64,000 bases of DNA, taken from contig NZ_AUKX01000004.1 in the NCBI RefSeq assembly GCF_000424985.1, forward strand, positions 62,001-126,000, read 5' to 3'. Numbering within the stretch: the stretch's first letter is position 1; each line of letters opens with the position of its first letter. Below are positions 1-64,000 of the stretch, in pieces. Source of the stretch: Arenibacter latericius DSM 15913. Lineage in GTDB: Bacteria > Bacteroidota > Bacteroidia > Flavobacteriales > Flavobacteriaceae. The notes beneath the pieces were generated by a model, which was not told the origin of the DNA, did not search any database, and saw only the letters and a program-made list of their open reading frames with translations. Made by a program: the position numbers and the translations under genes.

Positions 1-453
1 ATTCCCCATGCCCCAGTAATAATCTTCATGTCCAGATTTGGCCAAGTCGTAATTAAGTTCTGTTTTATAGCCAGTCATCGGTACCGCACTCATGCTTTCC
101 GCACCCCCTGCAATAATACAGTCGGCCATACCAGCTTGAATCTTTGCAGTTGCTACTCCTATAGTTTCTATTCCAGAAGCACAAAATCGGTTTACGGTAA
201 CTCCAGGGACGTCAACGATGTCTAATCCCATTAATGAGATAAGTCGCGCCATATTAAGCCCCTGAGAACCTTCAGGCATAGCATTACCTACAATAACGTC
301 ATCTATGCGTTTTTTATCTAGTTGTGGCAACTCCTTCATCATATATTCTATGGTTTCTGCTGCCAATTCATCGGTACGTTTAAAGCGGAAGACGCCTTTT
401 GGTGCTTTCCCTACCGCTGTTCTATATGCTTTTACTATATATGCTGTTTTCAT
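1..453 (-). CDS. fadA: Acetyl-CoA C-acyltransferase (thiolase), 3' part outside window
   Basis: The final step of fatty-acid beta-oxidation: thiolytic release of acetyl-CoA from 3-ketoacyl-CoA in the cytoplasm. Translating the minus strand from the ATG at 453-451 gives MKTAYIVKAYRTAVGK, the usual thiolase N-terminus, and later VNRFCASG, which carries the nucleophilic cysteine, then GGAESMSAVPM. About 151 residues are present of an expected ~390; the gene runs off the left edge, so it is partial by window and not broken. It lies downstream of the bifunctional dehydrogenase/hydratase on the same strand, as in other beta-oxidation operons, but a four-helix-bundle gene sits between them. Family assignment is firm; chain-length specificity is not known. 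Confidence 0.93.
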   Translation of the reverse strand, partial: MKTAYIVKAYRTAVGKAPKGVFRFKRTDELAAETIEYMMKELPQLDKKRIDDVIVGNAMPEGSQGLNMARLISLMGLDIVDVPGVTVNRFCASGIETIGVATAKIQAGMADCIIAGGAESMSAVPMTGYKTELNYDLAKSGHEDYYWGMGN

Positions 454-458
454 GATTT

Positions 459-504
459 TAGTATTGAGTATTTAGATATGAGTATTGAGATTTTAGTGTT
501 GGAG
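459..504. repeat. Left repeat cluster (TAGTATTGAG type)
   Basis: Three successive copies of a TAGTATTGAG-like unit start at about 459, 480 and 494. The first is exact (TAGTATTGAGTA), the second differs at its first base, and the third reads TAGTGTTGGAG. The cluster lies between the thiolase start codon (453) and the stop of the four-helix-bundle gene (519). Confidence 0.7.
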
Positions 505-518
505 ATTTATAAGGTGAT

Positions 519-866
519 TTATAATGTTTTTTGAAATGAATAATTCATTTTCTGAATTTCAATGCATTGTTCAATAATGGGTTGTACTTTTTCTTTTGAT
601 ATTATATTTAACTCCCACAATAGAATTAATTGTGTTTGTAGTTCATAGGTAGATCCATTTGCAATTGACAAAAAGTGTTTAAATTCTTTATTGGAGTTTC
701 TTCCAGCACCTTCTGAAATATTTGAAGGTATAGAAATTGAACACCTTTTTATTTGAGATTTTAGTCCGTATTTTTCATCAGAAGGCAACTCAGTTACAAG
801 TTGATAGATAGATTTCGTTAAATCCATAGCCTTTCTCCAAATTTTTAAACCTTCTACTTTATGCAT
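519..866 (-). CDS. Four-helix bundle protein (S23 / 23S rRNA intervening-sequence family)
   Basis: A 115-residue protein of the TIGR02436-type four-helix bundle family. Visible family signatures are LKIWRKAMDLTKSIY near the N-terminus, LPSDEKYGLKSQIKR, the core SIPSNISEGAGR (about residues 46-57), EFKHFLSIANGS, and YELQTQLIL. Relatives were first found encoded in intervening sequences within 23S rRNA genes and also occur widely as stand-alone genes in Bacteroidota; their biochemical role is not settled. Here the gene is inserted between the dehydrogenase/hydratase (stop at 910) and thiolase (start at 453) genes, in the same orientation, and is flanked by inverted repeats. Length and motifs are complete, so it looks intact. 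Confidence 0.9.
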   Translation of the reverse strand: MHKVEGLKIWRKAMDLTKSIYQLVTELPSDEKYGLKSQIKRCSISIPSNISEGAGRNSNKEFKHFLSIANGSTYELQTQLILLWELNIISKEKVQPIIEQCIEIQKMNYSFQKTL

Positions 867-877
867 TTCTGTCTAAC

Positions 878-903
878 TACTCAATACTAATATCTCAATA
901 CTA
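878..903. repeat. Right repeat cluster (CTCAATACTA type)
   Basis: TACTCAATACTA at 878-889 and CTCAATACTA at 894-903 are reverse complements of the left-side copies, with a start-to-start period of about 14-15 bp. They fall between the start codon of the four-helix-bundle gene and the stop of the upstream dehydrogenase gene. Confidence 0.7.
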
Positions 904-909
904 AAGCTA

Positions 910-3315
910 TTAATTTCTCAACGGCTTACCTGTCTTTAACATATGCTGAATTCTTTCAAGGGTTTTTCTTTCTGTACAAAGAGATAAAAAGGCTTCCCTT
1001 TCTAAATCCAATAAATACTGTTCGGATACTAGTGTAGGTTCAGATAAATCACCTCCTGCCATAACATAGGCTAGCTTATTGGCAATTTTCTTATCGTGTT
1101 CACTTATATAATTACTGTCTTCCATAGCATCTGTACCTACTAAGAACATTCCCAATGCTTGTTTTCCAAGTACCTTAATATCCTTACGCTTAATTGGCTG
1201 AGTGTATCCTGCTTCTGCCATTAATTTAGCATGTGCTTTAGCAGTTGCTATTTGTCGGTCTTTATTAACTACAACAATATCCTTTCCGTGTTGTAATATT
1301 CCAAGGTCGTAAGCTTCATAAGCGGAAGTGGAAACTTTTGCCATTCCTATAGTTAGGAAGTACTCTTGTAAAACGTTTAGTTCTACGTCGTTTTTCTTAA
1401 AGGTATCCTGAGCACGTAGGGCAAATTCTTTAGAACCACCCCCACCAGGGATAACTCCTACACCAAATTCTACTAGTCCAATATAGGTTTCTGCTGCGGC
1501 AACCACTTTATCTGCATGAAGGGATAGCTCACAACCACCACCTAATGTCATCCCATGGGGTGCCGATATGGTAGGAATTGCAGAATATCTCATTCGCATC
1601 ATCGTGTCTTGGAACATCTTGATAGCCATATTCAACTCATCATATTCCTGTTCTACCGCCATCATAAAAATCATCCCAATATTGGCTCCAACGGAGAAAT
1701 TGGGGGCTTGGTTACCAACAACCAGGCCTTGGAAATCCTTTTCAGCGAGATCGATAGCCTTATTAAGTCCGGCTAGTACATCGCCGCCAATGGTATTCAT
1801 TTTGGATTGGAATTCTACATTTAGAATACCGTCACCTAGATCTTCTACTACTACACCGCTGTTTTTAAATACTTCTTTAGATTTGCGAATATTATCTAGG
1901 ATAATAAATGCATCCTGACCAGGTACTTTTTCTGATGTTTTAGTGGGGATATTATAGAAATAGGTAGCTCCATCTTTAACCTTATAAAACGACTTATTAT
2001 CGGTTGCAAGCATTTCCGATACCCATGAAGCAGCCTCTAGCCCTTCATTTTTTATCATTTCTAATCCCTTTTCAACGCCTATAGCATCCCAAATCTGAAA
2101 TGGTCCGTGTTCCCATCCAAAGCCAGCCTTCATAGCATCATCAATTTTATAGAGGTCATCTGCTATTTCAGGGATTCGGTTAGAGACATAAGCAAATAGG
2201 GCTGCAAAGCTTTTTCTATAGAACTCGCCAGCTTTATCTTTACCTCCAACTAATACCTTATAACGGTCTATTACCTTATCTATGGTTTTGGTAAGCTCTA
2301 AAGTGGCAAAACTTGCCCTTTTGTTAGCCCTATACTCCATAGTATTGAGGTCTAATGTTTTTATCTCACTAGAGCCATCAGCATTCTTTATCTTTTTGTA
2401 AAAACCTTGACCTGTTTTACTTCCTAACCATTTGTTTTCCATTATTGTATTGATGAAATCTGGTAATTTAAACAGCTCATGCCGCTCATCATTAGGACAG
2501 TTTTCATTAATACCATTGGCAACATGCACTAGGGTATCCAAGCCAACCACATCTACTGTACGAAAAGTGGCCGACTTAGGTCGACCGATAACGGGACCAG
2601 TTAATTTATCTACTTCTTCAACCGTAAGTCCCATTTCCTTAACCATATGGAAAAGGCTTTGTATTCCAAATATTCCTACTCGGTTTCCAATAAAAGCAGG
2701 GGTGTCTTTGGCTATAACCGAGGTTTTCCCTAAAAACTGTTCGCCGTATCCATTGAGGAATTCAATTACTTCAGGGGAAGTTTTTGGTCCTGGAATAATT
2801 TCGAATAATTTTAAATACCGAGCAGGGTTAAAAAAGTGGGTTCCACAGAAATGCTTCTGGAAATCCTCACTTCTACCTTCACTCATAAATTTTATAGGAA
2901 TACCAGAAGTATTAGAAGTGATTAAAGTTCCGGGCTTTCTGTATTTTTCTAGGTTTTCGAATACCTGTTTTTTGATATCCAATCGTTCTACAACCACCTC
3001 AATAATCCAATCTACATCGCCAACTTTAGCAATATCATCTTCAAGATTACCAGTGGTTATTCGCTGGGCAAACTTTTGGTGATAAATAGGGGAGGGTTTA
3101 GACTTTAACGCTGTCATTAGGGATTCGTTTACCAATCTATTGCGTACAGCCTTGTCGTCTAAAGTAAGTCCGCTAGCTTTCTCTTTATCTGTAAGTTCTC
3201 GTGGTACAATATCTAGCAGTAAAACTTCTACTCCTATGTTGGCAAAGTGACAGGCGATACCACTTCCCATGATACCGGAGCCTATAACTGCTATCTTTTT
3301 AATATGCTTTTTCAT
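910..3315 (-). CDS. fadB: Bifunctional 3-hydroxyacyl-CoA dehydrogenase / enoyl-CoA hydratase
   Basis: Catalyses the two middle steps of beta-oxidation: hydration of enoyl-CoA and NAD-dependent oxidation of the 3-hydroxyacyl-CoA. The 801-residue protein starts with the dehydrogenase Rossmann fold (IAVIGSGIMGSGIACHFAN, residues 8-26), followed by the dehydrogenase C-terminal region around 200-430. The hydratase/crotonase domain comes last (about 490-700, with LGGGCELSLHADK and GVIPGGGGSKEF). This order is the reverse of E. coli FadB, where the hydratase is N-terminal, but is common in Bacteroidota. It starts 12 bp after the MarR gene ends and precedes the thiolase, so regulator, FadB and FadA form one pathway unit. 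Confidence 0.95.
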   Translation of the reverse strand: MKKHIKKIAVIGSGIMGSGIACHFANIGVEVLLLDIVPRELTDKEKASGLTLDDKAVRNRLVNESLMTALKSKPSPIYHQKFAQRITTGNLEDDIAKVGDVDWIIEVVVERLDIKKQVFENLEKYRKPGTLITSNTSGIPIKFMSEGRSEDFQKHFCGTHFFNPARYLKLFEIIPGPKTSPEVIEFLNGYGEQFLGKTSVIAKDTPAFIGNRVGIFGIQSLFHMVKEMGLTVEEVDKLTGPVIGRPKSATFRTVDVVGLDTLVHVANGINENCPNDERHELFKLPDFINTIMENKWLGSKTGQGFYKKIKNADGSSEIKTLDLNTMEYRANKRASFATLELTKTIDKVIDRYKVLVGGKDKAGEFYRKSFAALFAYVSNRIPEIADDLYKIDDAMKAGFGWEHGPFQIWDAIGVEKGLEMIKNEGLEAASWVSEMLATDNKSFYKVKDGATYFYNIPTKTSEKVPGQDAFIILDNIRKSKEVFKNSGVVVEDLGDGILNVEFQSKMNTIGGDVLAGLNKAIDLAEKDFQGLVVGNQAPNFSVGANIGMIFMMAVEQEYDELNMAIKMFQDTMMRMRYSAIPTISAPHGMTLGGGCELSLHADKVVAAAETYIGLVEFGVGVIPGGGGSKEFALRAQDTFKKNDVELNVLQEYFLTIGMAKVSTSAYEAYDLGILQHGKDIVVVNKDRQIATAKAHAKLMAEAGYTQPIKRKDIKVLGKQALGMFLVGTDAMEDSNYISEHDKKIANKLAYVMAGGDLSEPTLVSEQYLLDLEREAFLSLCTERKTLERIQHMLKTGKPLRN

Positions 3316-3327
3316 TAAAATATATTA

Positions 3328-3780
3328 TTAATTGGTTATGGACTTTTTATTGTAAATTTTCTTTTCGGTGACTAAGTGATTTATTAGCTCGGTTACCTCA
3401 AAAAAGGAATTTAGTTGCTCTTCGGAAACTTGAGATTTTATGGCCTCATTAAATCTAAGGACAACGGCTTTAGAATCGTTTCTTTTTTCACGCCCAAAAT
3501 CAGTTAAGTGAATTAGTACACCTCTACCATCATTAGGATTGGGTTTGCGAACTATTAATCCCTTTTGTTCCATGCTCTTTAGAATTCTAGATAAACTAGT
3601 AGCTTCCATACCCATTTTAGGCCCTAAAGCTGTAGAAGGGGTTCCTGTTTTAGGGTCTATACTTAAAAGTGTAAATCCGACGGCCATGGTGCTTCCAAAT
3701 TTTTTAGCCTCCTCGTTGTACATTTTTGTTACTGCTTGCCAAGTGGCTCGTAACGCATAATCTATTGTTGTGTCTTTCAT
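3328..3780 (-). CDS. MarR-family transcriptional regulator
   Basis: A 150-residue winged-helix regulator. The recognition helix region is MGMEATSLSRILKSMEQKGL (about residues 77-96), followed by the wing IVRKPNPNDGRGVLIHLTDFG; the NDGRG turn is typical of MarR wings. It lies first in the operon with the dehydrogenase/hydratase gene (12-bp gap), and a perfect 28-bp palindrome is located 31 bp before its start codon. MarR proteins bind such palindromes as dimers and usually repress their own operon until a ligand binds. I infer control of beta-oxidation genes, with an acyl-CoA or fatty acid as the likely ligand; the sequence does not show the ligand. Confidence 0.9.
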   Translation of the reverse strand: MKDTTIDYALRATWQAVTKMYNEEAKKFGSTMAVGFTLLSIDPKTGTPSTALGPKMGMEATSLSRILKSMEQKGLIVRKPNPNDGRGVLIHLTDFGREKRNDSKAVVLRFNEAIKSQVSEEQLNSFFEVTELINHLVTEKKIYNKKSITN

Positions 3781-3810
3781 TTATTTGATGCGAGAATTCC
3801 AAAGATAAGA

Positions 3811-3838
3811 AAATTTATTATGCATGCATAATAAATTT
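3811..3838. promoter_or_regulatory. Perfect 28-bp palindrome, probable MarR operator
   Basis: The left half aaatttattatgca (3811-3824) is followed directly by its exact reverse complement (3825-3838). It lies between the MarR start codon (3780) and the terminator of the upstream acyl-CoA synthetase gene. Position, symmetry and length fit an operator for the MarR dimer; binding itself is inferred. Confidence 0.7.
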
Positions 3839-3851
3839 AGTAAAAAAAATA

Positions 3852-3887
3852 AAGGCAAAAAAAAGCTCCTTATTGTTGTAAGGAGCT
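3852..3887 (-). terminator. Rho-independent terminator of the acyl-CoA synthetase gene
   Basis: AGCTCCTTA (3864-3872) and TAAGGAGCT (3879-3887) form a 9-bp stem with a 6-base loop. On the minus strand it is followed by a run of T (A-run at 3857-3864 on the plus strand). It separates the synthetase transcript from the MarR/fad operon downstream. Confidence 0.85.
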
Positions 3888-3914
3888 GATTGTTATTGGA
3901 TAATGAGGTTTGGT

Positions 3915-5687
3915 TTAATGTCCGTAAATATCGTTGTAGAGATTCTTATACTTTTCTCTAATTACTTTCCTTTTTAATTTTAAGGTTGGGGTAACGTGTC
4001 CTTCTTCTATAGTCCATGAATCTGGGGTTAGTCTAAACTGCTTTACTTTTTCCCATTTAGCAAAATTTTCATTAGCAAGGTCTACCTCTTCTTGGTAGCG
4101 AGCCAATACTTTTTCGTTTGTAACGAGGTCTTTATTATCTCCTAATTCAATATTGTGAATTTTAGCCCAATTACGGATAAAATCGAAGTCGGGCTGAATT
4201 AGTGCAGCAGGCATTTTTTCGCCTTCCCCAATCACCATAATCTGTTCTATAAATCGGGATTGTTTAAATCTGTTTTCCAATAACTGAGGAGCCACATACT
4301 TACCACCAGATGTCTTAAACATTTCCTTCTTTCTATCAGTAATCTTTAGAAACCCGTCCGAATCTATTTCTCCTATATCTCCAGTATGAAAAAAACCATC
4401 TTTTAAAGCCTCATCTGTTTTCTCCTTGTCTTTATAATATCCTAGCATCACTTGGGGACCTTTTACACATATTTCTCCATCTTCAGCTATTTTCACCTCT
4501 GTACGATCTATTAACTTACCTACAGTACCAATTCTAAATCCGCCATCACGCATATCATTAACGGCAATTACTGGGGAGGTTTCTGTAAGTCCATACCCTT
4601 CCATTACTCCTAATTCTGCAGCATTGAAGATTCTTGCTAACCTTGGCTGTAAAGCGGCGCTACCAGAAGCTATAAAGCTTAATTTCCCACCCAAACCTTC
4701 TTTCCATTTACTGAAAACTAGTTTACGTGCAAGTGATAACTTCTTTTCGTACCACCATCCATTCTGACCGTATGGTTCATATTTTAATCCGACTTCTACA
4801 GCCCAGAAGAAAATCATCTTCTTTAAACCTGTTAAGGCTGCTCCTTTTGCAATAATAGAGTCGTACACCTTTTCTAATACCCTAGGAACAGCAGTCATAA
4901 CATAGGGAGAAACCTCCTTTATGTTGTCACTAATTTTATCTATTGATTCTGCATAATGAATACTTACTCCTCTATATTGATAGAGATAAATAATCATGCG
5001 TTCATAAATATGGCATAAGGGTAGAAAGCTAAGCGCATTGGTATCTCCCGCATCTAGAGAAAACTTTTTAGAGCTTTCAATAGCATTGCTTACAACATTG
5101 TCATGAGTTAACATAACTCCCTTTGGCTTTCCTGTGGTTCCAGAGGTGTATATTAAGGTAGCTAGATCGTGGGGCTTTACCGCATTCTTAAGTGCATCTA
5201 CTTCGGATTGATTAGAGGTATCTTCTCCGATGGCTAAGATTTCACTCCAGTTCTTACAACAATCTAATTGATCAAAAGAAAAAACTTCTTTTAAATGAGG
5301 GGTGTTTTCTCTAACTGCAGCCACTTTGTTATAAACCTCCTCGCAAGAAACAAAGCAATAAGAAGCTTCCGAATGATTAAGTACGTACTCATAATCATCT
5401 TCAGATATAGTAGGGTAAATAGGTACATTTTGGGCTCCAAGTTGAAGTATCCCAATGTCCATTATATTCCACTCTGTTCTATTGCTCATGGAGATCACAG
5501 CAATCTTATCATTTGGTTTTACTCCTAAGCGTAATAAAGCGCGACTAATTTGATTGGCTTTATCGACATATTCCTGGGTAGAGATGGAAACCCATTTCCC
5601 ATCATATTTGGTTACCAATGATTTTTTTAAGTTGTATTTCTCCAATTGATAATAGGGGAAATCAAAAAGGCGGGTAATTTCTTGCAT
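3915..5687 (-). CDS. fadD: Long-chain fatty acid--CoA ligase (AMP-forming)
   Basis: Activates fatty acids with ATP and CoA, feeding the beta-oxidation genes located next on the same strand. The 590-residue protein has the ANL-superfamily motifs in order: the P-loop TLIYTSGTTGKPKGVMLTH (about residues 177-195), GYGLTETSP (about 365-373), and the hinge region with HTGDIGEIDSDGFLKITDRK followed by KTSGGKYVAP. The length matches FAA/FadD15-type synthetases of Bacteroidota. It ends in its own terminator, so it is probably transcribed apart from the MarR operon even though it shares the pathway. Substrate chain length is inferred from family resemblance only. Confidence 0.93.
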   Translation of the reverse strand: MQEITRLFDFPYYQLEKYNLKKSLVTKYDGKWVSISTQEYVDKANQISRALLRLGVKPNDKIAVISMSNRTEWNIMDIGILQLGAQNVPIYPTISEDDYEYVLNHSEASYCFVSCEEVYNKVAAVRENTPHLKEVFSFDQLDCCKNWSEILAIGEDTSNQSEVDALKNAVKPHDLATLIYTSGTTGKPKGVMLTHDNVVSNAIESSKKFSLDAGDTNALSFLPLCHIYERMIIYLYQYRGVSIHYAESIDKISDNIKEVSPYVMTAVPRVLEKVYDSIIAKGAALTGLKKMIFFWAVEVGLKYEPYGQNGWWYEKKLSLARKLVFSKWKEGLGGKLSFIASGSAALQPRLARIFNAAELGVMEGYGLTETSPVIAVNDMRDGGFRIGTVGKLIDRTEVKIAEDGEICVKGPQVMLGYYKDKEKTDEALKDGFFHTGDIGEIDSDGFLKITDRKKEMFKTSGGKYVAPQLLENRFKQSRFIEQIMVIGEGEKMPAALIQPDFDFIRNWAKIHNIELGDNKDLVTNEKVLARYQEEVDLANENFAKWEKVKQFRLTPDSWTIEEGHVTPTLKLKRKVIREKYKNLYNDIYGH

Positions 5688-6012
5688 ATTTTTTGAGCTA
5701 ATCGAATTGCCAAATTAAGAAAACGGAACGGTATAATAAAATGACTTTTATATATTTTGATAACAATAATTGTTGAAATTACATTATTAACCGCAAATTA
5801 CCCAATATTCTTATTGATAAAGATAGCGAGATTGGTACGCTATAAGCTTCGTTTTCCATATGAAATCTATAAAAATAGAATAGAAATCGTTAAGTTTCCA
5901 TACTTGAAGAAATAATTAAAATATAGAAGATTCCATTTCTGTTATAGCTATAATTTTGATTATTTTGACCTTTCGTAATAATGTTACTTTATTAACCCAT
6001 TAAAAAACACAA
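5688..6012. other. Divergent intergenic region, no gene seen
   Basis: This 325-bp AT-rich spacer separates the divergent acyl-CoA synthetase and glycoside-hydrolase-like genes and must hold both promoters. I found no clear TAnnTTTG element. AACAATAATTGTT at 5762-5774 is a short perfect inverted repeat, too common in AT-rich DNA to interpret alone. Confidence 0.5.
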
Positions 6013-7122
6013 ATGAAAAAAATTATTGCCGCCATCGTCATTATTTTTAATCTGTACTCTTGCGCGGAAAAATCTAAAATTCCTGTCTTTGCATGGACCG
6101 GAGGACCAGGAGAAGCTACCGACCAGGAGTTGTTAGCTACATTTAAGGATTATAAAGAAAAGGGGATAGACGGATTAATGTATAACGGAGGTCAGGATCC
6201 TAAAACTTATGAAAGAGTAGGTAAATTAGTGAAAGAAGCCGGACTCGAATTCCATACCTGGGTACCTACCATGGTTCAAGGTGATAATCCTAAGTTGGCG
6301 CCAGAACTTTACGCTATTAACAGGAATGGGGAATCTGCATTTGATAAACCTGTTTATGTTCCTTATTACAAATTTCTTTGTCCAAATAAACCAGGTACGC
6401 ATCAGTTTTTAGCCGAATTGTATGGTAATATCGCTTCTGTGGAAGAAGTAGATGGCATCCATTTAGACTATATACGTTTTCCTGATGTAATTTTAGCAGA
6501 GGGGCTTTGGGATAAATACGGATTGGTGATGGATGAGGAGTATGCTCCTGCAGACTATTGCTATTGCGACGATTGTGTGGCAGATTTTAAGGAAGTGTCT
6601 GGCATCGATATCAAGGAAGTAGAAGATCCATCTAAAGTAGCAGAATGGAAACAATTTAGATATAATTTAATTACAGATGTAGTAAACGGTATCGCAGATG
6701 TAGTTCACAAGAAAGGAAAGAAAATAAATGCAGCAGTTTTTCCTGGTCCTAGTATTTCCAAGAAATTGGTTAGACAAGAATGGGATAAATGGAATCTAGA
6801 TGCTATTTACCCTATGAACTATAATGATTTTTACCTAAAAGGCCCAGAATGGGTAGGGGAGGTTACTAAAGAAGAAGTGGCAGCCGTAAATAATCAAAAG
6901 CCTATTTATAGCGGTTTGTTTATCTGTCCTAATCCAGAGAATAAAACTGAAGAAAACGATCCTGAGAATCACGGATTGTTGCCATCCGAAATAGAAACCG
7001 CTATTAGAGGATCTATTGAAAACGGAGCTACCGGAATTTGCTTGTTTACACCAGAAAGAATGACAGCAGAGCACTGGGTGGCCTTTGAGAAAGCAATTTA
7101 TGCTAATTATTCTAAAAAATAA
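6013..7122 (+). CDS. Putative glycoside hydrolase-like lipoprotein (GHL10-like TIM barrel)
   Basis: A 369-residue exported lipoprotein: the N-terminus MKKIIAAIVIIFNLYSC ends in a lipobox with cysteine at residue 17. The mature part resembles the family-10-like glycosylhydrolase (GHL10/DUF187-type) barrel: VDGIHLDYIRFPDVI around residues 147-161 matches the strand carrying the conserved DYIRFP signature, and NLDAIYPMNYNDFY near 260 matches the late-barrel YPMNY motif. EFHTWVPTM near 82 fits an early strand. Substrate is unknown. It stands alone between a divergent gene and a bidirectional terminator, not in a polysaccharide locus, so linking it to one glycan would be a guess. Confidence 0.7.
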   Translation: MKKIIAAIVIIFNLYSCAEKSKIPVFAWTGGPGEATDQELLATFKDYKEKGIDGLMYNGGQDPKTYERVGKLVKEAGLEFHTWVPTMVQGDNPKLAPELYAINRNGESAFDKPVYVPYYKFLCPNKPGTHQFLAELYGNIASVEEVDGIHLDYIRFPDVILAEGLWDKYGLVMDEEYAPADYCYCDDCVADFKEVSGIDIKEVEDPSKVAEWKQFRYNLITDVVNGIADVVHKKGKKINAAVFPGPSISKKLVRQEWDKWNLDAIYPMNYNDFYLKGPEWVGEVTKEEVAAVNNQKPIYSGLFICPNPENKTEENDPENHGLLPSEIETAIRGSIENGATGICLFTPERMTAEHWVAFEKAIYANYSKK

Positions 7123-7167
7123 AAGGAGTACTATTATTGCCCTTTTTTAAAGGATATGAGAAATGTA

Positions 7168-7209
7168 AAAAAGTCCGTTGGACCTGGAAACAGGAGAACG
7201 GACTTTTTT
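7168..7209. terminator. Bidirectional terminator
   Basis: AAAAAGTCCGTT (7168-7179) pairs with AACGGACTTTTT (7197-7208). A-run on the left and T-run on the right let it serve the plus-strand hydrolase gene ending at 7122 and the minus-strand ATPase gene ending at 7260. Confidence 0.85.
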
Positions 7210-7259
7210 GTGATACTGGAAATATAGTTATCCTCTTTGCGGGGATTTAACCTTCCAAA

Positions 7260-8003
7260 TTAATTTTGTTCCTTCTGTTCTTCCCTTTCAATTATTAGTT
7301 TTTTTACTTCCGTATGGATAATATCCTGGGCTTCGGCATAGGAAATGTCATACTTCCTTGCAATATGTCGGAGTTGTTCTGGATACCTGTTTAGCAATTC
7401 ATCGTAATAACTATCTAGCTCTTTTTTAGACGGAAGTTCAAATTTTAACCTTAACTGAAATCGCCTTAAAATGGCTTTGTCAATTATTTCAATATGGTTC
7501 GTTGCAGCAATAAGTAAGGTGTCATTTGAAAGGTAATCTATCAATTGGATGACCGTATTTACCAGGCGTTTCATTTCTCCGGAATCTTTATCGTCATAAT
7601 CCCTTAGTTTCCCTAGAAAATCGAATTCATCAATAAATAAGACGGATTTATCTCTACTGGCTTTTTGGAAGATATTGGAGACATTTTTTGAGGTTTCTCC
7701 TAATCTAGAGGATACAATTCCTCCAAGATTAAGAATAATAATATCCTTGTTCAGTCTTTTAGCGATTGCTTTTGCCGTAGCTGTTTTTCCACAGCCTGTA
7801 TGCCCGTGTAAGAGAATCTTATTGTCTATGGGTAAATCGTACTGTTTTAATGCTTCAAAATGCTTAAACTCGTTTAATAACTGATTTAGGATGTCTTTGT
7901 TTTCTTGGCTGAAATGTATTTGATCTAGGGGAAGCTCTATTTCCTTAGATTTTATCATTAAGTCATATATTCCCATAACGTCTTTTGAGTAATTTTTATG
8001 CAA
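7260..8003 (-). CDS. Single-domain AAA+ ATPase
   Basis: A 247-residue cytoplasmic AAA protein. Walker A is LLHGHTGCGKTATAKAIAKR (about residues 63-82), Walker B SVLFIDEFDFLG (about 119-130), sensor 1 LLIAATNH and the arginine-finger/second-region segment IIDKAILRRFQLRLKFELPS. There is no membrane segment, protease domain or zinc site, so it is not FtsH; the arrangement resembles the isolated AAA modules often called ATP-binding or SpoVK-like proteins. A short N-terminal helix (1-55) and charged C-terminus could bind a partner, but none is encoded next to it: the neighbours are a convergent lipoprotein and a methyltransferase 133 bp upstream. Role unknown. Confidence 0.85.
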   Translation of the reverse strand: MHKNYSKDVMGIYDLMIKSKEIELPLDQIHFSQENKDILNQLLNEFKHFEALKQYDLPIDNKILLHGHTGCGKTATAKAIAKRLNKDIIILNLGGIVSSRLGETSKNVSNIFQKASRDKSVLFIDEFDFLGKLRDYDDKDSGEMKRLVNTVIQLIDYLSNDTLLIAATNHIEIIDKAILRRFQLRLKFELPSKKELDSYYDELLNRYPEQLRHIARKYDISYAEAQDIIHTEVKKLIIEREEQKEQN

Positions 8004-8136
8004 TGGATAGTATTCTTCAAAGATATTTAAAACCCTGTATTTTATGGGCCAACTTGATAGGTTTCATTAAAAAGAGTATTCAGTAATGATTTGGGGAAGA
8101 AATTATGTGTGACAATCTATATATTATAGCGAGGGG

Positions 8137-8937
8137 TTATTTTTTAGTTGCAACTAAGGCATAAACCATTGGAATCTTATTCTCCAAATGTTTTATCCTA
8201 AATTTCCCTGGTTCAATTTCTACAGTATGATTAAAACAGTTGTAGGGTGAATAATCAAATTCCTCGAAGGATTTTATTTCTAGTCCTGCTAAAATTAAAT
8301 TATTAATCACTTCACTCAAACTATGGTTCCACATTACATACTCCTGTTCAATTTCTGCATCTTTGTCGGCGTAAGTTCCCTGTTCTGTTTCAATAATTGC
8401 TCCTGAGTTGAAGTAATTGTAAGCTATCTTCTTAAAATCATCATCAAACATCCATACTGTTGGATGAAATTCTACGAAGACAAACTCTCCCCCAGGTTTT
8501 AGAAATTGGGATACTATTTTTGACCATTCCATCAAATCAGGTAACCACCCAATTGTTCCATAGCTTGTAAAAACAATATCAAATTGTTGATTTAAATATT
8601 TTGGTAAATCATAAATGTCGCAACATATAAAAGTGGCATTGGAGTTTGTATCAGTGGCAATTTTCTTGGCAGCCTCAATTGCTTTGTCAGACAAATCTAC
8701 ACCTGTGGTTATTGCCCCTAAACGACTTAGGGAAATAGTATCCTGTCCAAAGTGACACTGTAGATGAAGAATGCTTTTCCCTTTCACATCGGGTAAAAGG
8801 TCTAGTTCTATTTTATTTAAAGATGATTTTCCATTTAGAAAACCATCAAGGTCATAGAAAGCCGAGTTTAAATGTGCTTCTACTCGGTTATTCCAAGATG
8901 CTCTATTTATAGCCTTATAGTTATTTGCTTTTTTCAA
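8137..8937 (-). CDS. Class I SAM-dependent methyltransferase
   Basis: A 266-residue Rossmann-fold methyltransferase. Motif I is KSILHLQCHFGQDTISLSRL (about residues 53-72), with the less usual LQCHFGQD in place of VGCGxG; this variant is typical of the UbiE-like class found in many bacteria. DLSDKAIEAAKK follows as motif II, and FDIVFTSYGTIGWLPDL as motif IV. The acceptor substrate cannot be read from the sequence and no pathway partner sits beside it. A 133-bp gap separates it from the downstream AAA ATPase gene, so co-transcription is possible but not shown. Confidence 0.88.
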   Translation of the reverse strand: MKKANNYKAINRASWNNRVEAHLNSAFYDLDGFLNGKSSLNKIELDLLPDVKGKSILHLQCHFGQDTISLSRLGAITTGVDLSDKAIEAAKKIATDTNSNATFICCDIYDLPKYLNQQFDIVFTSYGTIGWLPDLMEWSKIVSQFLKPGGEFVFVEFHPTVWMFDDDFKKIAYNYFNSGAIIETEQGTYADKDAEIEQEYVMWNHSLSEVINNLILAGLEIKSFEEFDYSPYNCFNHTVEIEPGKFRIKHLENKIPMVYALVATKK

Positions 8938-9127
8938 TTTGCAAGCTGTTAGATTTTATAGATAATAACATTGCATGTATAGGGTCTTTTAACTTCCTTA
9001 AATCCTAGAAGTGACAAGTTGAAATTTATTAAAAGTAATCATTTTTCGAGCAGCAATAATTTAGGACACCATTTTTTTAATAGGTAAATCTACCTTAATG
9101 GAATAAACTTAACTAAGCTCTAAAAAC

Positions 9128-9163
9128 AAATTACCCCGAAGGCAAAATCCAACGGGGTAATTT
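9128..9163 (-). terminator. Terminator of the purL gene
   Basis: AAATTACCCCG (9128-9138) and CGGGGTAATTT (9153-9163) form an 11-bp stem with a 14-base loop, followed on the minus strand by a T-rich stretch. It lies 24 bp after the purL stop. Confidence 0.85.
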
Positions 9164-9186
9164 AGTTTAATATTGACAAAATGCCA

Positions 9187-12100
9187 TTATTTACTGTTTT
9201 TCTCTATCCATTTTCTGGCGTTTACAAATGCTTCTAACCAAGGAGATACTTCATCTTTTCTATCCTTAGGGTAGTGCGGCCAGTTCCATTGGAATATGGA
9301 CCGCTCTATATGAGGCATAGTTACCAAATGGCGTCCTGTCTTATCACACATCATGGCCGTGTTATAATCACTTCCATTGGGGTTGGCAGGATATCCTTCA
9401 TAACCATAATTGGCTACAATTTGATAATTGTCTTGGGATAGAGGTAATCTAAACTTCCCTTCTCCGTGAGAAATCCATACTCCAAGGTTGGCGCCTTCCA
9501 AAGAGGATAGCATTACCGAGTTGTTTTTCTGGATTTTTACAGAAGTAAACCCACTTTCGTGTTTTTTAGAATTGTTATAGGTGAGTTTCCCATGCTCCGA
9601 ATGCTCTGGATTTATAAGCTCCAACTCCATAAACAATTGACACCCATTACAAATTCCCACAGAAAGTGTATCAGGTCTAGAAAAGAAATTCTTTAATGCT
9701 TTATTGGCCTTTTCGTTGTACTTAAATGCTCCTGCCCATCCTTTAGCACTTCCTAATACATCGGAGTTAGAGAATCCGCCTACAGCGCCAATAAATTGAA
9801 TATCCTCTAAGGTTTCTCTACCGGATATTAAATCGGTCATATGTACGTCCTTAACATCAAAACCAGCTAAAAACATGGCATTTGCCATTTCACGCTCAGA
9901 GTTACTTCCTTTTTCCCTTAGAATAGCCGCTTTTGGTCTATTCTCAGCAGCAGGCTTTTCTGGCATTTTACCATTAAAATTCGCTGGGAAAGTATAGTTT
10001 AAAGGCTGATTCTTATAATTTTCATATCGGTCTTTAGCAAGATTATTAGCGGTTTGCTGCTGATCTAAAAGATAAGATGTCTTAAACCAAGTATCTCTTA
10101 AGGACTCTATATTTAGACCCATTTCCACCTCATTGTTTTTGAGGGTAAGGGTAGCTTCCTCAGAAACGGAACCAATATTGTAAAAGGTAACTCCGGCTTC
10201 TTTAAGGATTGCTTCTACAGATGCATCCTTAGCTTGAAAAACGATTCCAGAGTTTTCAGCAAACAACAATTTAATGGTGTCTGACTCTTTTATAGGGGAT
10301 AAATCTAATTTAGCACCTAGATTTTGATCAGCAAAACAAAGCTCTAAAAGAGTTGTGATTAATCCACCAGAAGCAACATCATGTCCTGCAAGAATTTTGT
10401 CTTCTTCGATTAATTTCTGAATCGTATTGAATGTGTTCTTAAAGTTTTTAGCATTGAGTACTGAAGGGGCTTCGTTTCCAATAGTATTGAAAACTTGAGC
10501 AAAAGAAGATCCTCCTAATTTATGACTGTCTTCTGATAAGTTGATATAATAAATATCTCCTCCATTTTTTTGTAAAACGGGCTCAACTACCTTATTAATA
10601 TCGTTACAGTTGGCAGCAGCGGAGATAATTACCGTTCCTGGGGCGATTACCTCGTCGTTTTTATAACGTTGCTTCATGGAAAGTGAATCTTTCCCAGTAG
10701 GAACGTTGATTCCCAATTCTATAGAAAAATCAGAAACCGCTGAAACAGCTTCATATAATCTGGCATCCTCCCCTTCATTATTACAAGGCCACATCCAGTT
10801 GGCAGAAAGCGATACCGAAGAAAGTCCATCTTTTAATGGGGCCCATACGATATTGGTCAACGCCTCAGCGATACTATTTTTACTCCCTGCTGAAGGGTCA
10901 ATAAGTCCAGAAATAGGAGAGTGGCCAATAGAAGTGGCAATTCCTTCCTTCCCTTTATAATCCAACGCCATTACTCCACAGTTGTTTAAAGGCAATTGTA
11001 GTGAACCTACGCACTGTTGTTTAGCTACTTTCCCTCCAACACATCGGTCTACCTTATTGGTAAGCCAATCTTTAGATGCTACAGCTTCTAATTGAAGTAC
11101 GTTTTCTAAATATTCATGAAAGTGCTCCAAAGAATAAGCAGGGGCGCTGTATTCTCTTTTTACCGTAGTATCTGTCATGATGGTTTTTGGAGAGCTCCCG
11201 AACATATCAGATAGGTCTAAATCCATTGGTTTTTCTCCTGTAGTGGCCGACTCAAAGGTGAAACGCTTGTCTCCAGTTACATCACCTACTTTATACATTG
11301 GCGATCTTTCCCTATCTGCAATTCTTTGTAGCGTTTCTATATCTTGTTTGCCTATTACTAAGCCCATACGTTCCTGGGATTCGTTCCCTATAGTTTCCTT
11401 AGCCGATAAGGTAGGGTCACCAACAGGAAGCTTGTCCAAATCGATTTTCCCACCAGTATCTTCTACTAGTTCGGAAAGACAATTTAAATGTCCGCCAGCC
11501 CCATGATCGTGAATAGATACTATTGAGTTGTGTTCTGCTTCTACCATCCCTCTGATAGCATTGGCAGCTCTTTTTTGCATTTCTGGATTGGAACGTTGTA
11601 TGGCATTCAGTTCTATAGCAGATCCAAATGCACCAGTATCTGCACTAGAAACAGCAGCTCCACCCATCCCAATACGATAATTATCGCCACCTAGGATTAC
11701 AATCTTATCTCCAGCTTTGGGCTCTTCTTTTATTGCCTGACTGGCTTTGCCATACCCAATTCCTCCGGCTTGCATAATCACTTTGTCATACCCTAACTTG
11801 CGGTCATTTTCATCGTGTTCAAAGGTAAGTACTGAACCAGCTATTAAAGGCTGACCAAATTTGTTTCCAAAGTCTGATGCTCCATTAGATGCTTTAATTA
11901 AGATATCCATTGGGGTTTGGTATAGCCAATCTCTTTCCTTCATAGCCTTTTCCCATGGTCTATTCTCCTCTAAACGAGAATAGGCAGTCATATAAACTGC
12001 AGTTCCTGCCAATGGTAAAGAGCCTTTCCCTCCTGCCAGACGGTCGCGAATTTCACCTCCTGCACCGGTAGCAGCACCACTAAAAGGTTCTACAGTAGTA

Positions 12101-12855
12101 GGGAAGTTGTGAGTTTCTGCTTTTAGTGAAATAACAGAGTCAAAATCCTTTTCTTGATAAAAATCGGGCTTATCTGCTGTTTTAGGAGCAAACTGAACCG
12201 CTTTTGGACCCTTAATAAAGGCAACGTTATCTTTATAAGCAGATACTATATCTCCTGGATTTTCTTTTGAAGTCTTTTTAATCAGCTGGAAAAGAGAAGC
12301 AGGTTTTTCCTCCCCATCAATGATAAAGGTGCCATTAAATATCTTATGTCTACAGTGTTCTGAATTTACTTGACTAAATCCAAAAACTTCGGAATCGGTT
12401 AATTTACGTCCTATCTTTTTAGACACTTCTTTTAGGTAGTCCACTTCCTCTTCATTAAGGGCAAGGCCTTCCTGTTCATTATATGCAGCAATATCTTCAA
12501 TCTCTTGGATGGGAGCAGGCGCTACATCTACCTTAAAAATATCCTGATGGAGTGAGCTATATTTTTGTGACAACATAGGGTCGTAGTCTTTAAACTCCTT
12601 GGTTGAAGCAACAAACTCCTCAATTCTAATTATCCCAGAAATACCCATATTTTGGGTGATTTCCGTGGCATTAGTACTCCATGGTGTAATCATTGCAGCC
12701 CTAGGCCCAACAAAAAAGGCGTCTAAAGACGCCGCAATTATCTTAGGTTGATTGCCAAATAACCAACTAAGCTTTAAAACATCTTCCTGTAACAGATCTT
12801 GCTTGGTTTGTACCGCAAATACTTTGGTGTCGAGGTCTCCGAAGAAATGAATCAT
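9187..12855 (-). CDS. purL: Phosphoribosylformylglycinamidine synthase, large single-chain type
   Basis: Fourth step of de novo purine synthesis: converts FGAR, glutamine and ATP to FGAM. At 1222 residues it is the large form that fuses PurS-like, synthetase and glutaminase parts. The N-terminal PurS-like and linker region covers about 1-220. The synthetase core has SEHCRHKIF (about 169-177), LKAETHNFPTTVEPFSGAATG, HDHGAGG and SGINVP-type segments. The C-terminal class I glutaminase (about 960-1222) shows GVGGFSNSDVLGSAKGW, the nucleophile in SVGICNGCQLF, and a late MPHIERS. All catalytic regions are present. It appears to be a single-gene transcript with its own terminator. Confidence 0.97.
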   Translation of the reverse strand: MIHFFGDLDTKVFAVQTKQDLLQEDVLKLSWLFGNQPKIIAASLDAFFVGPRAAMITPWSTNATEITQNMGISGIIRIEEFVASTKEFKDYDPMLSQKYSSLHQDIFKVDVAPAPIQEIEDIAAYNEQEGLALNEEEVDYLKEVSKKIGRKLTDSEVFGFSQVNSEHCRHKIFNGTFIIDGEEKPASLFQLIKKTSKENPGDIVSAYKDNVAFIKGPKAVQFAPKTADKPDFYQEKDFDSVISLKAETHNFPTTVEPFSGAATGAGGEIRDRLAGGKGSLPLAGTAVYMTAYSRLEENRPWEKAMKERDWLYQTPMDILIKASNGASDFGNKFGQPLIAGSVLTFEHDENDRKLGYDKVIMQAGGIGYGKASQAIKEEPKAGDKIVILGGDNYRIGMGGAAVSSADTGAFGSAIELNAIQRSNPEMQKRAANAIRGMVEAEHNSIVSIHDHGAGGHLNCLSELVEDTGGKIDLDKLPVGDPTLSAKETIGNESQERMGLVIGKQDIETLQRIADRERSPMYKVGDVTGDKRFTFESATTGEKPMDLDLSDMFGSSPKTIMTDTTVKREYSAPAYSLEHFHEYLENVLQLEAVASKDWLTNKVDRCVGGKVAKQQCVGSLQLPLNNCGVMALDYKGKEGIATSIGHSPISGLIDPSAGSKNSIAEALTNIVWAPLKDGLSSVSLSANWMWPCNNEGEDARLYEAVSAVSDFSIELGINVPTGKDSLSMKQRYKNDEVIAPGTVIISAAANCNDINKVVEPVLQKNGGDIYYINLSEDSHKLGGSSFAQVFNTIGNEAPSVLNAKNFKNTFNTIQKLIEEDKILAGHDVASGGLITTLLELCFADQNLGAKLDLSPIKESDTIKLLFAENSGIVFQAKDASVEAILKEAGVTFYNIGSVSEEATLTLKNNEVEMGLNIESLRDTWFKTSYLLDQQQTANNLAKDRYENYKNQPLNYTFPANFNGKMPEKPAAENRPKAAILREKGSNSEREMANAMFLAGFDVKDVHMTDLISGRETLEDIQFIGAVGGFSNSDVLGSAKGWAGAFKYNEKANKALKNFFSRPDTLSVGICNGCQLFMELELINPEHSEHGKLTYNNSKKHESGFTSVKIQKNNSVMLSSLEGANLGVWISHGEGKFRLPLSQDNYQIVANYGYEGYPANPNGSDYNTAMMCDKTGRHLVTMPHIERSIFQWNWPHYPKDRKDEVSPWLEAFVNARKWIEKNSK

Positions 12856-13085
12856 CTAGTTTATAAATTGTATGATTAAGAAAGCCACAAATTTACGGTT
12901 TTAAACTGTAATTTTTAAGGAGAATAGTGAACAGTTTTTAGTTGTATTTGTTAATTGCTTTTGAGCAGTTGTATTTTGAGGTGGTTTAAAGCGTCTTTAA
13001 ATGGTTTATTATTATCATTTTATGTAGAGATGTAATTAAATACGTCTTTGAAATTATATTAAACCTTTAGTTTACATTAAGATGA

Positions 13086-14051
13086 TTAATAGGTTTTATT
13101 AGAGTTGGTTCTGCTTATATTTGAGGTGTGTGATTTGGGTTCTATGTGAATTAAAACATGCTCTAAGTTGGGGATTTTCCTTATCAGGGTATCTTTTAAT
13201 TTATGTGATATAGCATGACCTTCATAGACCGTAATATCGCCGTTTACTAGAGCATGAAGATCTACATGATACTTGGTCCCAGCCTTTCTTACAAAGCACT
13301 TTTCGGTTCCTAAAACTCCGTCTACATGAATAGATACCTGTCTTATTTCTTCAATAAGATCATCGTAAAGGTGTTCGTCCATGACTTCCCCAAGTGCCGG
13401 ACGGAATATTAAATAGCTATTATAAACAATAAATCCTGCTGCAAATAATGCAGCCCAATCATCAGCAGTTTCATAGCCATCTCCTAGTAACAAGGAAATA
13501 GTAATGCCAACAAAAGCCATTACTGAGGTTATAGCATCGCTTCTATGGTGCCAAGCATCTGCTTTTAAGGAGGAGCTATTGGTCTCTATACTTTTCTTTA
13601 ATACGAGACGAAAAGAAGTTTCTTTCCATATTATTATTCCTCCAAGTATTAATAAAGTCCACGGTTTAGGAGGTAGGTGTGGGGTTTGTATGTTTTGGAT
13701 GCTATTATATGCGATTAAAGTAGCAGATAACAATAAAAAACCAACTACTAAAAAGGTAATTAAAGGTTCTATTTTTCCATGTCCATAGGGGTGGTTTTCA
13801 TCGGCAGGTCTTTTAGCATATTTTAACCCGAAAAGAACTAGAAGGGAAGAAAAAATATCCGTAGTAGACTCTATAGCATCGGCTATAAGAGCATAGGAGT
13901 TTCCGAAAAAGCCAGCCAACCCCTTAATAATCGCTAAAAAGGTGCTTGCAGCTATACTGAAGTATATGGTTTGTATGGCTGTATTTTCGTTCTTCAAATC
14001 TGAGGCTTTTTTGAAACCATAAAGATAATGGACTAAAATCAAAGTCTCCAT
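13086..14051 (-). CDS. Cation diffusion facilitator (CDF) family efflux transporter
   Basis: A 321-residue inner-membrane metal/H+ antiporter. Membrane segments alternate as in the CDF fold; TM2 carries SYALIADAIESTTDIFSS, in which the Zn-site pattern is A-D-A-x-E-S-x-x-D, and TM5 carries KADAWHHRSDAITS, the HxxxD partner. GHGKIEP marks the TM2-TM3 loop. The cytoplasmic C-terminal domain (about 210-300) ends with the family fold EHVLIHIEP. Likely exports Zn(II), Fe(II) or similar; the metal cannot be named with certainty. The A-D at the first half of the site followed by H-x3-D fits zinc-type members. It is flanked by spacers on both sides and has no operon partner. Confidence 0.9.
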   Translation of the reverse strand: METLILVHYLYGFKKASDLKNENTAIQTIYFSIAASTFLAIIKGLAGFFGNSYALIADAIESTTDIFSSLLVLFGLKYAKRPADENHPYGHGKIEPLITFLVVGFLLLSATLIAYNSIQNIQTPHLPPKPWTLLILGGIIIWKETSFRLVLKKSIETNSSSLKADAWHHRSDAITSVMAFVGITISLLLGDGYETADDWAALFAAGFIVYNSYLIFRPALGEVMDEHLYDDLIEEIRQVSIHVDGVLGTEKCFVRKAGTKYHVDLHALVNGDITVYEGHAISHKLKDTLIRKIPNLEHVLIHIEPKSHTSNISRTNSNKTY

Positions 14052-14476
14052 TTAATTAGTAACATTCCGAGGTTCCACAAGTTTATGTCAATTTATTGTA
14101 TAGATCTCTTTAAGCCTAGATGGATAGTCTAACAGTAATGGACTCTAGATTTTAAGTGGATATGATTTCTGAACTGATTATTTCTTACAGTAATTCTATC
14201 GCTATAACGTTACAAAATGAACTAAACAAGGGTAAGGTTAGCTTATCCGACCACTACAAAACAATATTAAGCTTTGCTTTATGTGCGCTCATGTAAACTT
14301 CTATTAATCAAATTTATAAATTAATAATTTTTTTTTGCTAATGTAAATGTCTACTAAGAAGTATTTTTTTAATCAAATAAAAAAACAGTGATTTAAAGTA
14401 GGGTAAATCATCTTATGATTGTTTTATTCTTGAACCATAGCTTCGGACTAAAATGTTCGAATAAAACATTAAAACT
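14052..14476. other. Divergent intergenic region, no gene seen
   Basis: A 425-bp AT-rich region between the CDF transporter (minus) and a small secreted protein (plus). It has long A and T runs around 14320-14380 and two related segments, atgtaaacttcta near 14293 and atgtaaatgtcta near 14341. I saw no convincing RNA gene, ORF or consensus promoter. Confidence 0.5.
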
Positions 14477-14917
14477 ATGAAGAGAATAAAATACCTACCG
14501 TTATTTGGCTTGTTGATTGTATCTGTGTGTTTGTTTGCCCAAAAAGAAAAAACTACTAAAAACAAAGACCTTTCTTATTACGAACAACGCGCTATTGAAG
14601 ATGCAAAATATGAGCAAACTCAAAACTTAGATGAAGATGAGGAGGAGGAATTTTGGGAAGATCAGAAAGAATATGAGCGAAATTTAAAAAAGAGAGACAG
14701 AAGGGCCTACAGGGCTTATCTAAAAGGGAAAAGGGATGCTTATGCCGAGCATAGGCAACATTGTGATTCTCATTGCCACCACAGTAGACATTATCACAGT
14801 CACGCTTCTTTTTATTACTACAATAATGCTCATTATAGTGATCGTAGACCATATAATAGAACAACAATTAGTACCGGAGTCGGAATAAGAATGCCTAGTA
14901 TTAGGGTTGGACTCTAA
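14477..14917 (+). CDS. Small secreted protein, acidic then His/Tyr-rich; unknown function
   Basis: I do not recognise a family for this 146-residue protein. MKRIKYLPLFGLLIVSVCLF followed by AQ is a plausible signal peptide cut near residue 22. Next come a strongly acidic stretch (LDEDEEEEFWEDQ, about 51-63), a basic stretch (RNLKKRDRRAYRAYLKGKR, about 68-86) and a segment dense in His and Tyr (residues about 93-125, for instance HCHHSRHYHSH) that could bind metal ions. The C-terminus TGVGIRMPSIRVGL resembles an amyloid- or barrel-like strand but is too short to classify. It is monocistronic, ending in a strong bidirectional hairpin. Confidence 0.7.
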   Translation: MKRIKYLPLFGLLIVSVCLFAQKEKTTKNKDLSYYEQRAIEDAKYEQTQNLDEDEEEEFWEDQKEYERNLKKRDRRAYRAYLKGKRDAYAEHRQHCDSHCHHSRHYHSHASFYYYNNAHYSDRRPYNRTTISTGVGIRMPSIRVGL

Positions 14918-14939
14918 AACTATAAATAGACCTCAAAAA

Positions 14940-14970
14940 ACTATCCCCGATGTTGAGCATCGGGGATAGT
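14940..14970. terminator. Bidirectional terminator
   Basis: ACTATCCCCGATG (14940-14952), a TTGAG loop and CATCGGGGATAGT (14958-14970) form a 13-bp perfect stem. An A-run precedes and a T-rich stretch follows, serving the convergent genes ending at 14917 and 14990. Confidence 0.9.
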
Positions 14971-14989
14971 TTGTTAGTATTAATAATGT

Positions 14990-16207
14990 TTAAGCAGGAT
15001 TCTTTTCTAGCTGGGCCATATAGAAGCCATCAAAACCTGTTTTTGAGGAATAGATTTTAGATTCTTTTACGAGATTAAAATCCTTTCCGGCTTCAGAACT
15101 TAAAAATTTCTTTACCTGTAAAATATTTTCTTGAGGTAAGATAGAGCAGGTTGCATAAACTAACTTCCCGCCAGATTTAACAATGCGACTATAGCTCTGT
15201 AATATTTCTTGTTGGGTAACCATAATTTTATCAAGAAACTCTGGTTGCAACTTCCATTTGGCATCCGGATTTCTTTTTAATACTCCTAGTCCTGTACAAG
15301 GAGCATCTATAAGCACACGGTCTGCTGTATCGTATAATTTCTTAATTACCTTAGTGGTTTCAATTTGTCTAGTTTCCACATTGTGGGCTCCAGCTCTTTT
15401 TGCCCTTCTTTTAAGCTCCTTAAGCTTATTGCCATAAATGTCCAAGGCTATTAACTGCCCTTTGTTTTCCATTAAGGCTGCTAAATGTAAGGTTTTACCT
15501 CCTGCACCTGCACAAGTATCTACCACTCGCTGTCCGGGCTTTATATCTAAAAATGGAGCTACTAGTTGAGAAGAGGCATCTTGCACCTCAAACCATCCCA
15601 TTTTAAAAGGCTCAGTAATAAATACGTTGCTTCGTTCAACTAATTTTAAAGCTTCTGGATATCCACGTACGGCTTCGGTTTCAATTCCTGCTTCTTGGAG
15701 TGCGTCTTTTAAAGCGTTTTTGGTGGTCTTTAAGGTATTTACCCTTAAGATTACATCTGCTTGTTGGTTTAATGCAGCAATTTCCTTAGTCCAAAGATCT
15801 TCGCCCAACGCTTTAGCTCCCAACTCATCCATCCAATCTGGAACCGATTCTCTGTATTTTCTTATTTTAGAAAGTTCATCAAACCTACCTTTAATCCTTC
15901 TTTCTGGAGTTGGCTCTAATTGTTTCCAATCTGGAAGTTTAATGCCTTTTAGTACCGCCCAAACAGCAAACATTCTAAACAAGTTAGGCCTACTATAGGG
16001 CGCTTTTACATCGGCAATCTCTGCATATAATCTTTTCCACCTAACCATGTCATAGGTGGTTTCGGCAATAAAGCCTCTATCTCGCGCACCCCAGCGCTTA
16101 TCGTATTTTAATACTTTTTCTACTACTTTGTCTGCATATTCGCCTTCGTTAAATATGTAATTTAAGGCATCAACAACTGCAAACACTAGATTTCTATGTA
16201 ATCGCAT
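14990..16207 (-). CDS. RsmB/NOP-family 16S rRNA (cytosine-C5) methyltransferase
   Basis: Methylates a cytosine C5 in rRNA using SAM. The 405-residue protein has a NusB-like N-terminal part (1-135) and the NOP/Sun catalytic fold: motif I VVDTCAGAGGKTLHLAALM (about 230-248), the aspartate strand LIALDIYGNK, motif IV DAPCTGLGVLKRNP (about 300-313) and motif VI LVYATCSILPQEN (about 347-359). The cysteines in PC and TCS are the release and nucleophile residues of RsmB/RsmF enzymes. The PUA-type extension of RsmF is absent, so RsmB-like activity is more likely, though the exact site is inferred. It is convergent with the small secreted protein gene. Confidence 0.9.
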   Translation of the reverse strand: MRLHRNLVFAVVDALNYIFNEGEYADKVVEKVLKYDKRWGARDRGFIAETTYDMVRWKRLYAEIADVKAPYSRPNLFRMFAVWAVLKGIKLPDWKQLEPTPERRIKGRFDELSKIRKYRESVPDWMDELGAKALGEDLWTKEIAALNQQADVILRVNTLKTTKNALKDALQEAGIETEAVRGYPEALKLVERSNVFITEPFKMGWFEVQDASSQLVAPFLDIKPGQRVVDTCAGAGGKTLHLAALMENKGQLIALDIYGNKLKELKRRAKRAGAHNVETRQIETTKVIKKLYDTADRVLIDAPCTGLGVLKRNPDAKWKLQPEFLDKIMVTQQEILQSYSRIVKSGGKLVYATCSILPQENILQVKKFLSSEAGKDFNLVKESKIYSSKTGFDGFYMAQLEKNPA

Positions 16208-16273
16208 TTTTAAAAAATTAAGATTGCAAAGGTATTGTATTAGAAGCTATTCCTATTATTTTTGGTGAAAATT

Positions 16274-17311
16274 ATGAGCATGACTAGATTAATCCCCGCT
16301 TTTATACTATTTCTACTCGTTTCTTGTGCTAATACGGAAGGTTCAAAGGTCTTTTCTTCGGTAGAAGTAGAAACTATTTTAGCCGATTCTTTAAGTATAA
16401 GGGCAATAGAACTTATGGATGCAGGTAGCTTAGCTTTTGCTGCTAATAAGGGTGCTTTTGGATTAATTGATTTACGTACCGGTAAATCTAAAGTGAACAC
16501 ACAACAATATGATACCTTGACCCCTGAATTTAGGTCTATTGCGAATACTTCTACCGACTTCTTTATGCTCTCAGTAGCGAACCCAGCCTTATTGTATAAG
16601 ACAGGGGATTCTGGATCTATGGAGGTGGTTTATAAGGAGGAAGATGAAAAGGTGTTCTATGATTCTATGACCTTTTGGAACAATAGGGAAGGAATTGCTA
16701 TTGGCGATAGTATGGACGGCTGTTTGTCTATAATTATTACGCGAGATGGTGGCAACAGTTGGAACAAAGTACCATGTTCATCCCTGCCTAAAGCTGAGGA
16801 AGGCGAGGGGGCATTTGCGGCTAGTAATACCAATATAAAGGTTGTTGGGGATAAGGCTTGGATAGCAACTACTAAGGGTAATATTTATTATACGGAAAAC
16901 AAAGGGATCTCATGGGAGGTAATTGCAACCCCAATTCTCAGTGAAAAATCTACTCAAGGAATATATTCGGTGGACTTCTACGATGAAAAAATCGGATTCG
17001 TAATTGGTGGGGACTATACCGATCCTGATAGTAATTTTAATAATAAGGCAGTAACCGTAGATGGAGGAAAAACATGGCAATTGGTTGCTAGTGGGCAATT
17101 GCCAGATTATAGAAGCTGTGTGCAGTTTGTGCCTAATTCAGATGGACAAGGACTTATTGCTATAGGATTTAATGGTATTGCTTATTCTCATGATAGAGGA
17201 GAAAACTGGAATCAGCTTTCCGATGAGTCCTTCTATACCATACGTTTTTTAAATGATTCCGTTGCTTATGCTGCCGGGAAAAATAGAGTAGCTAAACTAA
17301 CGTTTAAGTAG
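16274..17311 (+). CDS. YCF48/BNR-repeat beta-propeller lipoprotein
   Basis: An exported lipoprotein of about 345 residues. I choose the ATG at 16274 over a TTG at 16262, because it leaves a compact signal sequence, MSMTRLIPAFILFLLVSC, ending in a lipobox. The mature protein contains sialidase/Asp-box-like repeats: TRDGGNSWNKV, TENKGISWEVI, TVDGGKTWQLV and SHDRGENWNQL, each on a propeller blade, as in YCF48-like and BNR proteins often labelled oxidoreductase in Bacteroidota. The Asp-boxes are structural and do not prove glycosidase activity; none of the sialidase arginine triad was identified. It is divergent from the rRNA methyltransferase and probably has a carbohydrate- or protein-binding role at the cell envelope. 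Confidence 0.8.
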   Translation: MSMTRLIPAFILFLLVSCANTEGSKVFSSVEVETILADSLSIRAIELMDAGSLAFAANKGAFGLIDLRTGKSKVNTQQYDTLTPEFRSIANTSTDFFMLSVANPALLYKTGDSGSMEVVYKEEDEKVFYDSMTFWNNREGIAIGDSMDGCLSIIITRDGGNSWNKVPCSSLPKAEEGEGAFAASNTNIKVVGDKAWIATTKGNIYYTENKGISWEVIATPILSEKSTQGIYSVDFYDEKIGFVIGGDYTDPDSNFNNKAVTVDGGKTWQLVASGQLPDYRSCVQFVPNSDGQGLIAIGFNGIAYSHDRGENWNQLSDESFYTIRFLNDSVAYAAGKNRVAKLTFK

Positions 17312-17468
17312 GGATTAATACTTGTATTTGGGCAATTGATTTATATTATAAGCTCTTATTATGAGTGATTTAATTGATTCAATTACCCCTAGTGAAAAAG
17401 GTTGGTATCAACCCAAACTTGTAAGTAATCTTTGTATAATGCGAGTTATAAACCGTAAATTACTATTA

Positions 17469-17918
17469 CTATTCTTTTCCTCTTTTATGTCGATATTGTT
17501 TAATTAACTGTCGTTTAAACTCTTCTTCGGACCGTAGTAAAATGATAGTTTTTGTAGCTGAAATGGTATTAGAGACCTTTTCTACATATGCCTTTCTCGC
17601 TTTATATTTTTCATCTTCTAGCTTTTCCATCTGTTTTAATAGGTCGCTAGCCTCCTTTGAAGATAGGGTTTCAAGATTCTTAATTTTCTTTTTAATCTCA
17701 CTATGCTCCTGTCTATGAATTGCTATTTTTTGAGCTTCATATTCATTGTATATAGGCCAAAATTCCTGTGCTTCCTTTGGGCTCAAGTTAAGGCGTTCCG
17801 TAATAAAAGCAATTTTATAGGATTTTATTTTATCCCAATCTTGTTTGCTTTGAGCGTTGGTAACCACGGTGGCCATCAACCAAAAAACTGGTAGGATTAT
17901 GTATAATTTTCTAATCAT
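17469..17918 (-). CDS. Spy/CpxP-like periplasmic protein encoded with an ECF sigma factor
   Basis: A 149-residue protein with a signal peptide (MIRKLYIILPVFWLMATVVT followed by NAQS) and an all-helical, highly charged mature part. KIAFITERLNLSPKEAQEFW (about 33-52) is the pattern seen in Spy/CpxP-like (LTXXQ-type) periplasmic helical proteins, followed by WPIYNEYEAQKIAIHRQ. In Bacteroidota such proteins are often labelled as sensors of ECF-type sigma factors. It is the last gene of a three-gene operon: its start codon overlaps the stop of the preceding gene by 8 bp. I infer envelope-stress buffering or sensing; no direct evidence of the signal. Confidence 0.78.
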   Translation of the reverse strand: MIRKLYIILPVFWLMATVVTNAQSKQDWDKIKSYKIAFITERLNLSPKEAQEFWPIYNEYEAQKIAIHRQEHSEIKKKIKNLETLSSKEASDLLKQMEKLEDEKYKARKAYVEKVSNTISATKTIILLRSEEEFKRQLIKQYRHKRGKE

Positions 17919-18423
17919 CGTTAGTTAAATTTAATTCTTCTATATCTGTTATGTTGTCATTTAAATAATCAATAACACTCTCATTATCTAATTGAGGATC
18001 TAACAAACCAGTTAAATCCATCTCATTTTCAGGAAACATGTCTGCTATATCATAGGAAGATACTCCCCACCCATTTAATTCAAAATAGTCCTCTATGTCA
18101 GAGTTGGCTATGATGTAGGTATTGCTAGTAGATTGGTTCTTCCACTGTAATACGATCACTAAAAGAAGTACTGCCGCAATGGATGCCGCTATATAATAAT
18201 ATTTCTTTAACGAGAATACCGGAACGTTTTGCTTCTCCTCTTTTTCTAGTTTATTGAGAACCTTATCCGTGAGCGTATCAAAGTATCCATCTGGTACTCT
18301 AAAATCGTTCCCCTTAGTATAATCGATTTTTTCCGAGTCCATTTTTGCAAATAATTGGTCTGAAAAATCTTTGAAATACCCATCAGGAACACCAAAACCA
18401 TTATTTTTAACTGCTTTTTTCAT
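17911..18423 (-). CDS. Putative anti-sigma/membrane protein with two VPDGYF motifs
   Basis: A 170-residue protein with one membrane segment (YYYIAASIAAVLLLVIVLQW, about residues 80-99), a cytoplasmic N-terminal part and an acidic C-terminal part. It directly follows the ECF sigma gene (33-bp gap), the position of an anti-sigma factor, but lacks the HxxxCxxC zinc motif of ZAS-type anti-sigma factors. The N-terminus carries a tandem motif: GFGVPDGYFKDFSDQLFAKM (about 9-28) and DFRVPDGYFDTLTDKVLNKL (about 41-60), which looks like an internal duplication of a short helix-binding element. This suggests a non-canonical anti-sigma factor; function is inferred from position and topology. Confidence 0.7.
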   Translation of the reverse strand: MKKAVKNNGFGVPDGYFKDFSDQLFAKMDSEKIDYTKGNDFRVPDGYFDTLTDKVLNKLEKEEKQNVPVFSLKKYYYIAASIAAVLLLVIVLQWKNQSTSNTYIIANSDIEDYFELNGWGVSSYDIADMFPENEMDLTGLLDPQLDNESVIDYLNDNITDIEELNLTNDD

Positions 18424-18456
18424 TCTAGTTCTTTGACCTTAATAGAGAGAAAAGGT

Positions 18457-19002
18457 TTAATTCTCTTTTAAATATGCTTCAATCTTTTTTGTTGCCAAAT
18501 GGTAAGACGCTTTAAGTCCACCAACTGAGGTTTCTAAAATCATGGAAATTTCTTCGTATTTCAATTCTTCGAAATACTTCATATTGAAAACCAATTTTTG
18601 TTTTTCTGGCAGCGTAGCAATTGCCTCTTGTAATTTTAATTGAATTTCATCCCCATCGAAATAAACGTCGGCTCTTAAATTTTCTATTTTATCTTCAATT
18701 AACTGTTCACTGCTAAATTTTAATTTTTTAGCTTCTACTTTTAAAAAGCTCAAGGCTTCGTTAGTCGCAATTCGATACATCCAGGTATAGAGTTTACTAT
18801 CGCCTTTAAATCCATCAATATTTCTAAATATCTTAATAAAAGTATTTTGTAGCACGTCGTCTGTATCGTCATGATCAAGTACTATTCTCCTGATATGCCA
18901 ATACAAGCGTTCTTTATAAGTATCTACAAGGATTTCAAAAGCCTTCGCTTGTGTGCTCTTGTGTCTTAATTGCATTACCAAAACATCTTCTGCAATCACC
19001 AT
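18457..19002 (-). CDS. ECF-type RNA polymerase sigma factor
   Basis: A 181-residue sigma-70 family factor. Region 2 is seen at about residues 20-90 (LVDTYKERLYWHIRRIVLDH, DDVLQNTFIKIFRNIDGFKG, LYTWMYRIATNEALSFLK), and region 4 at about 125-178 (LPEKQKLVFNMKYFEELKYE, then SVGGLKASYHLATKKIE). No region 1 or 3, as expected for ECF factors. It is first in an operon with a membrane protein and a Spy-like periplasmic protein, the layout of an envelope-stress signalling unit in Bacteroidota. Target promoters are not identifiable here. Confidence 0.92.
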   Translation of the reverse strand: MVIAEDVLVMQLRHKSTQAKAFEILVDTYKERLYWHIRRIVLDHDDTDDVLQNTFIKIFRNIDGFKGDSKLYTWMYRIATNEALSFLKVEAKKLKFSSEQLIEDKIENLRADVYFDGDEIQLKLQEAIATLPEKQKLVFNMKYFEELKYEEISMILETSVGGLKASYHLATKKIEAYLKEN

Positions 19003-19149
19003 GATCTAGGTTGAGTTCTATTATAGGACTTCAAAATAGGGAAAAGGTTTATTCCATTTTCAATATTATTTCATCTTACCCTATTTAACAAGATAAGCAA
19101 GTTTTCTGAACTAAATGTATAAAGCAATTTTCTATTGTTACTTTTTTGT

Positions 19150-19157
19150 TAGTTTTG
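19150..19157 (+). promoter_or_regulatory. Bacteroidota-type -7 element upstream of ung
   Basis: TAGTTTTG fits the TAnnTTTG consensus of Bacteroidota primary-sigma promoters. It lies 77 bp upstream of the ung start. A TTTG element at the usual -33 spacing is not clear, so this is a moderate call. Confidence 0.4.
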
Positions 19158-19233
19158 CCCCTTCCAATTTTTTTATTGGATCTAGGGTCATTGTTAGTAT
19201 TCCCTATGTTACCTAAAAAAACTTGTACTGCTT

Positions 19234-19899
19234 ATGCAAGACAATCTACATTCTAGTTGGCTCCAGTTATTGGATAGCGAGTTTAAGGCTCCGTATTTTG
19301 AGAGGCTACAAGCATTTGTAGAAGAAGAATACACTGAGCACCAGTGTTTCCCTCCAAAACATCAGATTTTTGCTGCTTTTAACCATTGTCTAGTAAAAGA
19401 TGTTAAGGTTGTGTTGATTGGGCAAGATCCGTACCATGGTCCTGGGCAGGCAAACGGACTTAGCTTTTCTGTAAATGACGGAATTGCACCCCCTCCATCC
19501 TTAAAAAATATTTTTAAGGAATTAGAAACAGATCTGCAAAAACCTATTCCAACAAGTGGAAATTTAGAGAATTGGGCCAAGCAAGGTGTTTTGTTGCTTA
19601 ATGCTACACTTACTGTAAGAGCACATAGTGCAGGAAGCCATCAAGGAAAAGGCTGGGAAACCTTTACCGATGCGGTAATATCCAAGCTTTCGCAAGAGAA
19701 AGAAGGTTTGGTATTTCTATTATGGGGAGGAAAGGCTCAGAAAAAAGTGAAGTTAATAGGACCTAAAAAACATCATATTTTAACAGCAGGTCATCCTTCT
19801 CCTTTGAGTGCAAATAGAGGGTATTGGTTTGGAAATAAGCATTTTGGAAAAACTAATGAAATCTTAGAGTGCAAGGGGTTAACCCCAATAGACTGGTAG
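19234..19899 (+). CDS. ung: Uracil-DNA glycosylase, family 1
   Basis: Removes uracil from DNA as the first step of base-excision repair. The 221-residue protein, near the E. coli Ung length, has the water-activating motif VVLIGQDPYHGPGQANGLSF (about residues 59-78), the uracil-binding LLLNATLTVRAHSAGSH with the conserved Asn, and the DNA-intercalating HPSPLSANRG (about 187-196). All active-site elements are intact. It stands alone, divergent from the sigma-factor operon. Confidence 0.97.
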   Translation: MQDNLHSSWLQLLDSEFKAPYFERLQAFVEEEYTEHQCFPPKHQIFAAFNHCLVKDVKVVLIGQDPYHGPGQANGLSFSVNDGIAPPPSLKNIFKELETDLQKPIPTSGNLENWAKQGVLLLNATLTVRAHSAGSHQGKGWETFTDAVISKLSQEKEGLVFLLWGGKAQKKVKLIGPKKHHILTAGHPSPLSANRGYWFGNKHFGKTNEILECKGLTPIDW

Positions 19900-20009
19900 T
19901 AAATAGTCTTATTTATAAGAGGATAACTACCAATCATTTATGATTAAACGAAACTAAAATTACAAGCGATATAATTTTTATCAAGAACAACTCTATCGAG
20001 CGCATAATT

Positions 20010-20432
20010 ATGAACAATACCAGATTAAAATCAGTCTTATTGGTAGACGATGACCCTACTACCAATGTGTTGAATAAGCATTTTCTAAAAAAGCTGATAC
20101 CGAGTTTGGAAGTAGATGCAGTTGTAAATGGTCATAGAGCGCTAGATTATATTGAAGCACATATTGATGAAATAGAAACAGGTGCCTTTCTATTGATTTT
20201 AGATATTGAAATGCCAATAATGGATGGTTGGCAATTTTTACAAGCCTTCGATATTCTTTTTAGAGAAGAGGAAAAAGAAAAAATTATCATTGCCGTACTT
20301 ACTGCTAACGGTACAGAAGAAGTGGTATATAGAGCGTTGTCTCACCCTCAAGTAAAGGAGTGCCTCCACAAACCACTTTCTGATATTAATTTCAGAAAAG
20401 TAATAGAAAATTTATTTTTAAGTAATATATAA
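20010..20432 (+). CDS. Single-domain response regulator (CheY-like receiver)
   Basis: A 140-residue receiver with no output domain. LLVDDDPTTN holds the acidic pocket (D13-D15 region), LLILDIEMPIMDGWQF carries the phospho-acceptor Asp (near residue 64), AVLTANG the conserved Thr, and LHKPLS the conserved Lys. It probably acts by protein-protein contact in a phosphorelay or with a hybrid kinase encoded elsewhere, as no kinase is adjacent. The gene is followed by convergent genes on the minus strand after 29 bp. Confidence 0.9.
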   Translation: MNNTRLKSVLLVDDDPTTNVLNKHFLKKLIPSLEVDAVVNGHRALDYIEAHIDEIETGAFLLILDIEMPIMDGWQFLQAFDILFREEEKEKIIIAVLTANGTEEVVYRALSHPQVKECLHKPLSDINFRKVIENLFLSNI

Positions 20433-20461
20433 TTACCTCCTAGCTGCTGCTTCCTAAGCAG

Positions 20462-21322
20462 CTATTCTTGAATATGTAAAATTTTATCTGGAGCAATAAC
20501 CTTATCTATAAGCTTTAACTCTAAAAGGGTGTTTTGTACCGCTTTTAATGTAGATACACTTAGGTTTTTTTGACTCCACTTGGTGAGCGACAACCAATGT
20601 TGTATATCAATTAGCTGTTGGTTATAGGTGTTGGAAATCGTTTTATCTATACTAGGGATATTTTTAAAATCCTCGGTGTAGACATTTATAATATCTAAAA
20701 TATGCGCTAAAGTACCGGGATTCTCGGCAATAAATTTATCCGTGGCCGCTACTACAAAACATGGCCATGGAGTAGGGCAGTCTGTTATTCTTCTGAAAAC
20801 CTTCTGATCTACGAGTGGTTTTGTCATAAAACGTTCCCACATAAAGTAATCTGCTGTGCCTTCACTTAAAGCATCTACGGCTCCATCTATGTTGTCTACA
20901 ACTTTAAATTTTAACTCTTCGGTATTCCAGTCATTGTTTTGGGCGTTTACGTAAGCCATTAAATGACTTCCGCTTCCATACCTACTAATTGCTGCGGTTT
21001 TACCTTTTAGGTCTTCTAGGCTTTTAAATTCACTTCCGTGCGCTACGTGTATACCCCATAATAAGGGGCTGGCGATAAACTCCTGAATAATTTTAACGGA
21101 ATTGCCCTCAGAAATGCTTTTCACAATTCCTTCCGTAAGAATAATGGCTAAATCTGTCTCTTTATCTTTTAATAGTTGAGCCATTTTACCGGTACCTTCT
21201 GGAATGTCTGTCCACTCTAGATTTATTCCTCTAGATTTAAAAGCTCCTTCCTCAATAGCTAATTGCCATGGGAAATTAAAATGTTCCGGAACACCAATTA
21301 TTTGTACTTTTTTCAAAATCAA
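20462..21322 (-). CDS. Orphan NMT1/THI5-type substrate-binding-like protein
   Basis: A 286-residue type-2 periplasmic-binding-fold protein of the SsuA/TauA/THI5 class: GVPEHFNFPWQLAIEEGAFK (about 10-29), GINLEWTDIPEGTGKMAQLL, TDLAIILTEG, LEDLKGKTAAISRYGSGSH and a C-terminal lobe with WPCFVVAAT. It begins MILKKVQIIGVP and has no signal peptide or lipobox, and no ABC permease or ATPase is nearby. So it is probably cytoplasmic and not a transport receptor as usually built. It follows the nucleoside phosphorylase gene by 99 bp on the same strand. Ligand unknown; a pyrimidine or sulfonate type would be a guess from family relatives. Confidence 0.8.
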   Translation of the reverse strand: MILKKVQIIGVPEHFNFPWQLAIEEGAFKSRGINLEWTDIPEGTGKMAQLLKDKETDLAIILTEGIVKSISEGNSVKIIQEFIASPLLWGIHVAHGSEFKSLEDLKGKTAAISRYGSGSHLMAYVNAQNNDWNTEELKFKVVDNIDGAVDALSEGTADYFMWERFMTKPLVDQKVFRRITDCPTPWPCFVVAATDKFIAENPGTLAHILDIINVYTEDFKNIPSIDKTISNTYNQQLIDIQHWLSLTKWSQKNLSVSTLKAVQNTLLELKLIDKVIAPDKILHIQE

Positions 21323-21421
21323 TAATGTATTTGGGAGTTTATACCTTTACTATAACTTGACAAATATAGGAATGCTTTGATTTAAATAAAATCCATCTGA
21401 AAATATTATAATTGCTATCTA

Positions 21422-22294
21422 TTAGATTTGAACTATGCGTTCTAAGGCATAAGAAATAAGGCCTTGAGTTGCTTTTTCTGGTTCAGTTGAAAACACTCCA
21501 GTACTTCTATTTGCTAATATGCAATTTAAAGACACTGCGCGGTGACCCAGCAGTTTGGCAAGGCCATAAATTCCAGCAGTTTCCATTTCTAAATTGGTAA
21601 TTTGCATTCCTTGATAATTAAAGCTAGCTAATTTATCGTTCATAAAAGAATCTTGCAACGGTAGTCGCAATTTTCTACCCTGTGGTCCATAAAAGCCAAC
21701 ATTAGTAGCGGTAAAACCAGGTATCATCTCTTCAGAGGAGAACTTCTCGGCTAAGTTATTATCACACCTTACCACATAGGGAGTCGATTTATCTTTTAAC
21801 CAATCCATGTGGGATAAAAATGCTTGCTGAATATCGGAATGTTGAACATGCTGACTATCATAAAAATGTAGGAGGCTATCGAGGCCAATAGCATATTCGC
21901 TTATTAAATAAGAATGTATGGGGATATGGGGCTGAATAGATCCTGAGGTTCCTATTCTTATTATATTTAATTTTGTGGTATGCTCTTTTATTTCCCTAGT
22001 GTCAAAATCGATATTTACTAATGCGTCTAATTCGTTCAGGACAATATCAATATTATCAGTCCCTATCCCTGTAGAGAGTACCGTAATTCTTTTTTTACCA
22101 ATTCGCCCTGTGTGGGTATGAAATTCCCGTTTGCTTTTCTTTACCTCAATACTGTCGAAATATTGGGAAACTAGGGGCACCCTATCGGGATCACCTACCG
22201 TGATAACGGTTTGGGCAAGTTCTTCTGGAAGTAAATTAAGGTGATATATGCTTTTGTCCTTATTTAAGACTAGTTCTGAGGCGTTTAGCTTCAT
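21422..22294 (-). CDS. Nucleoside phosphorylase (PNP/UDP family)
   Basis: Phosphorolysis of a purine or uracil nucleoside in salvage. The 290-residue protein has the family N-terminal motif VITVGDPDRVPLVSQYFDSI (about 31-50), FHTHTGRIGKKRITVLSTGI, GTDNIDIVLNELDALVN, the phosphate site IRIGTSGSIQPHIP, and the nucleoside-binding segment NLEMETAGIYGLAKLLGHR (about 230-248), in which the Met-Glu-x-Ala/Glu pattern contacts the ribose. The overall layout is closest to uridine phosphorylase-like members, but the base is not certain. The gene is 1 bp from the DUF1835 gene upstream, so the two are almost certainly co-transcribed. Confidence 0.9.
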   Translation of the reverse strand: MKLNASELVLNKDKSIYHLNLLPEELAQTVITVGDPDRVPLVSQYFDSIEVKKSKREFHTHTGRIGKKRITVLSTGIGTDNIDIVLNELDALVNIDFDTREIKEHTTKLNIIRIGTSGSIQPHIPIHSYLISEYAIGLDSLLHFYDSQHVQHSDIQQAFLSHMDWLKDKSTPYVVRCDNNLAEKFSSEEMIPGFTATNVGFYGPQGRKLRLPLQDSFMNDKLASFNYQGMQITNLEMETAGIYGLAKLLGHRAVSLNCILANRSTGVFSTEPEKATQGLISYALERIVQI

Positions 22295-22295
22295 G

Positions 22296-23228
22296 TTATA
22301 ATTTTAGAATTCTGTCTGTATCCGTATTGTATAGGAAATTATATTTTAAAGCACCGCCCAAGTAAACATTGTTGTCTTGTAGGCAAGAATAATAGCTAGT
22401 TTTACCCATTAAAATATCATTTCCAGTAGTAGAGAGAATTACCGGTTTAAAGGATTTAAATAATGGTTTTAATTTAACAAAAAGTCTTTTATACTGCGTA
22501 TCCCCAAAACCATAATGCCCTTGATTTTTTAGGACGGTGGACATTAATTCTGATTTAGATTTTGGTTTAGCACTCTTTGCCAACCTCAGAATATTATTCT
22601 CCACTTCATTTAATCCATTTTTAATAGTAGGGAAACGCATTAGGTGGGCTCTTATAGCTGATTCTAGGTAGATGAACTGAAAACTACCAAAATCCTTTAG
22701 ATTTTCTAATCGGATAGGGTTGTCACTACAATATAGTTGCCAAACATAGTCTGCATATTCCACATCATCCTGAGTTAAAAAGGTACGATTCTCATAAAGA
22801 TTCATGAGTTGCTCATCACTCAAATCGTTAAGATTATATAGGGTGTCCGGATTGTTTTCATCTCCACAACAAACCATTGAAATTTCTGAAAATGGTCTAT
22901 TTGCTTTTAGCCATGAAATAACGGCCAACATATTTATTTGACAAAACAAATCGTATTCAAACCACAATACAATATGGTCTTGGTACTTATGGTTACATAA
23001 AGAACGATATTCCTTAAGGGTTTTTTCTATAAACCACGATTTAGTAACTTGGTAGTTTTTGCTTAAAAAGTCGAATCTAGTTTTCCAAAAGGATTCACTT
23101 CCGACATTGGTTTCAGTCTTACCTTCACATAACATTTCGCGCCAGGTAATAATCTCTCCTCCTAACTTTAAATTAATTAGTTTTTGGGTGAAATTATCAC
23201 CATTTGTGATGTGTAATTGAGAACTCAT
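22296..23228 (-). CDS. DUF1835 domain-containing protein
   Basis: A 310-residue cytoplasmic protein. The N-terminal LHITNGDNFTQKL is the hallmark opening of DUF1835, followed by EIITWREMLCEG and VLWFEYDLFCQINMLAVISW. The mid region has an AAAA-type acidic helical section and the C-terminus (about 215-275) looks winged-helix-like (KSELMSTVLKNQGHYGFGDT). Relatives are widespread in Bacteroidota and Firmicutes without a known biochemical role. Its near-zero spacing to the nucleoside phosphorylase (1 bp) suggests a shared role in nucleotide metabolism, which is inference only. Confidence 0.85.
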   Translation of the reverse strand: MSSQLHITNGDNFTQKLINLKLGGEIITWREMLCEGKTETNVGSESFWKTRFDFLSKNYQVTKSWFIEKTLKEYRSLCNHKYQDHIVLWFEYDLFCQINMLAVISWLKANRPFSEISMVCCGDENNPDTLYNLNDLSDEQLMNLYENRTFLTQDDVEYADYVWQLYCSDNPIRLENLKDFGSFQFIYLESAIRAHLMRFPTIKNGLNEVENNILRLAKSAKPKSKSELMSTVLKNQGHYGFGDTQYKRLFVKLKPLFKSFKPVILSTTGNDILMGKTSYYSCLQDNNVYLGGALKYNFLYNTDTDRILKL

Positions 23229-23302
23229 TTTTATTGGTAGTTTAGGTTGTAATAAATAAATGTAATATTAATTCCTAAATTCAAGAAATAATTAACAAAA
23301 TT

Positions 23303-23632
23303 CTAACCTCCCACCCGTTTAACCTTAAACCCCTTATTTTTAAGTATTTCCATTATCTTGTCACGGTAGTCTCCCTGGATTATTATGGTCTCGTCCTTAA
23401 TGGTGCCACCAACGCTCAACTTGGTCTTTAACTCTTTCGCAAGCTTTTTAAAATCGCTATCTGCGCCAGTATACCCCTCAAGAATAGTAATGGGCTTTCC
23501 TTTCCTTTTTTCGTATTTGCAGATAATAGGATTATCCTGTAACCAAATGCCGTCTTCTTCTTTGGTTTCCTTTTCATTTTCCTCGATCTGATGGTCGGGG
23601 AATAAATTTTTAAGTTGGTCTTTTAAGTCCAT
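23303..23632 (-). CDS. SUI1/eIF1-family translation initiation factor (YciH-like)
   Basis: A 109-residue protein with the SUI1 fold in its C-terminal two-thirds: KRKGKPITILEGYTG (about 42-56), KLAKELKTKLSVGGTIKDET (about 63-82) and IIIQGDYRDKIMEILKNKG (about 83-101). The KLSVGGTIKD loop matches bacterial YciH and archaeal/eukaryotic eIF1. YciH in E. coli is reported to affect translation initiation fidelity and stress responses. It lies upstream of DUF1835 (74-bp gap) on the same strand; whether they share a transcript is unclear. Confidence 0.92.
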   Translation of the reverse strand: MDLKDQLKNLFPDHQIEENEKETKEEDGIWLQDNPIICKYEKRKGKPITILEGYTGADSDFKKLAKELKTKLSVGGTIKDETIIIQGDYRDKIMEILKNKGFKVKRVGG

Positions 23633-23732
23633 CTTTTAATTAGTCAATATTATTTATTACTTGCTCCTAAATGCAAACCAAAAAAAATATAGTTACAATA
23701 AGGAGCAGTTTAATTTTTATCTGTTTAGTACT

Positions 23733-24683
23733 CTAAGATTTAATTAGCCCTAATTCTATTAAGCGTTCGTGTAAAAATTCGCCCGCTGTAATATCGTCAA
23801 ATTGCTTTGGGTTGGAATCATCAATACAATTTTCCAGGCAGTTTAATGGCATTTCACTTTTTGGATGCATAAAGAAAGGTACAGAGTATCTAGAGGTTCC
23901 CCATAATTCCTTGGGCGGATTTACCACTTGATGGATAGTAGATTTTAGCTTGTTATTGCTAAGTCGGGAAAGCATATCTCCCACATTAATCATTAACTGG
24001 TCTGGTCTTGCAATAGCGTCTACCCATTCACCTTCATGGTTTTTAACCTGAAGTCCTTTCCCATGAGCGCCCATTAATAGGGTTATTAGATTGATATCCC
24101 CATGAGCTGCTGCTCTTACGGCATTTTTAGGCTCCTCTGTAATAGGAGGGTAGTGGATTGGTCTTAGGATAGAATTACCATTCTTAATATATTCGTCAAA
24201 ATAAGTTTCTTCCAAATTTAGATGTAGCGCTAAAGCCCTTAGCACGTATTTGGCTGTTTTTTCTAGCATTTTATAGGTTTCCTTACCCACTTCATTAAAC
24301 CTATCTAGTTCTTCTACCATTACATTGCTAGGGTACTCCTTTTCTAATTTTGGATCATCTTCTACATATTGTCCAAAATGCCAAAATTCTTTAAGGTCTC
24401 CTTCTTTTCTACCTTTAGCATGTTCCTTTCCAAAAGAAGTATAGCCACGTTGTCCTCCGATGCCTTCAATTTCATATTTATCTTTAACCTCTTGTGGTAA
24501 GTTGAAGAAATCTTTAATTTCACTATATAGGTCTTCCACCAATTTCTCCGATAAAAAATGTCCGCTTAAAGCTACGAAACCTATATCCTCAAAGGCGTCG
24601 CCAATTTCTTTTATAAATTTTTCTTTTCGGGCTGGATCTCCAGAAATAAAATCTTCTAAGTTTACACTTGGTATTGCACTCAT
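23733..24683 (-). CDS. Isopenicillin N synthase-family Fe(II) oxygenase
   Basis: A 316-residue non-haem iron dioxygenase of the 2OG-Fe(II)/IPNS superfamily. The N-terminal DIOX_N segment begins IPSVNLEDFISGDPARKEKF, and the iron ligands are H and D in AAHGDINLITLLMG (about 192-205) and H in STIHQVVNP (about 248-256); the RYSVPFFMHP segment that follows supplies the R-x-S pair for 2-oxoglutarate carboxylate binding. The presence of R-x-S suits either 2OG-dependent or IPNS-type enzymes. No beta-lactam pathway genes are nearby, so the name reflects family and not product. Substrate unknown. Divergent from the E1 dehydrogenase operon. Confidence 0.9.
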   Translation of the reverse strand: MSAIPSVNLEDFISGDPARKEKFIKEIGDAFEDIGFVALSGHFLSEKLVEDLYSEIKDFFNLPQEVKDKYEIEGIGGQRGYTSFGKEHAKGRKEGDLKEFWHFGQYVEDDPKLEKEYPSNVMVEELDRFNEVGKETYKMLEKTAKYVLRALALHLNLEETYFDEYIKNGNSILRPIHYPPITEEPKNAVRAAAHGDINLITLLMGAHGKGLQVKNHEGEWVDAIARPDQLMINVGDMLSRLSNNKLKSTIHQVVNPPKELWGTSRYSVPFFMHPKSEMPLNCLENCIDDSNPKQFDDITAGEFLHERLIELGLIKS

Positions 24684-24808
24684 ATCATTTGTTTTGATAT
24701 ATCAAAGTTAATGAATATTAAGCCAATCTTCCTCAATTATTATTGGTCATTGTTTTTTGGTTTAGTTACATTTATAATTTAATAGGGTAAATAGAAGAAA
24801 AATATAAC

Positions 24809-26785
24809 ATGCATTATAAAGGGAATAGTGTTGATAGGGGTATGCAATTAAAACTGTATCAACGAATGTTAAAGCCGCGTTTAATAGAAGAAAGAATGTT
24901 GCTTCTATTGCGTCAAGGTAAAATCTCCAAATGGTTTAGTGGAATAGGGCAAGAAGCTATAAGTATAGGTGTAACAAGTGCATTATCTAATGAAGAATAT
25001 ATACTTCCTATGCATCGAAACTTAGGTGTTTTTACTACTAGGGAAATTCCTCTGTATAGACTTTTCTCCCAATGGCAAGGAAAGGAAAGCGGATTCACAA
25101 AAGGGAGAGATAGAAGCTTTCATTTTGGGACCCAAGAGTATAAAATAATTGGAATGATTTCGCATTTAGGACCCCAGATGGGCGTTGCCAACGGTATAGC
25201 ATTAGCGGATGTAATCCGGGGAGTAAAGAATGTAACAGCAGTATTTACCGGAGAAGGAGGAACTAGTGAAGGGGATTTCCATGAAGCCTTAAATTTGGCT
25301 TCAGTATGGCAGCTTCCTGTTTTATTTTGTATAGAAAATAATGGTTATGCACTTTCTACTCCTACAAATGAGCAATATAAATGTGAGAATCTTGCTGATA
25401 GGGCTGTTGGATACGGAATGGAATCCTATATTTTGGATGGGAATAATGTTATGGAGGTATTTGCCAAAGTAGATGAAATATGCAAGAGTATTAGGAAAAA
25501 ACCTAGACCTGTTTTAATAGAATTTAAGACCTTTAGGGTGCGAGGGCATGAGGAAGCTAGTGGCACTAAATATGTGCCTAAAGAATTGCTAGATACTTGG
25601 GAGAAGAAAGATCCTCTTATAAATTATGAAAATTACCTTTTAGGGAATAAAATATTAACTCCAGATTTAATCGATTCCTTAAAAAACGATATTTATGCTG
25701 AAATAGATCAACATTTAAAAAAGGCATTTGACGAGATGCCTATTGAATCTGATGCGGATAAGGAATTGAACGATTTATATGAAAAGTTTAATTATCAGGA
25801 GATAGTACCTAACTCGGAAAAAGCAAATATAAGATTGGTTGATGCTGTTTCGGAAGGCCTTAAGCAATCTATGGAGAAGCATGAAGATTTGGTGTTGATG
25901 GGGCAAGATATAGCAGATTACGGAGGTGTTTTTAAGGTTACTGAAGGATTTTTAGAGCAATTTGGAGGAGACCGAGTAAGAAATACACCCATATGTGAAT
26001 CTATAATTGTTTCTATGGGGATGGGACTTTCTATAAAAGGAATGAAATCTGTTGTAGAAATGCAATTTGCAGATTTTGTCAGTACTGGTTTTAATCCAAT
26101 TGTAAACTATTTGGCTAAAAATCATTATCGGTGGGGTCAAAATGCAGATGTTGTTATTAGAATGCCTTGTGGGGCAGGAGTAGGAGCAGGACCTTTTCAT
26201 TCGCAAACTAATGAGGCTTGGTTTACCAAAACTCCAGGACTAAAAGTGGTGTATCCTGCTTTTCCTTATGATGCTAAAGGACTTTTAGCTACCGCTATAA
26301 ACGACCCCAATCCAGTGATGTTTTTTGAACATAAGGCCCTTTATAGGAGCAAGTATCAAGAAGTTCCAACAGCTTATTATACCCTTCCATTTGGCGAGGC
26401 GGCTCTGCTAAGGCAAGGAGAAGATATTACCATAGTTACCTACGGGATGGGGGTGCATTGGGCGCTAGAAACCTTGGATGCTAACCCCGAAGTTAAGGCA
26501 GATTTGATAGACCTACGTACTTTACAGCCATTGGATACAGAAACTATCTATAGCTCCGTAAGAAAAACGGGAAAACTGATTGTGTTGCAAGAAGACAGCC
26601 TCTTTGGTGGGGTGGCTAGCGATATAGCTGCTTTGGTTATGGAAAATTGTTTTGAATATTTGGATGCACCAGTTAAGAGGGTGGCGAGTATAGAAACACC
26701 TATACCTTTTGCTAAAAGCCTGGAAAATACCTACCTACCAAAAGGACGGTTTGCAACAGAACTACTAACTTTACTGAAATATTAA
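24809..26785 (+). CDS. 2-oxoacid dehydrogenase E1, fused alpha and beta subunits (branched-chain type)
   Basis: Thiamine-diphosphate E1 component that decarboxylates a 2-oxoacid, probably branched-chain, for transfer to lipoyl-E2. In 658 residues the alpha part (1-320) has GMGVANG-like GPQMGVANGIALADV and the TPP motif GEGGTSEGDFHEA (148-160) ending IENN (175-178). The beta part (about 345-658) starts IRLVDAVSEGLKQSMEKHED and contains VLMGQDIADYGGVF and MPCGAGVGAGPFHSQTNEAW. Fusion of alpha and beta is typical of Bacteroidota. E2 and E3 are not in the window. It is followed after 14 bp by a histidine kinase and a sigma-54 activator, which is unusual and suggests that metabolite status feeds a two-component pair. 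Confidence 0.93.
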   Translation: MHYKGNSVDRGMQLKLYQRMLKPRLIEERMLLLLRQGKISKWFSGIGQEAISIGVTSALSNEEYILPMHRNLGVFTTREIPLYRLFSQWQGKESGFTKGRDRSFHFGTQEYKIIGMISHLGPQMGVANGIALADVIRGVKNVTAVFTGEGGTSEGDFHEALNLASVWQLPVLFCIENNGYALSTPTNEQYKCENLADRAVGYGMESYILDGNNVMEVFAKVDEICKSIRKKPRPVLIEFKTFRVRGHEEASGTKYVPKELLDTWEKKDPLINYENYLLGNKILTPDLIDSLKNDIYAEIDQHLKKAFDEMPIESDADKELNDLYEKFNYQEIVPNSEKANIRLVDAVSEGLKQSMEKHEDLVLMGQDIADYGGVFKVTEGFLEQFGGDRVRNTPICESIIVSMGMGLSIKGMKSVVEMQFADFVSTGFNPIVNYLAKNHYRWGQNADVVIRMPCGAGVGAGPFHSQTNEAWFTKTPGLKVVYPAFPYDAKGLLATAINDPNPVMFFEHKALYRSKYQEVPTAYYTLPFGEAALLRQGEDITIVTYGMGVHWALETLDANPEVKADLIDLRTLQPLDTETIYSSVRKTGKLIVLQEDSLFGGVASDIAALVMENCFEYLDAPVKRVASIETPIPFAKSLENTYLPKGRFATELLTLLKY

Positions 26786-26799
26786 AAACTAAGGCAATC

Positions 26800-27903
26800 A
26801 TGTCTAGCATGACTATAAAACCCGCAGAAGAAAGGCTAAAGGAGCGGATTAAAGAGCTTACTTGTATGTATGAGGTTACTTCTATCATAGTAAACTGCGA
26901 TTATGATCAAATGGAGAATGCCTTAAAGGGGATAATGCGGTGTTTGCAAAAAGCTTGGAAACATAATAAAGATGCTCACGTTGAATTGATTACCGATCAA
27001 TACTCATTTAAAACTAATGGTTTTCCCGATCAGGCTGTTTCCCTTAAAGCTAACATAGAGGTATTTAATAAAAAGACAGGTTCCATACAAGTGGTGTATC
27101 CGTCGCCAGAGTATGCAACAACCGATTTCTTACCGGAAGAGAAAAAGCTGTTAAAAAATATTTGCTTAGAAGTGGGTAACCTCTTGGAACGAAAACAGAT
27201 AAAAGATAATGAGGAGCTCATAAAGCGGAAAATGGAGCATGCAGACCGACTTAGTATTCTGGGTGAGATTACTGCGGGAATGGCGCATGAGTTAAATACA
27301 CCCCTTGCTAATATTCTAGGTTTTTCGGAATTGCTTAAAACTAGGATAAAAAACGACCAACAGGCCACTAGAGATTTGGAAAAGATTATCAATAGCGCCA
27401 TATTCTCTAGAGAAGTTGTAAAGAAGCTGATGTTCTTTGCCTGTGAAATGCCTCAGCAAATGGAAGTGGCAGATATTGTACCAATAATATCTGATGCGTT
27501 TAACCTAATGCAACCTAGTTTAAAGGGGAAGAAAATTGAAGGAAAACTTACTTTTAGTAAGGAGGCTATTCTTCTCAAAGTAGATGCTATTCAATTAACG
27601 CAGGTAATCTTTAACTTAATGCTTAACGCCATCTACTTTGCTCCATTAAAAAGTACTATTAGTATTAAGATAACGGACAAGGAAAAGAGTGTAGAAATTA
27701 AGGTAAAAGACCAAGGTCCGGGAATAGATTCTAAAATTAGTAATAAGATTTTTCAACCTTTCTTTAGTACCAAACCAACTGGGGAGGGAGCAGGACTTGG
27801 TCTTAGTGTTGTGCATGGAATCATTAAAAGCCATAAAGGGTTCATAAAGTATCTTCCCAACAAACCCAAAGGGGCTATATTTGTTATCCAATTTCCAAAA
27901 TAA
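26800..27903 (+). CDS. Soluble sensor histidine kinase
   Basis: A 367-residue kinase with no membrane segment. Residues 1-130 form a GAF-like input region preceded by a coiled coil (RLKERIKELTCMYEVTSIIV). The HisKA domain has the H-box HADRLSILGEITAGMAHELN with the phospho-His at about 163; the ATPase domain has the N-box VIFNLMLNAIYFAP, G1 KDQGPGIDSK, and G2 PTGEGAGLGLSVVHG. All catalytic boxes are present. It follows the E1 gene by 14 bp and ends 7 bp before the response regulator start at 27911, so all three should be one transcript. The input is therefore likely an intracellular metabolite, not an external signal. Confidence 0.92.
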   Translation: MSSMTIKPAEERLKERIKELTCMYEVTSIIVNCDYDQMENALKGIMRCLQKAWKHNKDAHVELITDQYSFKTNGFPDQAVSLKANIEVFNKKTGSIQVVYPSPEYATTDFLPEEKKLLKNICLEVGNLLERKQIKDNEELIKRKMEHADRLSILGEITAGMAHELNTPLANILGFSELLKTRIKNDQQATRDLEKIINSAIFSREVVKKLMFFACEMPQQMEVADIVPIISDAFNLMQPSLKGKKIEGKLTFSKEAILLKVDAIQLTQVIFNLMLNAIYFAPLKSTISIKITDKEKSVEIKVKDQGPGIDSKISNKIFQPFFSTKPTGEGAGLGLSVVHGIIKSHKGFIKYLPNKPKGAIFVIQFPK

Positions 27904-27910
27904 AAAGTTG

Positions 27911-29245
27911 ATGGGCCTTAAAAATGAAAATGTACTGATTGTTGATGATGATATAAATATCTTAGAGCTTATACATAGACATCTACAATCATTTAACTAC
28001 CATGCTTACAAGGCTGTTTCTGTAAAGGAAGCGTTAGCTATTTTAAAGGATTCCAATATAGATTTGTTAATAACAGATCTAAGAATGCCTAATGTAGATG
28101 GAATGCAACTAATAAACTACGTATCCGAACATTACCCAAAATTACCCAAATTAGTAGTCACCGGATATCCATCTGTAGACGATGCTCTTAACGTATTAAA
28201 ATCTGGAGCTATAGACTATTTAGTGAAGCCATTTACTAAAGAAGAGTTAAGACAGGCAATAGTGAAATCCTTTGCTGCAAATAAACAACATTCAGAAGAG
28301 AATATTGCTCAGACCAAAGTAAATAAGGAAGGTAATCAACAATATGGGGAGCTTATTGGGCGATCTAAGGCTATAAAAAAGGTAACAGCTATAATAGATA
28401 GAGTGAAAGACAATAAGGCAACTGTTCTTATTAATGGGGAAAGTGGAACAGGGAAAGAGTTGGTGGCACGTTCTGTACATTATATGGGGAAGTTTTCTAG
28501 AGCACCTTTTATCGCAGTAAATTGTGGGGCCATTCCAGAAAGCCTATTGGAGGCTGAACTGTTTGGCTATGCTAAGGGGGCATTTACTGGTGCGCAAGAG
28601 CAAAGGAGTGGTTTATTTCAAGCTGCAAATAAAGGAACCCTTTTTTTAGATGAAGTGGGGAACGCCTCTCCAGCTGTACAAGCTAAATTGTTAAGAGCGC
28701 TCCAAGAAAAAGAAGTGATAAAGGTGGGGTCACAAAAATCAGAAAAGATAGATCTTAGAGTCATTGCCGCTACTAATAGTGATCTTCTTACTATGGTGCA
28801 AAAGGGGTTGTTTAGAGAGGATTTATATTATAGGTTAACAGTAGTGGAGATAAATGTTCCACCGCTCCGCGACCGCAAGGAGGATATTATTCCCTTAGTA
28901 GATAAATTTCTTACTAAATACGGTTTAGAGTATAAGGATCGAGTCGTTAAGATAACTTCTGATGCATTAGAAGTCCTTATGCGATATAATTGGCCTGGTA
29001 ATATTAGGGAATTAGAAAACGCTATTCAACGTTCGGTAATCATGTGCGAAAAGCAAATAGGATTAGAGGACTTGCCGGATAACCTGAAGGTTAAGATTAG
29101 TTTTTCAGATGATGAGCTAATGCCATTACGAGAAATGGAGAGGCGATATATATTGAAAGTTTTGGAGGCAACAGGAAACAATAAAACCAGAGCAGCATAT
29201 ATTTTAAAGATAGATAGAAAAACATTACGGCAGAAAATTCAATAA
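27911..29245 (+). CDS. Sigma-54-dependent response regulator (NtrC family)
   Basis: Start taken at the ATG at 27911 (MGLKNENVLIVDDD); an earlier in-frame ATG at 27881 lies inside the kinase gene. About 444 residues: receiver (1-120) with phospho-Asp near 56 in LLITDLRMPNVDG and Lys in LVKPFT; AAA+ domain with Walker A GESGTGKE (176-183), the sigma-54 contact loop GAFTGA (223-228) and Walker B GTLFLDEVGN; and a Fis-type helix-turn-helix at the C-terminus (NNKTRAAYILKIDRKTLRQK). The intact GAFTGA means it can open sigma-54 promoters. A GG-N10-GC site and an inverted repeat lie just downstream in front of the glutamate/leucine dehydrogenase gene. Confidence 0.95.
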   Translation: MGLKNENVLIVDDDINILELIHRHLQSFNYHAYKAVSVKEALAILKDSNIDLLITDLRMPNVDGMQLINYVSEHYPKLPKLVVTGYPSVDDALNVLKSGAIDYLVKPFTKEELRQAIVKSFAANKQHSEENIAQTKVNKEGNQQYGELIGRSKAIKKVTAIIDRVKDNKATVLINGESGTGKELVARSVHYMGKFSRAPFIAVNCGAIPESLLEAELFGYAKGAFTGAQEQRSGLFQAANKGTLFLDEVGNASPAVQAKLLRALQEKEVIKVGSQKSEKIDLRVIAATNSDLLTMVQKGLFREDLYYRLTVVEINVPPLRDRKEDIIPLVDKFLTKYGLEYKDRVVKITSDALEVLMRYNWPGNIRELENAIQRSVIMCEKQIGLEDLPDNLKVKISFSDDELMPLREMERRYILKVLEATGNNKTRAAYILKIDRKTLRQKIQ

Positions 29246-29349
29246 TTACCAACTTTAAATATGGGGAGTTTTTACCCAGTGATGATGTTTTCCTCATTTG
29301 AGGTGTTGTAAAATATCAATTCTAAATAATCTTAAGAAACTATAAATCA

Positions 29350-29372
29350 ATACGTTAAAATAATTAACGTAT
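29350..29372. promoter_or_regulatory. Inverted repeat, candidate activator site
   Basis: ATACGTTAA (29350-29358), AATAA spacer, TTAACGTAT (29364-29372): a perfect 9-bp inverted repeat located 14 bp before the sigma-54-like promoter. Its closeness to the promoter is short for a classic enhancer, which usually lies 80 bp or more upstream, so an alternative regulator is possible. Confidence 0.45.
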
Positions 29373-29386
29373 GTTTGTTTTATAAA

Positions 29387-29402
29387 TGGCATTAAAATTG
29401 CC
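29387..29402 (+). promoter_or_regulatory. Sigma-54-type promoter candidate
   Basis: TGGCATTAAAATTGCC contains GG and GC separated by exactly 10 bases, with TGGCA and TTGC elements matching the consensus TGGCAC-N5-TTGC at all but one central position. It lies about 210 bp before the amino-acid dehydrogenase gene and directly after a gene for a sigma-54 activator. Confidence 0.55.
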
Positions 29403-29614
29403 TATTCTATATAATTGTGAATAAATGGAAATATGGGAATAGGTAAGGGCTTGTTTTTTTAAAGTTAAGGTCTTCCAAAATTAAGTGTTAGCTTAAAAAT
29501 AACCATATTAGGAATTGCAATAGATTTGAATTTTTCTATTTAGAAATTTAGATATCTTGCCAATTAACCCCCGCTTCATTTTATAAAAGAAGTAAGAACA
29601 TTTTAATAATATTT

Positions 29615-30898
29615 ATGATAACTAAAGTAAAGGAACAGCCTATGCACGGAATGTTGGAAAATGTAATGCGTCAATTTAACCATGCAGCGGATATTATTAA
29701 TTTAAATAGTAATATAAGAAAGATTCTTAGCGTTACCAATAATGAGCTGATAATTCATTTTCCAGTGAAAATGGACAACGGTGAAATTGAGGTTTTTACA
29801 GGGTATAGGGTTCAACATAACAATGCATTGGGGCCGTATAAAGGCGGACTTAGATATCATCCGACTGTGGATATAGAAACTGCTAAGGCACTTGCTATGT
29901 GGATGACATGGAAAACAGCTTTGGTTGGACTTCCTTATGGGGGTGCTAAAGGAGGACTACAGATAGATCCTTCAAAATATTCAATCTCAGAATTAGAAAG
30001 AATAACAAGAAGGTTTACTTATGCTTTAGGAGATAATATAGGTCCAGAACATGATATTCCTGCTCCCGATGTAAATACCAATGCACAGACTATGGCATGG
30101 ATACTAGATACTTACATGACGACTAAATCGCCAGCGGAAAGATCTAAGTATAAACATGTAGTGACTGGAAAACCATTGGGATCTGGAGGATCGGAAGGAA
30201 GAGATAGAGCTACTGGTTATGGTGTGTTCTTGAATATTAAGTATTGGGCCGAAAGAAAAAACATTCCTCTTAAAGATAAAAGGTTTATTGTTCAAGGTTT
30301 TGGGAATGTTGGATATTGGGCAGCTCATTTCTTAGAAAAGGAAGGTGCCAAATTGGTAGGGGTACAGGATGCTTATGGTAGTATCGCTAATGAGAATGGC
30401 ATATGTGTAGAGAATCTGTTTAATTATATGCAGCAAAACAATAATAGTATCTTAAATTATCAGGAAGCTGCATCATTAGATAAAGATGACTTTTTTCAAT
30501 TGGACTGCGATATTTGTATTCCAGCCGCTTTAGGAAATCAGATAACTGCAGAAAATGCAGGAAAAATTAAAGCTTTCCTTATAGCAGAAGGTGCTAATGG
30601 ACCAACAGATGTAGAAGGTGAAGAAATTCTACTAAGCAGAGGTATTGATGTAATACCAGATATATTGTGTAATTCTGGTGGAGTACTGGCCAGTTACTAT
30701 GAGTGGTTGCAAAATAGAAATGGGGAGTATTGGCAGATGGACGAGGTAATGGCCAAGTTAGATAAGAAGATGAAGGAGGTTTTTGATAAGGTTTATGACA
30801 AGGCTCAAGAAAGAGAAGGCGATATGCGAACCGCAGCTTTTATGATTGCAATTGAAAGAATAGAAAAAGCTTATCTACAAAGGGGAGTATTCCCATAA
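29615..30898 (+). CDS. Glu/Leu/Phe/Val-family amino-acid dehydrogenase (glutamate dehydrogenase type)
   Basis: NAD(P)-dependent oxidative deamination of an amino acid to its 2-oxoacid. The 427-residue length fits hexameric glutamate dehydrogenases (about 420-450). The active-site region is GPYKGGLRYHPTVDIETAKA (about 73-92) and GLPYGGAKGGLQIDP with the catalytic Lys; GPEHDIPAPDVNT is the next conserved strand; the NAD domain opens FIVQGFGNVGYWAAHFL (about 227-243), and CNSGGVLASYYEWLQN lies near the C-terminus. The YYEWLQN ending is typical of glutamate dehydrogenases. The gene follows the E1/kinase/activator operon and has a sigma-54-like promoter, so nitrogen or branched-chain amino-acid control is plausible. 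Confidence 0.92.
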   Translation: MITKVKEQPMHGMLENVMRQFNHAADIINLNSNIRKILSVTNNELIIHFPVKMDNGEIEVFTGYRVQHNNALGPYKGGLRYHPTVDIETAKALAMWMTWKTALVGLPYGGAKGGLQIDPSKYSISELERITRRFTYALGDNIGPEHDIPAPDVNTNAQTMAWILDTYMTTKSPAERSKYKHVVTGKPLGSGGSEGRDRATGYGVFLNIKYWAERKNIPLKDKRFIVQGFGNVGYWAAHFLEKEGAKLVGVQDAYGSIANENGICVENLFNYMQQNNNSILNYQEAASLDKDDFFQLDCDICIPAALGNQITAENAGKIKAFLIAEGANGPTDVEGEEILLSRGIDVIPDILCNSGGVLASYYEWLQNRNGEYWQMDEVMAKLDKKMKEVFDKVYDKAQEREGDMRTAAFMIAIERIEKAYLQRGVFP

Positions 30899-30919
30899 AT
30901 AATAATTTTTTTAAAAGAC

Positions 30920-30945
30920 TATCCCTGTGGAACGCTACAGGGATA
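30920..30945 (+). terminator. Possible terminator after the dehydrogenase gene
   Basis: TATCCCTGT (30920-30928) pairs with ACAGGGATA (30937-30945), a 9-bp stem with an 8-base loop, 22 bp after the stop. The T tail is weak, so termination may be partial. Confidence 0.5.
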
Positions 30946-30957
30946 TACTTAGTTAGA

Positions 30958-31084
30958 TTGTGTGTGGTACGGGTTTCGGCGGATATTTTGTAGCCTCTTG
31001 GCTATCTACCGTCTAAAACTGTCGGAATATATTATTTCTATCCGTGACCGCTGGTTATTGGGAAAAATTGTAATTCCGACATTA
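30958..31084 (+). ncRNA. Candidate structured RNA of unknown class
   Basis: A stretch more GC-rich than its surroundings that codes for nothing. TAGCC-TCTT-GGCTA (30991-31004) is a perfect small hairpin. TGTCGGAAT (31020-31028) and ATTCCGACA (31073-31081) are a perfect 9-bp long-range pair, and the enclosed segment can fold further (ACC-gct-GGT). It could be a small RNA such as a 6S-like RNA or a leader element of the gene at 31180. I could not match it to a known family; no T-run terminator is evident directly after it. Confidence 0.3.
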
Positions 31085-31179
31085 TCCATTAGTAAATAAA
31101 TTTTCTCGTAGAGAAGTAAATTAGGGAGCTCCGAGGCTATGCTGTCGGGGAATTGTTTAGCTAAAAAAATGTAAGTATC

Positions 31180-31599
31180 ATGAAGTACGGAAATCTAGTT
31201 TTAGAAAAAAAGGAGTTTGTTTTATTGAAGCGTTTGTTAAATGTATCAGGATTTTATACTGATAACACGTACAAAACTTCAATACAAAAATTAACCGAAG
31301 AATTAAAATCGGCTATTGTTTACAACGAAGAAGAAATGCCAGAGGATGTAATTCGTTTAAATTCTTTAATTACCATTGAAGGTAAGAATGGATTTACTAA
31401 TAAGTTCCAATTGGTAATTCCTTCCGAAGGGGATTTTAAGAAGAGTAAAATTTCTGTCCTTACCCCTATGGGAGCTGCAGTTATGGGATATGCAAAGGGA
31501 GATGACATTGTATGGGAATTTAGGAATGGGATGCAGACACTAAAGGTTGCAGAGGTAAAACAACAGCCTAACGAAATTAATTCAGATATCCTGCTATAA
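31180..31599 (+). CDS. GreA/GreB C-terminal-domain protein (Rnk-like)
   Basis: A 139-residue protein in which residues about 70-130 match the C-terminal domain of transcript-cleavage factors: KNGFTNKFQLVIPSEGDFKK, then SVLTPMGAAVMGYAKGDDIV, the usual PLG-A-x-x-G-x-x-x-G-D pattern. The N-terminal half (1-65) is helical, ELKSAIVYNEEEMPEDV, and resembles Rnk more than the GreA coiled coil; the acidic tip residues are less clear. Rnk binds RNA polymerase in the secondary channel in E. coli and affects nucleoside diphosphate kinase. Role here is inferred. It has a solitary position, preceded by the possible structured RNA. Confidence 0.82.
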   Translation: MKYGNLVLEKKEFVLLKRLLNVSGFYTDNTYKTSIQKLTEELKSAIVYNEEEMPEDVIRLNSLITIEGKNGFTNKFQLVIPSEGDFKKSKISVLTPMGAAVMGYAKGDDIVWEFRNGMQTLKVAEVKQQPNEINSDILL

Positions 31600-31972
31600 T
31601 TGAGGCTGTAGTACTAATACTTTACCCTAATACTGAAGAACTAAACATTGGCACTACTGCCAATTATTTGTAGACTTACAGATAATAGATATAACTTAAG
31701 GGGAAGCCATGGCTTCCCCTTATTTTTTGATAACCGTTTTATAAAAAATTGAGTATAAAATGGAGTGCTTTTTGCTCTTCTAGCGTTAATAATAATTGTA
31801 ATGCAGCATGTCACTTTATCCCTTAAATACTAATTTTACAAAGTTAATTTTATAATAGATTCTAACTGAATAGGTTAATATTTATTCCGTGTAAAATTAA
31901 AATTTTAGGCATGCTTTTTGTCTAATTACCGATTATGTATAACGCATTAAAAAAATTAAAACACTAAAAACT
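31600..31972 (+). other. 373-bp spacer holding two hairpins
   Basis: It contains ATTGGCA-ctac-TGCCAAT at 31647-31664 and a strong terminator at 31697-31722. The remaining 250 bp before the lipocalin gene are AT-rich and show no ORF or RNA I can support. Confidence 0.55.
31697..31722 (+). terminator. Strong terminator after the Rnk-like gene
   Basis: A perfect 26-bp palindrome (half-site TAAGGGGAAGCCA) followed by ttatttttt. The stem would be about 11 bp with a short loop. It lies about 98 bp after the stop at 31599. Confidence 0.85.
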
Positions 31973-32461
31973 ATGCATGTGAAAAAATCATTGTTTGTAT
32001 TATTATTGGCCGTGGGAATGTTGTCTTCCTGTTCGATATCTAAATCCGCTATGAAGGATAGAAAAACTATTGATGGGTATTGGATTTTGAACAGTGTATC
32101 TTACACTGGAGCCCAAGGCACGTTTAAATCACAATTATTCAATGATGCTTCTTCAGATTGTTTTGAGGGAAGTAGTTGGTATTTTAGAAACAATAATAGT
32201 ACAGGAAGCTATGTGTTGTCTAATAGTCCTAATTGTGGTCCAGAAGAGCGTTTTATCCGATGGTCTATTTTAGAGCGAGATGGTTTTAACTCGCAAATCC
32301 AGTTTAAATTTGTTGATGATAAATACAAAGATATTTCTGGTGGACAAGGGTATAGGTTAGACATTGCTTCTTTAAGTGAGACCCATATGAGATTGGAGTC
32401 CAAAGTTTCTGTAGAAGGTACTCCAGTAACTGTAGTTTATGAATTTATAAAAAACGATTAA
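31973..32461 (+). CDS. Lipocalin-like lipoprotein
   Basis: A 162-residue outer-envelope lipoprotein. The signal sequence ends in a lipobox, MLSSC, with Cys at about residue 20. After it the sequence TIDGYWILNSVSYTGAQGTF matches the first strand of the Bacteroidota lipocalin-like (DUF4136/lipocalin_4-type) domain, where the W in GYW is the most conserved residue; CFEGSSWYFRNNNSTGSYVL and YEFIKND at the end are further strands. Ligand unknown. It is separated by 4 bp from the downstream OmpA-family lipoprotein gene and almost certainly co-transcribed with it. Confidence 0.85.
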   Translation: MHVKKSLFVLLLAVGMLSSCSISKSAMKDRKTIDGYWILNSVSYTGAQGTFKSQLFNDASSDCFEGSSWYFRNNNSTGSYVLSNSPNCGPEERFIRWSILERDGFNSQIQFKFVDDKYKDISGGQGYRLDIASLSETHMRLESKVSVEGTPVTVVYEFIKND

Positions 32462-32465
32462 TATA

Positions 32466-33158
32466 ATGAGAAAGTTATTTGTAAGTAGTTTATCCATGTT
32501 AATGATAATGGCAACCATTACTAGTTGTACTGCCATTAAGAATACCAATCACAAACAAAGAGGGGCTGCTGGAGGAGCTGCTGGTGGAGCAGTTATTGGT
32601 GGTGTTATTGGTAATAATGTTGGTAAGGGTAATAACACTGCTTTAGGAGCCATTATAGGTGCTGTTGTTGGTGGAGTTGCAGGAGGCTACATTGGCGATA
32701 GAATGGACCGACAAGCAGAACGTATAGAGGAGGAGATTCCAGGTGCAGAAGTAACACGTGTAGGAGAAGGTATCAACGTTACCTTTAATGAAGATGCAGG
32801 TGTGTATTTCGAAACTGATAAATCTGCAGTAATTGGTGCCTCTGCAACCACATTAAATAAAATGGCAGCGGTATTACTAGAATATCCAAAGACTAATATT
32901 TTGGTAGAAGGACATACAGATAGTGTTGGTGCTGCTGAATATAATATGGGGCTGTCTAAAAGACGTGCAGAGTCCGTTACCAATTACTTGATATCTAAAG
33001 GGGTTTCAAGAGATCGGTTAACCACAAAATGGTATGGGCTAACCCAACCTAAAGCGGACAATTCAACCGTAGAAGGAAGAGCTAAAAACCGAAGAGTAGA
33101 GTTGGCTATCATAGCTAATGAGGAACTAAAGGAAGAAGCTCGTAGAAATACTAATTAA
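32466..33158 (+). CDS. OmpA-family lipoprotein with glycine zipper
   Basis: A 230-residue outer-membrane lipoprotein. The signal peptide ends ATITSC (lipobox Cys at about 21). A glycine-zipper region (about 32-79: GAAGGAAGGAVIGGVIGNNV, then GAIIGAVVGGVAGGYIGDRM) could insert in or cross the membrane. The C-terminal OmpA peptidoglycan-binding domain (about 110-222) contains ILVEGHTDSVGAAEYNMGLS, RAESVTNYLISKGVSRDRL and GRAKNRRVEL, all diagnostic. It lies 4 bp after the lipocalin gene and ends in a strong terminator, so the pair forms a closed unit. Confidence 0.93.
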   Translation: MRKLFVSSLSMLMIMATITSCTAIKNTNHKQRGAAGGAAGGAVIGGVIGNNVGKGNNTALGAIIGAVVGGVAGGYIGDRMDRQAERIEEEIPGAEVTRVGEGINVTFNEDAGVYFETDKSAVIGASATTLNKMAAVLLEYPKTNILVEGHTDSVGAAEYNMGLSKRRAESVTNYLISKGVSRDRLTTKWYGLTQPKADNSTVEGRAKNRRVELAIIANEELKEEARRNTN

Positions 33159-33177
33159 TAATAATTAGGTTTATAAT

Positions 33178-33208
33178 AAAGAACCCGACGATTTTCGTCG
33201 GGTTCTTT
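33178..33208 (+). terminator. Terminator after the OmpA gene
   Basis: AAAGAACCCGACGA (33178-33191), TTT loop, TCGTCGGGTTCTTT (33195-33208): a 14-bp perfect stem, then tgtttt. It separates the OmpA unit from the polyketide operon that starts 25 bp later. Confidence 0.9.
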
Positions 33209-33232
33209 TGTTTTATTTAGTATCTTTTTAAA

Positions 33233-34357
33233 ATGTATGATTATGATGTTATTATCATCGGTGGTGGACTTGCAGGATTAACTGCGGCTCTTCATTTGAG
33301 AAAATATCATTATAATATAGCTGTTTTTGAAAGTCTGGAATATCCTCATCATAAGGTCTGTGGAGAATATGTTTCCATGGAAATAATACCCTATTTAGAA
33401 AGTCTAAACGTATCTCTTCCTAAAAACATCTACATAAACGAAATGCTCATGAGTACGGAGAAGGGTACATCCATTAGTGCTCAATTACCTTTAGGCGGAC
33501 TTGGGATTAGTAGATATACTTTGGATTATACTCTTTATAAGAAGGCCATTTTACAAGGAGTTACCATTCTTCAAAAACATATATCCTCTATTAAGTTTGG
33601 AGACCCCACTTTTACAGTTGCAGATACAAGGGGTGGCCACTACACCTCTAAATTTGTTATTGGGGCCTACGGAAAACGAGAGGCATTAGACAAAAACTTA
33701 AATCGCGATTTTATCCAAGGAAAATCGCCCTGGCTTGGAGTAAAAGCCCATTATAAATTAGATTCTTTTCCAGAAAATTTAGTAGCACTTCACAATTTTA
33801 GAGGTGGTTATGGAGGTTTATCAAAAACGGAATCGGGAGCCGTTAATTTCTGTTATTTAGTCTCTTATGATAGTTTTAAAAGTGAGAAAAATATGGAAAG
33901 CTTCCAGCAGAACATACTAGCAAAAAACCCTTATCTAAATAAGTTTATAATGGAGTCCGAAATGCTTTTCTCTAAGCCATTAACCATTGCACAGATTTCA
34001 TTTGGCAAAAAGAGTACTATTGAAAACCATATTTTGATGTGTGGTGATACTGCCGGACTCATACATCCATTTTGTGGGAACGGGATGGCAATGGCAGTGC
34101 ATAGTGCAAAAATGGCAGCGGAATTAATCCACCTCTATTTTACTAAATCAGATTACGATCGTCATCAATTGGAGAAAGAATATAATAGGCAATGGCATAA
34201 AATATTTGGGAAAAGAATATGGGTTGGAAGACAATTGCAAAGGGTTTTACTAAACGAAACTATTTCCCCGAGGGCAATGCAGTTAATTAACTATTCTCCT
34301 TATCTTGTTAGTAAGTTGATTAAGGCAACTCATGGAAAAACAATCGATACGGTATGA
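33233..34357 (+). CDS. FAD-dependent oxidoreductase of the type III PKS operon
   Basis: A 374-residue flavoprotein of the geranylgeranyl-reductase/halogenase-like class. The FAD Rossmann motif is VIIIGGGLAGLTAALHLR (about residues 6-23), followed by the KVCGEYVSMEI segment (about 41-51) typical of this class, and the second flavin motif LMCGDTAGLIHPFCGNGMAM (about 265-284). It could oxidise, reduce or epoxidise a lipid or polyketide intermediate. Halogenase WxWxIP is absent. First gene of the six-gene operon; its stop overlaps the methyltransferase start by 4 bp. Product chemistry is inferred only. Confidence 0.9.
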   Translation: MYDYDVIIIGGGLAGLTAALHLRKYHYNIAVFESLEYPHHKVCGEYVSMEIIPYLESLNVSLPKNIYINEMLMSTEKGTSISAQLPLGGLGISRYTLDYTLYKKAILQGVTILQKHISSIKFGDPTFTVADTRGGHYTSKFVIGAYGKREALDKNLNRDFIQGKSPWLGVKAHYKLDSFPENLVALHNFRGGYGGLSKTESGAVNFCYLVSYDSFKSEKNMESFQQNILAKNPYLNKFIMESEMLFSKPLTIAQISFGKKSTIENHILMCGDTAGLIHPFCGNGMAMAVHSAKMAAELIHLYFTKSDYDRHQLEKEYNRQWHKIFGKRIWVGRQLQRVLLNETISPRAMQLINYSPYLVSKLIKATHGKTIDTV

Positions 34358-35079
34358 ATTTCACCCAGCGTTGCACGGATAAGGAGATGATGGACGACCA
34401 AAATTTGGATGCAGACTCTTTAAAAAATGTTCTCCAAGACATCAATAAGGTCAACAAGATTTTAAACGGGTACTCCATTACACTTAATGCAATTGGAAAA
34501 TTAATTAAGCAGACCCCTAAAAAAAGCTATACAATTCTAGATGTTGGATGTGGGGATGGATATATGTTACGGAAAGTAGCCCATTATTTTAAGTCAATTG
34601 GAATAGCAGTAAATTTAGTGGGTATAGATCTCAATGAAAAGACTTTAAAAATTGCTAGAGCAAATTCTGTAAACTACCCCAATATCAGCTATTTACATAG
34701 GGATGTTTTGTTAATGGATTTAAAGGAAATCCAATGTGATATTATGTTGTGTACCCTTACTATGCATCATTTTAAAAATGATGACATTCCAGAATTCTTA
34801 CGAAAATCTACCTCTTTTGCACAGCTAGGTGTTATTATCAATGATTTACAAAGAAGTAAAAGTGCCTATTACCTTTTTAAAATTTATAGCGCTATTTTTA
34901 TGAAGACAAGGATAGCTAAACACGATGGTTTGTTATCTATTAAAAGTGCCTTTACGAAATCTGAGCTTCAAGAATTCTCCAAATTGTACCCTGAGGCGCA
35001 GCATGAGTTAAGTTGGAAATGGGCCTTCCGGTATCTTTGGATAATAGAATTAAAACAAGAACAACCAATATATGACTAA
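34354..35079 (+). CDS. SAM-dependent methyltransferase of the type III PKS operon
   Basis: A 241-residue class I methyltransferase. Motif I is TILDVGCGDGYMLRKVAHYF (about residues 61-80), then VGIDLNEKTLKIARANS, and CDIMLCTLTMHHFKND as motif IV. It probably O- or C-methylates the product or an intermediate of the adjacent polyketide synthase; the acceptor cannot be read from sequence. It overlaps its upstream neighbour by 4 bp (ATGA type) and the polyketide synthase by 8 bp, so translation is likely coupled through three genes. Confidence 0.9.
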   Translation: MNFTQRCTDKEMMDDQNLDADSLKNVLQDINKVNKILNGYSITLNAIGKLIKQTPKKSYTILDVGCGDGYMLRKVAHYFKSIGIAVNLVGIDLNEKTLKIARANSVNYPNISYLHRDVLLMDLKEIQCDIMLCTLTMHHFKNDDIPEFLRKSTSFAQLGVIINDLQRSKSAYYLFKIYSAIFMKTRIAKHDGLLSIKSAFTKSELQEFSKLYPEAQHELSWKWAFRYLWIIELKQEQPIYD

Positions 35080-36127
35080 TACCAGAATAGTAAGTGTTAC
35101 CAAAGTTTTACCTAGGTATAGTAGAGAAACCAAGGACATATTGCCCCTGGTTGAAGGGTGGTTGCATGAGCAAGAGGATCGATTTAAACGGAAAATCGTA
35201 AAAATTTTTGAGGGAGCAGCAGTAGATAGACGGTATAGTATAATGAGTCCGGAAGAGGTATTTACAGCAACCTCTTTTGAAGATAAGAACAATATATACG
35301 TTCGTGAGGTTAAAAAAATGGGAAGCCAGGCGCTACAAAAAGCCCTGACAGAAAGTAATTGGGATGCTAGTAGTATAGATTTTATTATAACGGTGAGTTG
35401 CACGGGTATAATGATTCCCTCACTGGATGCCTATCTTATAAATTCGCTTTCCCTTAGAAAAGATGTAGTTAGGTTACCAGTTACTGAAATGGGGTGTGCC
35501 GCCGGAATTTCGGGTTTAATCTATGCTCATAATTTCTTGAAATCTAATCCCGGAAAAAGAGCTGCTATTGTAGCTGTGGAAAGTCCAACCGCCACATTCC
35601 AGCTTACCGACTTTTCTATGGCTAATATGGTAAGTGCTGCAATTTTTGGTGACGGAGCAGCCTGTGTATTATTATCTTCAGAGGAATATGCAGTGGGGCC
35701 TCGTATTGTAGGTGAGGGGATGTATCATTTTAATAATTCTACTCAATTAATGGGTTTTAACCTTACTAATTCTGGGTTAAAAATGATTTTAGATCCTGCG
35801 GTACCAGAAACTATTGCAGCTCATTTTCCAGATATTATTCATCCATTTCTAAATGAGCTGGGGAGTAATATTGAAAGGGTAGAGCATTTAATTTTTCATC
35901 CAGGAGGAAGAAAGATTGTGGAGACTGTAGAGCAGTTGTTCGGAAAAATGGGAAAGAATATTGACGATACCAGAGAAACCCTCCGTCGATATGGAAATAT
36001 GAGTAGCGCCACAGTTTTGTACGTTTTAGAGCGCTTTATGGAAAAGAATATTCCCGCGGGGGAGCAAGGGCTAATGTTAAGTTTTGGCCCAGGTTTTTCA
36101 GCTCAGCGGGTGCTTTTAGAATGGTAG
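35072..36127 (+). CDS. Type III polyketide synthase (chalcone/stilbene synthase family)
   Basis: Homodimeric thiolase-fold enzyme that condenses malonyl units on an acyl starter and cyclises the chain. In 351 residues the catalytic triad is intact: Cys142 (TEMGCAAGISGL), His276 (LIFHPGGRK) and Asn309 (YGNMSSATVLYVL), with the gatekeeper loop LSFGPGFSAQ near the C-terminus. Sequence features resemble bacterial alkylresorcinol/alkylpyrone synthases more than plant-type enzymes. Starter is probably a long or modified acyl group on the operon's own ACP or its CoA form. It overlaps the methyltransferase by 8 bp and precedes FabZ- and FabF-like genes. Confidence 0.95.
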   Translation: MTNTRIVSVTKVLPRYSRETKDILPLVEGWLHEQEDRFKRKIVKIFEGAAVDRRYSIMSPEEVFTATSFEDKNNIYVREVKKMGSQALQKALTESNWDASSIDFIITVSCTGIMIPSLDAYLINSLSLRKDVVRLPVTEMGCAAGISGLIYAHNFLKSNPGKRAAIVAVESPTATFQLTDFSMANMVSAAIFGDGAACVLLSSEEYAVGPRIVGEGMYHFNNSTQLMGFNLTNSGLKMILDPAVPETIAAHFPDIIHPFLNELGSNIERVEHLIFHPGGRKIVETVEQLFGKMGKNIDDTRETLRRYGNMSSATVLYVLERFMEKNIPAGEQGLMLSFGPGFSAQRVLLEW

Positions 36128-36192
36128 GTTTATTTCATTACAGAAACATTAAAATAGACGTTGTTGGTAGTTAAATGATTTAAAATTAGAAT

Positions 36193-36639
36193 ATGAGTTT
36201 ACAGCATATCTTAGCGAAACTTCCTTACTCGAAGCCATTTTTATATGTAGACTCGCTAATAGAGATTAATGAAAATTATGCGGAAGGTTCTTATTCCTTT
36301 AAGGAAGATGAATTTTTTTACCAAGGTCATTTTACAGGGCATCCGGTAACGCCTGGTGTAATTTTAACAGAGTGTTGCGCTCAGATTGGCCTAGTAGCTC
36401 TTGGAATCTTTTTATTAGAAAAAGAGGGCGCAAGTTTAAAAAATGTAAAAATTGCTATGAGTAGTAGTCAAATGGAATTTTACTTACCTGTATATCCATT
36501 AGAATTAGTAACTGTAAAATCCGAAAAGGTTTACTTCCGATTCCAAAAATTAAAATGTGAGGTAAAAATGTATAATTCCCTAGGAAAATTAGTCTGTAAA
36601 GGTAGCCTGTCTGGAATGCTTAAAAAAGAAACACCATGA
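36193..36639 (+). CDS. FabZ-like 3-hydroxyacyl-ACP dehydratase of the PKS operon
   Basis: A 148-residue hot-dog-fold dehydratase. The active-site strand reads QGHFTGHPVTPGVILTECCA (about residues 44-62), with catalytic His46 and Glu60 as in FabZ (GHFPxxPxxPGVLxxE). It would dehydrate 3-hydroxyacyl-ACP during chain extension. The flavobacterial housekeeping FabZ is normally fused to LpxC, so this stand-alone copy is probably dedicated to the cluster. A 65-bp gap follows the polyketide synthase, the largest gap in the operon; a 4-bp overlap links it to the ketosynthase. Confidence 0.9.
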   Translation: MSLQHILAKLPYSKPFLYVDSLIEINENYAEGSYSFKEDEFFYQGHFTGHPVTPGVILTECCAQIGLVALGIFLLEKEGASLKNVKIAMSSSQMEFYLPVYPLELVTVKSEKVYFRFQKLKCEVKMYNSLGKLVCKGSLSGMLKKETP

Positions 36640-37913
36640 AAGGTAGAGTCGTTATTACGGGTTTAGGGGTCTGTGCTCCAAATGGAGTGGGACTTTCCAA
36701 CTTCTCTCACAGCCTAAGCTTTGGTATAAGTGGTATTCGTTTTCATCAACAATTAGCAGACTTAGGTTTTGGATGCCAAATTGCAGGAAAACCTGAAATA
36801 ACTGATCTTCAGATGGACACTTATTTTTCGCCTTTAGAGCGTAAAGGATTAAATAGCAGTGGTTTGGTATATGGCGTTATGGCTGGGACGGATGCTTGGG
36901 GAGATGCCGGATTTAAACCAATGGGGAAGGATCATCCAGACTGGGATAGTGGGATTATTTTTGGAACCGGTATTCTAGGGACCGATAAATTTAGAGAGTC
37001 AATTTATCTTATAGATAATAAAAAAACACGCCGATTAGGAAGTACGTCAGTAATGCAAACCATGGCTAGTGGGATAAGTGCTTATTTAGGTGGAAAATTA
37101 GGGTTAGGTAACCAAATTACAACTAACTCATCGGCCTGTGCAACTGGTACAGAAGCTATTATTCTTGGAATGGAGCGTATTAGATCTGGAAAGGCTAAGG
37201 TAATGTTAGTAGGGAGTTGTAGTGACAGTGGGCCTTATATATGGGGCGGATTTGATGCCATGCGTATTCTACCCACACAATATAATAATGATCCCATGAG
37301 AGCGAGTAGGCCAATGAGTGCTACTGCTGCAGGATTTGTTCCTGGAAGTGGAGCAGGGGCTTTGGTGTTAGAATCTTTAGAGCATGCTATGGCGAGAGGA
37401 GCTACCATTTATGCTGAAGTATTAGGTGGGGCTGTTAATAGTGGCGGACAAAGAGGTAATGGTAGTATGACTGCCCCTAATAGTGAGGCGGTACAACGGT
37501 GTATTAAAGAGGCTCTTTCCGATGCTAAAGTAATATATAAAGAGGTAGATGTAATTAACGGGCATCTTACAGCAACTTCTAAAGATGCCGAGGAAATTAA
37601 GAACTGGAGTGAAGCACTAGGACGATCGGGTAAGGACTTTCCCTATATCAACGCTACTAAGGCGCTAATTGGTCATTGCTTGGCAGCTTCGGGTAGTGTA
37701 GAGGCCGTTGCTAGTATTCTACAATTTAAAGAGGGAAAGGTTTTTGGAAATAATAATTGCAGTGATTTACACCCAGAAATATTAAAAATAGTGGATGAAT
37801 CCAAAATTCCATTAAAAACTATATCATATAACTCAAATATTATAGCTAAAGCTAGTTTTGGTTTTGGCGACGTTAATGCTTGCGTTATATTTAAGGCTTA
37901 TAAACCTAATTAA
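36636..37913 (+). CDS. FabF-like beta-ketoacyl-ACP synthase of the PKS operon
   Basis: A 425-residue decarboxylating ketosynthase. The Cys-His-His triad is intact: Cys168 (NSSACATGTEA), His310 (INGHLTATSKDAEE) and His347 (ATKALIGHCLAASG), with Lys342 in the same region. It extends acyl-ACP chains with malonyl-ACP. The N-terminus VVITGLGVCAPNGVGLSNF is the usual KAS II opening. Being next to a dedicated ACP and dehydratase, it probably builds or modifies the starter chain used by the type III synthase; no ketoreductase is present, so FabG from primary metabolism may be borrowed. Confidence 0.93.
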   Translation: MKGRVVITGLGVCAPNGVGLSNFSHSLSFGISGIRFHQQLADLGFGCQIAGKPEITDLQMDTYFSPLERKGLNSSGLVYGVMAGTDAWGDAGFKPMGKDHPDWDSGIIFGTGILGTDKFRESIYLIDNKKTRRLGSTSVMQTMASGISAYLGGKLGLGNQITTNSSACATGTEAIILGMERIRSGKAKVMLVGSCSDSGPYIWGGFDAMRILPTQYNNDPMRASRPMSATAAGFVPGSGAGALVLESLEHAMARGATIYAEVLGGAVNSGGQRGNGSMTAPNSEAVQRCIKEALSDAKVIYKEVDVINGHLTATSKDAEEIKNWSEALGRSGKDFPYINATKALIGHCLAASGSVEAVASILQFKEGKVFGNNNCSDLHPEILKIVDESKIPLKTISYNSNIIAKASFGFGDVNACVIFKAYKPN

Positions 37914-37915
37914 TT

Positions 37916-38167
37916 ATGACCAACCAATCTCATTACGAAATTTTAAAAGAGATCGTTAAAATATATTTACCCGAAGATGTATCCGTTTCGGATATTACAG
38001 AAGAGAGTAATTTTACATCAGAGCTTAATATTAACTCCGCTAATTTGGTCGATATTATTTTGGACGTAGAAGATGCGTTTGGGATAACCTTGGAAAACCA
38101 GGATATGGATCAGATGAAAACAGTTAAAGATGCTTTAAGAATTGTAGAACAAAAGTTAGTCGAATAA
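37916..38167 (+). CDS. Dedicated acyl carrier protein
   Basis: An 83-residue carrier protein with the 4'-phosphopantetheine site at Ser41 in ELNINSANLVDIILDVEDAF; housekeeping ACPs have DSLDT-type surroundings, so NSANL marks a specialised copy. The helix II and III region (about 40-80) fits the four-helix fold. It begins 2 bp after the ketosynthase stop, the last gene in the operon. It should shuttle the growing chain between the ketosynthase, the dehydratase and possibly the type III synthase. Confidence 0.93.
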   Translation: MTNQSHYEILKEIVKIYLPEDVSVSDITEESNFTSELNINSANLVDIILDVEDAFGITLENQDMDQMKTVKDALRIVEQKLVE

Positions 38168-38173
38168 AGATTA

Positions 38174-39127
38174 TTACACCTTTTCATGTTCTTGGTTACT
38201 TGGAATTAATAAAGACGCCACCATGCCTCCAATCAATGATACCGATATAACCGTAAGGGAAACCCATTCAGGAATATCAATATGATGAGAAAATAACATC
38301 TTTAATCCAACAAAGGCCAATATTACTACAAGGCTATAATTAATAAATCTAAATTTTTCTAGCATCCTAGAAATAAGAAAATACATAGATCGAAGGCCTA
38401 AAATGGCAAAAATATTAGAACTAAATACAATAAATGGGTCGGCCGTAATTGCCAAAATAGCAGGTATACTATCTAGTGCAAAAAGTATATCTGTTAATTC
38501 TATAATTACAAGAGCGACAAATAGAGGAGTGGCCGCTTTTATTCCCATACGTTTTATAAAAAACTTGTGCCCGTCAATTTTGGAAGTAATGGGATAGAGC
38601 TTTTTAAGCTGTTTAAATATTAAGGAAGATTTAGGATCGAACTTACTTTCGTCTGAGCGTAGCATTTTGAACGCCGTATATAAAAGAAAAACACCAAATA
38701 CATAAATGATCCATTCAAATTTGTTGATTAAGGCTACACCAAAGACTATCATTAGCGCCCTAAAAACAATGGCACCTAATATGCCCCAAAATAGAACCCG
38801 ATGCTGATATAATGCCGGAATTTTAAAGGAAGAAAATATTACTGCAATCACAAAAACATTGTCTATACTTAAAGATAGCTCAATGAGATAGCCAGTAATA
38901 TATTTAAGAACGGCTGCACTGGGGGTTAGTCCAGTGGGATTCGCAATAGTCCCGGTATTAAATAGCCAATAGATTATCCCGCTAAAACTAAAAGCTACCA
39001 GTACCCATATAGCGGTCCATATCCCAGCTTCCTTGGATTTTATTACATGGTCGTTTTTATGAAAAACTCCTAAATCTAGAGCTAGGAAAATAATAATAAG
39101 CCCAATAAAAGCACCCCAAACCAACAT
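38174..39127 (-). CDS. TerC/Alx-family integral membrane protein
   Basis: A 317-residue inner-membrane protein with about nine hydrophobic segments. It carries the TerC signatures: ALDLGVFHKNDHVI (about 16-29), ELSLSIDNVFVIAVIFSSFK (about 87-106) with the S-x-D-N pair in a membrane helix, and ELTDILFALDSIPAILAITA (about 209-228) with a second D-S-I-P pair. Members are linked to Mn(II) export (Alx, MeeF/MeeY) and tellurite resistance. Length suits the Alx-type class. It converges with the ACP gene: only 6 bp separate the two stops, with no obvious terminator. Confidence 0.9.
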   Translation of the reverse strand: MLVWGAFIGLIIIFLALDLGVFHKNDHVIKSKEAGIWTAIWVLVAFSFSGIIYWLFNTGTIANPTGLTPSAAVLKYITGYLIELSLSIDNVFVIAVIFSSFKIPALYQHRVLFWGILGAIVFRALMIVFGVALINKFEWIIYVFGVFLLYTAFKMLRSDESKFDPKSSLIFKQLKKLYPITSKIDGHKFFIKRMGIKAATPLFVALVIIELTDILFALDSIPAILAITADPFIVFSSNIFAILGLRSMYFLISRMLEKFRFINYSLVVILAFVGLKMLFSHHIDIPEWVSLTVISVSLIGGMVASLLIPSNQEHEKV

Positions 39128-39290
39128 GTGATTATATGTTTAACTTACACAAATGTAGCTATCTTTTTAATTCAAAATACAACTAAATATATGTAGGTTA
39201 ATATTGACGTATAATTCGTTTTAAGCGGATTTATATTTAGAGATTTTTTTCGAAAGAAGTGGTTAAATTTATCTAAATGAGTGAAGAAAA

Positions 39291-39330
39291 AAATACCCCG
39301 AAAACGACTAGTTGCGCTTTCGGGGTATTT
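39291..39330 (-). terminator. Terminator of the hibernation-factor gene
   Basis: AAATACCCCGAAA (39291-39303) pairs with TTTCGGGGTATTT (39318-39330), 13 bp, followed on the minus strand by a T-run. It lies 24 bp after the stop at 39355. Confidence 0.9.
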
Positions 39331-39354
39331 ATCTTTATAAATGTTTAATGATAT

Positions 39355-39654
39355 TTAATGAGTTCTAAGTTTGCCTTTTCTTTTTTCCAATTGTCTTTCC
39401 AAATCTTCAATGGAATCCGCTATGGACATTTCAAATTTGGTGCTATTGGTTTCAGAGAATAATAATGGTCCTGGGGCGCTTAATTTAATACTGCATATAA
39501 ACCCCTTATTTGATGCGTTATTTTCCTTTTTTAGAAAAACATCAGCACGCACAATAAAATCGTATTTATCCTCTAATTTCTCTAGTTTTTTAGTAGCCAA
39601 CTCCTCTAATCGAGCGCTAGCTTTTACATCAACATACTCAAAATTGATATTCAT
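39355..39654 (-). CDS. hpf: Ribosome hibernation-promoting factor / RaiA-type, short form
   Basis: A 99-residue protein of the HPF/YfiA fold: MNINFEYVDVKASARLEELA at the start, then KKLEKLEDKYDFIVRADVFL and the C-terminal SIADSIEDLERQLEKRKGKL (about 80-99), the sigma-54-modulation-like signature. Only the N-terminal domain is present (about 100 residues), so it is the short type that binds the 30S decoding region. Binding partner and growth phase are inferred from the family. A terminator closes the single-gene unit. Confidence 0.92.
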   Translation of the reverse strand: MNINFEYVDVKASARLEELATKKLEKLEDKYDFIVRADVFLKKENNASNKGFICSIKLSAPGPLLFSETNSTKFEMSIADSIEDLERQLEKRKGKLRTH

Positions 39655-39760
39655 ATATCTCTAGTTTAATAATTAGTCACTCTATATTTTAATCTCTAAT
39701 TCTTAAAAATTAAGATAGTCTTTATTTTTGTGAAACCAAAGAAAAAATATTTGTAAGATT

Positions 39761-41317
39761 TTACAACCCTCCCTTTCTAGTAGGAGAACGTTGCTCTGGC
39801 CAGGTTCTCTGAATTCCAGTTTTAAAATCAGTTGGTAGGACTATTTTTTCTCTAGAAGTGGTGTTAGGGTCCTCACTAGCCATATAAGCTAAGATTGCAG
39901 TAAGGATTACGTTGTTTCTAACATCATCAAAAACAATCTTATCATAGGTGTCTAAATTGGTATGCCAAGTATAGTTCCAATACGCCCAGTTTAAAGCTGT
40001 AAGATTAAAAGCAGGAGCACCAGCAGCAATAAAAGAAGCATTATCAGATCCACCTGTAGCAGGGGAACCTGGGAAGTTAGTCTCTATATGATCCGTAACA
40101 TCTTTAGGTACAGCAGACAACCATCTAGTAAGATAATCGTAAGAGTTTAAGAATCCGGCGCCATTCATATTTACTACTCTACCTGTTCCATTATCTTGGT
40201 TAAAAACAGCTTGAATATTATTTACTATTTCTGGGTGGTCTTCTACAAATGCTCTAGAACCGTTAAGTCCTTGCTCTTCACTTCCCCAAAGGCCTACTAT
40301 GATAGTTCTTTTTGGATTAGGGTATAATTTCTTAAGAATTCTCGCAGCTTCCATCATCACTAAAGTTCCAGTACCATTATCTGTTGCGCCAGTACCTCCA
40401 TCCCAAGAATCGAAATGTGCTGATAAAATTACGTACTCCTCAGGTTTTTCGGTTCCTTTTATAGTAGCTATAGTATTAAATGCAGGAACAGCTCCCAAAT
40501 CTTTAGATTGGGCAACGATTTTAATTTCTGGTTTGCTACCGTATTCTACTAAGCGGTATAGCATGGTATAGTCCTCTAAAGACAAGTCTACAGTTGGTAT
40601 TTTTTTGGTGCTAGCACTAAATATTTTGTTGGCACCAAAACCTCTAGACCAATAAGAAGTTACAATCCCTAGAGCACCTGCTTTTTCTAAGGCTTCTGGA
40701 AGAGTACGTCTGTTGTATCCAATTCTACTCATATTTTCTCTCCACTCTTGCTCTTGAAGCCTACGGTCTTCCTTCATTTTTTCGAAAGAAGCTTCGGTAG
40801 CAAACTCCTCCCAATTGTAATCGGGACGCCCAGTGGGTTGTTTCATATTAATCATCACTAATTTCCCTTTCACAGAAGGAAGCCATTCCTCAAATTGAGC
40901 GGCATTCTCTACGGTTGGTAATACTACCAACTCCCCGGTAACCCCTTTTTTTCCAGTGCTTGGGCTCCAAGCTAGTTGGGTGCCTTTTAAACTTTGTATT
41001 CTAGGATGTACCATATCGATATGGGTGATTCCTCTATCCCATCCGCGCCATTCTCCCCATTGTTCATTTTCGGCAGGGATTCCCCATTCTTTATATTTGG
41101 CAATAGCCCAATCCCCAGCTTGCTGCATTTGTGGGGTTCCAACCAATCTAGGTCCAATAACATCTAACATTTCATGAGCTAGGGATTCTAGTTGGGAGTT
41201 TTCATTGGCCTCCTTCACCATACTTTCAATCAGTTGTTTGTCTACTTGCGCAATGGCAAATTGGCCTATTGCTAGACCAACAATGGTAAGAAACGATGTA
41301 ATTCTCTTCATTTTCAA
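39761..41317 (-). CDS. Secreted M28-family metallopeptidase with PA domain
   Basis: A 518-residue exported peptidase. Signal peptide MKMKRITSFLTIVGLAIGQF followed by AIAQ; an in-frame ATG at codon 3 is an alternative start. A PA-type insert domain covers about residues 125-270 (GVTGELVVLPTVENAAQFEE, then KGKLVMINM). The M28 catalytic domain (about 285-490) shows two-zinc ligands in ILSAHFDSWDGG and GATDNGTG, the bridging EE in WGSEEQGLNGS, Asp in FNQDNGTG and His in TWHTNLDTYD. Likely an aminopeptidase or carboxypeptidase of the periplasm, releasing amino acids from peptides. Single gene with no clear partner. Confidence 0.93.
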   Translation of the reverse strand: MKMKRITSFLTIVGLAIGQFAIAQVDKQLIESMVKEANENSQLESLAHEMLDVIGPRLVGTPQMQQAGDWAIAKYKEWGIPAENEQWGEWRGWDRGITHIDMVHPRIQSLKGTQLAWSPSTGKKGVTGELVVLPTVENAAQFEEWLPSVKGKLVMINMKQPTGRPDYNWEEFATEASFEKMKEDRRLQEQEWRENMSRIGYNRRTLPEALEKAGALGIVTSYWSRGFGANKIFSASTKKIPTVDLSLEDYTMLYRLVEYGSKPEIKIVAQSKDLGAVPAFNTIATIKGTEKPEEYVILSAHFDSWDGGTGATDNGTGTLVMMEAARILKKLYPNPKRTIIVGLWGSEEQGLNGSRAFVEDHPEIVNNIQAVFNQDNGTGRVVNMNGAGFLNSYDYLTRWLSAVPKDVTDHIETNFPGSPATGGSDNASFIAAGAPAFNLTALNWAYWNYTWHTNLDTYDKIVFDDVRNNVILTAILAYMASEDPNTTSREKIVLPTDFKTGIQRTWPEQRSPTRKGGL

Positions 41318-41348
41318 GGTTTTAATTGTTTTTGAGTTAATTAATATA

Positions 41349-41386
41349 TTAATGCCCGATGATTAGTATTAACCACCGGGCATTAA
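41349..41386 (-). terminator. Terminator of the M4 peptidase/inhibitor operon
   Basis: TTAATGCCCG (41349-41358) and CGGGCATTAA (41377-41386) form a 10-bp stem with an 18-base loop. The T tail on the minus strand is modest (TATATTAATT). Confidence 0.65.
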
Positions 41387-41485
41387 GTAATTCATTTTAT
41401 CAAAGAATAAGCAATCTAATTTTATAACTCTCCTATAAGCAGTCTTTTATAATTGGTGCTTAATAAAGAGTATAACACGGGTTGT

Positions 41486-41748
41486 TTATTTTTTAATAAT
41501 CGATTCGATAAACATACGAACTTCTTTAGGAATATCGAACTCTTCAAACTCATATTTATAGATATTTTCGTGGTCTATAAGTTTCAATTTGTAGTTAAAA
41601 GTGTCTCTTGCATTTATGTTTTTATCGGAATTCGTTTTTTGAAGACTTTGTAACAATTGGTTTTTTCCTCCTTATGTAGGTGGCGTTCTCCTTTATAGGT
41701 TTTGGGAATCCCAACAAAACCCCCTTCTATGGTAAGCTCATATTTCAT
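41486..41748 (-). pseudogene. Emfourin-type protealysin inhibitor gene, frameshifted
   Basis: Hidden from simple ORF search. On the minus strand an ATG at 41748-41746 overlaps the stop of the M4 peptidase (ATGA). Reading on gives MKYELTIEGGFVGIPKTYKG and continues to a KEEK segment, where a run of six A (GAGGAAAAAACC) breaks the frame. In the -1 frame the protein continues NQLLQSLQKTNSDKN, later YKYEFEEFDIPKEV, and ends FIESIIKK at TAA 41488-41486. With one more A the product would be about 87 residues, the size and opening GGF-x-G pattern of emfourin. As read, frame 0 stops after 44 codons. It may be a real loss, a homopolymer sequencing error, or slippage; see findings. Confidence 0.72.
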
Positions 41749-42761
41749 ACGTCACGTTTATTTATACCCACTATGGAAAAGCTATCTAAAATAGCGTTTT
41801 CAGCATTGGAACATACCTTTCCTTCTACCATCAATTCTTTAGTGACTTTTATTATAATGGTCAACATATCATTAAAATTTGCAGTGCGCCACAGTTGGTT
41901 AAGGGTACCAAACCATATTAGAGCACAATCGTTAATACCAATAGCCATACAGCTTAAATAAAATGCTCTATTGGGGATGCCTGAATTAATATGTACCCCA
42001 TAATTATCAGAGGATCCAATATAATAATTATCCATATGGTCTGGCTGACTGTCAAATTCATTGGCAGTCCCTGGTGCACTCATAGACCTAATAGCTTTTC
42101 CAGGAAAACCATCTGCTACAACAGTATCGCCAATAAGCCAATCTGCTTCCGAAATATCCTGTGCCAAGTAAAGTTGTTTTATAACAGTAGCAAATACATC
42201 AGAAAAATGTTCGTTTAGCGCCCCTGACTGTCCCTTATATTCTAAATTTCCCAAAAATTGTGTGATACCATGGGTGAGTTCATGAGCAACAACATCTATT
42301 CCTGCAGCAAAATTAGAAAACTGCACATCGTCGCCGTCCCCATAAGTAATTTCGTCACCATCCCAAAAGGCATTGTTATACGCTTTACCATAATGCACAT
42401 TGGAGATAATTGGCATCCCTTTACCATCTAAAGAATTTAAACCAAAAGTTTCTTTAAAATATTTTCTTACAAAACCAGAAAGTTCATAGGCATGGTTAGT
42501 GGTAGAATCTGCAACCTTAGCATCGCCTTCGCTTCTGGCCACTCTAACCTTTTGTCTGTATTCATTTAAACAATCGTAAACTATACGTTTTCCATTGCTC
42601 TCTTCATCTGTACGCTGTAGAAGATTGTTTATAGCCATATTTCTACTCTGCGCTATGCGTTGCGTTTCTAGAAGAGTACGTTTACAACTATTGTTGCCCA
42701 GTTTGGCCAACTGTTCTAAAATATAGGGTGGAACAATTGAACATAGATGTTTATGGCACAT
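41745..42761 (-). CDS. Protealysin-like M4 metallopeptidase
   Basis: A 338-residue thermolysin-family zinc peptidase of the protealysin type. It has no signal peptide; instead a short propeptide with the PPYILEQLAK signature (about 11-20). Catalytic residues: zinc ligands His160 and His164 in VVAHELTHGITQF, Glu161 as general base, Glu184 as third ligand in GALNEHFSDVFA, and active-site His257 in NYGVHINSGIPNRAFYL. The short (about 50-60 residue) propeptide and lack of export signal match protealysins, which act inside cells or are released by unknown routes. It overlaps by 4 bp the frameshifted inhibitor gene that follows it. Confidence 0.93.
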   Translation of the reverse strand: MCHKHLCSIVPPYILEQLAKLGNNSCKRTLLETQRIAQSRNMAINNLLQRTDEESNGKRIVYDCLNEYRQKVRVARSEGDAKVADSTTNHAYELSGFVRKYFKETFGLNSLDGKGMPIISNVHYGKAYNNAFWDGDEITYGDGDDVQFSNFAAGIDVVAHELTHGITQFLGNLEYKGQSGALNEHFSDVFATVIKQLYLAQDISEADWLIGDTVVADGFPGKAIRSMSAPGTANEFDSQPDHMDNYYIGSSDNYGVHINSGIPNRAFYLSCMAIGINDCALIWFGTLNQLWRTANFNDMLTIIIKVTKELMVEGKVCSNAENAILDSFSIVGINKRDV

Positions 42762-43075
42762 ATCTCATGGGTTTCAGATTAGTACTACAATTTAACTATC
42801 ATTTTATAATGAACCCAAATTTCTCTTACTATTTTAATGATTCATATAATTTTATTATTGGTTTTTTTGAAGAAAAACGCAATGACTCTGAATATTTAGA
42901 AAATGGAATTTGATTAAAAATTTTTACATTTTTTCGTTATTATGGTCAATTTTTAGGGAAGAGAAGTATAATTATGTTCCGTTTTTGCCTATTAAACCTA
43001 GTATTATAGCGGATTATTGGTGTTTGAGGAAAAATGTAGGTAAATTTAGCTTTACCTTTGGCGAAAATAATACGA
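42762..43075. other. Divergent spacer, no gene seen
   Basis: A 314-bp AT-rich region between the M4 peptidase start and the helicase start. One promoter element is visible at 43053-43060. A 61-residue plus-strand ORF overlapping the peptidase start has no family features and was not accepted. Confidence 0.5.
43053..43060 (+). promoter_or_regulatory. Bacteroidota -7 element of the DEAD-box helicase gene
   Basis: TACCTTTG matches TAnnTTTG exactly, with TTTG at 43023-43026 upstream (26-bp spacing, longer than usual). It lies just before the ATG at 43076 and overlaps a TTG that would otherwise be a candidate start, supporting the ATG. Confidence 0.5.
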
Positions 43076-44434
43076 ATGAAGACTTTTGAGGATTTAAATC
43101 TATCAAATCAATTAATATACGGAATTCAAGACCTAGGTTTTAACTCTCCAACTCCAATTCAGGAACAATCTTTTTCAGTAATTATGTCCGGAAAAGATAT
43201 GGTTGGGATTGCACAGACTGGAACGGGAAAGACCTTAGCCTATACCTTACCCATATTACAACAACTTAAATTTTCTAAACAAGTAAATCCACGTATACTT
43301 ATATTGGTGCCCACTAGGGAATTAGTAGTTCAGGTAGTAGAAAATATAGAAGCCTTTGCTAAATATACTAGTACTAGGGTTTGTGGCATTTATGGTGGAG
43401 CAAATATAAATACCCAACGGCAGGCTGTTGCACAGGGTTGTGATATCCTAGTAGCTACGCCAGGAAGGTTATATGATCTTTGTTTAGACCATACCGTAAA
43501 GCTAAGAGATGTAAAGAAACTAGTTATAGACGAGGTAGATGTAATGCTTGACTTAGGTTTCCGATTTCAAATTACCAATATCTTAGAGCTTGTTCCGCGC
43601 AAAAGACAAAATATTATGTTCTCTGCCACTATGACGGAGGATGTAGCTAAATTAATTGAAGATTTCTTTATAAGTCCAATTAAGGTTGCTATTGCAGTAA
43701 GTGGTGCCCCCTTAGCTAATATTGAACAAACCGCTTATAAGGTAGAAAACTTTTATACCAAAGTAAATTTATTGCTCTTTTTGGTAAAAGAAAAAACGAT
43801 TTATAATAAGGTATTAATTTTTGTCTCTAATAAAAGAAGTGCAGACCGTTTATTTGTGGCGATGCAGGAAGTTTTTGGTTCAGAAATAGGTGTTATACAC
43901 TCTAATAAGACTCAAAACTATAGATTGCGATCTATTGAACAGTTTGATGAAGGAAAGAATAGAATTCTAATTTCTACCGATATCATGGCAAGAGGTATTG
44001 ACCTAGATATGGTGAGTCACGTTATTAACTTTGATACACCCACTTATCCGGAAAATTACATCCACAGAATTGGTAGAACGGGTAGGGCAGAACGCAAAGG
44101 GAAATCTATTTTACTATTTACAGAGCGGGAAGAAGAATTTAAAATTGCTATTGAAGAATTGATGGACTATAAGATTCCTTTAAAAGCATTTCCAAAAGAA
44201 GTAAAAATATCTGAGGAATTAGTACCAGAAGAAAGACCTATAAGTGTGGAACCCAATTTCTCCCGTAGAACATCTGAGCAAGATGATGGAGGTGGTGCTT
44301 TTCATGAGAAATTAGAAAAAAATAAAAAAGTGAATCTTGGAGGTTCTTATAAAAGGACTATAGCTAAGAAGTATAAAAAACCATTAACGAGAGGGGATAA
44401 GAATATGACTAAAAGGTTTAAAAAAAGAAAGTAA
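43076..44434 (+). CDS. DEAD-box RNA helicase with DEVD motif II
   Basis: ATP-dependent RNA helicase of about 452 residues; start set at the ATG at 43076 because the promoter element covers the upstream TTG. The Q-motif FNSPTPIQEQSF, motif I AQTGTGKTLAYTLPIL, Ia PTREL, motif III SATM, motif V TDIMARGIDL and VI HRIGRTGRAERKG are present. Motif II is DEVDVMLDLGF, with Val replacing Ala of DEAD; that substitution is seen in some bacterial RhlE-like helicases and should retain activity. A basic, unstructured C-terminus (about 385-452) suggests RNA binding. Likely ribosome assembly or cold adaptation. Confidence 0.93.
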   Translation: MKTFEDLNLSNQLIYGIQDLGFNSPTPIQEQSFSVIMSGKDMVGIAQTGTGKTLAYTLPILQQLKFSKQVNPRILILVPTRELVVQVVENIEAFAKYTSTRVCGIYGGANINTQRQAVAQGCDILVATPGRLYDLCLDHTVKLRDVKKLVIDEVDVMLDLGFRFQITNILELVPRKRQNIMFSATMTEDVAKLIEDFFISPIKVAIAVSGAPLANIEQTAYKVENFYTKVNLLLFLVKEKTIYNKVLIFVSNKRSADRLFVAMQEVFGSEIGVIHSNKTQNYRLRSIEQFDEGKNRILISTDIMARGIDLDMVSHVINFDTPTYPENYIHRIGRTGRAERKGKSILLFTEREEEFKIAIEELMDYKIPLKAFPKEVKISEELVPEERPISVEPNFSRRTSEQDDGGGAFHEKLEKNKKVNLGGSYKRTIAKKYKKPLTRGDKNMTKRFKKRK

Positions 44435-44483
44435 TTACTTTTTAACCTTAGCATAATCTATCCTGAATAAAATTATATTGCTA

Positions 44484-44708
44484 ATGAATGGTGGGAACGA
44501 TCCCTTACACGGAAAAACCTTGGCCGTAATTCTAGAATCCTTAGTAGAGCACTATGGATGGGAAGAGTTGGGTACCAAAATAAATATTAGGTGTTTTAAT
44601 AATGACCCCTCTATTAAGTCTAGTTTAACCTTTTTAAGAAGGACTCCATGGGCAAGGGAAAAAGTAGAGCAACTCTACATAAAATCTATTAAAAAATTCA
44701 ATTCGTAA
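44484..44708 (+). CDS. VF530-family DNA-binding protein (DUF2132)
   Basis: A small 74-residue protein; start set at the ATG at 44484 ([15 protein letters not shown]) and not the TTG at 44478. It follows the VF530 pattern closely: [40 protein letters not shown] and [20 protein letters not shown]. The structure of a relative (Vibrio fischeri VF530) shows a small helical fold resembling DNA-binding proteins; cellular role unknown. It follows the helicase gene by 49 bp and may be co-transcribed, and is followed by a long imperfect hairpin. Confidence 0.9.
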
Positions 44709-44711
44709 CAC

Positions 44712-44785
44712 CTTGCCGCTAAAAAGATAGATTGGAATTGGGATATAGAGGTAATAACTATAACCCAATATACGTTTTTAGCAAG
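44712..44785 (+). ncRNA. Long imperfect stem-loop, possible terminator or small RNA
   Basis: Four segments pair in register: CTTG (44712-44715) with CAAG (44782-44785), CTAAAAA (44719-44725) with TTTTTAG (44775-44781), TTGGG (44738-44742) with CCCAA (44764-44768), and ATAG (44745-44748) with CTAT (44758-44761). It starts 4 bp after the VF530 stop. No T-run follows directly, so it is not a standard terminator. Class unknown. Confidence 0.35.
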
Positions 44786-44954
44786 TACTTAATTCATTCT
44801 GCACGGCTAGCACCTTATAATCATAAGAATAGGGTTGTAAGAGCATGAAGACATGTTATTATTAGCAATCTTAACTTATAGAAAATGGAATTTAATATTA
44901 TATTTAAATTTTCAGTATTAAAATCAAACAATCAAAAACAACCAAACTTAAATA

Positions 44955-45947
44955 ATGAAATCATTTAGTGTAGAAGAAATCTGTGAACTTTTAGATGGTG
45001 AGCTCCAAGGGAGCTATAACAAAGAAATTACTGGTGCAGAGCAAATAGATCGCGCCAAAAGTCAACAAATAACCTTTATTAGCTCTGCTAAATACGCAAG
45101 GCAATGGGAAGCCTCAGAAGCTAGTGCAGCTATAGTAAAAAAGAACATATCTATATTTCCAGGTATTAATCGTGCTTTTATAAAAGTAGAGAACCCAGAC
45201 CTAGCCATGGCAAAGCTATTGGAGGCTTTTGCGCCTGAAGGGCCTGTAATGGAAGAAGAAATACATCCTATGGCAACTGTACACCCTACTGCCACTTTAG
45301 GGAAGGGCTGTAAAATAGGAGCAGGGTGTTATATAGGTAAAAATGTTGTGTTAGGGGATGGGGTAATCCTATACCCGAATGTTTCTATTTTTGATGAGAC
45401 TACTATTGGAAACCATACCGTGGTGTGGTCTGGGACTGTTATTAGAGAACGAAGCGTTATTGGTGCACATTGTATTTTTCATATTAATGTGAGTATTGGC
45501 GCTGATGGTTTTGGATATAGACCTAGTGATGATGGTAGGGGATTAGTAAAAATACCCCAGATAGGAAATGTTATTATTGGGGATTATGTAGAAATTGGCG
45601 CCAATTCTTGTGTAGATAGGGGTAAGATTAGCTCTACCATAGTAGGTGACGGATGTAAAATAGACAATTTGGTGCAAATTGCTCATAATTGTGTAATGGG
45701 AAGATCTTGTATTATGGCCGGACATAGTGGTCTAGCCGGATCGGTTACTTTAGGAGATGGTGTGATTATAGGAGGAAGTGCTTCTATAAAAGACCATACT
45801 ACCATAAACTCCGGTGCAATTGTAGGTGCCGGATCTGGTGTTATGAATGATGTATCGCCTGGTAAAACCGTTTTAGGGTATCCTGCGACCGACTCAAGGG
45901 AGATGTTAAAACAATGGGCTACACTAAGAAAATTAGCCAGAAACTAA
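44955..45947 (+). CDS. lpxD: UDP-3-O-(3-hydroxyacyl)glucosamine N-acyltransferase
   Basis: Third step of lipid A synthesis, in the cytoplasm: N-acylation of UDP-3-O-acylglucosamine from hydroxyacyl-ACP. The 330-residue trimeric enzyme has the N-terminal uridine-binding domain (1-105, MKSFSVEEICELLDGELQGS) and the left-handed beta-helix of hexapeptide repeats (about 110-305). VQIAHNCVMGRSCIMAGHSG (about 235-254) carries the catalytic His. An additional LpxD paralogue in Bacteroidota is usually linked to lpxC/fabZ; this copy stands alone, so it could be the second paralogue. The N-terminal domain is intact. Confidence 0.92.
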   Translation: MKSFSVEEICELLDGELQGSYNKEITGAEQIDRAKSQQITFISSAKYARQWEASEASAAIVKKNISIFPGINRAFIKVENPDLAMAKLLEAFAPEGPVMEEEIHPMATVHPTATLGKGCKIGAGCYIGKNVVLGDGVILYPNVSIFDETTIGNHTVVWSGTVIRERSVIGAHCIFHINVSIGADGFGYRPSDDGRGLVKIPQIGNVIIGDYVEIGANSCVDRGKISSTIVGDGCKIDNLVQIAHNCVMGRSCIMAGHSGLAGSVTLGDGVIIGGSASIKDHTTINSGAIVGAGSGVMNDVSPGKTVLGYPATDSREMLKQWATLRKLARN

Positions 45948-46031
45948 AAAAGCGAAACAATTTAGATAAGTTTTAAGACAATCGGCTCTGTTTTTTTTAG
46001 AAAATATTCGTGAAACACTCCACAAAGTGCG

Positions 46032-46039
46032 TAATTTTG
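46032..46039 (+). promoter_or_regulatory. Bacteroidota -7 element of the superfamily II helicase gene
   Basis: TAATTTTG is an exact TAnnTTTG match 28 bp before the start codon at 46068, a typical short leader. The -33 element is not a clean TTTG. Confidence 0.45.
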
Positions 46040-46067
46040 CAGCTCTATTAAAAAAGATAAGGAAATT

Positions 46068-47627
46068 ATGTCGGAGATTTCGATTGCAGATGCTATTGTA
46101 GAAAAGAAAACAGATAAAGAATTATATGACTATCAAAAAGGAGCGATAGATAAGATTTTTGATAAGTTTGAAAGTGCTCCCGACGATTACCATCTTTTAT
46201 ATCAATTACCCACCGGAGGTGGAAAAACAGTTATATTCTCTGAAATAGTTAGACAATACCTAAAACATCATCAGAAGAAGGTATTAATAATGACGCATAG
46301 ATTAGAGCTATGTAAGCAGACTTCCAATATGCTGAGCAGTTTTGGCGTTACCAATAAGGTTGTTGATAGTAAGGCTAATTTAGACGATCAAGATCAATAT
46401 AGCTGTTTTGTGGCTATGGTAGAAACCCTGAACAACAGGTTGCAGGATGATAAATTGGACATCTCCGATGTTGGATTGGTTATTATTGATGAAGCGCATT
46501 ACAATTCCTTTACAAAACTTTTTAAGTTTTTTGAGAGCTCCTTTATCTTAGGGGTAACGGCAACGCCATTGAGTTCTAATAAGGACTTGCCGATGAAGGA
46601 TAATTATGACGAGTTAATTGTTGGGGAAACTATTGCGTCTCTTATTGAAAATGAGTTTTTGGCCAAAGCAGAATTCATTTCCTATAATATGGGACTAACC
46701 GCCTTAGAAGTAGGATCTAATGGGGATTATACTGTAAAATCTTCCGAAGATCTGTATAACAACAGTCAAATGTTAAGTAAGCTCTTAGAAGCTTATGAAA
46801 AAAATTCCAAAGGAAAGAAAACCTTAATTTTTAATAACGGTATTAATACCTCGCTTCATGTATATGAAACATTTAGAGCGGCTGGGTATCCAATAGCACA
46901 TTTGGATAATACCGCTACTAAAAAACAACGTAAAGCTATTCTGAAGTGGTTTAATACAACTCCTGACGCCATATTAACCTCGGTAAGTATACTTACTACA
47001 GGTTTTGACGAACCTTCAATAGAAACCATTATTTTGAATCGTGCTACAAAATCCCTTACCCTGTATTACCAGATGATTGGGCGTGGTTCTAGGATATTGA
47101 ACAATAAATCTACCTTCACAGTAATCGATTTAGGGAATAATTACCATCGTTTTGGACCTTGGGGAGCTGATTTAGATTGGCAAGCTATCTTTAAATCTCC
47201 TAATTTCTATGCAGATAGGATTATTAGTGACGAGGAGTTAGAGAGCACATTTAAATGGGAGATGCCTGAAGACTTACGAGCAGAATTCGCCAAGTCCGAA
47301 GATGTATATTTTGATATTAAAGAAACCTATGTAGACTCTGTAAGAAATGGAGAATCATCTAAGGTGGTTCTGGAACGGTCTATTATGCAACATGCAAGAA
47401 TATGTGTAGAAAATAGTGAGGATGTTTATGATGCACTTGCGCTTGCAAAAATGTTAGGGCCAGATATAGAAGATAGGATACAACGCTATGCCAAGTGTAT
47501 CAGTAAGAGTACCTTTAACTTTTTAAAATGGCTAAAAGAAGATTATCGCAAAAAATTACATACGTATATACGTAAGAATTTCGATACTATTTATGAGGAT
47601 ATTCATGGATACCCTCCAGAAGACTAA
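46068..47627 (+). CDS. Superfamily II DEAD/DEAH-type helicase
   Basis: A 519-residue ATPase with ResIII/UvrB-like helicase motifs: Walker A LPTGGGKTVIFSEIVRQYL (about residues 47-65), the DEAH box in LVIIDEAHYNSF, motif III GVTATPLSSN, motif V TGFDEPSIETIIL and motif VI QMIGRGSRIL. The C-terminal region (about 390-519) is specific to this Bacteroidota family and unannotated. Nucleic-acid substrate (DNA or RNA) is not obvious; it resembles the type called DEAD/DEAH box helicase with no restriction partner nearby. It is monocistronic: the -7 element lies before it and a terminator after it. Confidence 0.9.
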   Translation: MSEISIADAIVEKKTDKELYDYQKGAIDKIFDKFESAPDDYHLLYQLPTGGGKTVIFSEIVRQYLKHHQKKVLIMTHRLELCKQTSNMLSSFGVTNKVVDSKANLDDQDQYSCFVAMVETLNNRLQDDKLDISDVGLVIIDEAHYNSFTKLFKFFESSFILGVTATPLSSNKDLPMKDNYDELIVGETIASLIENEFLAKAEFISYNMGLTALEVGSNGDYTVKSSEDLYNNSQMLSKLLEAYEKNSKGKKTLIFNNGINTSLHVYETFRAAGYPIAHLDNTATKKQRKAILKWFNTTPDAILTSVSILTTGFDEPSIETIILNRATKSLTLYYQMIGRGSRILNNKSTFTVIDLGNNYHRFGPWGADLDWQAIFKSPNFYADRIISDEELESTFKWEMPEDLRAEFAKSEDVYFDIKETYVDSVRNGESSKVVLERSIMQHARICVENSEDVYDALALAKMLGPDIEDRIQRYAKCISKSTFNFLKWLKEDYRKKLHTYIRKNFDTIYEDIHGYPPED

Positions 47628-47985
47628 TTAAATAGAATAAAACAATATTATTAGGTGCTCAGCATCACTACAAAAATAAACCCTTACCACAATCGGTAAG
47701 GGTTTTCTATTTGCTTAAACCTAGAGAGTTAAAAAGATATTGTACGTTAGTTTTTTTTCTATGCCACATTTCTACTATCTTTAAAACACTTCCCGCTAAT
47801 AGCATTAACTGATTAATTTAGTTGGTATATACTGTTTCATAATAGTTAGGGAAAGTGGTAATACCTCCTCCCCGTTAATTTTCTCAGGGTTAATTCATGA
47901 GAATTATATCCTGAACTCCCAATATTATTTTTAAGGGAGAGTGCAAAGTATTAGATCTCCATAGCAGTTATAAATACCACTAGAT
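47628..47985 (+). other. Spacer with terminator, otherwise empty
   Basis: The 358-bp gap holds the helicase terminator at 47678-47706. The rest, up to the start of the M19 peptidase gene, is AT-rich with no ORF or RNA seen. Confidence 0.55.
47678..47706 (+). terminator. Terminator of the superfamily II helicase gene
   Basis: AAACCCTTACC (47678-47688), ACAATC loop, GGTAAGGGTTT (47695-47705) then T: an 11-bp stem 51 bp after the stop. Confidence 0.85.
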
Positions 47986-49434
47986 ATGCAAAATAATTAT
48001 TTAGATTTTCATTGTCATCCAGCCATTAAGCCATTTGGTAAAAGTTTTAATAGAAAACCCACGGGGGAGAATTCTGCCAATAGGAACAGAGTAAGAAGTA
48101 TTTGGAGGTATAATCCACCTACTTTGATGGATAAATTATTGAATTATTTAATAGGGGTAACTAAATTCTCCCAAGCTAATTTTTCTAGTTTGTCCTACGG
48201 AGGTGTTAGTGTTGTATGTGTATCTCTATCTCCAATTGAAAAATATTTTTTTCGAAATAAGATGACAAACGAATTTATTCTGGACATCGCTGCCAATTTT
48301 GCAACTGGGGTAGGGAAGAAACGTGTAGACCATATTCAGGGGATTAAAGACTACTTTAAAGATCTTGAGAAAGAACTTAAATATTACCAAGAATTAGATG
48401 GAACTATAATTCGTTTGCCTGAAGGTAAATTTAGATATAAGTTGGTGAACTCCTTTAAAGAGATAGAAGCTATAAGACTAGTAGAGGAAGAACTAGATTC
48501 AGCTATACAAACCATCTGTGTGGTTTTAAGTATAGAGGGGATGCATGTGTTATTATCTAATGTGGATAAAACCCCAACAGAAGAAGAATTGCTAAAAAAC
48601 CTTATGAAAATCAAGGCATGGAAAAATCCTCCATTTTTTGTTGGAATAGCACATCATTTTTGGAATCATTTATGTGGGCATGCAGAGAGCCTTACGGGAA
48701 TCATTAAAAAGCATACCGATCAAGGAGAAGGTCTTAATATGGGAATCACCCAACTGGGGAAATCAATTATAAAAAACTTGCTAGATACCCGTAATGGGAA
48801 ACGGATCCTAATTGATATTAAACATATGAGCCCTGCTTCTAGAAATGAATATTACCATATGTTAGACACTAATCCCGAGTATAAGGATATTCCAATAATT
48901 GTAAGTCATGGTGCCACAAACGGACTTATCTCATCAACCAACAGAACTCAAGGCAGACCAAGAACGGCAAGTAAATTGAATCCCGTAGATATTAATTTTT
49001 TTGATGAAGAAATTATTAGGATCGCCAAAACCAAAGGTATTTTTGGTTTGCAACTAGATGAGAGGAGAGTGGCTAGTAAAAAGACCCTAAGGAATATAAA
49101 AAAATCTGTTCATCGGAATAAAATAATGCATTATCGTTCAGAATTGATATGGAACCAGGTACAACATATTGCAGAGCTCCTAGATGCCGAAGGTATTTTT
49201 GCATGGGACTGCCTTGTAATAGGTTCGGATTTTGACGGTATAGTAAATCCACTTAACGGATTTTGGACTTCAGAAGAGTTGCCTTATCTAGCAGATTTCT
49301 TGGAAAGGCACGCTTTTAATTATGTTCAAAATAACCCTTTTAGGTTAGCTGAAAATAATTTAAATGCCGATGAAATTATTGCTAGAATAATGGGACTTAA
49401 TGGGAATAGATTTTTAAAAGATAATTTTAAATAA
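47986..49434 (+). CDS. Membrane-dipeptidase-like (M19 family) amidohydrolase
   Basis: A 482-residue metal-dependent amidohydrolase. N-terminal LDFHCHPAIKPFG supplies the first metal ligands of the M19 dipeptidase fold (H-x-H/D pattern), VVLSIEGMHVLLSN provides a bridging Glu region, FVGIAHHFWNHLCGHA carries metal-site histidines, PIIVSHGATNGL and VIGSDFDGIVNPLNG the late-barrel His and Asp. It lacks a signal peptide, unlike the secreted renal-type dipeptidases. Longer than the usual 350-400 residues owing to inserts at about 90-170. Probably hydrolyses dipeptides or a related amide; exact substrate unknown. Monocistronic. Confidence 0.82.
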   Translation: MQNNYLDFHCHPAIKPFGKSFNRKPTGENSANRNRVRSIWRYNPPTLMDKLLNYLIGVTKFSQANFSSLSYGGVSVVCVSLSPIEKYFFRNKMTNEFILDIAANFATGVGKKRVDHIQGIKDYFKDLEKELKYYQELDGTIIRLPEGKFRYKLVNSFKEIEAIRLVEEELDSAIQTICVVLSIEGMHVLLSNVDKTPTEEELLKNLMKIKAWKNPPFFVGIAHHFWNHLCGHAESLTGIIKKHTDQGEGLNMGITQLGKSIIKNLLDTRNGKRILIDIKHMSPASRNEYYHMLDTNPEYKDIPIIVSHGATNGLISSTNRTQGRPRTASKLNPVDINFFDEEIIRIAKTKGIFGLQLDERRVASKKTLRNIKKSVHRNKIMHYRSELIWNQVQHIAELLDAEGIFAWDCLVIGSDFDGIVNPLNGFWTSEELPYLADFLERHAFNYVQNNPFRLAENNLNADEIIARIMGLNGNRFLKDNFK

Positions 49435-49888
49435 AACTTATAGAATAGGTTTTGTATAGTCTTTCACCGTAGATATTAATGATTGATAGACGGTTAATCA
49501 TTATACTTTTTCGTTCCTATTTTAAGTTTTTATATTATTATTGATAAGTGGAACATCAAATAAAATCGTATGTAAAAATAGCTGATTTATTATTTCATTG
49601 TATGGATTGATGTCCATCAATTGTAATCATATTTAACAGTAACATATACAGCTTTTTATGCATTTTTACTTAAAGTTGTGTTTGCATTACCTAAGAAATT
49701 ATATAATAGCTCTTGTTATTAATAAATTGCAACTTTAAAAATATATAATTTATACCTGGCTCACGGTAATGATCCGATAGTAAACTAGGGAAGTCGTTTC
49801 TATTTTTAACAATTTCACATTTTTTTAGAAGAGTTAAAATCTGTCCAAAAAATTAGGTAACTTAGCTTCATACACTAAATAACAAACC
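49435..49888 (+). other. 454-bp spacer, no gene seen
   Basis: A strongly AT-rich region before the LemA gene. No ORF above 40 codons with coding character, no stable long hairpin and no exact TAnnTTTG were found; TAACTTAG near 49858 is a weak -7-like sequence that would suit the LemA start at 49889. Confidence 0.5.
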
Positions 49889-50449
49889 ATGACAACCTTT
49901 ATTATTTTTTTAATTTTTATAGCGCTACTTGCGTTTTTTCTAATACATGTTTACAATAATTTTGTACGCCTAAGAAATTTAGTGAAAGACGCTTGGAGCA
50001 ATATTGATGTCGCTTTAAAACGTAGATATGATCTAATCCCTAATTTGGTAGAGACAGTAAAAGGTTATGCCACTCACGAAAAATCTACTTTGGAAGCTGT
50101 TATTAATGCGAGAAATGCTGCATTGGCAGTTCCTTCTGGAGATATTAATTCTCAAATTAAGGCAGAACAAACTTTACAACGAAGTTTAGGAGGGATTTTT
50201 GCATTAGGAGAAGCTTACCCTGAACTAAAGGCAAATGTAAATTATTTGGATCTTCAGGAAAAACTAAATGATATTGAAGAAAATTTGGAGCGAGCTCGTA
50301 GATATTACAATGGAACTGTACGAGAGAATAATACTTATGGTGAAAGTATGCCTGGTGTATTGGTCGCTAGTTTGTTTAAATATCAGAAATTCGACTATTA
50401 TGAGGTAGACGAGGCAAGTAGGGCTAATGTAAAAGTAGATTTTAAATAA
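49889..50449 (+). CDS. LemA-family membrane protein
   Basis: A 186-residue protein with an N-terminal membrane anchor (FIIFLIFIALLAFFLIHVYN, about residues 4-23) and the LemA helical domain: VRLRNLVKDAWSNIDVALKR, RYDLIPNLVETVKGYATHEK and NLERARRYYNGTVRENN, ending with FKYQKFDYYEVDE. Role of LemA is not settled; it often pairs with DUF2207 or TPM-domain membrane proteins. Here the stop and the next start overlap by 1 bp (TAATG), so it forms a translationally coupled pair with the DUF2207 protein. Confidence 0.93.
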   Translation: MTTFIIFLIFIALLAFFLIHVYNNFVRLRNLVKDAWSNIDVALKRRYDLIPNLVETVKGYATHEKSTLEAVINARNAALAVPSGDINSQIKAEQTLQRSLGGIFALGEAYPELKANVNYLDLQEKLNDIEENLERARRYYNGTVRENNTYGESMPGVLVASLFKYQKFDYYEVDEASRANVKVDFK

Positions 50450-52137
50450 TGATAAAAACTATTTCACTCCTTCTGTTTCTCCTGTGCTTTTCTATTGGAA
50501 ATACTCAGGATATTGTTGTAAATAATTATTCTGTTAACATTACTATTCATAAAGAGGGTTATTTTGATGTTGTAGAAAATTATGATGTAAACTTTGGTAT
50601 TCCATCAAAGGGTATTTTTAGAAACATTCAAACTAAGTATGAGCTTGCGGATTCCACTGGCACTACTACAAGAAAAATTAGGATAGATAATATAGATGTT
50701 CCAAACTATAAATTTGATAAGCCATTTGATTTTGTTCAGAAATTTCAAGACAACTTAGAAATAAAGATAGGGGACAAGGACGTAACTGTAATTGGGCCTC
50801 AGCATTATGAGATCCGATATAGGGTGTATAATGCTTTTATCTTTACAGATGCAGATATTCAGTTTTATTGGAATATTAAACCAGATGGATGGGATGCAAA
50901 TTTTAATCAGATTAATTTTACAGTCCATGTTCCCGATGATGTTTATTTAAGTAAGGAGAATAGTTTTGTATATTCTGGTGATAGAGGAACTACAGGGCGC
51001 AGTAAGGAATTTGAGACCTACTATTCTAACAGCGAATTTTCTGGAGCTAGCAAATCGGGCTTTGTTTCCTATCCCGATCAAAGTGTTACTGTTTTAATTA
51101 ATATGCCCGTGGGAGCCATAGAGGAGTACAAGCCTTTTTGGCCATTTTGGACAAATTATGGATATGTATTTTTGATTGGTATTTTATTAAGTGCTTTTAC
51201 CTGGGTATGGTGGATTTTTGGAAAGGATGAAAGGGTAATTGCAACCACAACTTATTATCCTCCAGAAAATATAAATCCTGCAATGGCTGGTTTTCTAATA
51301 AACGATAGAGAAGATAACTCAGATTTAATTTCTCTTTTTCCTTATTGGGGTGAAAAGGGGCTGATTAGATTGGAAGAAATTCCCAAAAAAGGATGGTTTG
51401 GGTCCAAAGACACTAAAATTATTAAGCTTAAATCCTTACCAATTGATGCTACAGATTATGAAAGAGTAATATTCTCAGGATTATTTAGTGACACGGGAAC
51501 AGAATCTGAGGAGGTATTAATTAGTAGTCTAAAAGATACGTTTTATACTAAAATGAGTAAGGCAAGGGAATTGCTTAAAGATAGTGCACAACCTTATTAT
51601 GAAGGCGAGTCTAAAAAGGTACAGGGCATCTTATATGTTGTTTTAATCTTGTTAGATATTGTTCTTACCATTATAGCATTATTTTTATGGGGCCCAATTG
51701 GAGCGGGTGCTTTGCTTATCACCTGTGTGGTACTCATCTACGTAAATAAATTTATGGTAAAAAAGAATGAGAAGGGGAACCGACTTTTTTCAGAATTGAA
51801 GGGGTTTAAACGTTTTATTAAAGTTGCAGAAGAAAATAAACTAAAAATGCTTCTCCAAGACGATCCCCATTATTTTGAAAATACTATGGGATATGCCTTG
51901 GCCTTTGGAATGTTTACTAAATGGGCGAAAAAATTTGATTCTTTAGATATCCCACCTCCAAATTGGTATACAGGACATAGTACCACAGGAATGAGAGGTT
52001 TTTCAAAATCTTTTTCTAGTTCCATGGGGAGTGCGAAATCTAATATGGTTAGTTCCCCATCTAGTTCTGGAGGAAGTTCTTCCGGTGGAGGATCTTCTGG
52101 TGGAGGATTTGGCGGAGGAGGCGGAGGTAGATGGTAG
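50449..52137 (+). CDS. DUF2207 membrane protein with Gly/Ser-rich tail
   Basis: A 562-residue exported membrane protein. Signal peptide MIKTISLLLFLLCFSIG then NTQD; beta-rich outer domain (about 22-225) beginning VNNYSVNITIHKEGYFDVVE as in DUF2207; membrane segments at about 235-256 (YVFLIGILLSAFTWVWWIF) and a pair near 395-435; then a cytoplasmic domain to 520. The tail (about 530-562) is almost only Gly and Ser (SSSGGGSSGGGFGGGGGG) and ends RW, as in many TPM/DUF2207 proteins. It is coupled to LemA. Function unknown, probably envelope quality control. Confidence 0.9.
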   Translation: MIKTISLLLFLLCFSIGNTQDIVVNNYSVNITIHKEGYFDVVENYDVNFGIPSKGIFRNIQTKYELADSTGTTTRKIRIDNIDVPNYKFDKPFDFVQKFQDNLEIKIGDKDVTVIGPQHYEIRYRVYNAFIFTDADIQFYWNIKPDGWDANFNQINFTVHVPDDVYLSKENSFVYSGDRGTTGRSKEFETYYSNSEFSGASKSGFVSYPDQSVTVLINMPVGAIEEYKPFWPFWTNYGYVFLIGILLSAFTWVWWIFGKDERVIATTTYYPPENINPAMAGFLINDREDNSDLISLFPYWGEKGLIRLEEIPKKGWFGSKDTKIIKLKSLPIDATDYERVIFSGLFSDTGTESEEVLISSLKDTFYTKMSKARELLKDSAQPYYEGESKKVQGILYVVLILLDIVLTIIALFLWGPIGAGALLITCVVLIYVNKFMVKKNEKGNRLFSELKGFKRFIKVAEENKLKMLLQDDPHYFENTMGYALAFGMFTKWAKKFDSLDIPPPNWYTGHSTTGMRGFSKSFSSSMGSAKSNMVSSPSSSGGSSSGGGSSGGGFGGGGGGRW

Positions 52138-52208
52138 CTAGGAATAAAGGGATTTCTACTTACTTATTCTTACCTTTGTTTATTTGTTAATTCATTTCCG
52201 TTCCGTTA

Positions 52209-53135
52209 ATGTCAAAATCCAAGAACACCCCAATGATTATAATGGCATTCTTTGCTATTTATGTTATCTGGGGTTCAACTTTTTTATTCAATAAAATTGC
52301 AGTCCAGGAACTACCTCCTTTTATGTTGGCTTCCATCCGTTTTTCTGTTGCTGGAATATTAATATTTATTCTATGCAAGTTTTTAAGAATTCCCCTGACC
52401 ATAACTAAGCAACAGTTAAAAAACTGTATTATAGCCGGATTCCTATTCTTATCGGTAGGAAATGGATTTGTAGTTTGGGCATTGCAATATGTGGATAGCG
52501 GATTAGCTGCGTTAGAAATAGCAGCCCAACCTTTGGTAATCCTCATTTTGATGCGGGTTTTAGAAGGAAAGAAAATTCAGCCCATGTCTTTTGTAGGTGT
52601 GGCTATAGGAATACTAGGTATCTTTTTATTGGTAAGTCAAAACCAAATTATAGGTGATGAGAATACCTTGTTGGGAATGGCGATAATTTTTATGTGTATG
52701 CTTAGTTGGGCCTTTGCCAGTTTATTTGTGGCTAAAGCAGATTTACCCTCTAATTATTTTGTGAATACAGGCTTTCAAATGTTTACAGCTGGTATAATTT
52801 TATTAATTGGTAGCCTTGTTATTGGTGAAGAATGGAGCCTACCAACTCAATGGGATAGTGCAGTTCAATATTCCTTACTATTTTTAATTTTGTTTGGGAG
52901 TATATTAGCTTTTACTGCTTTTAACTATCTACTTAAATTGGTTTCCCCGGAAAAGGTAGCCACCTCTACTTATGTGAATCCTGTAATTGCCCTTATTTTA
53001 GGTTGGTTGTATTTAGATGAGCAAATTACTACTCAGTCGGTTATAGCAGCAATGATATTATTAACAGGTGTTTATTTTATAAATACTAAGAAGAAATTAG
53101 TGTTGTTTAGTAGGTTTTCCTCAAAAAAATCATAA
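52209..53135 (+). CDS. EamA/DMT-family transporter
   Basis: A 308-residue inner-membrane permease with ten predicted helices in two EamA repeats (about residues 9-145 and 155-295). The first opens IYVIWGSTFLFNKIAVQELP, the common EamA WG-S/T signature, and ALQYVDSGLAALEIAAQPLV and LLKLVSPEKVATSTYVNPVI mark equivalent positions in the two halves; YLDEQIT is the ELI-like loop. Drug/metabolite export is the family theme; the substrate is unknown. It stands alone. Confidence 0.92.
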   Translation: MSKSKNTPMIIMAFFAIYVIWGSTFLFNKIAVQELPPFMLASIRFSVAGILIFILCKFLRIPLTITKQQLKNCIIAGFLFLSVGNGFVVWALQYVDSGLAALEIAAQPLVILILMRVLEGKKIQPMSFVGVAIGILGIFLLVSQNQIIGDENTLLGMAIIFMCMLSWAFASLFVAKADLPSNYFVNTGFQMFTAGIILLIGSLVIGEEWSLPTQWDSAVQYSLLFLILFGSILAFTAFNYLLKLVSPEKVATSTYVNPVIALILGWLYLDEQITTQSVIAAMILLTGVYFINTKKKLVLFSRFSSKKS

Positions 53136-53582
53136 ATCATTTGCCTTAGGCCGATTCCATAAAAATATTGATTTAAATTTTACATAAGCCAAGGGCTATT
53201 CTAAATTTAGTTGATATAAAAGTACTGGGAGATTTCCGATATAAAGTTTGAAAGCTTATATATTTTTAGAGTTAAATACTTTTTGATTTTTCAAATAAAC
53301 CAGGTTGATTTTCAATCTAATAGGTAGTATTCGTGTAGTTAAATTATTCCTTTAATTTTAAAAAAAAATTCAAAAAACCACAATATTTACAAAATTCCCC
53401 AAAAAAAGAGGTGTGAATTATGTGTCAATTTTGATGATATTTCAACTATCCCTTAATTATTCCCTTAAATTATTATAGTTTTCTAAAATCTTGGAACTTT
53501 TACCCTTAAGTTTTGCCCAAGGCATTTTAGAACCTATAAGTTTGCACTATAATTAATTGAATTATAATTACAATTTTTATTT
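53136..53582 (+). other. 447-bp spacer holding a promoter
   Basis: Very AT-rich, with an A-run around 53360-53410. A good Bacteroidota promoter lies at 53512-53544. No ORF, hairpin terminator for the EamA gene or RNA gene was recognised. Confidence 0.55.
53512..53544 (+). promoter_or_regulatory. Complete Bacteroidota promoter before the first FKBP gene
   Basis: TTTG at 53512-53515 and TAAGTTTG at 53537-53544, separated by 21 bp, match TTTG-N17-23-TAnnTTTG. Transcription would start about 30 bp before the ATG at 53583. Confidence 0.65.
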
Positions 53583-54011
53583 ATGAGTAAAGTAAAAGAG
53601 AATGATACGGTAAACGTTCATTACACAGGTAAGTTGAGCGACGGGACAGTTTTTGATAGTTCATTAGAGCGCGAACCTATACGTGTTACCTTGGGTCAGG
53701 GAAGTCTTATTCCAGGTTTTGAGAAAGGCCTAATCGATATGGAAGCCAATGAGAAGAAAACCGTTGTCATTCCTAAAGAAGAGGCTTATGGTGAGGTAAG
53801 AAAAGATATGTTCCATCCTGTTAAAAAGGAGGAATTACCAGGAGATATGAAGCCAGAGGTTGGTATGGGCTTAGTTGCCACTAGCCCAGATGGTGTAGAA
53901 AATCAATTAAGAGTAGCTGAAGTTCATGATGATCATATTATCCTAGATGCTAATCACCCATTAGCAGGTCATGATCTTACTTTTGAACTAGAAGTTGTTA
54001 GTATAGGTTAA
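53583..54011 (+). CDS. FKBP-type peptidyl-prolyl isomerase, SlyD-like (copy 1)
   Basis: A 142-residue cytoplasmic isomerase/chaperone. FKBP core: VNVHYTGKLSDGTVFDSSLE at the start and GQGSLIPGFEKGLIDMEANE (about 38-57), interrupted by the IF (insert-in-flap) domain (about 70-125) as in SlyD, then GHDLTFELEVVSI closing the fold. The His-rich metal-binding tail of E. coli SlyD is missing. A close paralogue lies at 59843-60271 with identical length. Preceded by a good promoter and followed by a bidirectional terminator. Confidence 0.94.
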   Translation: MSKVKENDTVNVHYTGKLSDGTVFDSSLEREPIRVTLGQGSLIPGFEKGLIDMEANEKKTVVIPKEEAYGEVRKDMFHPVKKEELPGDMKPEVGMGLVATSPDGVENQLRVAEVHDDHIILDANHPLAGHDLTFELEVVSIG

Positions 54012-54062
54012 ACTATAAAACGTTTAATTGCGTTTTATCTTTTGGATAAAGTATATTCAAGG

Positions 54063-54091
54063 AAGAAGGCCACTAAATTAGTGGCCTTCTT
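54063..54091. terminator. Bidirectional terminator
   Basis: AAGAAGGCCACTAA (54063-54076) pairs with TTAGTGGCCTTCTT (54078-54091). It lies between the convergent FKBP (stop 54011) and TonB receptor (stop 54114) genes. Confidence 0.88.
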
Positions 54092-54113
54092 ATTTGTTAT
54101 AGATGAATCTAAA

Positions 54114-57017
54114 TTAATTTAAGGTAAAGCTTAATCTAGCAAAAAGGAATCTCCCTCCAATACCAAACTGTTGTGCTCTTCTAGACCAATCAAATCGGCC
54201 ATCACTTCTATTCCCATACTGTTCTTCAGCTCTATCAGGATAAATATCGAACAGGTTATTGGCACCTAAGGTAATGGTAAGCGATTCTGTAGCCTTATAT
54301 CCAAGAGAAAGGTCGGTTACTAGTTTACTGCCAAAAACTTGTTGATTAGCAACTGTAGTGGTAGCTTCTGTGACCTCTCCGAAATATACATTTCTAAGGA
54401 AAACAACGAATTTATCAGAGGTTAGGCTATTAGATAAATTAATTTTAGTTCTAGGAACTGCTTCTTCCAAGTATACCCTACTATCTTCTGGGAAATAAGT
54501 ACCTACTAATCCGGCATCGCTCAATATTTTAGAAGCATTAATTTCACCTACCTGTTTGGTTTTGGAAAAAGTACCTGCAAGATCAGATTTTAGCTTCCAA
54601 TTGGCGCCTAAGTCTGCATCGTGGGTCACGACAACGTCTAAGCCCTTAGATTCGGTATCAATGGCGTTGGCAAAGAAAGATGCTGCCGTAGCATTGGCTT
54701 GTCTTAAGAGATTAAATAGCTCTAATTGTGCACCCGAATAGGAGGCGGGAACCCCTCCGGTACCTGTTCCAGCATCAGCAGTAGGTGCAAACTGACCAGT
54801 GTAGACCACTCGGTCATCTATAGATACAAAATAACCATCTACGGTTACTGTAATTCTAGCGTCTGGGAATTTGGCAGTAAGACCTAAACTAATACTTTGG
54901 GAGGTCTCTTCCTTTAATTGTGGTATCCCTAAAAGTTTAGCTGCTCTACTATCGTTGGCAAAGGTTCCTACTTCCTGTGGATTACCTTCATTATCAAATA
55001 TAGTAGAAGTGGAATTAAAGTTAATCTGATGCAGGGAAGGGGCCCTAAATCCGGTATTTAAAGCACCACGAATGTTTAAATTATCAGTAGCTTTAAACCT
55101 ACTAGCCAATTTAAAATTGATAGTGGAGCCAAAATCGCTATAGTTTTCATAACGGGATGCAAAGCTTGCTAAAAAAGCTTCTGAAAAATCGGCTTCTATA
55201 TCAAAATATCCAGCGACACTGCTTCGCCCTCTAGACAATTCGTTTTGTGGTGCAAATCCTGGAAATACTTGTGATCCTCCGGGTCTAGAGCTACCAAAGA
55301 AATCTTTAGAAGGTTGTTGGGAAGCTAGTGTAATCCTTTGTCCTTCTGTCGTATATTGCGTATAAGAAGCTTCTTCCCCAGCCATTATATCATAATTTTC
55401 AACTCTATATTCAGCTCCAAAAGCAATGTTTAGGCCAGACATCACATCATCAAAAAACTGAGATATATCTAGATTAGAGGTGTTTTGGGAAAAAGAAAAT
55501 CCACCTGCATCGAACAAGGTAGGGGAAGCATTTTGCATAGAGGCATTAAAGGTGTTTCCTATGGTGTATAAAAAAGCATTCTTACCATAGGTGTTGCTTA
55601 AATCTACATTCCAATCTCCTATCATTCCTTTAATTCCCAATGAGAAAGATTGGTCTTTGATGTGCGAATTTATTTCTGGCAAAAACCCGTTAAGGTAGGC
55701 AGGGGTAAAGGTCCTGCTCTGATTAGGTAGTCTATAAAATCCTGCTGAATTACCGGTTCTAGCACTTATACCTGCAAATGAATACAGTTCTGTTCCCAAA
55801 TCATCTAAAGGCAAAGAGAAATTAGCAAATAAACGACCTCCTCTAAGGGAAGACTGACCTACTCTCATATTAAAATCGCTTCTTTGTAATCCTCTAGCCG
55901 AAAGTTCTGCGGCGGTAGCGTCTGCACTTAGAATTGTTCTTAATTCTTCTTTAGTTGTTGCGCCATTACGATTAATTCCAGCCTGGTCTGCATATTGTAT
56001 TACATCGGCTACATCATCATCCAATAATTTAAATATATCATATCCATCAGCATTTGCCACTCGTTCTACAGTATTGTACAAATTAAAGATTTCACCTTCC
56101 CATTCTTTCATTCTGCTGTACTCTTTTCGCACGTCAAAATCACCTGATAGGTTTATAAATCCACCATTATCGCCTAAGGGGATACCATAACTTGCTGCTA
56201 CGTTAGTTGTTTCTCCATCTACACCTCCTGTTTGATCGTTGGCTTCTTTAGTGAAATGTGCACCAGTGGTAACGGTAGTAGTTAGTTCATTAACATTTTT
56301 GTTAAGAATTATATTAATTACCCCTGCAATAGCATCGGAGCCATATTGGGCTGCAGCACCATCTCTTAATACTTCTATACGTTGAATTGCCGAAGCAGGA
56401 ATTGCATTTAGGTCCGTCCCTACACTTCCACGACCAAAGGTACCGTTTACGTTAATGAGCGAAGAGGTATGTCTCCTTTTACCATTAATAAGGACCAAAA
56501 CTTGATCTGGGCCTAACCCTCTAAGAGAAGCTGGATCTATATGATCTGTACCATCAGAAATGGTTTGGGTATTGGAGGTAAAGGAAGGGGCCACATAATT
56601 CAGTATCTGATTTAAGTTGACCTGCGGAGCTACATTGTTTAACTCCTTCATATCTATTACGTCTACTGGAACTGTACTTTCGGTAGCCGTTCTATTAGGA
56701 TTTCTAGACCCTACAATGATTACCTCTGATAGTGCTAAACCAGAATTTAGCGTAATATTCATCACTGTCTGATCTACTCTAAGCTGAAGGGTTTCAAATC
56801 CAATATAAGAAACCTTTATCATGTCTCCAATATTAGCCTCCAAGGTAAAATTACCATCAAAATCTGAGGTGGTACCAATAGTAGTTCCAACAACAACTAT
56901 TGATGCCCCAGGTAATGGCGCCCCCTCTTCGTCAGCAACTGTTCCAGTAATCTGGGCATTGGTAAGTGCAATTGCTCCTAATAATAAAACAATTAATGTT
57001 AAATAATTCTTTTTCAT
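54114..57017 (-). CDS. TonB-dependent outer-membrane receptor with carboxypeptidase-like N-domain
   Basis: A 967-residue outer-membrane importer. Signal peptide (about 1-21, ending TNA) then a CarboxypepD_reg-like domain (ITGTVADEEGAPLPGASIVV, about 23-42), a plug domain (about 118-235, with GLGPDQVLVLINGKRR and IERIEVLRDGAAAQYGSDAI-like AIQRIEVLRDGAAAQYGSDA) and a barrel ending in LFARLSFTLN, whose final aromatic-rich strand suits BAM assembly. No SusD partner lies next to it, so it is not a SusCD pair; it may import a siderophore, cofactor or other ligand. Close to haem/siderophore-like receptors of Bacteroidota, but the ligand is not identifiable. Confidence 0.93.
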   Translation of the reverse strand: MKKNYLTLIVLLLGAIALTNAQITGTVADEEGAPLPGASIVVVGTTIGTTSDFDGNFTLEANIGDMIKVSYIGFETLQLRVDQTVMNITLNSGLALSEVIIVGSRNPNRTATESTVPVDVIDMKELNNVAPQVNLNQILNYVAPSFTSNTQTISDGTDHIDPASLRGLGPDQVLVLINGKRRHTSSLINVNGTFGRGSVGTDLNAIPASAIQRIEVLRDGAAAQYGSDAIAGVINIILNKNVNELTTTVTTGAHFTKEANDQTGGVDGETTNVAASYGIPLGDNGGFINLSGDFDVRKEYSRMKEWEGEIFNLYNTVERVANADGYDIFKLLDDDVADVIQYADQAGINRNGATTKEELRTILSADATAAELSARGLQRSDFNMRVGQSSLRGGRLFANFSLPLDDLGTELYSFAGISARTGNSAGFYRLPNQSRTFTPAYLNGFLPEINSHIKDQSFSLGIKGMIGDWNVDLSNTYGKNAFLYTIGNTFNASMQNASPTLFDAGGFSFSQNTSNLDISQFFDDVMSGLNIAFGAEYRVENYDIMAGEEASYTQYTTEGQRITLASQQPSKDFFGSSRPGGSQVFPGFAPQNELSRGRSSVAGYFDIEADFSEAFLASFASRYENYSDFGSTINFKLASRFKATDNLNIRGALNTGFRAPSLHQINFNSTSTIFDNEGNPQEVGTFANDSRAAKLLGIPQLKEETSQSISLGLTAKFPDARITVTVDGYFVSIDDRVVYTGQFAPTADAGTGTGGVPASYSGAQLELFNLLRQANATAASFFANAIDTESKGLDVVVTHDADLGANWKLKSDLAGTFSKTKQVGEINASKILSDAGLVGTYFPEDSRVYLEEAVPRTKINLSNSLTSDKFVVFLRNVYFGEVTEATTTVANQQVFGSKLVTDLSLGYKATESLTITLGANNLFDIYPDRAEEQYGNRSDGRFDWSRRAQQFGIGGRFLFARLSFTLN

Positions 57018-57449
57018 AATTGGGTTGTTTATTGGTTATTGTTTTAAAAGTTAAGAATTTTTAACCTATCATTTATTAAATAAGAGGAAAAACTATAATC
57101 ACTTATAAACATAAACCTATTTATTATGAAATAGTTAGCGGTATTTATTGCCCACTTATCACTTAAATAATGCTAGTACTTCTGTGATTGTTTTGCTTTA
57201 GTAAGTTACTTGTTTACCGAAATAAGAAAGGAAAGAAGTAATACTATTTGATTTATTTTTTGGAGAAAATAAAAATACTTTTATAGCGCTTCATAAATTG
57301 AATTACATAGCGTATCTTTGTTAAAGTACCATGGGTAGTAGAAGCTCTTAAATCTACGTTTTTTGAAAGACTATTCTTGTAAAAATACAATGTTTGGTTT
57401 TAGAACATCTCCCCCTCATGGAATATTTTAATAATAACTAAATTTAGGA
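57018..57449. other. 432-bp divergent spacer with cold-shock leader
   Basis: It separates the TonB receptor (minus) from the cold-shock gene (plus). A TATCTTTG -7 element at 57313-57320 would give a leader of about 120 nt for the cold-shock gene. No ORF or other RNA was seen. Confidence 0.55.
57313..57320 (+). promoter_or_regulatory. Bacteroidota -7 element of the cold-shock gene
   Basis: TATCTTTG matches TAnnTTTG exactly, 130 bp before the start codon at 57450. The -33 TTTG at usual spacing is not obvious. The implied long leader resembles those of cold-shock genes. Confidence 0.45.
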
Positions 57450-57902
57450 ATGGCAAAATCGCAACAGACGTATAATAAAAGCGAAAAAGAAAAAAAGCGT
57501 TTAAAGAAGAGAGAAGAAAAGCAAAAGAAGAAATTAGCCCGAAAAGCTGAGGCAAAAGAAAACCCAGGAATTCAGTTTGCCTACGTTGACCACGATGGTA
57601 ATTTAACCGACACTCCACCAGATCCATCCGAGAAGGTAGAAATAGATGCTTCTACGATAGAAATAGGTATCCCTAAGAAAGAAGAGGGTGATGTAGAGGA
57701 ATTTGATCCGGTAAGAAATGGAAAAGTTTCCTTTTTTGATCATTCTAAAGGATTTGGATTTATCATCGATTCTGAAAATAACGAAAAATATTTTACTCAC
57801 GTTAGCGGCTTAATTGACGAAATAACGGAAAATGATAAGGTCTCTTTTGAACTTGAAAAAGGAATGAAAGGGATGAACGCAGTAAGAGTAAAGAAAATTT
57901 AA
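57450..57902 (+). CDS. Cold-shock domain protein with basic N-terminal extension
   Basis: A 150-residue nucleic-acid-binding protein. The C-terminal cold-shock domain (about 87-150) has RNP1 KGFGFIIDS and an RNP2-like KYFTHVSGL. Residues 1-35 are almost all Lys, Arg, Glu and Gln (SEKEKKRLKKREEKQKKKLA), a likely RNA-binding or coiled helix, and 40-85 is an acidic linker (DPSEKVEIDASTIEIGIPKK). This is twice the usual 65-70 residues of Csp proteins; similar extended forms are known in Bacteroidota. A long leader suggests thermosensitive control. Role inferred: RNA chaperone. Confidence 0.9.
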   Translation: MAKSQQTYNKSEKEKKRLKKREEKQKKKLARKAEAKENPGIQFAYVDHDGNLTDTPPDPSEKVEIDASTIEIGIPKKEEGDVEEFDPVRNGKVSFFDHSKGFGFIIDSENNEKYFTHVSGLIDEITENDKVSFELEKGMKGMNAVRVKKI

Positions 57903-58346
57903 TCTTCAAGTTTTTACTTCATAAAAGAATATTCGGAATAGCATAGGAACTATATTTTTATATAAATAATATGTTATTCCGAAAATCCTTCTTGGATTAC
58001 CCAAAATATCTAGTAACTATCCTAAGCCAAATATTAACGAAAGGGCTAAGAGTCCACGTAGTTACACAAAGCCCTTTTCATAAAGTTATAGGGGCTTAAT
58101 TTTTTTTCTACCTAGAAATCACATCTATTTTTGGTTTAATAGCTATTTTGTTGTTTTAACAAACCTTAATACCCTACATTTTCTTCTAGTAATATCTCAA
58201 TAATTAGTTTAAACCACCAAAACTTATTGGTAATGGTTTAAGAACTCTAGTTTTTTAGTTCTCTATAGTCAATTCTCTCCAAAATAAATTTTATCTTTTA
58301 TCCCGTTTATTAAAGAGGTCATTTTCATATTAAAAAATTGAACATT
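57903..58346 (+). other. 444-bp spacer with a weak hairpin
   Basis: AAAGGGCT (58040-58047) and AGCCCTTT (58070-58077) could form an 8-bp stem with a 22-base loop as a weak terminator for the cold-shock gene. The rest is AT-rich with no ORF seen; the serine hydrolase begins at 58347. Confidence 0.5.
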
Positions 58347-59627
58347 ATGAGTAAGGTTTTAAGATTAAAGCTAGTACTGCTTTTGCTGTTTTTAATAACA
58401 GTTGGGCATGCACAAAAATTAGAATCAACTGCCCCAGAGGAGGTAGGTATGTCTACCCAGAGATTAGATCGACTTTCTAAGGTGATGGAGCAATATGTGA
58501 AAGACGGTAAAATGGCCGGAAACGTAACCTTAATTGCGAGAAAAGGCAAGATTGTTTATCACCAAGCTTTTGGAAAAAGCGATATGGAATTAAACAAGGA
58601 AATGACTACAGATGCTATTTTTAGAATTGCCTCTCAGACCAAGGCTATTGTTAGTGTGGCTATAATGATACTTCAGGAAGAGGGTAAACTATTAATTGCC
58701 GATCCTATTGGTAATTATTTACCAGAATGGAACGAGACTACGGTAGCACAAAAGAAAGAGGATGGAGGATATGAAGTAGTACCAGCCCAAAGAAAAATCA
58801 CTATCAGAGATTTATTGACACATACCGCAGGAATTGGGTATGGCCATGGCCCAGCAAAAGATGAATGGAAAGCCGCAGGCATTCAGAATTGGTATTTTGC
58901 TGATAGGAATGAACCTATTGCAGAAACTATTGCTAGAATGGCTAAACTACCCATGGATGCACAACCTGGAGAGCGATTTGTTTATGGGTATAATACCGAT
59001 ATCTTAGGCGTAATCGTAGAAAAAGTTTCTGGACAGTCTTTAGATCAATTTATAAAAGAACGGATTTTAGAACCTTTGGAAATGAAGGATACCTATTTCT
59101 ATTTGCCCAAAAATAAATCGGACAGATTAGCTACTTCTTATATGGCTTATAGTGGAAAAGATTTGGAAAGGGCTCCAAACCCTGGATTGGGAGTGGGGCA
59201 GGGGCATTACGTTAAAGGGCCACGGAAAAGTTTTTCTGGAGGAGCCGGATTACTCTCTACCTCTTTAGATTATGCTACCTTTTTACAGATGATGCTAAAT
59301 GGTGGAGCATATAATGGGAATCAAATTTTATCACCAAAAACAGTAGAGTTGATGATTTCAGATCACGTAGTGTCTAGGGATATTACCTACTCTGGAAGGA
59401 GTGGTTCCGGATTTGGTCTTGGTTTTTCTGTCACCAAAGACGTAGGTCAACGTGGGGTGCCAGGTTCTGTAGGAACGTATGAATGGGGAGGTGCTTATGG
59501 CTCTACTTATTGGGTAGATCCTGTAGAGGAATTAGTTGTTGTGTATTTTAAACAACTTATACCTACTAACGGAGTAGATGATCATGCTAAATTGCGAAAT
59601 CTTGTGTACCAAGCAATTATAGAGTAG
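58347..59627 (+). CDS. Secreted serine hydrolase, class C beta-lactamase/EstB-like family
   Basis: About 426 residues with a signal peptide (MSKVLRLKLVLLLLFLITVG, then HAQ). Start set at the ATG at 58347 and not the TTG at 58338. The active-site S-x-x-K is SQTK in FRIASQTKAIVSVA (about 90-103). The Tyr motif is VYGYNTDILGVIVEKVSG, typical of the EstB/CubicO type. SGSGFGLGFSV near 350 replaces the KTG box. Such enzymes are esterases or D-aminopeptidases more often than beta-lactamases; substrate not known. Monocistronic. Confidence 0.88.
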   Translation: MSKVLRLKLVLLLLFLITVGHAQKLESTAPEEVGMSTQRLDRLSKVMEQYVKDGKMAGNVTLIARKGKIVYHQAFGKSDMELNKEMTTDAIFRIASQTKAIVSVAIMILQEEGKLLIADPIGNYLPEWNETTVAQKKEDGGYEVVPAQRKITIRDLLTHTAGIGYGHGPAKDEWKAAGIQNWYFADRNEPIAETIARMAKLPMDAQPGERFVYGYNTDILGVIVEKVSGQSLDQFIKERILEPLEMKDTYFYLPKNKSDRLATSYMAYSGKDLERAPNPGLGVGQGHYVKGPRKSFSGGAGLLSTSLDYATFLQMMLNGGAYNGNQILSPKTVELMISDHVVSRDITYSGRSGSGFGLGFSVTKDVGQRGVPGSVGTYEWGGAYGSTYWVDPVEELVVVYFKQLIPTNGVDDHAKLRNLVYQAIIE

Positions 59628-59793
59628 TAAGGTAAAAGCTTTTTTTTATGGCTTTTTAATCTTGAAATTGTAGTTATTAGTCATGAAAATAAACCTCTTA
59701 ATATATTGACAAAAAGTAGAATACTAATTGTTAAGATTATGTAAATTACAATGGATTTCCCACATAATATTCTTTTAGGGAAACAATATCTCA

Positions 59794-59801
59794 TAGTTTT
59801 G
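59794..59801 (+). promoter_or_regulatory. Bacteroidota -7 element of the second FKBP gene
   Basis: TAGTTTTG is an exact TAnnTTTG match, 41 bp before the start codon at 59843, similar to the spacing in front of the first FKBP copy. Confidence 0.45.
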
Positions 59802-59842
59802 CAAAATAAATCAACTGTTTAAAATTAAGAGATTTAAGTTTT

Positions 59843-60271
59843 ATGACTAGAGTAAAAGCAGATGACACGGTGAAAGTTCACTATACCGGAAAATTAAAAA
59901 ATGGTCAAGTTTTCGATAGCTCTTTGGAAAGAGGCCCATTAGAAATTACATTGGGCAAAGGGATGTTGATTCCAGGGTTCGAAAAAGGGTTGTTGAATAT
60001 GGAAGTAAAGGAAAAGAAAACTATTAGTGTCCCGAAAGAAGAAGCTTATGGTGATATAATAAACGAATTATTTCACGAAGTAGAATTGAACCAACTTCCT
60101 CCAGATATTAAACCGGAAATAGGGATGGGATTAACTGCTAAAAATGAAGATGGCACAGAGCATCATCTACGAATTACAGATGTTAAGGAACATAGCGTGG
60201 TATTAGATGCTAATCATATTCTAGCGGGTCAAGATTTGACGTTCGATTTAGAAGTAGTTGAGATATTATAA
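59843..60271 (+). CDS. FKBP-type peptidyl-prolyl isomerase, SlyD-like (copy 2)
   Basis: A 142-residue paralogue of the protein at 53583-54011, the same length and with no gaps needed in alignment by eye: VKVHYTGKLKNGQVFDSSLE, GKGMLIPGFEKGLLNMEVKE, KPEIGMGLTAKNEDG and AGQDLTFDLEVVEI. More than half of the residues are identical. Differences cluster in the IF domain (about 70-125), where substrates bind, so the two copies may serve different clients. Ends before a strong bidirectional terminator. Confidence 0.93.
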   Translation: MTRVKADDTVKVHYTGKLKNGQVFDSSLERGPLEITLGKGMLIPGFEKGLLNMEVKEKKTISVPKEEAYGDIINELFHEVELNQLPPDIKPEIGMGLTAKNEDGTEHHLRITDVKEHSVVLDANHILAGQDLTFDLEVVEIL

Positions 60272-60290
60272 GTTAGATTTTAAAAGTAAT

Positions 60291-60328
60291 AAAGAAAGAC
60301 CTTTAGTTTATATTGAAGGTCTTTCTTT
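60291..60328. terminator. Bidirectional terminator
   Basis: AAAGAAAGACCTT (60291-60303) pairs with AAGGTCTTTCTTT (60316-60328) between the convergent FKBP (stop 60271) and topB (stop 60373) genes. Confidence 0.88.
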
Positions 60329-60372
60329 TTATAGCCTAATACTATATGAAGACTAGATTACAGAAGATTAAT

Positions 60373-62673
60373 TTATTGCGTTCCTTTTAAAATTTCTAAG
60401 ACTAACGCTTTGGTAAGAGGTTTACCATTTGCTTTAACCTTAATGTCATCAAAAGAAAATCTAAAATCACATCCATTACGGAAGTCGCTACAGCCGTAGG
60501 CAGACTTTCCCTTTACGATTTCTCCTTTATTACATTTAGGGCATATAGGAGTGTCATTAACCGGTGTGGTCTCCTTTTTAATTTTAGGTTCTAATATTAA
60601 TTTAAACTGTTCGTCAAACCTTACCAAGCCCTCTACCTCATCGCCATCATTGGGTTTAAAACCTTTTAGGTTTACAGTGCACCCTTTCTTAAGCAACCTA
60701 ATAAATTGGTTTTCGGAAATAGTTTTCCCATGGAAATTGAACGGCAACAAAAAATCACAACCCTTTTTATAGTCGCTGCACCCAAAAGCCGACTTCCCTT
60801 TTAAAAGCTTGCCCTCCTTACATTTGGGACAGCTTGAATTTTCAACACTTTTTTTCTTCTTGACCGTCTTTTTATTTTCTAACTTTTGTACGGTAGTTGT
60901 ATGGGAAATGTTAGCGCGTTTGGTTTCGCTTCTAACTTCGTATACTAATTGGTCTACCATTCGCTTCATATTTTTTATGAAAGTTCCTGCAGTAAACTCG
61001 CCTTTCTCTATATCTTTAAGTTGCTTTTCCCACATACCTGTAAGTTCGGCCGACTTTAAAAGTTCGTTTTGAATGGTATCAATTAATTGAATTCCCGTGG
61101 GAGTGGGGAGTACTTGCTTTTTGTTTCTTTTTATATATTTACGCCTAAAGAGGGTTTCTATAATATTAGCACGTGTAGACGGTCTACCTATACCATTCTC
61201 TTTCATTAACTCCCGCATTTCGTCATCATCTACTTGTTTTCCGGCAGTTTCCATAGCCCTCAATAAGGTAGCCTCTGTAAACTGTTTGGGAGGTTTGGTT
61301 TGTTTCTCCAAAAAGGAGGGTTCGTGCGGACCTTTTTCACCTTTAACAAAGGTTGGTAATATTCCGGTTTCCTTTTTTCCCTTAGAATCTGATGTCTCGA
61401 AAACAACTCGCCATCCTTTTTTTAGGATTTCTTTTCCTGTGGTTTTAAAGTTAATGGTGGTTACTTTCCCAATAACAGTAGTATTAGAAACTTCGCAATC
61501 TTCATAGAAAACTGCTATAAACCGTCTCACAATACTATCATAAACCTGCTTCTGAGCAGGATTCATATTGATTTCTACTCCAGTAGGAATAATAGCATGG
61601 TGATCCGTAACCTTTTTATCATTAAATACCTTGGTAGACTTTTTTATTTTCTTGTCTAGTAGGGGAGTGCATAAATCTGAATACTGGCTTAAGTTTCTAA
61701 GGATTCCCCCAATTTTTGGATACATATCTGTGGGTAAAAAGGTGGTGTCTACCCTAGGATAGGTAACTGCTTTTTGCTCGTATAATTTCTGAACTATTTT
61801 TAATGTTTCATCTGCCGATAATCCAAACTTATTATTGCAGTGTACTTGTAATCCCGTTAGGTCGAATAATTTAGGTGCATATTCCTTTCCCTTCTTTTTG
61901 GTGATGGAAACAATCTCAAACTCATGCTCTTTTACCATGGCTGCCACTGCCTCACCTTCTTCCATCTTTAAGAAGCGTCCTTCTTCATAACTGAATACCG
62001 TTTCGCGATATAAAGTTTGCAATTCCCAATACGGCTGGGGCTTAAAATTCTCAATTTCTTTAAATCGGTTTACTACCATGGCAAGGGTAGGTGTCTGCAC
62101 TCTACCAATAGACAGCATTTGCTTATATCCCCCGTGCTTTACAGTGTAAAGTCGTGTAGCATTAATACCTAATAACCAATCTCCAATAGCACGTGAAAAA
62201 CCGGCGTAGTAAAGATGGTCATAATCTTCGGAGGGTTTTAATTTTGTAAACCCTTCCTTTATTGCTTCTGTAGTTAGAGAGGATATCCATAGTCGCTTTA
62301 CTTCTCCCTTATAGTTAGCCTGGTTTAGAACCCATCGTTGAATCAGTTCTCCTTCCTGACCAGCATCCCCGCAATTGATAACCAATTCGGCTTTATCAAA
62401 CAGCCCTTTTACAATTTTGAACTGTTTTTGAATACCCTCGTTCTCTACTACCTTAGTTTTAAACTTTTCTGGCAGCATAGGTAAGTTGTTGAGATCCCAA
62501 CTCTTCCAATGTGGCTTATAATCATTGGGTTCATATAAGGTACAAAGATGCCCGAATGTATAGGTAACGGCATAGCCATTTCCTTCAAAATAACCATCAT
62601 GTTTGGTATTGGCACCTAAAACTTGGGCAATTTCTCTAGCAACACTTGGCTTTTCTGCAATACAGACCTTCAC
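60373..62673 (-). CDS. topB: DNA topoisomerase III (type IA)
   Basis: ATP-independent type IA topoisomerase that resolves replication and recombination intermediates. The 766-residue protein has the TOPRIM domain (MKVCIAEKPSVAREIAQVLG; NCGDAGQEGELI, metal-binding acid cluster), then SIGRVQTPTLAMV, and the catalytic Tyr in VTYPRVDTTFLP (about residue 311). The C-terminus carries two repeats of about 80 residues (about 610-690 and 690-766), each with a CPKC-x-GSGC-like pattern: CPKCKEGKLLKGKSAFGCSD and CPKCNKGEIVKGKSAYGCSD. These are zinc-ribbon-like DNA-binding repeats. A plasmid-type TopB would lack them; here a chromosomal role is more likely. Confidence 0.95.
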   Translation of the reverse strand: MKVCIAEKPSVAREIAQVLGANTKHDGYFEGNGYAVTYTFGHLCTLYEPNDYKPHWKSWDLNNLPMLPEKFKTKVVENEGIQKQFKIVKGLFDKAELVINCGDAGQEGELIQRWVLNQANYKGEVKRLWISSLTTEAIKEGFTKLKPSEDYDHLYYAGFSRAIGDWLLGINATRLYTVKHGGYKQMLSIGRVQTPTLAMVVNRFKEIENFKPQPYWELQTLYRETVFSYEEGRFLKMEEGEAVAAMVKEHEFEIVSITKKKGKEYAPKLFDLTGLQVHCNNKFGLSADETLKIVQKLYEQKAVTYPRVDTTFLPTDMYPKIGGILRNLSQYSDLCTPLLDKKIKKSTKVFNDKKVTDHHAIIPTGVEINMNPAQKQVYDSIVRRFIAVFYEDCEVSNTTVIGKVTTINFKTTGKEILKKGWRVVFETSDSKGKKETGILPTFVKGEKGPHEPSFLEKQTKPPKQFTEATLLRAMETAGKQVDDDEMRELMKENGIGRPSTRANIIETLFRRKYIKRNKKQVLPTPTGIQLIDTIQNELLKSAELTGMWEKQLKDIEKGEFTAGTFIKNMKRMVDQLVYEVRSETKRANISHTTTVQKLENKKTVKKKKSVENSSCPKCKEGKLLKGKSAFGCSDYKKGCDFLLPFNFHGKTISENQFIRLLKKGCTVNLKGFKPNDGDEVEGLVRFDEQFKLILEPKIKKETTPVNDTPICPKCNKGEIVKGKSAYGCSDFRNGCDFRFSFDDIKVKANGKPLTKALVLEILKGTQ

Positions 62674-62974
62674 TTTTAATTGATTTTTTTAAGTCGTGCA
62701 AAGTACTCAATTTTAACCTAACCTCTAGTACTTCATCTTGTAACAACTAGAATTGACCCACATATTTTAGATAAAAATAAATCAACCACTAACATTCCAT
62801 AGGCTAATAAATCAAAAAGGTTTAGCATGCTTTAAATTCTATATGGGCTATAAGCAGAGTTTTTATTTGAAAAATTTAACAGAAGAAATAACTTATGGCT
62901 TTTCCTTTAATCGTAATATTGCAATAGAGTTATATCTATCAAGGGAAAGTTATAAAACTGAAAAATATATAAAG
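62674..62974 (+). other. 301-bp region upstream of the DUF6428 gene
   Basis: Holds the divergent promoters of topB and the arsenic-type gene pair. An in-frame extension of the DUF6428 ORF reaches back to 62843 but lacks family sequence and overlaps the palindrome TATTGCAATA at 62917-62926, so I treat it as non-coding. No arsR gene is present. Confidence 0.55.
62917..62926. promoter_or_regulatory. Short palindrome, possible ArsR-type operator
   Basis: TATTGCAATA is a perfect 10-bp palindrome, 49 bp before the chosen DUF6428 start. ArsR/SmtB regulators bind AT-rich inverted repeats of this kind, and the downstream genes are arsenic-type. Short palindromes arise by chance, so this is a low-confidence site. 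Confidence 0.3.
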
Positions 62975-63448
62975 ATGAAATTAGAAGAAATAAAAGCACA
63001 TTTAAAAACCTTGGAAACTATCGCTTTCCAACTACCTAACGGACAATTTGTACCAAGTCATTTTCATGTTACTGAAGTGGGTAAGGTTCATAAACATTTT
63101 ATAGATTGTGGTGGAAAAGTTAGAATAGAAGAGGTTATTAATTTTCAACTTTGGGAAGCCGATGATTACGATCACCGAATTCATCCAGAAAAATTGATTC
63201 ATATTATTGAACTTTCTGAAAAAACTTTAAACCTAAAAAATCAAGAAATAGAAGTAGAATACCAAGGGAAAACCATAGGGAAATATGGGTTGGAATTTAA
63301 TGGTACTCATTTCTTGCTAACTAATAAGCAGACAGATTGTTTAGCAAAGGATAATTGCGGTGTCCCAGAGAGCAAACCTAAGGTGCAGTTAAAAGAGTTA
63401 GCAACAAATCAGCAATCTTCTTGTGCTCCAGGTTCAGGCTGCTGTTAA
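62975..63448 (+). CDS. DUF6428 family protein (arsenic-cluster type)
   Basis: A 157-residue cytoplasmic protein; the start is set at the ATG at 62975 (MKLEEIKAHLKTLETIAFQL), where the family sequence begins, and not the earlier in-frame ATG at 62843. It continues HVTEVGKVHKHFIDCGGKVR, NFQLWEADDYDHRIHPEKLI and ends with SSCAPGSGCC, a cysteine-rich tail that could bind As(III) or another thiophilic metal. In Bacteroidota this family often sits between arsR and an arsenate-reductase-like phosphatase. Here the phosphatase follows after 16 bp; arsR is absent. Function unknown. Confidence 0.85.
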   Translation: MKLEEIKAHLKTLETIAFQLPNGQFVPSHFHVTEVGKVHKHFIDCGGKVRIEEVINFQLWEADDYDHRIHPEKLIHIIELSEKTLNLKNQEIEVEYQGKTIGKYGLEFNGTHFLLTNKQTDCLAKDNCGVPESKPKVQLKELATNQQSSCAPGSGCC

Positions 63449-63464
63449 TTAAATATAATTCAAC

Positions 63465-64000
63465 ATGTTATTCCACAAGATAACGGGATTTGTAGAAAGC
63501 TTAAACCCAGACTCCATCTTAGAGGAAAGGAAGTTATTGCTCCAACCTTTAATTAATCATTTGCAATCCTGTATTAGTAATGGGGAAATGATTAATCTAA
63601 ATTTTATATGTACTCATAATTCTAGGAGAAGTCATCTAGCACAAATTTGGGGGCAAGCAATGGCATATCACTACAACATTAATAATCTATATTGTTATTC
63701 TGGGGGTACCGTTGCTACTTCAATTTACCCAATGGTTGTTAAAACCCTTGAAGATGCGGGTTTTGAGTTTACGAAACTAGGGGGTGATGAGAACCCAATA
63801 TATGCTATAAAATTTGCACCTAATCAGCCACCAGTAATAGGATTCTCTAAAGCCTATAATCATAATTTTAATCCGAATTCTAAATTTACAGCGATAATGA
63901 CTTGTTCCGAAGCCAATGAAGCGTGTCCTATTATTTCTGGAGCGGAAAATCGGATTCCGCTAACTTATGATGATCCTAAACTATTTGATGACACACCATT
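63465..64000 (+). CDS. Low-molecular-weight tyrosine phosphatase/arsenate-reductase-like protein, partial
   Basis: The gene starts with MLFHKITGFVESLNPDSILE at the ATG at 63465 and runs off the right edge; about 178 of an expected ~200-210 residues are present. The LMWPTP active site appears as NFICTHNSRRSHLAQIWG, in which CTHNSRR fits C-x5-R, followed by SGGTVATSIYPMVVKTLEDA. The late segment TAIMTCSEANEACPII has further cysteines expected of thiol-linked arsenate reductases (ArsC type). It follows the DUF6428 gene by 16 bp, so the two are co-transcribed. Arsenate reduction is inferred from neighbours and family. Confidence 0.9.
   Translation, partial: MLFHKITGFVESLNPDSILEERKLLLQPLINHLQSCISNGEMINLNFICTHNSRRSHLAQIWGQAMAYHYNINNLYCYSGGTVATSIYPMVVKTLEDAGFEFTKLGGDENPIYAIKFAPNQPPVIGFSKAYNHNFNPNSKFTAIMTCSEANEACPIISGAENRIPLTYDDPKLFDDTP

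Follow-up and report, generated by a model that had tools for sequence, protein, structure and literature searches.

A type III polyketide synthase operon with its own FabZ-FabF-ACP module in Arenibacter: a candidate phenolic-lipid pathway

Gene content and layout of the operon

Within the window, by which we mean the whole stretch of 64,000 nucleotides that was analysed, from the genus Arenibacter (Flavobacteriaceae), six genes on the + strand encode an FAD-dependent oxidoreductase (374 aa; 33233..34357), a SAM-dependent methyltransferase (241 aa; 34354..35079), a type III polyketide synthase (T3PKS; 351 aa; 35072..36127), a FabZ-like 3-hydroxyacyl-ACP dehydratase (148 aa; 36193..36639), a FabF-like ketosynthase (KS; 425 aa; 36636..37913) and an acyl carrier protein (ACP; 83 aa; 37916..38167). 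All six open reading frames of the original prediction were found in their places and without internal stops, and recomputing the distances between successive genes returned the same values of -4, -8, +65, -4 and +2 bp. The catalytic residues named there were likewise read again, namely C142/H276/N309 in the T3PKS, C168/H310/H347 in the KS and S41 within LNINSANLVD in the ACP. Pfam assigned the proteins, in gene order, to FAD/NAD-binding oxidoreductase, Methyltransf_25, Chal_sti_synt_N and _C, FabA-like, ketoacyl-synt N and C, and PP-binding families, and among the matches listed no NCBIfam cut-off was reached by any of the six. The genes are under purifying selection (dN/dS of 0.065-0.155 across the six, window versus A. 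certesii).

Both domains of the T3PKS scored over threshold (PF00195, 85.4 bits; PF02797, 72.2 bits; cut-offs 27), while its best NCBIfam match, DpgA, reached 174.7 bits, far below the cut-off of 425. Using Foldseek, we found that the best matches were type III PKSs: Pks11, deposited as an alpha-pyrone synthase, was the nearest solved relative by both sequence and fold, and CylI, which makes a resorcinol, was almost as near to the model. At the His-3 position (Leu273 in the window), which we equated with ArsB Trp281 through alignments with Pks11 and CylI, 73 of 75 synthases carry Leu and 2 carry Phe; the Trp reported there for Srs/Pkq-type synthases was absent from all 75 aligned. The position thus matches neither ArsB, with its Trp, nor ArsC, with its Gly, and the ArsB-Trp/ArsC-Gly rule gives no prediction of the ring type. 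Nor is the ArsB-Trp rule clean, as Pks11 also bears Trp at the ArsB-281 position (PMC9927152) and yet is deposited as a pyrone synthase.

The flavoprotein carries a GGGLAG motif, and its best NCBIfam family was TIGR02032, the geranylgeranyl-reductase superfamily, at 98.1 bits (cut-off 158.8). Its AlphaFold model (pLDDT 89) matched 3nix, PltA and ChlB4 best in Foldseek and, as modelled, the protein has a fold of the flavin monooxygenase/halogenase type, with a predicted role in ring oxidation. We rejected a halogenase assignment: the fold matches the halogenase-type entries PltA, ChlB4, Bmp2 and PltM, but the halogenase motif WxWxIP is absent (W167-L-G-V-K-A-H at its place). The methyltransferase scored 56.3 bits against Methyltransf_25 and 148.4 bits against NF004851, below the cut-off of 243.

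The three downstream genes resemble those of fatty acid synthesis (FAS). The FabZ-like protein (PF07977, 49.1 bits) stayed under its NCBIfam cut-offs (59.8 vs 113 and 55.9 vs 155.15 bits) and keeps GHF and ECCAQ with the catalytic His and Glu. The KS (PF00109/PF02801) scored 264 bits against TIGR03150, below the FabF equivalog cut-off of 493.75; its Cys-His-His triad is intact, it carries NGHLTAT where ketosynthases usually have N-x-HGT-x-T, and it shares 35% and 33% identity with the two other strong PF00109 genes of the genome. It is the single KS gene of the cluster, which has no chain-length factor. The ACP (PF00550, 28.2 bits, over the cut-off of 20.8) has NSA in place of DSL, the canonical motif of acyl carrier proteins, and this NSA, Ser included, is kept in all 76 ACPs of the named loci; the other stand-alone ACP of the genome, adjoining a FabF-type gene, has ADSLD. 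Directly 3' of the ACP gene, 21 of 80 named loci carry a PF01648 phosphopantetheinyl transferase (PPTase) homologue, with a median overlap of 4 bp. No ketoreductase is encoded in the operon, a FabG over cut-off is encoded elsewhere in the genome, and no AMP-ligase was present among the genes scanned with Pfam.

Conservation, related cassettes and the enoyl reductase site

The six genes lie in unchanged order in all 32 relatives fetched, and 12 of 12 further clade members have all six (loci that come partly from the same genomes as the named loci), so the cluster is not a chance grouping. In named loci with sufficient contig, the T3PKS of this clade was accompanied by FabZ (79/79), FabF (79/79) and ACP (76/76). 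Across 395 Bacteroidota genomes, the cluster-type KS (at least 61% identity) and this T3PKS (at least 66%) occurred in an identical set of 33, which, together with their never being apart in the clade loci examined, bears out the original grouping of the FAS-like genes with the T3PKS. Some co-occurrence is to be expected, because inheritance is vertical and the flanks are conserved (a lipocalin gene upstream in 72 and an OmpA gene upstream in 73 of 80 named loci). In the phylum sample, 30 genomes from the window's family gave a T3PKS match (E<=1e-20), and every one of them has a T3PKS of this clade. At the other Bacteroidota T3PKS loci, homologues of FabZ, FabF and ACP were found within ~6 kb in none of eight; one of these, L121, has the order T3PKS-MT-FAD (MT 32% and FAD 36% identity), and the FAD-MT-T3PKS triad thus stands elsewhere without FAS genes. 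On plasmids, T3PKSs showed about 31-35% identity in the best 30 of 178 records, an isoprenylcysteine methyltransferase adjoining in two of three inspected loci and the third being unannotated; the best 12 of 42 matches to the KS were all below 37% identity and were named FabF/FabB or unnamed.

Of the 38 genomes that bear the KS, 5 also have related cassettes in other settings, apart from this T3PKS. At L223 and L224, a homologous cassette of enoyl reductase, FabZ, FabF, ACP and PPTase is arranged head to head with the DAR genes, and its ACP shares the LKINSAN motif; the DarB score, 634.8 bits against a cut-off of 550, is that of L223 alone, and the window's genome gave no DarB match over that cut-off. 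A homologous FabZ-FabF-ACP cassette further adjoins GNAT/glycosyltransferase genes.

The 65-bp gap (36128..36192) between the T3PKS and FabZ genes marks a site of recurrent gene content change. In 70 of the 80 nearest named loci, a FabL-type short-chain dehydrogenase/reductase gene, for a putative enoyl reductase, occupies it; the reductase of L042 had FabL as its best NCBIfam family (146.6 bits, under the cut-off of 328) and FabL 3oic as its best PDB match, and the FabL motif Y-x6-K was present in all 63 resolved reductase ORFs from the 70 loci with a match. The original prediction that no enoylreductase is present holds for the window's genome but not for the family. Within the genus Arenibacter, none of 17 relatives has the gene, and we take the enoyl reductase to be absent rather than moved elsewhere, because the best-scoring match in the genome shared only 25% identity. 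The gap of the window contained no reductase remnant at E<=1, and the seven other Arenibacter gaps tested gave either no match or, at best, an E of 0.057, a value that falls among those of shuffled gaps; remnants were detected in the gaps of L139 (1.06e-6) and L201 (2.55e-6), the best of 20 shuffles being 9.7e-5. On the tree, the enoyl reductase changes at least four times. An ancestral presence of the gene, which the two DarB-linked cassettes, one of three GNAT-linked ones and the two remnants suggest, is a weakened proposition, less secure because in the phylum sample the reductase is carried by only 12 of the 33 genomes of the clade (E<=1e-45), the other 21 being without it.

Known systems and the proposed pathway

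Operons of methyltransferase, oxidoreductase and T3PKS are described for hierridin (hidABC) and for planctomycetal alkylresorcinols (PMC10896814, PMC8086630), and the srsABC/pkqABC operons of Actinomycetota yield alkyl-benzoquinones from the same three activities (PMC9927152). By gene content, this triad is common to all of them and to the operon studied here. The accessible text of these reports describes hidABC and the planctomycetal operons as three genes, whereas the window's operon adds FabZ, FabF and ACP as fixed partners; likewise, the accessible text on srsABC/pkqABC mentions no private FAS module, and the Trp of those synthases corresponds, in our mapping, to a probable Leu counterpart in the window (PMC9927152). 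The planctomycetal triad is reported to produce alkylresorcinols without FAS genes, with acyl-CoA ascribed to its synthases as starter (PMC10896814); a C14 acyl-ACP is the proposed starter of HidC (PMC8086630). The original prediction took type III synthases normally to act on CoA substrates with no carrier protein, which needs correction for the published exceptions ArsB/ArsC, germicidin synthase, SCO7671 and CylI, with HidC proposed as another (PMC6274091, PMC8086630). In the Azotobacter ars operon, a dedicated FAS supplies the T3PKSs via an ACP (PMC6274091), which is one of the domains of the type I FAS ArsA; the window's operon instead encodes discrete type II-like proteins, and its ACP stands free. 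CylI and germicidin synthase are also reported users of ACP-bound chains (PMC8086630, PMC6274091), the chain of CylI being supplied by type I PKSs (PMC8086630). A carrier protein or FAS encoded beside the synthase is common to Ars, Cyl and the window's clade (ACP at 76/76 loci). In DAR clusters, by comparison, the ring is made by DarB, a KASIII-type enzyme, and a homologous cassette is present at L223/L224. The FAD-MT-T3PKS triad is already known; what is new is the dedicated FabZ-FabF-ACP module. The original prediction knew of no product of similar clusters; the literature searched (most subscription papers being outside its reach) described none for the Bacteroidota cluster, and the triad has known products elsewhere (PMC10896814, PMC9927152).

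We suggest, with a probability of about 0.6, that the operon encodes a phenolic-lipid pathway with its own acyl-chain supply, an ACP-fed T3PKS and a methylated and oxidised ring. The FabF-like KS and the FabZ-like dehydratase, together with the cell's FabG, would assemble a chain on the operon's own holo-ACP, enoyl reduction in this genus being left to the cell's own enoyl reductase or omitted. The T3PKS would then load the ACP-borne chain onto Cys142, add malonyl-CoA units and close a resorcinol (or pyrone) ring, which the methyltransferase and flavoprotein may methylate and hydroxylate to a methoxy-alkyl (hydro)quinone-like lipid. In this scheme we infer the hand-over from ACP to PKS, the ring type, the order of tailoring, the product and its role. 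Speaking for it are the constant company of module and T3PKS, the eight other Bacteroidota T3PKS loci and their lack of such genes, the PPTase homologues, the DAR-linked cassettes, the nearness of the T3PKS model to Pks11 and CylI, the fold of the flavoprotein and the FabG encoded elsewhere; speaking against it are the missing ketoreductase, the absence of an enoyl reductase from this genus and from 21 of the 33 clade genomes, the Leu or Phe at His-3, the NCBIfam scores under cut-off, the co-occurrence to be expected from vertical inheritance and the planctomycetal triad that needs no FAS genes.

The same genes could be read in the reverse order, with the T3PKS making a small aromatic starter that is methylated, oxidised and loaded onto the ACP, and the KS and FabZ extending it into an aryl-polyene-like chain. 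DpgA as best NCBIfam match of the T3PKS (174.7 bits, far below cut-off) fits such a route, as does a genus without enoyl reductase, in which double bonds would remain; but an enoyl reductase in 70 of the 80 nearest named relatives is ill-suited to a polyene, the scanned genes include no AMP-ligase, and the one KS gene has no chain-length factor beside it, and we consider this order improbable. Alternatively, the T3PKS may use ordinary acyl-CoA while FabZ, FabF and ACP make another lipid as mere neighbours. Planctomycetal triads, which yield alkylresorcinols without such genes (PMC10896814), and the homologous cassettes away from this T3PKS would agree with it; the presence of the module in every clade member with enough contig, and genes that overlap or almost touch with one gap excepted, make us regard it as improbable. 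An alkyl-alpha-pyrone ring, with the flavoprotein acting on the chain, is a variant within the phenolic-lipid reading, with overlapping odds. Pks11 as nearest solved relative, a His-3 position without Trp and the geranylgeranyl-reductase affinity of the FAD protein all point its way, yet the resorcinol-making CylI is nearly as close and the triad goes with resorcinols and quinones elsewhere (PMC9927152, PMC10896814), so that we deem the pyrone unlikely.

A possible portable chain-building cassette in Bacteroidota

In a Flavobacteriaceae genome survey, type III PKS is the second most frequent predicted cluster class, with 9% of clusters (PMC7440613), and in one study every Aquimarina genome had at least one T3PKS cluster (PMC9323603), as given in the accessible text of both. 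If the proposed pathway is true, its small, discrete and dedicated FAS-II-like line would provide a compact system for studying transfer from ACP to T3PKS, and the repeated loss of the reductase a natural experiment on chain saturation. More broadly, we tentatively propose, as a possibility that we ourselves hold doubtful, that Bacteroidota possess a portable and private chain-building cassette of enoyl reductase, FabZ, FabF, atypical ACP and PPTase, the reductase and PPTase being optional, which may plug into head-building enzymes of differing kinds: T3PKS plus methyltransferase and flavoprotein, DarB, or, in a third setting, GNAT/glycosyltransferase genes. In Flavobacteriaceae, it might then yield an ACP-fed polyketide quinone with a role in the membrane or in respiration and not in warfare, with loss or retention of the reductase tuning the saturation of the chain.

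The six-gene operon and its proposed pathway

We confirmed the six-gene operon as observed in the original prediction. All six open reading frames lie on the plus strand at the predicted positions with no internal stops and, in Pfam terms, encode an FAD/NAD-binding oxidoreductase (FAD, 33233-34357), a methyltransferase (MT, 34354-35079), a type III PKS (T3PKS, 35072-36127), a FabA-like dehydratase (FabZ, 36193-36639), a ketosynthase (FabF/KS, 36636-37913) and a PP-binding protein (ACP, 37916-38167). The predicted spacings of -4, -8, +65, -4 and +2 bp were exact, and the catalytic residues were intact as claimed (T3PKS C142/H276/N309, KS C168/H310/H347, ACP Ser41), while a residue check of FabZ found its catalytic His and Glu. 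Among the matches listed, no NCBIfam cut-off was reached by any of the six proteins (for FAD, among the best 25 of 58 families), so that names such as FabF or FabZ are not proven for any of them. Purifying selection acts on the whole set of six genes, with dN/dS values of 0.065-0.155 between the window and A. certesii, indicating that the FabZ-FabF-ACP module is still used without an enoyl reductase.

The operon is probably a known triad (FAD, MT and T3PKS) joined to a dedicated FAS-II-like feed line, the latter being the new element; the earlier idea of a purpose-made chain that is handed to the synthase and then tailored is partly supported and extended. KS and FabZ, together with FabG, which the window genome encodes above cut-off outside the operon, would extend an acyl chain on a private ACP. 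The T3PKS would take the chain from the ACP, extend it with malonyl-CoA and cyclise it, upon which MT and the flavoprotein would complete the product. Passages of PMC6274091 and PMC8086630 provide precedents for ACP-fed type III PKSs, as does part of PMC9927152 for MT/oxidoreductase tailoring to quinones. According to sections of PMC10896814, the triad yields alkylresorcinols, the G. maris methyltransferase is probably a C-methyltransferase, and the role of the FAD oxidoreductase is left open there, which makes tailoring by MT and flavoprotein tentative in our operon as well. The His-3 residue of the T3PKS is Leu in 73 of 75 sequences and Phe in 2, so the ring type cannot be read from it; likewise, the FAD protein model (pLDDT 89) resembles folds of the monooxygenase/halogenase class, with 12-19% identity among the 50 matches listed, and this fold does not fix the reaction.

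Linkage and distribution of the module

This type of operon is widespread. Defined at ≥66% identity, the T3PKS clade was found in 18/18 genomes of the genus, Arenibacter (including the window's own), in 15/43 other genomes of the family and in none of 39 genomes from other families of the order. In the phylum sample it occurred in 33/395 genomes, 3 of them from two other families; T3PKS matches at E≤1e-20 were present in 174/395, most being 28-36% alike and outside the clade. Scanning named genomes by pattern yielded at least 554 stretches encoding a relative, and gene content was examined in the best 80. Here, FAD, MT and T3PKS were present in 80/80, FabZ and FabF in 79/80 and ACP in 76/80, the missing genes being explained by short contigs that end first (L159 for all three module genes; L130, L164 and L176 for ACP). 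The six-gene order was complete in all 32 of another set of relatives, and 12/12 further clade loci carry all six genes; both sets share some genomes with the 80 named loci. The literature searched describes no product of such a Bacteroidota cluster.

Cluster-type KS (≥61% identity) and the T3PKS clade occurred in the identical 33/395 genomes, and a KS of 45-50% identity was found in five additional genomes in a different gene setting. None of the eight other T3PKS loci examined in Bacteroidota (29-36% identity) had FabZ, FabF or ACP homologues nearby, and one of them, L121, carries T3PKS-MT-FAD with no FAS genes. Hence, a triad lacking the module exists, and the module itself is linked to a single clade. 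The odd ACP and KS motifs are family traits, as NSA and NGH[L/I/M]TAT, respectively, occur in 76/76 homologues, compared with ADSLD in the other stand-alone ACP of the window genome. In one genome, the cluster KS homologue (G182:C2:180172-181440) has an internal TAA stop.

The putative enoyl reductase and flanking genes

The predicted lack of an enoyl reductase (ENR) holds for the window operon but not for all its relatives, as 70/80 named loci carry an SDR, a putative ENR, between T3PKS and FabZ. For the SDR of one such locus, L042, the best NCBIfam family was FabL enoyl-ACP reductase (146.6 bits, below the cut-off of 328) and the best PDB match was FabL 3oic; Y-x6-K was found in 63/63 resolved SDR ORFs. 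The ten named loci that lack ENR comprise seven from Arenibacter, one from Maribacter antarcticus (L139) and two from uncultured genomes (L195, L201), and a tree of 72/80 loci plus the window required at least four ENR changes. Direct signs of loss in place are the degraded C-terminal ENR pieces in the gaps of L139 and L201 (E 1.06e-6 and 2.55e-6, respectively, against a best E of 9.7e-5 in 20 shuffled-gap sets). The presence of ENR at the same position in both dialkylresorcinol (DAR)-linked cassettes and one of three GNAT-linked ones argues that it is old, while its occurrence in only 12/33 clade genomes of the phylum sample counts against a simple account. The window gap gave no remnant match at E≤1, and the window genome holds no close ENR copy elsewhere (best match 25%). 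In a few relatives, extra ORFs break the operon, between FabZ and FabF (L053) or between T3PKS and FabZ (L049, L051, L113).

Downstream of the ACP, 21/80 named loci carry a homologue of the PF01648 PPTase of L044, L049 and L055, and 31/80 carry a homologue of a 143-aa protein (L042:9904-10335, directly after ACP) that has no Pfam match, appears hydrophobic by eye and is perhaps an operon member. The window contains neither homologue; two PF01648 genes lie elsewhere in its genome, one of them on the same contig as 1504-codon frames that include carrier-protein domains. Upstream of the operon lie lipocalin-like and OmpA-type genes (window 31973-33158; about -3100 to -1900 from T3PKS in relatives), a long-kept synteny seen in 72/80 and 73/80 named loci, respectively.

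The cassette in other settings

Five further loci (L223-L227) all contain FabZ, FabF and ACP homologues, with ENR in three and PPTase in two. In L223 (6077-12411), ENR-FabZ-FabF-ACP-PPTase stands head to head with DAR genes, including the ring-making KASIII-type DarB (634.8, cut-off 550) and DarH (453.7, cut-off 300); L224 (6095-12275) has the same arrangement, judged by ORFs similar to L223, and both ACPs have the motif LKINSAN, with the same NSA as the ACPs of the operon family. In L225 (6723-11872), ENR and FabZ-FabF-ACP follow GNAT-type and glycosyltransferase-2 genes, and a BioF/Kbl-family PLP acyltransferase lies nearby. FabZ-FabF-ACP sits between such genes in L226 (5285-9649) and, by likeness to it, L227 (5624-9874); the ACP motif is NSM in L225 and DSF in L226 and L227. 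These GNAT/glycosyltransferase-2 loci seem to represent a third lipid pathway that employs the cassette. Overall, its occurrence beside such unlike enzymes is the strongest hint that the job of the cassette is chain-making for whichever enzyme adjoins it.
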